A DNA stretch of 28,445 nt from Darksidea phi (taxonomy: Eukaryota; Ascomycota; Dothideomycetes; Pleosporales; Lentitheciaceae). The stretch covers positions 1 to 28,445 of the forward strand of contig JASJFT010000351.1 in assembly GCA_030770425.1 (NCBI GenBank). The letters run 5' to 3'. Below are positions 1 through 28,445 of this stretch, one piece after another (position 1 is the first letter of the stretch; every line of letters starts with the position of its first letter). Position numbers and translations under genes: made by a program. Under the pieces are notes generated by a model. The model worked only from the letters and a program-made list of their open reading frames with translations, made no database searches and had not been told where the DNA came from.

Positions 1-218
1 TAGCCTTCTAATTAACTAATAGTAGAATTGGTATATTAAAGCTATCCTAAGATAGCGCTATAAGGGTATAAGAATAGGGGGTTCTTATACCTAAATAAGG
101 CTTAGTACGCTAAATAAGCTAACTATCTATTAGGCTAATCCTTGGGATTACCTAATCTACTAACTAAAAATAGAAAATAAGTAAAATAACTAGGTTACCT
201 AGGGAATAGACTATAATA
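1..218 (-). repeat. LTR, copy 1 (3' LTR of the minus-strand gypsy element)
   Basis: This segment matches 8743-8960 at a constant offset of 8742 bases, and nearly all differences are C/T or A/G, as expected from RIP. Read on the minus strand the LTR begins TATTA at base 218; the less mutated second copy gives TATTACGGCCCGTTCCC, consistent with an original TGTTACGG start. Base 1 does not match base 8743, so the outer boundary is at the window edge or just inside it, and the LTR may be cut by the window. No left flank is available for testing a target-site duplication. Confidence 0.85.
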
Positions 219-980
219 TTACCTTCTCTTTAGAATAAGGCCTTATTCTTAAGGGCCTAGTAAACGAATAATTAAGAAAAATACTTTTAAGGGGGGGGAG
301 GAGAAGGGGATAGAAGAGATAGATAGATACTTATATCTATTACTTCCTACTCGAAAAACGATTTAACTAGTATCCTCTAGATTATTCTTAGAGTATATTA
401 ATATTATATAGCTTTATATATATCTACTTATTTTATTATATAAATTATTATTTAAAAAATATTTTTTTAATATATATACTATATAACGCGCTTAGCGTAT
501 TTAAAGGATATTATAGAATATATAAGAGAATACTAATAACTTAGTTTTTTATATTATCTAAAAGTTATATATACGTAGTCCTACTAGAAGATAAGACTTA
601 CTTCTTCTATATCTCTACCCGTAGTAAAATAAGGCTATAGAGGGGTACTTTAAGCTTAAAAGTAATTATTATAGACTTTAGATATTATACTATCTATTTT
701 AATAGATTATAAAGAAGAGGAGCTCTAAGCTTAAGGGTAATTACTATAAGCTCTAGACTATATACTACCTATTTTAGTAGACTATAAAAGAAAGATATTC
801 TAAGCCTAGGGGTAATTATCCTAAGCTCTAGGTATTATACTATCTATTTTAACGAGCTATAAAGAACGAGGGCCTATATTTAGTACTAACGATTTTTCTA
901 GATTTCTATCTTAACTAGTACCTTATCTTCTAACTAAAGGTTAAGAAACTTATCTTATAATATAGCTTCTAGCTACTAGA
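219..980. repeat. Non-coding 3' internal region with a 75-bp tandem repeat
   Basis: Between LTR copy 1 and the end of the pol fossil no coding frame is recognisable. The region holds a G-run near 291-298 and a purine-rich stretch to about 335. Three tandem units of about 75 bp lie at 641-717, 718-792 and 793-868. Each unit carries a sequence close to the palindrome agcttagggtaattaccc, so each could form a hairpin centred on GGTAATTA. The units differ mostly at RIP-type positions. A role in the element's 3' untranslated region is possible but not shown. Confidence 0.65.
221..231 (-). other. Candidate polypurine tract of the gypsy element
   Basis: Directly inside LTR copy 1 the plus strand is pyrimidine-rich (ccttctcttt), giving AAAGAGAAGG on the minus strand next to the LTR. 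A polypurine tract just upstream of the 3' LTR is the usual plus-strand primer site of LTR retrotransposons, and its position agrees with the minus-strand direction of the pol gene. Confidence 0.5.
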
Positions 981-1190
981 CTAGCTATTTAGATAGGTCT
1001 AGCTTATTAAAATACTTATTATAGAACTCTTTTACTTTTTAGACTACGTTTATAAAATCGCTTACTAGGTAATAAATTAGATCTAGGTCGTAGCCTATCT
1101 ATTCTATTTAATAGTAAAGCTTATTATAAACGATCTAGTTATTAAGAATATAGACTACTAATTACTTAAAATACCTATTTACTTCTATAG
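980..1190 (-). pseudogene. Chromodomain at the end of gypsy pol
   Basis: The minus-strand frame after integrase gives IVYNKLYYQIEQIGYDLD followed by YYLVSDFINVV, then KEFYNKYFNKLD and LVQQLEA. With RIP allowed for, this is the chromodomain pattern of an L-YRVEW-GYD-D strand pair, a WYPASNFKNAP block, and a C-terminal helix with FH--YP-KPGPP-RL--W. In chromoviruses this module reads histone methylation and directs integration to heterochromatin. Its presence here fits the location inside an AT-rich repeat block. Confidence 0.75.
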
Positions 1191-1214
1191 CTAGTTCTTT
1201 AGAGAGTATTTAAC

Positions 1215-1560
1215 TAGGTAATAGATCTTATATAGCTTTATATAATCTATCTATATAGAAAATATTATATATCTTTATATAAGAGGGTAACTAGATTATA
1301 TAAAAGCTATATCTTTAGCTAATAATAAGATAAAGTTCGTATATTTATTAGTCTAATTTTAGACTTAGTCTTAAAGTAGTAAATTCCTTAAATATAATAT
1401 AGACTTAATCTTCTATATTAAAATCTAGGGGGTAGTATTTTTTATTAGCTTATTAGCTCTAGGCTTTCTAAACTACTATAATATTAGCTTAGACGTAGTC
1501 GCGAATCTATTAGACTATATTAGCTTAGATTTTTACGAACTCTTAGGCTACCTATATAGT
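1215..1560 (-). pseudogene. Gypsy integrase C-terminal region (GPY/F-type module)
   Basis: The frame reads KKYYPLDFNIEDQVYII, then TLRLSLKLD, then a block ending SFYI, then LPSYIKIYNIFYIDRLYKA. These match the integrase tail of fungal gypsy elements: a basic stretch with PL-DF-GD-V, a RPS-KLD block, and LP--MKIHPVFHVSLL. After allowing for RIP (tat for cat, gtt or ctt unchanged), the final block is a close match. It leads directly into the chromodomain further left. Confidence 0.8.
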
Positions 1561-3229
1561 TATATCGTCTAGTAATTTAAAGAGTTTATAGATATATTCT
1601 TATTAGTCCTAGTAGTAATAAGTTTTATAACTAAATTTAATCTTAAATAGAAAAAATCCTATTATATTATACGAAAGAATTACCTAGGTCTAGTCTATAC
1701 TAGGTAAAAGATTAAACTAATTATTCTAATAGAAGTTTATAAAGGGGCGTAATCGTTAGTCTAGCTATTAATTAAAAACTTTCGTATTACTATCGATCTA
1801 TAGATAGTAGACTATAGATAATAACTAGCTAATTTTTATAAATCTATATAATTCTTTTATAAAATCTAATACGAACTATAGACCTTAATCTAAGACTATA
1901 ATATATAAAAGACTAAAAACTTACTATATATATATATAGTAAAAAGTAGCTATATCTTTAATAATAATAGTCTTAAAGTAGAGTAATAAGAAAGTACGTT
2001 TTAATAATCTATATATTATTATAAATACGTTATTATATTCCTTATAGTCCTTTAAGAAGCTTTTAAAGTTTATAAAGATATCTTCTTATACTCTCTTAAG
2101 TATAGGGAGTAATTTAAGAAGATCTAAGATCTTATCTTAAGACTTATAACTTTATTAATATTACTTATAATTTTTTATATAATATTTTATATTCTTATTT
2201 ATTATACTCTAGTAGTATAGGTCTCTTAGAAGTCTAATAATTTTCTTTATATCTAGGTAAGTAGTAATCTATATAGTATATACTACCTAGATAAGATAAA
2301 TCTTAAAAAACTCTACTTTAGATATTACTAACTTCTCTTTTTAGAGAAGAAGTCTAGATAGGGTTAGAAATAGATACTTATATTCTTAATAGACTAATTT
2401 TTACTCTAGTTTAAGTATAGTATATATACGATTTTTATAAAATATATAGTTAAGAAGTAAATAAGAATAAGCTTTAGTTTTATACTTAGGATTTTAGATA
2501 TTAGTAGTAATTATTAAAATAACTATTATAATAGAGGTCTATCTAGAGGAAATAAAGATATAAGTTTTAATAACTTTATTTTTTTCCTTTTAAATTTTTT
2601 ACTTTTTTTATTTTCGAAAGAGGGTATTTGTAATAATATTAGTAATTCCGGAGTAATAATAAATAGTATAGTAGTAGTCTATAAGCTTCTTAGCCTAACG
2701 AGTCTATTACGGGGTTAATTTATACTTAGTTAAGAAATATTCTAGTATCTAGTAATTAGTAATAACTTAGAAGAGTTTATTTAGTTATAATTTTATAAGT
2801 TAAATCTTTTATTTATTTAAATCTCTTATAATTACGAATATCTCTTTATTATAAATCTTATAGTTTATTTCTATAAACTTTATTATCTTTATAAAGTAGA
2901 TTATAAATTACTAGATTCTATTATCTTAAAGCTATATAAAGATATCTACTAAAATACTATTACTTATATTAGTTTCTATATAGATTTTATAATAGGGTAA
3001 ATAATATCTTATAATAATATCTAAATATAATAATATCTTACTTTTCTTAAATATAGCTTATTCTTTAGGTCTAAAGATATAAAAATTTTTCTTTTTATAA
3101 TAGTTAGATAAGCGGGCGGACTATATAACTATAGTCTTTTAACTACTTATAGTAGTAGTTATAGAAGTCTAAATAAGCTTATAATACTTTTAGAGTTATA
3201 GATTTCTTTTAATCTTTAATAATTACTAT

Positions 3230-3998
3230 CTTATTAGAATTTATACGAATCTCTTTAGTACTAATAATAAAATTTAAAAACTTTATCTTAGTAACTATAA
3301 ACTCGCTCTTTTTAATATTAACCTATAGTCTAGTCTTTTTAAGCTTATCTAGGATTTTACTTATATATTTCTTATACTTAAGGAGGTCTTCTAAATAGAT
3401 TAAGATATTATTTATATAAATAGTATAAATCTTATTAATTTCATTCTTAAGTACTTAATTAATATAGTACTAAAAGATTACTAGTCTATTATATAGTCTA
3501 AAAGATAGAATATAATATTTATAATTTCTATATTATATTTTAAAAGTTATAAGGTCTTCTATATTAGGGTCTAATCTAATATAATAAAAGACTTAATATA
3601 TATCTAGCTTAATAAAGACCTTTACTTTAAAGAGTTATATTAGTATCTTCTTAATTAAGAGAATAGTTATAATATCTTTCTTTATAACTATATTAATTTT
3701 TTAGTAGTTAATATAGAATCTCTACCTCTCTTCTAGCTTTTTAATAAATAGAATAGATAAGATAAAGTTAATATTATTAGTTATAATAAAGCTCTTTTTT
3801 AGGTACTCTTCTAAATAAGTATTTAATAACTTTAAATATTTAAGAAATATATTATAGAGTAAACTCGTACTAAGCTTATTTATATTATTTTTAAGAATAA
3901 TTTTATAGTTAATATTCTTTCTTCTAAAAGGTAGCTTATCTAAGTTAACCTTAAAGAAGTAGTCTAGGGTAGCTCCTATATAATCTTTATAAGGAAGC
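3230..3998 (-). pseudogene. Gypsy reverse transcriptase domain
   Basis: Reading leftwards from 3998, the frame gives LPYKDY, then IKLDIYQVFYYIRLDP (family KLDLRQAFHRIRM), then IQYRNYKYYILSFRLYN (family TRYGHYEYLVMPFGLTN), then IYINNILIYLEDLL near 3399-3420 (family YLDDILIYS), then KKSEFIVTKIKFLNFIIS. The catalytic DD pair reads NN because each GAT follows a T and was changed to AAT by RIP. These blocks occur in the correct order and spacing for Ty3/gypsy RT. The catalytic residues and reading frame are destroyed, so the enzyme is dead. Confidence 0.9.
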
Positions 3999-5929
3999 TT
4001 TTTTATTATTATATCTTATACGTCCTATTCTACTAAGTCTTCTACTAAGTCTTTTAACTATCTATTTCTAATTAATAAATTAACTTTATATAGACTAGTA
4101 GCTTTTAGTATAACTTCTTTCTTATCTATAAACTTCTATATCTTAGAAGGTTTAAGAAAATATATATTAAATTTATTACTAGTAGCCTACTCTAGTAGGT
4201 TATTAGAAATAGATATTACTTTCTTTTTCTTTCTATTATTTTTTTAATAATCTTATTAGCTTTTCTTAGATTTAGTATTTCTTAAATTACTATTAGTATT
4301 ATTATCTACGTTTCTTTATATTTTCTTAGAAGTAGTTTATTAGTTCTTTATTACTTATAGTAAGACTTTAGTAGACTTATAAACCTCCTCTTAAAGAATT
4401 ATAAAGACTTTAATAGAAATTTCTAAACTAAGTATTAGATCTTTTCTAAGTAAGTAGGTCTTCTTCTATACTTTAATTTATTAATTAATTAGATTATTAC
4501 GATATAAAGTATCGTTCTAGTATTCTAGCTCTAGTTTTAGATTCGACTTTTCTATAGTAGTTAGATTATATTTTATTTACTTTAAGGTATTATCTAGCTA
4601 ATATAAAGTCTAATTATAATAGTTAATTAAGAATTAAATTTATTTAAAGAACTTTCTTCTAAATATTATATCGTAATATTTAAGTTTATAAAAGAGAAAT
4701 TAAATAAATATATTCTTTCCCTAGATTAATAGATTAGCTTAAATAGTTATATCGACTAAGTAACTATATTTCCTATTAAATCTATTAAGAGAAATTAGTT
4801 TCTTTAATTAATAGAAGATAGGTATTAGTTTTTTCTTTACTACCTTTAAATATTTAAAGTAGACTAATAGGTATATACTAGTACTATTATCTACTAATTC
4901 TCTTAGCTATATAACTAGGCTATTTACTATAAATTAAATAAAGAATATAAATAATTTTAAATTAACGAGCTACGGTATCTTAATAAGTTATTAATAATTA
5001 AGAGATTTAATTACTCCTATATAGATTATTAGGAAGAAGCTCTTCTCTAGTAGCTTTTATTTTTTAATATTATAAAGAAGATATTAGAGTTATACTCTAA
5101 ACTATTTTTCTTTTTATATAAAGAGTCTAAATAAGCTTCTTCCTTAAAATTATTAAAAAAGATAATATTAACTTCTACTTTTATAGTATTCTATATTACT
5201 TTATATATAACGTAGTTAAGATAGTTTTACTATTTATTTCTTTTCTTATAATTAAAGTAATAGTCTTACTTCTTATACTTCTTAAAAGAGTAGTTATAGA
5301 GCTTAGAGACGTCTTTAAAGTAAATAGACTTCTTTTCTAACTTATTAGAAAAGGGTCTACTTATAGTTAGTTATTTTTTTTTAAAGATAACTAATTAATT
5401 ACTTTAGATAAGTCGAGTCTTTTAGTACTAGTTATTCTTAAGTAGTACTTTATTAGTTAAAGTTATATATTTATAAAGCTTACTAAAGATAAAATTATTA
5501 TTATTAAATAGATCTACCTTATTTCTTAGCTCGAAGTAGAGCTTATCTACGAATTCTTCGTTCTACTAGTAATAAGATAGATAGACCTTTATTATTAAAT
5601 ACTCGAAATTCTTAATAAAGTTATTAACTTTACTAAATACGTTTATACGTAGTTAGTAGAATTTAACTTTTATCTTCTTCTTTATATAAAGATTTTTATA
5701 GTATTTCTTAATATATTCTAATAGGTCTATATTAGATATAAAGTCTACTTTTTCTTTTCTAAAATTTAGCTATATTCGAATATTATTATTTTTTAATATA
5801 TAGGGGTATAAAGCTAAAATCTAAAAATTATATAAATAGATATAGCCCTCTACCTAAGTTATATAAAAGTATTAATATATTATTTTATATAATTCGCGCG
5901 TTTAATAGTATAAATAGGCCTAGTAGCTC

Positions 5930-7640
5930 TTTAAATATACGATTATCGCGTACTACTCAAGTTATCTCGAAGGCCGAACGGCGGAACCGCTAAGCCCTAA
6001 TTAGAACTAGTAGCTATAGGACGTTTCTATGAAATAGCCTAGTATTAAATAGCCTATATATAAGGATACTAAGTACTCCCTCTACTTTCTTACGTATACC
6101 TCTACTCGCTAAATATAAGATAACTTCCTATACCGTCTTCGTAGATTATTACTTTATTCTACTTTAGCCTATAGGTATACCTATATACTATACTATTCTT
6201 CGTAACCCTAAAGTAGACGCCGCCTATATATACGAATATCTAGACTATAAACTTAATAATATTATCGACTACGATTATACCTTCTAGAAGGAAGAATATA
6301 ATAAGCTTATAATTATAGAGCTATAGCTCGTATATATAAAGGGTTAGTTCGTATACCTACTAAATATACTATAGATGGTATAGGTTTATTAGCTCGGTAT
6401 CTACTTAATATACGTTAAGGTAGATAAGGATAACGAAAAGAACTTTCTTAGATAGTAGCTATTAAGACTAAGCTAGCTTACTAAGAATCTTAGGGTTTTA
6501 TAGAAAGACGAAGTAGTAGATTTTCTAGAGAGGGATCTCTAGACGAAGGAGAGTATAGAGTATATAGTAAAGGTACTTTAAGCTATCTATAGGTTTCGAG
6601 ATATAAAGAAGATTAAAGAGATAAAGACGAAAGTAATAAAGTAATAGAGGGCCGAAGCGGAGAAGGAGTTAGTAGTATAGGGTAAGATTAATAGAGGCTA
6701 TTCGATTTATATATATAGATTTAAAAGATAGCGGAAGAGAGAGAGAAAGAAGGGGAGGAACGGTTATTAGCGTTTCGTAGTAGTTACTTAGTATTAATAT
6801 AGCGGAAATTATCGTAGTATACTAGTTCTTTCCTATACTTAGTTAGTAAGACTAAATAAGAGTATATAATAGAATATTATATAAAAGAGTTTATATAACG
6901 GTCTAAGCTATATTCGAATATAGTCTTTTACTAGGCCTATTAGTTAGGATATAATATAGACTTAATAGATCTTAGCTATTTACTAGAGGGTCTCTTATAT
7001 ATACTAGTTCTTATTAATAGTAAGTTTCTATTCTATATTATAGAGCTAGTTCTTTAACCTAGACTCTTCGTTATTTTTAAATAAGACGGGGTTAAGGTAG
7101 AATATAGTCTTCTAGAAGTTAAAGATTTATAAGGATTTACTTTAATAGTTTTTTATAATATTCTTCTTCTAAATAAGAATTTATATTTTATTATTTAAGA
7201 TAATAGTTATAAACTTTAGTAAAACTAATAGAGATCTTATAAAATAAATACTAGGGTAGGAAGTAGAAATATTTTCTATTTTCTTTATAGTAAAGAGTAG
7301 TATATTTAAATCTAATAGATACTTATAATAGTCTTTATTAGGAGTCTATATTAGATTTAAAAATATAATTAGTTTAATAGTTAGCTTCTTTTATAAGAAG
7401 CTTAACTAAAAGATTAAATACTAAATTAAATTTTACTAGAATCTTCCTAAGAGCCTAAGGGTTTAAAAGGGGATATAATAGATAAGAGAGATTCTTTAAA
7501 GGCCGATATTTAAGCTATTTAGCTATATTATTATAGAGGGGAGTTCTACCTCCTCTATATCTTATCTACTATTAGAGTTATACTATAATAGCGGAGTCTT
7601 AAGAGTAGACTTAGGATTATACTAAGAAAGAACTATAAGT
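5930..7640 (+). pseudogene. Unassigned plus-strand coding-like region inside the gypsy element
   Basis: I do not recognise this sequence. A plus-strand frame from about 6030 to 6860 is protein-like when stops are read through. It includes KVDAAYIYEYLDYKLNNI, FLERDLQTKESIEYIVK and a strongly basic end with KRERKKGRNGYQRFVVV. A second open-like stretch at about 6860-7250 includes YNIDLIDLSYLLEGLLYILV and RLFVIFKQDGVKVEYSLLE. The direction is opposite to the surrounding gypsy genes. RIP looks slightly lighter here: two of the few plus-strand ATG triplets (6029, 6375) and one CpA (5958) fall in this region. It may be a nested insertion or an extra antisense ORF. I found no clear terminal repeats at either end. 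Confidence 0.35.
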
Positions 7641-7649
7641 CTAGTCTTA

Positions 7650-8740
7650 GTATAAATAGCTATAGGGGAGAACTACTTAAAGTCTTCCTTTAAATTCTAT
7701 TACCTACTTATAATTTTTTAGATTTATTAAAGCTCTTCTTATAACTTTTTAACTTATCTTTTATAATTATTCCTTTTCTTAACTAATTAATTAAACTTAT
7801 TAGTTATAGTATTTATAAAGACGTTTCTACTAACTATACCTACTTCTATAGTACTTACTAATCTTTTAGTTATAATAAGATAGAGACTATTATCTATTAA
7901 GATATTAGTAATTAGATTAGGTTCCTTCTAGATAGCTAGTATATCTTAGACTATATTATAGTTTAAAAGCTTTTTTTATTCTTTTATATTTATTAAATAG
8001 GGGATTTAAGGTCTATTTTCTTCTCTAAGTAATTTAACCCTCTTAACGTACTTATTAATCTTCTCTTTAAGACTATCTTTACTTATACTTTCTTCTTAAA
8101 AAGGGAAGATAATCTTAAGAGTCTAGGGGTTAATATATATATCTTTATTAATAAATATCTTTAAGAAGATTAGTTTATAGACCTTAGTTAGCTTTTACTA
8201 GTATACTTTCTCTTTAAGAGAGAGTATCTTACTTCTAGCCTAGCTCTAAGATCTAGTCTAAGCTTATATACTTCTCGCCCTACTTAGGGCTTAGTTTAGG
8301 ATCTTACTCTTTTCTTTACCTTTCTTCTATAAGGAGGGCTTATAAGAGAGTAGTTTATTTAATAGAATAGACTTTAAAGGGTCTATCTAGCCTAGAGAAT
8401 TCGCTATCTTATTATTATACTAATTTAATAATTTAGTTAATTATATAAAGATAAGTTTATTATAGAGTTTAGAATATAGATTTAATTCTATATAATACTT
8501 TTATAGGTCCCTTCTCTTTAAGAGAGGTACTAGGCGTTCTATTAATATTAAGACTCGAAGTAGTTAGTTTTAAGACTTATCTAAGAAAGTACTATATACT
8601 ATCTACCCTAAGTACTATAAACCTCTAGGGATTTAGAAGGGGTTAATATTTAACTATTATCTCTAGTTAAAAGTTAAAGATCTTAGGATAATATAAGACC
8701 CTAGGACTAAGTATAATTAACTAGAAGTTATAACTACTAA
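7650..8740 (-). pseudogene. Minus-strand coding-like region next to the 5' LTR, possible gag
   Basis: The minus strand just inside LTR copy 2 reads as a charged, helical protein with few stops. Segments include KVYKLIFLKIFINKDIYIN, SKDSLKEKINKYVKRVKLLR, EENRP, KEPNLITNILIDNSLYLII and TKRLVSTIEVGIVSRNVF. Its position and direction are those expected of gag, but the pol fossil already has gag-like sequence attached 2 kb away. It may be the true first ORF, separated from pol by the plus-strand segment at 5930-7640, or part of another element. No nucleocapsid zinc knuckle was found here. Confidence 0.35.
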
Positions 8741-8742
8741 GA

Positions 8743-8960
8743 GAGCCTTCTAATTAACTAATAGTAGAATTAGTATATTAAAGCTATTCTAAGATAGCGC
8801 TATAAGGATATAAGAACGAGGGGTTCTTATACCCGAATAGGGCTTAGCGCGCTAAATAAGCTAACTATCTATTAGGCTAATCCTTAGGATTACCTAATCT
8901 ACTAACCGAAAATAGAAAATAAGTAAAATAACTAGATTATCTAGGGAACGGGCCGTAATA
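8743..8960 (-). repeat. LTR, copy 2 (5' LTR of the minus-strand gypsy element)
   Basis: This is the partner of 1-218, with the same length and mostly RIP-type differences. It keeps more CpG (for example cgggccg at 8949-8955 where copy 1 has TA-rich bases), so the copies were mutated independently. The minus-strand sequence just inside it (8742 leftwards) starts TCTTAGTAG, which could derive from a TGG-type primer-binding site, but no tRNA match can be proven by eye. Confidence 0.85.
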
Positions 8961-8961
8961 A

Positions 8962-9088
8962 TTACTATCTATACTATTATATAAGATATTAAAATATTAA
9001 AATATAATAAGATAATTAGAATTATAAAAAATATAGCTAGTCTAGAAGCTAATATAATATTATACTAAGTAGTAGCCTAAGCTCCTAG
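8962..9088 (+). repeat. 127-bp direct repeat, copy R1
   Basis: This segment matches 10543-10669 at an offset of 1581 bases with only scattered RIP-type changes. It starts immediately after LTR copy 2, so the gypsy element probably inserted at or near its left end. A Fot1-like transposase N-terminus begins shortly after it. Confidence 0.85.
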
Positions 9089-9104
9089 AGAAGGGGATTA
9101 AGAA

Positions 9105-9465
9105 GGTTATAATAATATTTAATATTTTTAAAAGTATACTTAATAACTAATATATTAGAATTATTATATAATATAATTATTAATCTAACTTAAGAAAGCT
9201 TTTTAAGTTAAGAAAGAAGATAATTATTAAATATATACTCGATTTAGATTTATAAAAATTTATCTTTATTATAAAGATTATATAAGATATAGTAAATAGA
9301 CTACTTATATATAATATTAAGTAGATAGATATCTACTAATCTAGAAACTTTATCTAGTAAATTAATAATATTAAAATATAATTTAATTAGCTTTATAATT
9401 AATAATAAGCTCTTTATAAAAATCTTAATATTATTTAAATCTAGTTTAATCGAGTAATATACTAT
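9105..9465 (+). pseudogene. Fot1/pogo-like transposase, N-terminal fragment
   Basis: The plus-strand frame reads KIIIKYILDLDLQKFIF, DIVNRLL, SRNFIQQINN and QALYKNLNIIQIQFN, closely parallel to the N-terminal half of the complete Fot1-type transposase at 26400-27850 (which reads VVISYILDLDSQGYISILE and AFYKNSNIIQTQFNQV). In pogo/Fot1 proteins this part precedes the catalytic domain and contains DNA-binding helix-turn-helix units. Similarity stops near 9465, where unrelated sequence begins; the next transposase block appears at 10676. Confidence 0.7.
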
Positions 9466-9469
9466 TTAA

Positions 9470-10542
9470 TTTAGATTTATATAGTAGAAGTCTCTTTAAA
9501 AGATCTATATAAAATATAATAGAAGTTTATATATAGTAGAGATATTATATCTATATCTTATATATAATAATAGAGCTATAGAGCTATATATAATACTATT
9601 AATTATAAGATACTAATAAGATAATATTTCGAATATTAAGATACTAGATAAGAAATAATATATAATACTAAACTATAGAATCTAGTTAGAAGACTAATAG
9701 TAGTAATAAGAAGTTAATATACTAATACTATCTATAGTATAAAAATTACCTATAATAATACTAGTATTCTACTTATATCTATCTTTTATTCTTAGCTAGC
9801 TTTCTTACTATATCTATCTCTTATCTTTAGCTAGCTTCCTTATTATATATTCTTAGTCTTCTAGTAATAATAAGAGTAGTAGTATTAATATAACCTCTTC
9901 TCTAAACTTATTATTAATACCTATTAACTATATATCTTCGCTAATAATTATTTACTTAGTCCTTTAGTAGAAGAAACTAGAGTAGAATAGACTATTCGAG
10001 TATAATACTCTAAATCTTTTAAATATTATAGTAGAATATCCTTAGTATTATAAGTAGGAGGTACTATTAATAAAACTTCTTAATTATAATAACTAGTAGT
10101 ATAAAACTAACTATATATTAGATATATTTAAGGGAACGAGTAGTAATAGAATTCTTATATAGCTATTAGTAGTTATCTATATTATATTCCTATCTAAGAC
10201 CCTATATAATAAGAATAAACGTTTTATTTAAAGATAGCTATACTATCTATATAGGCTAGAGGAAAAGCTTATATAGAGACGATTATTATAAATAGAAAAA
10301 TTAACCTTCTTAGTATATTATAAAGGGAATAAATATCTAATATAAAAGATAGAGCTAGTATTTATAGTAGATATAATATAAACGATAGTATAATAAATCG
10401 AATATAGAGGAACTAGTAGAGATAAATAGAATAGAGGATAATAGAAATATCTAACTAGGAAGAGTAGAAGGTTTAGTATTATTAATATATTTAACTATTT
10501 ATATATATTATTAGAAAATTAGAAGCTATTATTATCGTATAG
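9470..10542 (+). pseudogene. Unassigned coding-like stretch interrupting the Fot1-like fragment
   Basis: I do not recognise a family here. The plus strand between about 9950 and 10500 reads as a basic, proline- and glutamine-rich protein after allowing for RIP, including LNIIVEYPQYYKQEV, DIFKGTSSNRILIQLL and YRGTSRDKQNRGQQKYL. The first part (9480-9940) is less protein-like. It sits between two pieces of a Fot1-like gene, so it may be an inserted sequence or the C-terminal part of a rearranged transposase copy. Confidence 0.3.
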
Positions 10543-10669
10543 TTACTATCTATACTATTATATAAGATATTAAAATATTAAAATATAATAAGATAATTAA
10601 AATTATAAAAAATATAGCTAGTCTAGAAGTTAATATAATATTATATTAAGTAATAGCCTAAGCTTCTAA
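10543..10669 (+). repeat. 127-bp direct repeat, copy R2
   Basis: Partner of R1 at 8962-9088, same orientation. It is followed directly by a second Fot1-like block. The bases just left of it (cgtatag) resemble the end of the LTR sequence next to R1, but this may be chance. Confidence 0.85.
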
Positions 10670-10675
10670 GAGAGA

Positions 10676-10785
10676 GATAAGTAATATACTATAAGACTAC
10701 TTAAAATATTATTAATTAAAATATCTATAACTTTAATAAAGCTAGCTTTTTAATAGATAAAATATTAGTATAATTAATTATTATA
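10676..10785 (+). pseudogene. Fot1/pogo-like transposase, fragment with the first catalytic block
   Basis: The frame reads TTQNIINQNIYNFNKASF followed by LIDKILVQLI, matching TTQDIINQNIYNFDEASF and LINKILAQLVITN in the complete element at 27416 (minus strand). The family block is DIYNFDE-GF, which carries the first catalytic aspartate; here it reads N because of a RIP-type G-to-A change after T. Similarity ends near 10785 and the rest of the catalytic domain is missing. Confidence 0.65.
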
Positions 10786-11531
10786 ATATATATTATATAT
10801 ACTTTAATATAAGATTTAGATTAAGATTAATAGTATATTTATTATACTATTAGGTTCTAATATATTAGTAGTCCCCTTTAGGATTCCTATCTAATCTAGT
10901 TTAAGCCTTATTTTACTACGATTTACTATAAGATATTATATACTACTAAGTATTATCTAATCCCCTAGTATTACTCTATTTACTATATTTTATAGTAAGA
11001 TATATTATATTAAGATAATTAGCGCCTCGTACTTACTATATAATCTTCTTCTAATATAGATTTAATAATATACTAATCTTATAATTATATAACTTTTACT
11101 CTTATTAATCTATAGATTATAAGTCTTTTATAAATCCGTATATTATTAAGCTCTATACTAAACTATTAGATTCGTTATAAGAAGATAGATTAGCTTTTAG
11201 TACTATTAGTTAAGTTATATATAGCCGCCCTAGTACTATTATTACTTAAGATCCTATACTCTTAGATATAATACCTTTTACTATTTATACTAATTTACTA
11301 TAATTTTATACTATAAAGTATAGTACGTTTATAATAAACTCTAGTTAAACTATCTAGATTAACTAGATTATATATACTTTAAATATTACTCTCTATATAT
11401 ATAATAAGAACTAGAAGGACTAGAATAAATAACTTAATAACTATACTATAGAGTATTAGATAAAGAATATTCTTAATAACTTACTTATCTAGTTTATATA
11501 TAATTTAGATAATTTTATTAAGATTAAACTT
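10786..11531. other. Gap without recognised features
   Basis: This 0.75-kb AT-rich, RIP-mutated stretch shows no frame or repeat that I can assign. It contains related short sequences around 10905-10935 and 10955-10995 (variants of atttacta and agatatta) but no clear terminal repeat. It may be the 5' flank of the Helitron or remnants of the neighbouring transposon. Confidence 0.4.
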
Positions 11532-11690
11532 AATTACGAAGTAAGATATAAGTATAGTATATATATTCGGGTCTACTAAAGTAGAATATTCCTATTAGTT
11601 CTATAGGAGGTTAGTAGTATTACTATTTTCGACTAGATAATATTTAAATATCTTATAGCTAATTATTTTATACTATTATAGTACTATACC
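11532..11690 (+). repeat. RIP-mutated copy of the right-end sequence
   Basis: From 11532 the sequence aligns with 28227 onward at an initial offset of 16695. Over the first 40 bases every difference is a RIP-type transition (for example aattacgaag against aattgcggag). Similarity continues through gggtctactaaagtagaat and the segment around tttaaat and atagctaat to at least 11690. The right-hand copy contains a 22-bp duplication (ggttagagaaatt repeated) not found here. The two copies flank the Helitron, histone and copia regions in direct orientation. Confidence 0.85.
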
Positions 11691-14186
11691 TAATTACGAA
11701 GGCTATAGACTTCTTAGCTACTTCTCTAGCTATATCTTATTAAAATCCGCTATAATACGTAAATAACTAATATAGTAACTAATATCTAAACTAATACTTT
11801 TTTTTATATAGGTATTACCCTTTCTACTAAGAATACCTTTATTAAGTATTAATATCTTTAATCTAATCTAATAGCCCCTTCTATACTTAATATAATAAAG
11901 CTTTACTAGCTTCCTACGATTAATTTAAGAATAGTAGATAGAAGTACTAGTATTTATCGTACTATCTAGTTAGATAGAAGAGAGCTTAAACTAGTTATAA
12001 TAATAAACCTTCTATATAGAGTAGTATCTCCTCTTCTCCCTTAAAATAACTTAATCTTAGCCTTCTTTCTTAACTACTATTACTAATACTAGTATTTAGC
12101 TTAAGTATCCTAAATATATCCTTTATACTATAGACGGGCTTTACTACTTAGTTATTATTACCTTCTTAATTAATCTTTCGAGCGAGTAATAATCTATCTT
12201 TCTCTTAACTATTACGCTTTACTTAGTTTAATCTCTAGTATATTATACTAGTTTTAGATAATAGTATAGATATTAGTTATAGTATTAGTTCTAATAAATC
12301 TATTCTTACTCTTAATAACTTTAGAGAAGCCGAATCTTATATATATAACCTCCCTTCTATTCTATCCTAAATTAAATTTAATAAAAATAACTATTTAAAT
12401 AACTAAGTAATATTAGGCTTAGATAAAGTTCTAATTAATAAGTTTTATAAGGAGTTAAATAAAGAGTAGATATAAATATATATTATCTATAATTATTATT
12501 AGTTTTAGATTAGGGTATATAATTATAAATACCTAGTATATTATAATAATAAAGTTAAGTACTTTAATAACTTTAATTAGATTCTACTTTATAGGGCTAT
12601 AAATAGTATAGACTCTAGTCTATTATTAACTACTCTTTTACTTCTAATAGATATAAAGAAGATACTAATAGTCTAAGTATATATCTTTATAGAAATTTAG
12701 TAGTATTATAGATTATAGTAGAAGTATAGGAATTATATCTACTATTTTACTATAAATATTAATTAGATATTTTATAAACTTTCTCTTTTATCTTTTAAAT
12801 TAGATATTATTATTCTTAAGTTACTCTAATTAGACGATAATAATAGGGATATAATTAATTATTAGTTTAAAAAGAACTTTAAGATATACTAATTAACTAT
12901 ACTTTAATAGCTATTCTTCTTAAAGTATAATTATTCTAGTTACTATAATATTAAAATTAATTATAATATTATTTAATAGCTTCCTATAAATATATTTATT
13001 AATAATTAGTTTATTAAGATTAAGTATAATAATAGACTATACTTAGTACTAGGTACTAGACCTAATATATAAGTAGACTATTCTAGTCTATTTTATACTT
13101 TTATAAATATCCTACTTATATAGACTATATCTATTCTACTTAGGAATATAGCTAATATCTTATCTAATACTAGTAGTACTTTTATAGTATTCTCTTCTTT
13201 ATTAACTAATTCTAGTAGACCGTATATAAGTTAATCTATATTAAAGAAGTCTATTAATAATATAGAGTCTAACTATAATAGTCTAGATCTTACTAGCTTA
13301 GATAATAAAGATATAAAAGTAGATACGTTAGTTATATCTAATCTTCTTCTAAATATAGAGGAGTTTAAGACTCTCTACTAGTAAATATAAAATTAAAGAG
13401 AAATTATATATCTTATTATAAGTTCTATCTACTAGATACCTATTATAAAGTTTAATAGTCGGAAGTCTCTTCTTAGTCTTATCTTTTCTATCTTTTATTT
13501 AATTAGTACTACTAATTTTATATAGCCTTAGTAGTATATAATAAACTATTTTATATATATTTATTATATTATATATTATAAGAATAAATAATTTATATAC
13601 TACTCTTAGTTTTAATTTATTATATTTAATACCCTTCTATAGAGGTAGACTATAGCTAAGACTAATTTCTTTATTAATTATATAATAAATACTAATTCTA
13701 TTACTATAGAGGATATTAGGGTCGTATTTAATAGCCCTAATAATAGTCTATAACTAATTAATTCTATTATTTATTATTTTACTATAATTTAGGAATCTTA
13801 TATATATTAGATATAAAAGGGTAAAAATCTTAAGATTATAGTATATTCTATCTTAACTTTCTCTAGATTAGAGACTAATACTAAGACTAATACTAACTAT
13901 ATTATAAGTTTACTAGCTATTCTTTCTATATCTCTTTATTATATACTTTATTATAGATTATTATTAATATAATCTATTATAATTTATACCTTAGTTTAAA
14001 GAGTAAAATACTACTACTTCTATATAATATATACGACTTATTTAAGACTTTATTTAAAACTATCCTTATATTATATTATACTAGTTCTATTAATAATTTA
14101 AGCTATTTAAAAAATATATTATTAAGTTAAAGTTTAAAATTATTAATTTATAAAATTAACATAAGTAGTAAGAATATAGAAGTACT

Positions 14187-14195
14187 TATAATTAT
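14187..14195 (+). other. HUH motif of the Helitron Rep domain
   Basis: The codons tat aat tat read Y-N-Y, and each tat can derive from cat, giving H-N-H in the context EYRSTHNHSLY. Helitron Rep proteins have EWQ-RGS-H-HG at this point, two histidines that bind the divalent metal for strand nicking. RIP removed both. Confidence 0.7.
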
Positions 14196-14672
14196 AGTCT
14201 CTATTTTTATTATTATACTTTTAGTCCGAACTATAAGCTAGATAGCTAGAGTATAGAATTTTTAAGAAACTAACTTACTTAATATTAGAAATATTATATT
14301 AGTATTATCTACTCTAAACTAAATACTTAGAATATACTAGAAGATAGATTACTATTATTATTATTATTTAAGTAGATAATATTTAACTTTAAAAAGCTAG
14401 TCTCTATTTTTACTTATTACTATTTCTATTATTATTAGAATTTATATTATAAGAAGAAAAATAAGGTAACTAAATAGAAGGTTTATTACTTTAATATACT
14501 ATAGCTACTTAACTTAGGTCTATAATTTAAAAAGACTTTAAAAAAGATTTATCTTTATCTTTAATTTTATTAAAATTATCTTTAGCTTAATATATATAAC
14601 TAGGTTATAGCCCTTAATTAGTATATAAATACGAATATCTAGTTCTATACTAGTACTATTAGAGTAATAAAG

Positions 14673-14687
14673 TATATAGAGGTTTAT
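14673..14687 (+). other. Two-tyrosine motif of the Helitron Rep domain
   Basis: The codons tat ata gag gtt tat place two tyrosines three residues apart in the context IKYIEVYIIKEE, matching the Helitron block YIAKYISKAE. These tyrosines attack DNA during rolling-circle transposition. They are kept because tyrosine codons are not RIP targets, and the frame is the same as that of the HUH motif and the helicase. Confidence 0.75.
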
Positions 14688-15710
14688 ATTATAAAGGAAG
14701 AAATACTAACTCTATTATATAAAGAGATAGTAGTCTAAGTTCTTTTTTATTTAAATAATAAAAATATGTTCTTCTCTTTTACTTTTAAGCTTCTAAATAG
14801 GTCTACTAGCTAGTAGAACTATAATATTTAAAAAGTTTATTATATCCTCTTTAGTTTATCTCTATTTTACTACTCTTAGATAGTAGTTAACATTAATTAT
14901 TACCCTAAGATAGAATATCTAACTACTTTTATCTTTTAAAATTAGTAATAAGAGATATCTAATACTCCTAAAGATAATAGTAATAACTAAGTTTCTTTTT
15001 AGTAAGACTAGTTACCCTTTACTAAATATAAAGAGTAGCTAGCTATACTTAAAGAGGTTAACTATTTTAACTTTCTTCTTTATTATATTTACTATCTACC
15101 TTTTAAGTATTAAGCTTAAGTAAAGCTATATATCTTAAAGTATTATTCTTTCTATTTATTTATAATATATACTAAAGACTTTACTCGCGTTATACTAATA
15201 CTTTATTATTCTTTCTATTTAATTAAGAATATTAAGTATATTAATAGTAAGAATTTTATTATTTATATAAAAGTTTACTATAAGTATAAAGCTTTATATA
15301 TATATATTCCTAGTACTTATTATAAATCTATAGAATTAGAGACTAAAGAAGAGAATTCTAAGTAGGAAAATATAGATTTAGAGAATAACTCTTCTTTTAA
15401 CGAACTAGTAGTAAGATATCTAGGTTTATAAGAATTTATTATAGATAATAATAATATTAAAGACTAATCTATTAATTAAGTAAAAGATTAGAATAATTTT
15501 ATTTATAAAGATATATACGGACTTAATCTATTATATTATTAAAAGGATTAGAAGTACCTCTATTCTATTAATTAGATTATCTAGACTAATATCTCGTCTA
15601 ATACCCTTTAGTCTAAGTAGTAGCTATTATACGATATATTAGTAAATTATAATATAGTTTTTTAGTAAAGTAGTTCTTCTTCTTAACTTCTTATTAACTT
15701 AAATAGTATA

Positions 15711-15971
15711 GGTAGTACTAGTAAAATATATATAATAGAGGTAACGTTAATTACTTTAATAGAGATTATAGAGGCCCTTAGTAAAAGACCTCCTATTACT
15801 CGTTATATACTAACTAGTATAATAGCCTTTCTTATATTAGAAAGAATAATTAATTCTATATTCTAGATTCTAATCTAACTATAGAATAGTAATCTCTCTC
15901 TATTAGTACCCGTTACTCTTTAGTAAATCTAGGTATTATTTAAGAATATCTAATATATTATTATTAACGAG
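15711..15971 (+). other. Walker A and Walker B of the PIF1-type Helitron helicase
   Basis: The Walker A codons at 15711-15728 read GSTSKI and would be GSTGKT before RIP (ggt to agt after T, aca to ata). The downstream block KRPPITRYILTSIIAF matches the PIF1/Helitron sequence around APTGVAA. Walker B at 15966-15971 reads NE in YIIINEK, from DE in the family block LIIDEKSM. Confidence 0.75.
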
Positions 15972-17625
15972 AAATTTATAGTTAATCTAAGTATTCTCTT
16001 TTAAATATATATATAATATTATAAGATTTAACTAAGATAATAGTTATTTTCTTTTACTAAAGTAAATATTATATTAGTTAAAGACTTTTATTAACTCCTA
16101 CTAGTTATATATAGACTATTATTTAATAATTCCTATACTCTAAATCTTACTAATATTAAGGATTAAGCTCTTTATCTTAAATTTCGTTATATAATTATCT
16201 TAGACGTTATTATATAGTAATAAAGTAATATATAATTAGCTTTTTAAGAAGCTCTTATATATATTTATATTAAAAAGTTAAGATAAGCTAATTAAATACT
16301 ACTTATAACTTAATATTATATAGTACTTTCTTTAGTTAAATAAGATTTCTTTAGTAGTATTATACGAATCTATACTAAGAGGTATAAGATTAGCTAGATT
16401 AATTATTATTATATATAGAATTCGGGCTAACTAGTAGTTATAATAAGGATATTTTACGAGAATCTATAGGTAGCTATAATACCTCTAGAAGATAATAGTA
16501 ATCTTTCTAATAAGCTTTCCCTCTATATTAGTAGACGGGTAATACTTCTTAAAAATATCTAAATAGAAAAAGACTTAGTAAATAGTACTATTAAAACTAT
16601 TATTAATATTATTTAGGGTATAAATATTAATAATTATAAGAATATAACGTCTCTTATAATTCTAGTCGTATTTAATAGATATATAGGTTCTAGGCTTTAT
16701 TTAATAAATAATAGTTAGATTATAGTACTAATCTTTACTATTAATAAAGAGTTTATACTAGACTAGATAATTTATACTTAAATTTAGTTTTCTCTAGTAT
16801 TTACTTAGACTATTATAGTTTATAAGTCTTAGGGCCTAAGTTTAGAAAAGATAGTAGTTTATATTAGTAGGGATTAGGATTATACTCCTAGATTAATATA
16901 TATTATACTTTTATAAGTAAAAATATTAAAGGATATAATATTAGAGAATAGTTTTTCTTTTTAGTATTTAAAGTAGCTAAAAAGTAAGATATATACGTAT
17001 AGAAAGATAGATAAGACTAGAAGAGATTAGTAGTATATTTATATTAAGAATACTCTATTTTAGTCTATAAATATAAACTTTATTATTAACTAGATTAATA
17101 TCTATACTAATACTATATCTATATATCTTTAAATATAATATTATTATACTTTAATAATTACTTATAGTCTAATACCTAGACTAATATTAGATTATACCCT
17201 ATCTAGATTTCTACTATCTAGATATTACTATCTTTATCTACTTATATATTCTACTCCTCTTTATCTAGAAGTATAATCTATAGCGTTATATCTTATAGAA
17301 TATAATTAGTAGTATTATAAATTATAAAGAGAATTAACTTAATTATTAATAATTTATAATCCTTTATATAGGACTTTAGAAATATAGAAGTAAAAGTATC
17401 TTTAAAGAATTCTAGTAATTTAAGTACCTCTTTATCTTTTACTAGCTTAATTTTATAACTTAAAAACTTCCTATAGTCTTAATATAAGAAAATAAAAACT
17501 AAAATAGTATACTCTATACGCGAAAATAGTACCTAGAATAGTAGAAGTAAAAGGCCGGTCTTCTTATTAATAGTTATTCTCTTCTTATAGTTATAATAAG
17601 TAGCTATTTCTTTAATAGCTAATAG

Positions 17626-17672
17626 CTATAGTTATTAGTAAGACTAGACTAATACTAAGATTAATATCTTAC
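17626..17672 (-). other. Intron-like segment on the minus strand
   Basis: On the minus strand this starts GTAAGATATTAATCTTAGT, contains TACTAAT, and ends AACTATAG. Its first half matches the 44-bp introns of the histone-like gene; its second half differs. An upstream GTAAG at 17676 is an alternative donor. The CTATAG end could be CTACAG before RIP. Confidence 0.55.
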
Positions 17673-18504
17673 TTACTCGTAGTAGTTATAAACACGCTAC
17701 TAGTAAAGCTATAATCTATTTTTAGGAACGAAATTATATTATATAATAAGAAAACTATACTTTAAAGTAGACTTTATACTATAGTTACTATTAATATTAC
17801 TATATTAATAGTATACTCTAAAAAAACTTATATCCTTTAATATAGAATTACTAGTTATATTATAGAAAAAGGATTATAATATATTTTTATATACTTATAA
17901 GATATTAATATTAGTATTAATCTATTTAATATAATATATAGAACTTATAGTAAGAAGAGATTAACTAATTTTAGACTAAATACTATTTATATATATCTAT
18001 TAGGTATTAGTATAAATATTAGTCTATTAAGTAGATAAACTTATACTAAAAACTCTAGATAATATATATAGAATATATACTATAAAGATTCTAATCTTAA
18101 GAGTAATAATTTTCTAGTATACTCTAATAATAGCTAATTACTAAAATTCTTATAGGAACTACTAGTAGCTAAGTTATAAAATAATTAATATATTCTAATT
18201 AAACTAGTAGAAATACTAAATTATCTCTTTAGATAAATTATTATCTAAGTTACTAGAGGTATAGTTTTAGTTATTATTATCTTTATCGACTAGTATAAGG
18301 GATAAGTTTAAAAGGGCTTTATTATCTTTATAGATATATAGCTCTTTTACTATACTATAGATAAATATAGATAGTATATACTTATTATTAAGTTAAAATA
18401 TAATATCTTAGTAGCTATAATAGACTTTTTATATCTATATATTAACGTCTCTAGACTAGATATAGGCTATAGCTTACTATATAAAATATAATTCTAAGCT
18501 AAAT

Positions 18505-18548
18505 CTATAGATAGTTAGTATAGACTAATACTAAGGCTAATACCTTAC
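18505..18548 (-). other. 44-bp intron-like segment on the minus strand
   Basis: Read on the minus strand this starts GTAAGGTATTAGCC, has a perfect TACTAAC branch site and ends CTATAG (CTACAG before RIP). Its length of 44 bp equals that of the seven introns in the plus-strand histone-like gene, and its first 26 bases are nearly the same as theirs. Confidence 0.65.
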
Positions 18549-19011
18549 TTACTACTATATAATAGTAATATTCTTAGACTATAGATATAGTTAGCTTTTA
18601 ATTTTCTCTTTCTTAAATAGACTTAATATTCTATTAATAATATAGATAACTAATAGTCGGAATTTCTTCTATATAGTTATATAGTACTTATTAATCATAT
18701 TCTTATCTTTAATTAACTAAAATTATTTATTTATAACTTTATCGCGTACTTATAGATTCTTCCTAGTATTTTTATTTAAGAACTATTTAGTATTAGTCTT
18801 ATACTTCTTTTAATTAGCTATAATAAAGGGTATTAGCCTTAGTATTAATCTAGTAGCTAATAATATACGACCGTAAAAGACTAATATTAAATATAGTAGT
18901 AGTATATATTATTATTAAAGTTTAGAAATAAAAATTTAGAATTATTTACCTATAGCTATATTTATACTAGCTAGTAGTAAAGTCTATAATAAGACTACTT
19001 AATAATAATAA

Positions 19012-19533
19012 TAAGTAGTAAACGCTACTAGTAAGTTTCTATAATTTTTAATAGCTACTATATCTCTATCTATAGTATTATTATATTTAAATTTTTTACT
19101 AAATTATAATTAAAATAAGATTTTATATAAGAGTCTAATACTATAACTAATATTACGACTTCCTTCTATAATTTAAAATACTAGCTAGTAGGATTTTAAC
19201 TTTACTTTTAAGAATTTTAGTTCTTTTACTTTTACTACTAGCTAATAACTAGTTATATAATTACGGTAAGTAGTAAATACTATTAGTAAGTTTTAATAAT
19301 TTTTAATAACTACTATATCTCCGTTAATAGTATCGTTATATTTAAATTTTTTATTAAATTATAATTAAAATAAGATTTTATATAAGGGTTTAATACTATA
19401 ACTAATACTACGACCTTCTTTTACGAATTAAAATACTAGCTAGTAGAATTTTAACTTTACTTTTAAGAACTTTAGTTCTTTTACTTTATTTTTAACTTTT
19501 ACTACTAGTCTACTACTAGTTATATAATATTAT
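19012..19533. repeat. Tandem duplication with a 255-bp period
   Basis: Unit 1 (19012-19266) and unit 2 (19267 to about 19533) match along their length, from taagtagtaaa to the end agttatataat; unit 2 has a short extra segment near its right end. The period of 255 bp is 85 codons, so a reading frame would be kept through the duplication. The minus-strand frame reads as coherent protein in both units, which favours a coding duplication. Confidence 0.8.
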
Positions 19534-19788
19534 ACTATTTTACTCTATATATATATTTATCTAGTCTCTACTTTTATAAATCTTTTATTACTTTTCTACT
19601 AGATTATTAAGAACTTATTATTATAGTTATAGATAAAAAGCTCTCTAAGACTACTAAGAGTAAGATATTAGTCTTAATATTAGTTATTTATTAACTTTCT
19701 ATAATAAGAATAATATTAGTAAGTTCTAAGCTATTTAAGCTTTAACTATATATAAATAATTTCTTTACTAATAATTAGGACTATAGTA

Positions 19789-19953
19789 TAGACCTCTTTA
19801 ACCTACTACTACCTATTAAAGTAGACCCCTTTAATCTACTACTACCTACTAGAGTAAACCCCTTTAACCTATTACTATCTACTAGAGTAGACCCCTCTAA
19901 CCTACTACTATTTACTAAAGTAGATATTATTAATCTACTTCTATCTATTATAG
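19789..19953 (+). repeat. Five tandem 33-bp coding units
   Basis: Units start at 19789, 19822, 19855, 19888 and 19921 and are each exactly 33 bp, or 11 codons. In the frame fixed by the surrounding exon lengths a unit reads roughly QTPLTYYYLLE, which may have been QTPLTHHHLPE before RIP. The last unit is the most diverged. Another frame would give a proline-rich RVDPFNPPPPT unit, but it does not fit the exon phase. The array lies inside one exon of the histone-like gene. Confidence 0.85.
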
Positions 19954-20213
19954 CTAAGTATATAGATATATATTAGCCTTAGTATTAGTTTCTTTACTAA
20001 TTTTAGTAGTAGTATATAGTACGTAGACTACTAATAGTAATATTCCTATTTCTATCTCGCTTAGTAAATAATCTAGTCCTACTAAACTAAGTAAATAATC
20101 TAGTTCTACTAAATAAGTAAGGATCGCTTTTAATAACTAGGATAGTTAAATATATAATATTAATAGATAATAATCTAGTATTATACCTTTTATAGTAGCT
20201 AGGTAGACTACGA

Positions 20214-21160
20214 GTAAGATATTAGTCTTAGTATTAGTTCTTTACTAACTTTAGAAGGGGATAGTACTTATTCTAATAATAATAAATAACTAAGCGAATA
20301 ATCTAGTTCTAATAAAGTAGTAAGGTTCGTTTATACTAGTTAGAGTTTTAGTACTTATAAGAATAATAAATAATATTCTAGTCTTTTACCTTAGTAGACT
20401 ATAAGTAAGGTATTAGTCTTAGTATTAGTTCTTTATTAACTTTAGTAGGAGATAGTACTTATTCTAATAATAGTAGATAATTATCTACTACTAAATCTTT
20501 AATAACTATTAGGTAGACTTTAAGTAAGATATTAGTCTTAATATTAGTCCTTTATTAACTTTAGTAGGGAGAACTAATAACTAAGAAGAGAATAGTATAG
20601 TTTCTTTAATTTAGATATTTACGCGATATCTTAATCTAAATAACTAATAATCTACTTCTACTATAACCTCTATAAAAGCTACGTATACTTTAAGTAAGAT
20701 ATTAGTCTTAATATTAGTTCTTTACTAATTTTAGTAGAGAGGACCGATAATTAAGAAGAGAATAGTACTTATTCTAATAATAATAAATAATTATCTCGTA
20801 TAGAATCTTTAATAATAGTTAGATATACTTTAAGTAAGATATTAGTTTTAGTATTAATCCTTTACTAACTTTAATAGGATAGATTAAAGATAAAGAATAG
20901 AATAGTATCTTTCTAAATCTTATTTTAGAGTCTAATCTTCTCGATATATCTAAAAGTAATTACGAATCTAATAATACCTTTAAGATTACTAGGGTAAATA
21001 TAATATAATAATCTATTATCTCTATAAATAAGGTATTAGTCTTAGTATTAGTTCTTTACTAACTTTAATAGGAATAAGTAGTAAGTAGCTACGTAAAATA
21101 CTAGCTATCTTTATAAGTAAGATATTAGCCTTAGTATTAATTCTTTACTAACTTTAATAG
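20214..21160 (+). repeat. Array of seven near-identical 44-bp introns
   Basis: The introns are 20214-20257, 20405-20448, 20524-20567, 20694-20737, 20834-20877, 21028-21071 and 21117-21160. Six begin GTAAG; the one at 21028 begins ATAAG after a T, as RIP would produce from GTAAG. Each has a branch site TACTAAC, TATTAAC or TACTAAT about 12-14 bases before the end, and six end in TAG (CAG before RIP) while the first ends AAG. The sequence between is nearly constant (ATTAGTCTTAGTATTAGT). Neighbouring exons share repeated motifs too, so some copies arose by duplication of exon-intron units. Confidence 0.85.
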
Positions 21161-21458
21161 GGATAAGTAGTAAGTAGCTATATAAAAGATTTACTACTAT
21201 TAATAAGTCTACTACTATAAAGTAGCTATATAATAAGCTACTTAAGAAGCCGTATAAAGGTATTAAGAAAGCTAGTAAAGCTTCTACTAGTAATAAGTAG
21301 TTTAATAAAGATACTTAGTCTAAATATAAAAAGTATAACTATATTTTTAATTATATTAAAGTCTCTATTTTTTATAGTATTAATAATAAGTCCTATTAAG
21401 GTTAACTACGTAGTAGTAAGTATTAGTTACTTTTACTTCTTATTTATTAATATTAATT

Positions 21459-21775
21459 AAATATATAATAAGGGCTCTTTAAGAGATTTAGTACTTTTAA
21501 AAGACTATTAATTTTATTATTCTTTATATAGCGCTTAGCTATCTTATATACGAGATTACTAGAAATATAAAAGGTAGTAATAATCTATAATTTTAGACTA
21601 AGGCTTTTAACGTCCTTTATACTACTATTAAAGTCTATCTTATTATTATTTTAGAAAATATAGTTATAATATAGTATTAGTTCTAGTATTAGACTAACTT
21701 TTCTATAGCTATAAATCTTATAGCTATTTATACTAAGCGTATAACTATTATATAAAAGGATATTTATTCTACTTT
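21459..21775 (+). pseudogene. Histone H3/CENP-A-like histone-fold domain
   Basis: In the frame of base 21471 the sequence reads RALQEIQYFQKT (H3: VALREIRRYQKS), then a helix ending YLIYEITRN (RLVREI), then a loop and NLQFQTKAFNVLYTT (DLRFQSSAVMALQEA), then KVYLIIILEN (EAYLVGLFED), and finally NLIAIYTKRITIIQKDI at 21714-21764 (NLCAIHAKRVTIMPKDI). With RIP reversed at tat, act and ata, the last block becomes AIHAKRITIMQKDI, a hallmark H3 sequence. Loop 1 appears two residues longer than in canonical H3, as in many CENP-A proteins. Between LEN and NL lie 18 extra codons with an intron-like sequence (CTAAC at 21694-21698, TAG at 21706-21708), but the splice phase does not fit cleanly. After KDI the canonical C-terminal helix is not recognisable. 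Confidence 0.72.
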
Positions 21776-21889
21776 TTAAGTCGTATCTACTCTTAAATAG
21801 TAGTTTAAGCTAGTTAATATATACTAGAAGGAAGTAATAAATAAGTAGATTTAGACGTTTAAGACTATAAAATATAGACTAGTTTAACT

Positions 21890-22048
21890 ATTAGTTTATA
21901 TAGATTATATTTTATTCCTTAGATATTAGTCTAAATATTAGCTAACTAGAGCTATAGACTATAGAATAAGTCTATATAGGTTATATTTAGTTTCTTAGAT
22001 ATTAGTCTAGGTATTAGCTAACTAGGGCTATAGACTATAGAATAGGCG
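21890..22048 (+). repeat. Two tandem units with a 76-bp period
   Basis: The sequence ttagatattagtctaaatat at 21919 recurs at 21995, with the surrounding bases including gctaactag and gctatagactatagaata. Each unit contains ATTAGTCT plus GCTAAC and CTATAG, echoing the intron family upstream. They may be introns of a downstream gene part or an unrelated duplication. The period is not a multiple of three. Confidence 0.65.
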
Positions 22049-23099
22049 TTTAGCGCTATATAATAGACGATAACTAATAATCTAAAGCTTTTATTATAAA
22101 ATACTTACCTCGTAGCTTATATATTTATTATTAAACTTTAAATATTAGACTTATATCTAAATTAATTTTCTTTAATTTATAATTAACTCGCTCTATATTC
22201 TAATTCTCGTTTATAAAAGATTAGATAATTTTAAACCTATTATCTCTATACTATCTATTATACTAATTATAATTTCTAACTTTTTAACTCCTATATAAAG
22301 GTAAATTATAACTTACTTTAATATATTAAAGATTTAATATAAGGAATAAGTATAATAGATCTATAAGAGCGCCGAATAATATAATAAATATATTAGACTC
22401 TAGAATAAAATAGTTACTAAATAATAATTTAAATTAGAGAAGATAGTCTATAACTAGAATTTAAAGAATATTAAGTTATAAAGTATTATTTTTAAGAATA
22501 TATATACTAATTATTATATATCTTTATATATAAAGGGTACTATATATAAGATATATAGTATACTTAGCTCTAATAATAAAGATATAAGTCTAGATAATAT
22601 CTATAAGATTATTAAAACTCTTTAAAGGATTTTATCTAATTACTATTTATTAGTTCGTAAATAGACTAATACTTTTCGAAATATAGCTATAAATCTTAGT
22701 ATAGTAGATATTATTATTATACTCTATAATATTCTATACCCCGATAGTACTCTTATATATAATAAAGATTCGGATAACTTTCTCTCTAATATTATATATT
22801 TAATTAAGTTAGGTTATACTATACTAGCTTAGATAGAGGACTAATATAATAATCTTTATTATAGTAGAAAATAGATAGTTAATAGACTTAAATAAGCTCT
22901 AATAGAGTATAGCGAATTATAACCTATAAACCCTATTAAGACTTTTATTATTAGGATTAAAAAAGAGGAAGAGAAATATATTAATAAGTATTTTATAAAG
23001 TATACTCCTACTAATACTATAACTAATAATATAAATATAACTAATAAAACGAATACTATTAAACTAGCTAGTATATTAAGAAGTTAGAAGTATAAACTA

Positions 23100-23141
23100 T
23101 ACTTTTATTATAAGAAGTCTTACTATAGAGGACCTAACTAC
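23100..23141 (+). other. Zinc knuckle of copia gag
   Basis: The codons read YFYYKKSYYRGPNY. With tat and tac taken as RIP-mutated tgt, tgc or cat, this becomes C-x2-C-x4-H-x4-C exactly, the nucleocapsid zinc knuckle that binds RNA. It is followed by a lysine-rich stretch, as is usual at the end of gag. Confidence 0.8.
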
Positions 23142-24999
23142 TACTTTAAGCTATACTCTAAGAAGAAAGTAAAAATAGAAAAGAGAAGAAAAACTAAGAA
23201 GGTAAAAGCTAATACTATAAAAATAATAATAGATATAACTAACGTCTATATAATAGTTAGTCGCCCGTTATTATTATAAGAATAATCTTCTTCTAAAATA
23301 CTAGATATTCTATATAGTACTATTTCCTTTTATATAAATATTTCCCTATTAATACTTTAGTATACTACTTAGAATACGACCTATAAATATTATTATTACT
23401 ATAATACTATTACTAACTAGAGCGTTTATAATAATAAATCTAAGTTTATTATCTAGTTAGATAAACCTACGTCTATAATTAAAGACGTTAATAGTATATT
23501 ATAAGTCTAAGAACTAAGTACTATATAATTTAATATTACTAAAAGTAATAGTATAGTCTAGATTATTATCTTAAACGATATAGTCTTCGAAGAAGACTTT
23601 ATAATAAATATTATCTTATAAGCTCCTTTTAAATAGAAGAACTACTTTTATAATAGTAGTACTAATATACTTATAAAATCTAATAGCTCTAAGTTTACCT
23701 ATCTATCTAAGATAGATAGGATTTCTAATTTCCTAGTTATCTATAATAAAGAGGAGGTCGTATATACTATTATATATACTATTCTTTATAATAATTATTT
23801 CTCTTATACTATCTCTTATATAGTATATCCTTTATATAAGTAGTATATAATACTAGATTATTTAGACCTAGTAATACTAAAATATTTAGCTAAAAAGATT
23901 AATAGTATAGAGATCTTTAATATAAAGCTATTTAACTATAAGTCTTATAGTATAGTAAAATTATTATAAATCTTTTCTTATATACTAAAAAAATATCTCT
24001 TTTATATTCTAGGTAAGGTTTATATTAATATTATAGGACCTATTATATCTAAAGAATATAATAGAAAGTACTACTAAATACTTATTACTAATAACTTTTT
24101 CTAATACTACTAGATATCCTACTTAAATTCTAGAACCTTACTTACTAAAGAATTAATTAAGTAGTACGACGTTTAAGAGATAGAAATAGATCTCTACGTT
24201 AGTACTATTTATTTTAATAATACTAAGGAATTTATAAATAATTACTTCGAATAATATACTAAAAGTAAGAATATTAAACTAGAGTCTTCTCTATTATATA
24301 ATATCTTAAAAAATAGTATTACAAAGTATATTAATAGTATTATCTCTACTACTATATATATAATATATATTACTACTAGTATTCCTTAGAATTTATAGCT
24401 ATATATAGTATAATATTAAATATAGAATTAGAATTTTCTATTAATCTCTAGAATTTCTATTAAGAAAATATCTTATAAGATATATTAATCTAAAAATAAT
24501 ATTTCTAATCTAGTACTATATCTTATTCTTATTTATACCTTCGACTATATTAGTTATATTTATATATCTAAGGTAAAATATATATATAGTAAAAAATTAA
24601 TATCTTATAACTAAAAGAGCTATCTAGTTAGTATAATTATTAAGAATATATACGAGATATATATCTCTAAGATAAAAGATATTATTTATTTAGATATAGT
24701 TTACTAGAATTTTTATAATTATAATATTAAAATTACTATATCTAGCTTTAATAAGCTTTCTCTCTCTATTTAATTATCTCTAGTTACTAAGGCTTTACTT
24801 TCTAATATAATTACTAATACTATTAAACCTATAGATAACGACTAGTAGAAATAACTTTAAGAAGTAGTAGGATTATAATCTAATTTAGGGGGTAACCCTA
24901 CTAACGCTACTATATAAGAAGAGGACTAAGATAAGAATACTATTATACCCGATATATTATTAGAATAAGTCTTTAATAATCCCTTAAAGCTATATAGAA

Positions 25000-26156
25000 A
25001 TAAACTAAACTATATACTAATAGATAGAAATAAGTATTATTATTTTTACTTTATATCTTTAATATTCGAATAAGTTTTTACCTTTATTATTATAAAAGTA
25101 CTAATAAATATACTACTATTAAGCCTTCTATCTAAACTAATAAACTATTATAAATTTAAATTATATCTTTATAAGAATTAATTTTAGCTCGTTATAAATA
25201 AGAAGTTTAATTCTCTTAAATAAAATAATATTTAGTATCTTATAATATCTACTAAACTAAATTAGTATAAAGTAATATCTAGTTAGTAGATATATAAGTA
25301 TAAGAATAATACTAATAATAAACTTCTTAAATATAAAGTATATCTTATCGTCTATAATAATTTCTAAATATAATTAGAATATTTCTAATCTATTTACTTA
25401 TATATTATATATATAACGACTTTATATATTCTCTTTATACTTATTACCCTCTAGAATTTAGAGTATAAATAAATTAATATTATTACTATTTATCTTAATA
25501 CTTATTTAGATAATAAGTATATTATTTTTCTATAACTCCTCCTAGATATTATAGATAGTAGTACTACTATTTAACTACTATATAGAATTTACGAACTTAA
25601 AGAGTCTACTCTACTATAGTATCTCGATCTTAAAATCTTACTTTTAGATTTTAAATATATATCTTTAGCCTTTAATCTATATATCTTTATTAATAAGAAT
25701 ACTTAAGGTATTATTATCGTATATATTAATAATCTTATTCTTACTACTTATACTAAGAAGAATATAACTATTCTTAAGAATATTATTTTTAAGTACTATA
25801 AAATCTAAGACCTTAGACCGCTATTCTTCTATCTAGGTATTAAAATTATTAAGAATAGGGATAAATATATATTCTCTATCTTAATAGACTCGTATTTTAA
25901 TAAGCTTATTATAGACTACTATATAAATAATAAGTTATTTATAAAGATTTCTTTATCTCTAAAGTATCTTAAAGAGTACCTATAAGATATAGACGTCTCT
26001 TAGAATACTATTAAATAATATTAGTCTCTTATTACTTATCTTTTATATTTTATAAGTATATATTACCTAGATATAACCTAGTATATATACTTTATAGCCC
26101 GCTTTATAAGTAATTCTACTCTCTAATAACTTAATCTATTATTATATATTAACCTA
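25000..26156 (+). pseudogene. Copia reverse transcriptase domain
   Basis: The frame reads FKYISLAFNLYIFINKN, then IIIVYINNLILTT with the active-site codons tat att aat aat at 25722-25733 (YVDD before RIP), then LRPLFFYLGIKIIKNRDKYI, then YQSLITYLLYFISIYYLDI and ARFISNSTL. The family pattern is the YVDDLLI active site, the DLGPL-FFLGIEI block, and YQ-LIGSLMYL----RPDI followed by LS-F-SNPT. The sequence is cut at 26156 by the Fot1-type element. Confidence 0.88.
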
Positions 26157-26210
26157 TTTTATAAGCGAGTAGGTAGTATAAGTAAGTAGGTACTCTACCT
26201 AACTTTTTAT
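26157..26210 (+). repeat. Left terminal inverted repeat of the Fot1-type element
   Basis: It begins ttttataagcgagtaggta and ends taactttttat. The reverse complement of 27946-27999 matches it with a few differences, mostly of RIP type. It contains a 17-bp tandem unit (tataagcgagtaggtag followed by a second, slightly changed copy), which may represent paired transposase-binding sites. Confidence 0.92.
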
Positions 26211-26399
26211 ATATAAAAAGCTACGTAGTTTAATAATATACTAGAAATCTATTAATATAATAACTATTCTAAATTAAGTAGTATCTATAGTAGTCTTTTT
26301 ATATATTTATAAGTTATATCTAGGTTCTCTATAGTATATATAGTATACTAAAACCTATTAGCTTATATTTAATTATCTAGTAACTTAATATCTTTTATT

Positions 26400-27850
26400 C
26401 TCTTACTATTACTTAGTAGCCTTCTAAATAATAATAGTCTCTCCCTCTATCTTAGTTAGGATACCCTACTTCTAGATTCTCTTCTTTTTATACGCTCTAT
26501 ATATTATAGTAGTCTTAATTATCTTCTTTAGATTTACGATTTATTTACGTATAAGTATAGTTTTATAAGCTATTACTTTAGTATCTTTTCTTAACTAATT
26601 AATAGCTATAATAATAGAAGTAGATAATAAGCTCTTATACCTACGTATATACTTATAAATTAACGTTAATTAAACCTATACTTTATATATATTACTTAGT
26701 ATTCTAACCTTTTATATAATCTCTAGTAGGATTACTAATAATAGTATCCTTAGTTTAATATTAAGCTTCGAGATTACTATTTCTAGATTATATAGAACTA
26801 GGCTAGCGTCTTAAAAGCTTATATAGATATTCTTCTTTATAATAGTCTTATTATAGGTTATATAAAAAGTAGATAGAAATTCTAGCTTTATAATATAATT
26901 AATATAATTATAAATTAGACTATTAATCTAATTCCTATATATATACTTTAACGGCGAGAAATAGTCTATATTAAGTAGTTATAAGAGATATAATAAATAA
27001 GCTAGTATAGAGAGAGTATAGATTTTATTCTTCTTATAAAGATTCTAGAATTCCTTTAAGATATAACTACTATAGCTATTAAGAATTAATAGTAGATATA
27101 CGTCTACTCTATAATTTATTATATATTTAATAAAGTACTTTAGTTAGATAACTTCTAGATTATTATTTATCTAGTTATTATTACTAATACTAATAGTCTA
27201 ATCGTTTAGTATATCGTTACCCTCGTACTAGATAAAGAGGTAGTACTTACTAGTAAAGATAATAAAGGGTAGAATAATCTACCTAGTAGTATTAATTCCT
27301 TATATTATAGTAACCTACTCGCGATTATCTAGCTAGATAGCTTTAGTCTACCCGCGTTTCTTTAAGTTAGTAATAACTAATTACGCTAATATCTTATTTA
27401 TTAAAAAGCTAGCTTCGTCGAAGTTATAGATATTCTAATTAATAATATCTTAGGTAGTCTTAATACGCGCTACTTAGTTAAACTAGGTTTAAATAATATT
27501 AGAATTCTTATAGAAAGCTTATTATTAATTATAAAGTCGACTAAATTATATTCTAAAACTATTAGTTTAGTTAATAAAGTTTCTAGACTACTACTTATCT
27601 ATTTACTTAATACTATATATAGTAAGTAGTCTATTTACTATATCTTATATAACCTCTAGTATAGAGATATATCCTTACGAATCTAGATCGAGTATATAGC
27701 TAATAACTACCTCCTTCTCTAGCTTAGAAAGCTTCTTTAATTTAGGCTAGTAATTGTGTCGTATAGTAATTCTAGTATATTAGTATTATAGTATTATTTA
27801 GGGGACGTTAAACGTTACTATAACGCGTTTAATAGATTAGATCTAATTCT
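26400..27850 (-). pseudogene. Fot1/pogo transposase, RIP-inactivated
   Basis: The minus-strand frame carries the family blocks in order: VVISYILDLDSQGYISILE (N-terminal DNA-binding part), NIYNFDEASFLINKILA with the first catalytic D at 27416-27421, WVTIIQGINTT-like block near 27310, LLLILNSYSSYILKEF (second D, near 27081-27097), then LLQLLNIDYFSPLKY near 26947-26970 (third D, family LLQPLDVG-FSPLK), then IIKKNIYISFQDASLVLYNLE (family GFR-AGL-P--PE). Two of the three aspartates read N through RIP-type GAT-to-AAT changes. The distance between the second and third D is about 35 residues. The protein start near 27850 is uncertain because ATG was lost; two TpG near 27755 survive close to it. Confidence 0.9.
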
Positions 27851-27945
27851 AATTAATAGCTAAGATAGCTAGAGAGATATCTACTTCGTTATAGGATAAT
27901 CGAATAGTAGTTAGTTAAGCTATAAGAGTTAATAGGTAACGCGTT

Positions 27946-27999
27946 ATAAAAAGTTAGATAGGATACCTACTCGCTTATACTACCTACTCGCTTATAAAA
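27946..27999 (-). repeat. Right terminal inverted repeat of the Fot1-type element
   Basis: Reverse complement of the left repeat, ending ctcgcttataaaa just before the flanking TA. Here both copies of the internal unit (tacctactcgcttata) are intact, while the left repeat has one copy altered by RIP-type changes. Confidence 0.92.
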
Positions 28000-28001
28000 T
28001 A

Positions 28002-28229
28002 GATTATTTATTATATTAAGGACTACTATACTCTTAGAATCTAATATAACGGCTTTAATATAGATAGCTTAGCTATCTACTTAGATACTACTTATATAGA
28101 TAGTACTAATAATAGAAAATTATTATATAACTATATCTTTAAACTAGTTAATAGTCTTATCTTATATAAATTACTTAAATAGTATATTATTATAACTTTC
28201 TCTACTAAAGCTAAGTTTATCGCTATAAT
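28002..28229 (+). pseudogene. Copia RNase H, part after the Fot1 insertion
   Basis: The frame of base 28021 reads IKDYYTLRIQYNGFNID, then a strand-like block with YLDTTYIDSTNNRKLLYNY (family YSDADWAGD-DTRRSTSGY), then LVNSLILYKLLKQ and STKAKFIAII. This is the end of copia pol. The frame runs on without a stop into the non-RIP sequence from 28231 (reading AERGTSVAYTFGSAKVEY) to a TAG at 28324, although family similarity stops at the boundary. Confidence 0.75.
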
Positions 28230-28445
28230 TGCGGAGCGAGGTACGAGCGTAGCATATACATTCGGGTCTGCTAAAGTAGAATATCCCTGTCAGTTCTGTA
28301 AGAGGTTAGAGAAATTACCCGGATAGGTTAGAGAAATTTCCCTATTCGACCAGAGTGACATTTAAATGGCTGATAGCCAATCATTTCGCACAGCCACATA
28401 TCAGCCACAGGCTGCGGCCAATCAGAACGCTGTATCTGTTTCTAG
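28227..28445. other. Non-RIP sequence at the right edge
   Basis: From 28230 CpA and TpG become frequent and base composition turns ordinary. The segment contains a 22-bp tandem duplication (ggttagagaaatt at about 28304 and 28327), short hairpins (ggctgatagcc at 28368-28378 and cagccacaggctg at 28402-28414), and the RIP-mutated homologue of its first 150 bases or more lies at 11532. It ends with CTAG at the window edge. It could be host sequence, the edge of a GC-balanced region, or the start of a young element that has escaped RIP. The true extent to the right cannot be seen. Confidence 0.6.
28377..28424 (+). promoter_or_regulatory. Two CCAAT boxes 41 bp apart
   Basis: CCAATCA occurs at 28377-28383 and at 28418-28424, both in the same orientation. 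This heptamer fits the binding site of the fungal CCAAT-binding complex (HapB/C/E). The spacing is about four helical turns. A promoter reading towards or beyond the right edge is possible, but no gene start is visible in the window. Confidence 0.4.

Follow-up and report, generated by a model that had tools for sequence, protein, structure and literature searches.

Does the heavily mutated contig JASJFT010000351.1 of Darksidea phi carry the remains of a histone gene and, if so, what kind of histone was it, what kind of mobile element carried it, and did it serve that element? The DNA analysed here (the window) is the entire contig, C281 in our numbering, with a length of 28,445 nt; the genome searched comprised 51.35 Mb in 477 contigs. 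CpA and TpG together number 0-3 per 1.5-kb stretch across the window, with the exception of the last stretch, which has 28. This near-absence in all but the window's last stretch is the mark of heavy RIP. The putative histone region shows the loss of CpA and TpG in repeated sequence by which RIP targets are recognized and has at least 23 RIP-damaged copies in the genome, which bears out the claim of a preliminary description of this DNA that the gene, or the element carrying it, had been repeated and mutated by RIP.

Identification of an H3-type histone fold

We identified two putative exons of a histone fold on the forward strand. Exon A (21469-21657), recognized by Pfam, alignment, PDB profile and RIP-compatibility, would encode helix 1, a loop 1 with two residues more than in H3, and helix 2. 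Exon B (21709-21800), recognized by alignment and PDB profile, would encode loop 2, helix 3 and the C-terminus, with the stop codon probably at 21798-21800. With stops read as Q, the window frame 21459-21800 matched the Pfam Histone family at E=0.001 with 19.8 bits, the curated cut-off being 26.4, and the remaining two forward frames matched no Pfam family.

The alignment comprised 18 of the 23 copies; the five lowest-scoring ones and a relative on contig C126 were left out. Pfam Histone was matched by 16 of these 18 copies (best E=3.3e-11), two having no match at E<=1. A profile of the 18 copies matched 172 PDB sequences at E<=1, of which the best 60 were all histone H3 (best E=2.9e-9), and the H3 matches form two blocks that jointly extend over helices 1 to 3. 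We also calculated a RIP-compatibility score, for which the change from the ancestral to the fossil codon must be explained by C>T and G>A substitutions alone in every copy. Host H3 is compatible in 53 of 87 columns, and its mean score of 0.620 compares with 0.187 +- 0.038 in 2000 shuffles (maximum 0.305) and with 0.108-0.264 in six slid registers. A chance resemblance to a histone in AT-rich RIPed DNA, for which one might cite the window copy, by itself under the Pfam cut-off, and the two copies without a match, is refuted by the multi-copy profile with its Histone matches in 16 copies, its PDB H3 matches and the shuffle test, and has a negligible probability.

At the level of sequence, these comparisons confirm the H3-type histone fossil that the preliminary description had proposed, including the profile match of its frame. 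The H3 features found comprise the profile match to the fold, phenylalanine at the start of helix 2 and the length of the C-terminus after KDI: all 18 copies have TAG where H3 would stop, 11 residues past KDI, as in host H3. The gene had probably diverged from H3 before RIP struck, because the incompatible columns differ for reasons beyond RIP alone. Among the hydrophobic H3 columns as far as loop 2, its end included, ten carry a change that RIP cannot explain in all copies, and nine of them stay hydrophobic, a class of residues that AT-rich RIPed codons favour too. When the 18-copy profile was searched against a protein database, there were 1454 candidates, none of them at E<=0.01, and no close intact relative was found.

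The host genome encodes intact H3 (contig C6) and CENP-A (C454), as well as a divergent H3 variant (C422), all recognized by eye; other histone-fold matches in the genome were two of H2A type and one further. Among the 120 proteins listed, those of Lentithecium fluviatile (93%), Bimuria (90%) and Paraphaeosphaeria (88%) are closest to the host CENP-A fold, and Periconia is also among the near ones. These genera belong to the Massarineae, so the host CENP-A places the fungus in the Pleosporales, probably close to that group. The divergent variant (C422:12387-12635, loci L003 and L060), a gene with little RIP, is kin of Pleosporales H3 variants. It adjoins a divergently read ORF without a convincing Pfam match; its first intron puts the frame one base out, and the gene may be broken at this point. 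Another locus, C126:3008-3256 (L059), is a second RIPed and diverged relative of the fossil histone frame, with 40% identity.

Canonical H3 or CENP-A

The preliminary description leaned towards CENP-A over core H3, citing a longer loop 1 and the long tail. The longer loop is real: by one fixed measure, loop 1 has 10 residues in the fossil and 8 in 10 of 10 canonical H3 proteins. For CENP-A, 59 CENP-A-like proteins were taken from the 120 listed and 51 of them were parsed by pattern; the same measure gave 11 residues in 39, 12 in 10, and 9 and 10 in one each. RIP-compatibility by itself cannot separate canonical H3 from CENP-A, the means being 0.614 (n=9) and 0.589 (n=59), respectively, and one CENP-A-like protein, at 0.639, adjoins the best H3 score of 0.641. 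Where helix 2 starts, all 18 fossil copies and all 10 canonical H3 proteins have phenylalanine, in contrast to tryptophan in 51 of 51 parsed CENP-A proteins, and this speaks against CENP-A because RIP cannot turn W into F. Host CENP-A is also compatible in fewer columns than host H3 (47 of 89 versus 53 of 87). In spite of the extended loop and the very long tail, capture of a gene for CENP-A, the centromeric H3, is improbable, and the lean towards CENP-A is not upheld: the phenylalanine found at the tryptophan position in every copy disfavours this identity.

Introns and the long tail

Two phase-1 introns adjoin the parts of the predicted fold. The first (21416-21468), placed by inspection, separates the tail from the fold; its acceptor is damaged in the window, and AG is kept in 13 of 18 copies. 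The second (21658-21708), 51 nt in length, lies within the fold at the point where the two PDB H3 matches break, and was placed by inspection and by counts: the donor, damaged in the window, is kept in 13 of 18 copies and the acceptor in 16 of 18. By inspection, both have the phase of the intron-like units of the tail, and with them removed the spacing on either side is that of H3. An intron that matches the 51-nt intron of the fossil in place and phase occurs in the C422 variant, but not in host H3 or CENP-A.

Upstream of the fold lies a tail exon array (19660-21160, forward strand) with eight intron-like units, which start at 19660, 20214, 20405, 20524, 20694, 20834, 21028 and 21117. It is followed by the last tail exon (21161-21415), identified by translation and rich in Lys, Ser, Thr and Asn as read. 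The units are 41 or 44 nt long, end in AG and contain a GT donor and a CTAAC-like branch site, some donors and acceptors being damaged. Spacings of less than 700 nt between units were analysed in 20 copies (the other three of the 23 are fragments); 133 of 136 equal 2 mod 3, although the copies are related, so that the spacings are not independent. Since the unit length is also 2 mod 3, the exons between the units are multiples of three. There are 18 distinct spacings, of which 16 equal 2 mod 3; the others are 484, the sum of 248 and 236 with a unit missed, and 139, a 1-nt loss from 140. Both the number and the length of the units vary between copies. From the last unit to the donor at 21416, which was found by pattern in four of six copies, the spacing amounts to 299, another value of 2 mod 3, and to 323 in the copy with a 24-nt insertion (L027), where the last tail exon measures 279 instead of 255 nt and the frame is kept.

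Stop codons in six copies number 171 in 1833 residues of the tail frame, 158 in 1878 of the next frame and 403 in 1833 of the third. These counts favour no tail frame over its neighbour, so the argument for the frame rests on splice phase. The tail and the fold most likely belonged to one protein, because the mod-3 spacing and the shared splice phase carry one frame into the fold, and we consider a single spliced product with a long Ser/Thr/Asn/Lys-rich tail very probable. The very long repetitive tail of the preliminary description is thereby substantiated, by the in-frame spacings as well as by the exon translations. No canonical H3 tail with modifiable lysines was recognized by eye in the translated tail exons of six copies. 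The constraints on unit length may in part be older than the capture, and they are preserved when similar units exchange sequence.

On the opposite strand, an intron-like unit of the histone-tail type is found at 18513-18551, and a putative second gene of the element may share introns of this type.

The carrier element

The preliminary description had put the histone inside a transposon block of Helitron type. This holds, and the carrier is larger than described there: we delimited a Helitron2-type element of 10,698 bp on the forward strand (11535-22232), inserted between TAAT (11531-11534) and A (22233). Match tables and alignment place the edges of the repeat family at ~11.53 kb and ~22.23 kb of the window. 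When the flanks were joined (150 nt each), the resulting sequence matched 26 other places in the genome over 300 of 300 nt, according to match-table lengths; two further matches are partial and of equal length across the junction, and one is of unequal length. Reading the 26 matches as empty sites gives the above bounds and no target-site duplication.

The 5' terminus (11535-11545), which is also the 5' arm of an asymmetric terminal inverted repeat, begins at the same point in all three copies compared (window, L071 and L072), and T(A/T)AT precedes it in all three. The 3' arm (22187-22197) lies 35 nt before the 3' end, and a RIP-compatible 11-mer is found there in 22 of 22 matched 3' ends; such 11-mer sites occur three times on this strand of the whole window, this one included. 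The 3' terminus (22218-22232) ends in ATTTT in all 22 matched ends, obtained from 24 scanned loci, and is followed by A in each; here the search pattern prescribed the end motif, the edge having first been seen by alignment. The element starts with TACGRAG and not with the TCAG and hairpin of the FoHeli1/2 subgroup.

A broken frame for a Pif1/Helitron-type helicase (15402-16601, forward strand) matches Pfam PIF1 at 15681-16115. The match has E=0.0016 in the window and was found in three of three copies, the best of them (E=6.2e-4) still falling short of the Pfam cut-off. There are 32 helicase matches in the genome, pieces included, and the helicase profile gave one weak PDB match, to an AAA ATPase (E=0.28). 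The Rep (HUH) domain PF14214 was not detected in the element by Pfam, which is insensitive on RIPed frames; a weak match to it (E=0.22) is located elsewhere in the genome, on contig C314. Six-frame Pfam scans of the whole element gave PIF1 only (E=0.45) and were so insensitive that even the histone was missed. As judged from these sequence features, the carrier is a Helitron2-type rolling-circle element, a relative of FoHeli1/2 but not one of them. According to match tables, the histone exon is present in 13 of 13 copies read as spanning the whole element.

The element also contains a direct repeat of ~270 bp (window 18987-19261 and 19267-19528), cross-copy matches of which are 82-89% identical. 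The flanks on both sides (11385-11534 and 22233-22382) belong to another repeat, of which at least 26 paralogs of equal length exist, and a zinc-knuckle-like stretch at ~23050-23200 points to a Copia-type retroelement. A 97-aa open frame on the reverse strand (3722-4015) resembles what we take to be part of a Gypsy-type reverse transcriptase.

Alternatively, the histone could belong to a hAT element of the Pyrenophora kind, nested in the Helitron and carried along. Such elements with an H3-like gene have been described in Pleosporales (PMC3538342), and the cargo half of the element consists of ~5 kb of unknown sequence. However, no hAT domain was found at E<=1 in 18 read-through fragments of the cargo half (16300-21461 on the forward and 16300-20502 on the reverse strand), a test that is insensitive on RIPed sequence, and of the hAT hallmarks (transposase, terminal inverted repeats and an 8-bp target-site duplication) the duplication is absent from the element ends. 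Furthermore, nine H3 variants resembling that on C422, including six from named Pleosporales, gave a poorer fit to the fossil (mean RIP-compatibility 0.554), and the hAT copy described for P. fijiensis (PMC6710886) is intronless, whereas the fossil keeps its introns. We therefore regard a nested hAT as quite unlikely and treat the histone gene as putative cargo of the Helitron itself.

Origin, selection and possible role

The course of events that we favour begins with a Helitron2-type transposon of the Pleosporales, which would have taken up a genomic, intron-bearing gene of H3 type near its 3' end. The captured gene would then have become a fixed part of the element, its long tail would have been assembled from exons with similar phase-1 introns on either side, and the element would have spread to at least 13 spanning copies before being killed by RIP. 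Taken as a whole, from capture, fixation and tail growth to spread and death by RIP, this is probably the best explanation. The presence of introns in the fossil points to genomic DNA as the captured material, in contrast to the intronless H3 of the P. fijiensis hAT, and the position by the 3' end agrees with the end-bypass model of gene capture as set out for fungal Helitrons (PMC5148889).

Did the histone serve the element? It could instead have been passenger cargo, a host H3 gene transduplicated by chance and never of any use to its carrier. Helitrons are described as carrying captured genes downstream of RepHel (PMC4289320), and the amplified H3 copies on hAT elements of P. fijiensis as having all been inactivated (PMC6710886). 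Nor did a codon-position test reveal selection on the fold: columns with transversions are distributed 3/2/6 over the three codon positions in the 18 copies, and a comparison of the C126 copy with the window gave 12/12/8, with no clear excess of changes in the third position. Against a mere passenger stand the presence of the histone at the same place in all 13 spanning copies, exon lengths that stay in frame across differing arrays, and the retained hydrophobicity at nine of the ten changed columns mentioned above. A passenger gene is a serious alternative, to which we give somewhat less than even weight. That the frame was maintained across differing tail arrays points to translation during the active life of the element, and on balance we lean towards a histone protein that was both translated and selected during that time.

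As to function, we propose, tentatively, that the long-tailed H3 would have joined nucleosomes with a tail that shows no recognizable canonical H3 tail, and would thereby have made silencing through H3 tails less effective, either at the element or at new sites of insertion; this role is possible, although rather unlikely. A wider version is slightly more doubtful still: the Helitron lineage would have evolved, by in-frame exon duplication, its own long-tailed H3 that entered nucleosomes and either countered H3-tail silencing or marked insertion sites, in a chromatin arms race in which two unrelated classes of transposons, hAT and Helitron, took up H3 independently within one fungal class. If intact relatives exist, it becomes testable whether a transposon encodes a nucleosome component in order to escape heterochromatin. 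The exon array with its shared phase-1 introns looks like frame-keeping growth by exons on a mobile element.

Comparison with known systems

In Pyrenophora tritici-repentis (PMC3538342), as well as in Pseudocercospora, Cercospora and Sphaerulina (PMC6710886), genes for H3-like proteins have already been described on hAT transposons, which in part anticipates what the preliminary description held to be remarkable, a mobile or amplified histone variant of centromere type. No report of a histone in a Helitron was found in the open-licence literature, searched by titles and abstract openings; one may exist in print elsewhere. The word 'histone' does not occur in the main texts of two papers on fungal Helitrons (PMC5148889 and PMC4289320). 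In the literature searched we found no report of such a gene carried by a Helitron, keeping its introns or having a modular tail, and these features appear to be new here.

Like the fossil, the H3L gene of P. tritici-repentis, as described, is a divergent H3-like gene that resides on a DNA transposon of Pleosporales in tens of copies (PMC3538342). That hAT element has terminal inverted repeats, measures ~5.6 kb or 2.3 kb and is mostly intact, in contrast to the RIPed Helitron2-type element with its long modular tail. Two 158-aa proteins in our set (P0011 and P0012) are probably products of this H3L. The hAT elements of P. fijiensis and its relatives, according to their description (PMC6710886), also carry an H3-like gene on a transposon of ~10 kb, with amplified copies inactivated by RIP and the original gene intact. 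They differ in their 20-bp terminal inverted repeats, 8-bp target-site duplication and intronless H3 copy, whereas the element analysed here has no target-site duplication, keeps introns and has a long tail. For the second of the H3-like copies on the P. fijiensis element, a 16-residue insertion is reported (PMC6710886); by analogy with the 51-nt intron of the fossil, which reads as a 17-codon insertion, it may be an unspliced intron.

With FoHeli1 and FoHeli2 of Fusarium, as presented in PMC5148889, the element shares the ATTTT end, insertion between TNAT and A (T in one figure legend), the helicase and an asymmetric terminal inverted repeat tens of nucleotides before the 3' end. It differs in starting with TACGRAG instead of TCAG, in being about twice as long and in carrying a histone. 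Virus-encoded histones (reviewed in PMC9145170) likewise place an own histone on mobile or infectious DNA, but the carriers differ. The presence of H3-type cargo on two mechanistically different classes of transposons within one fungal class suggests that such cargo may be of use to transposons and not accidental.
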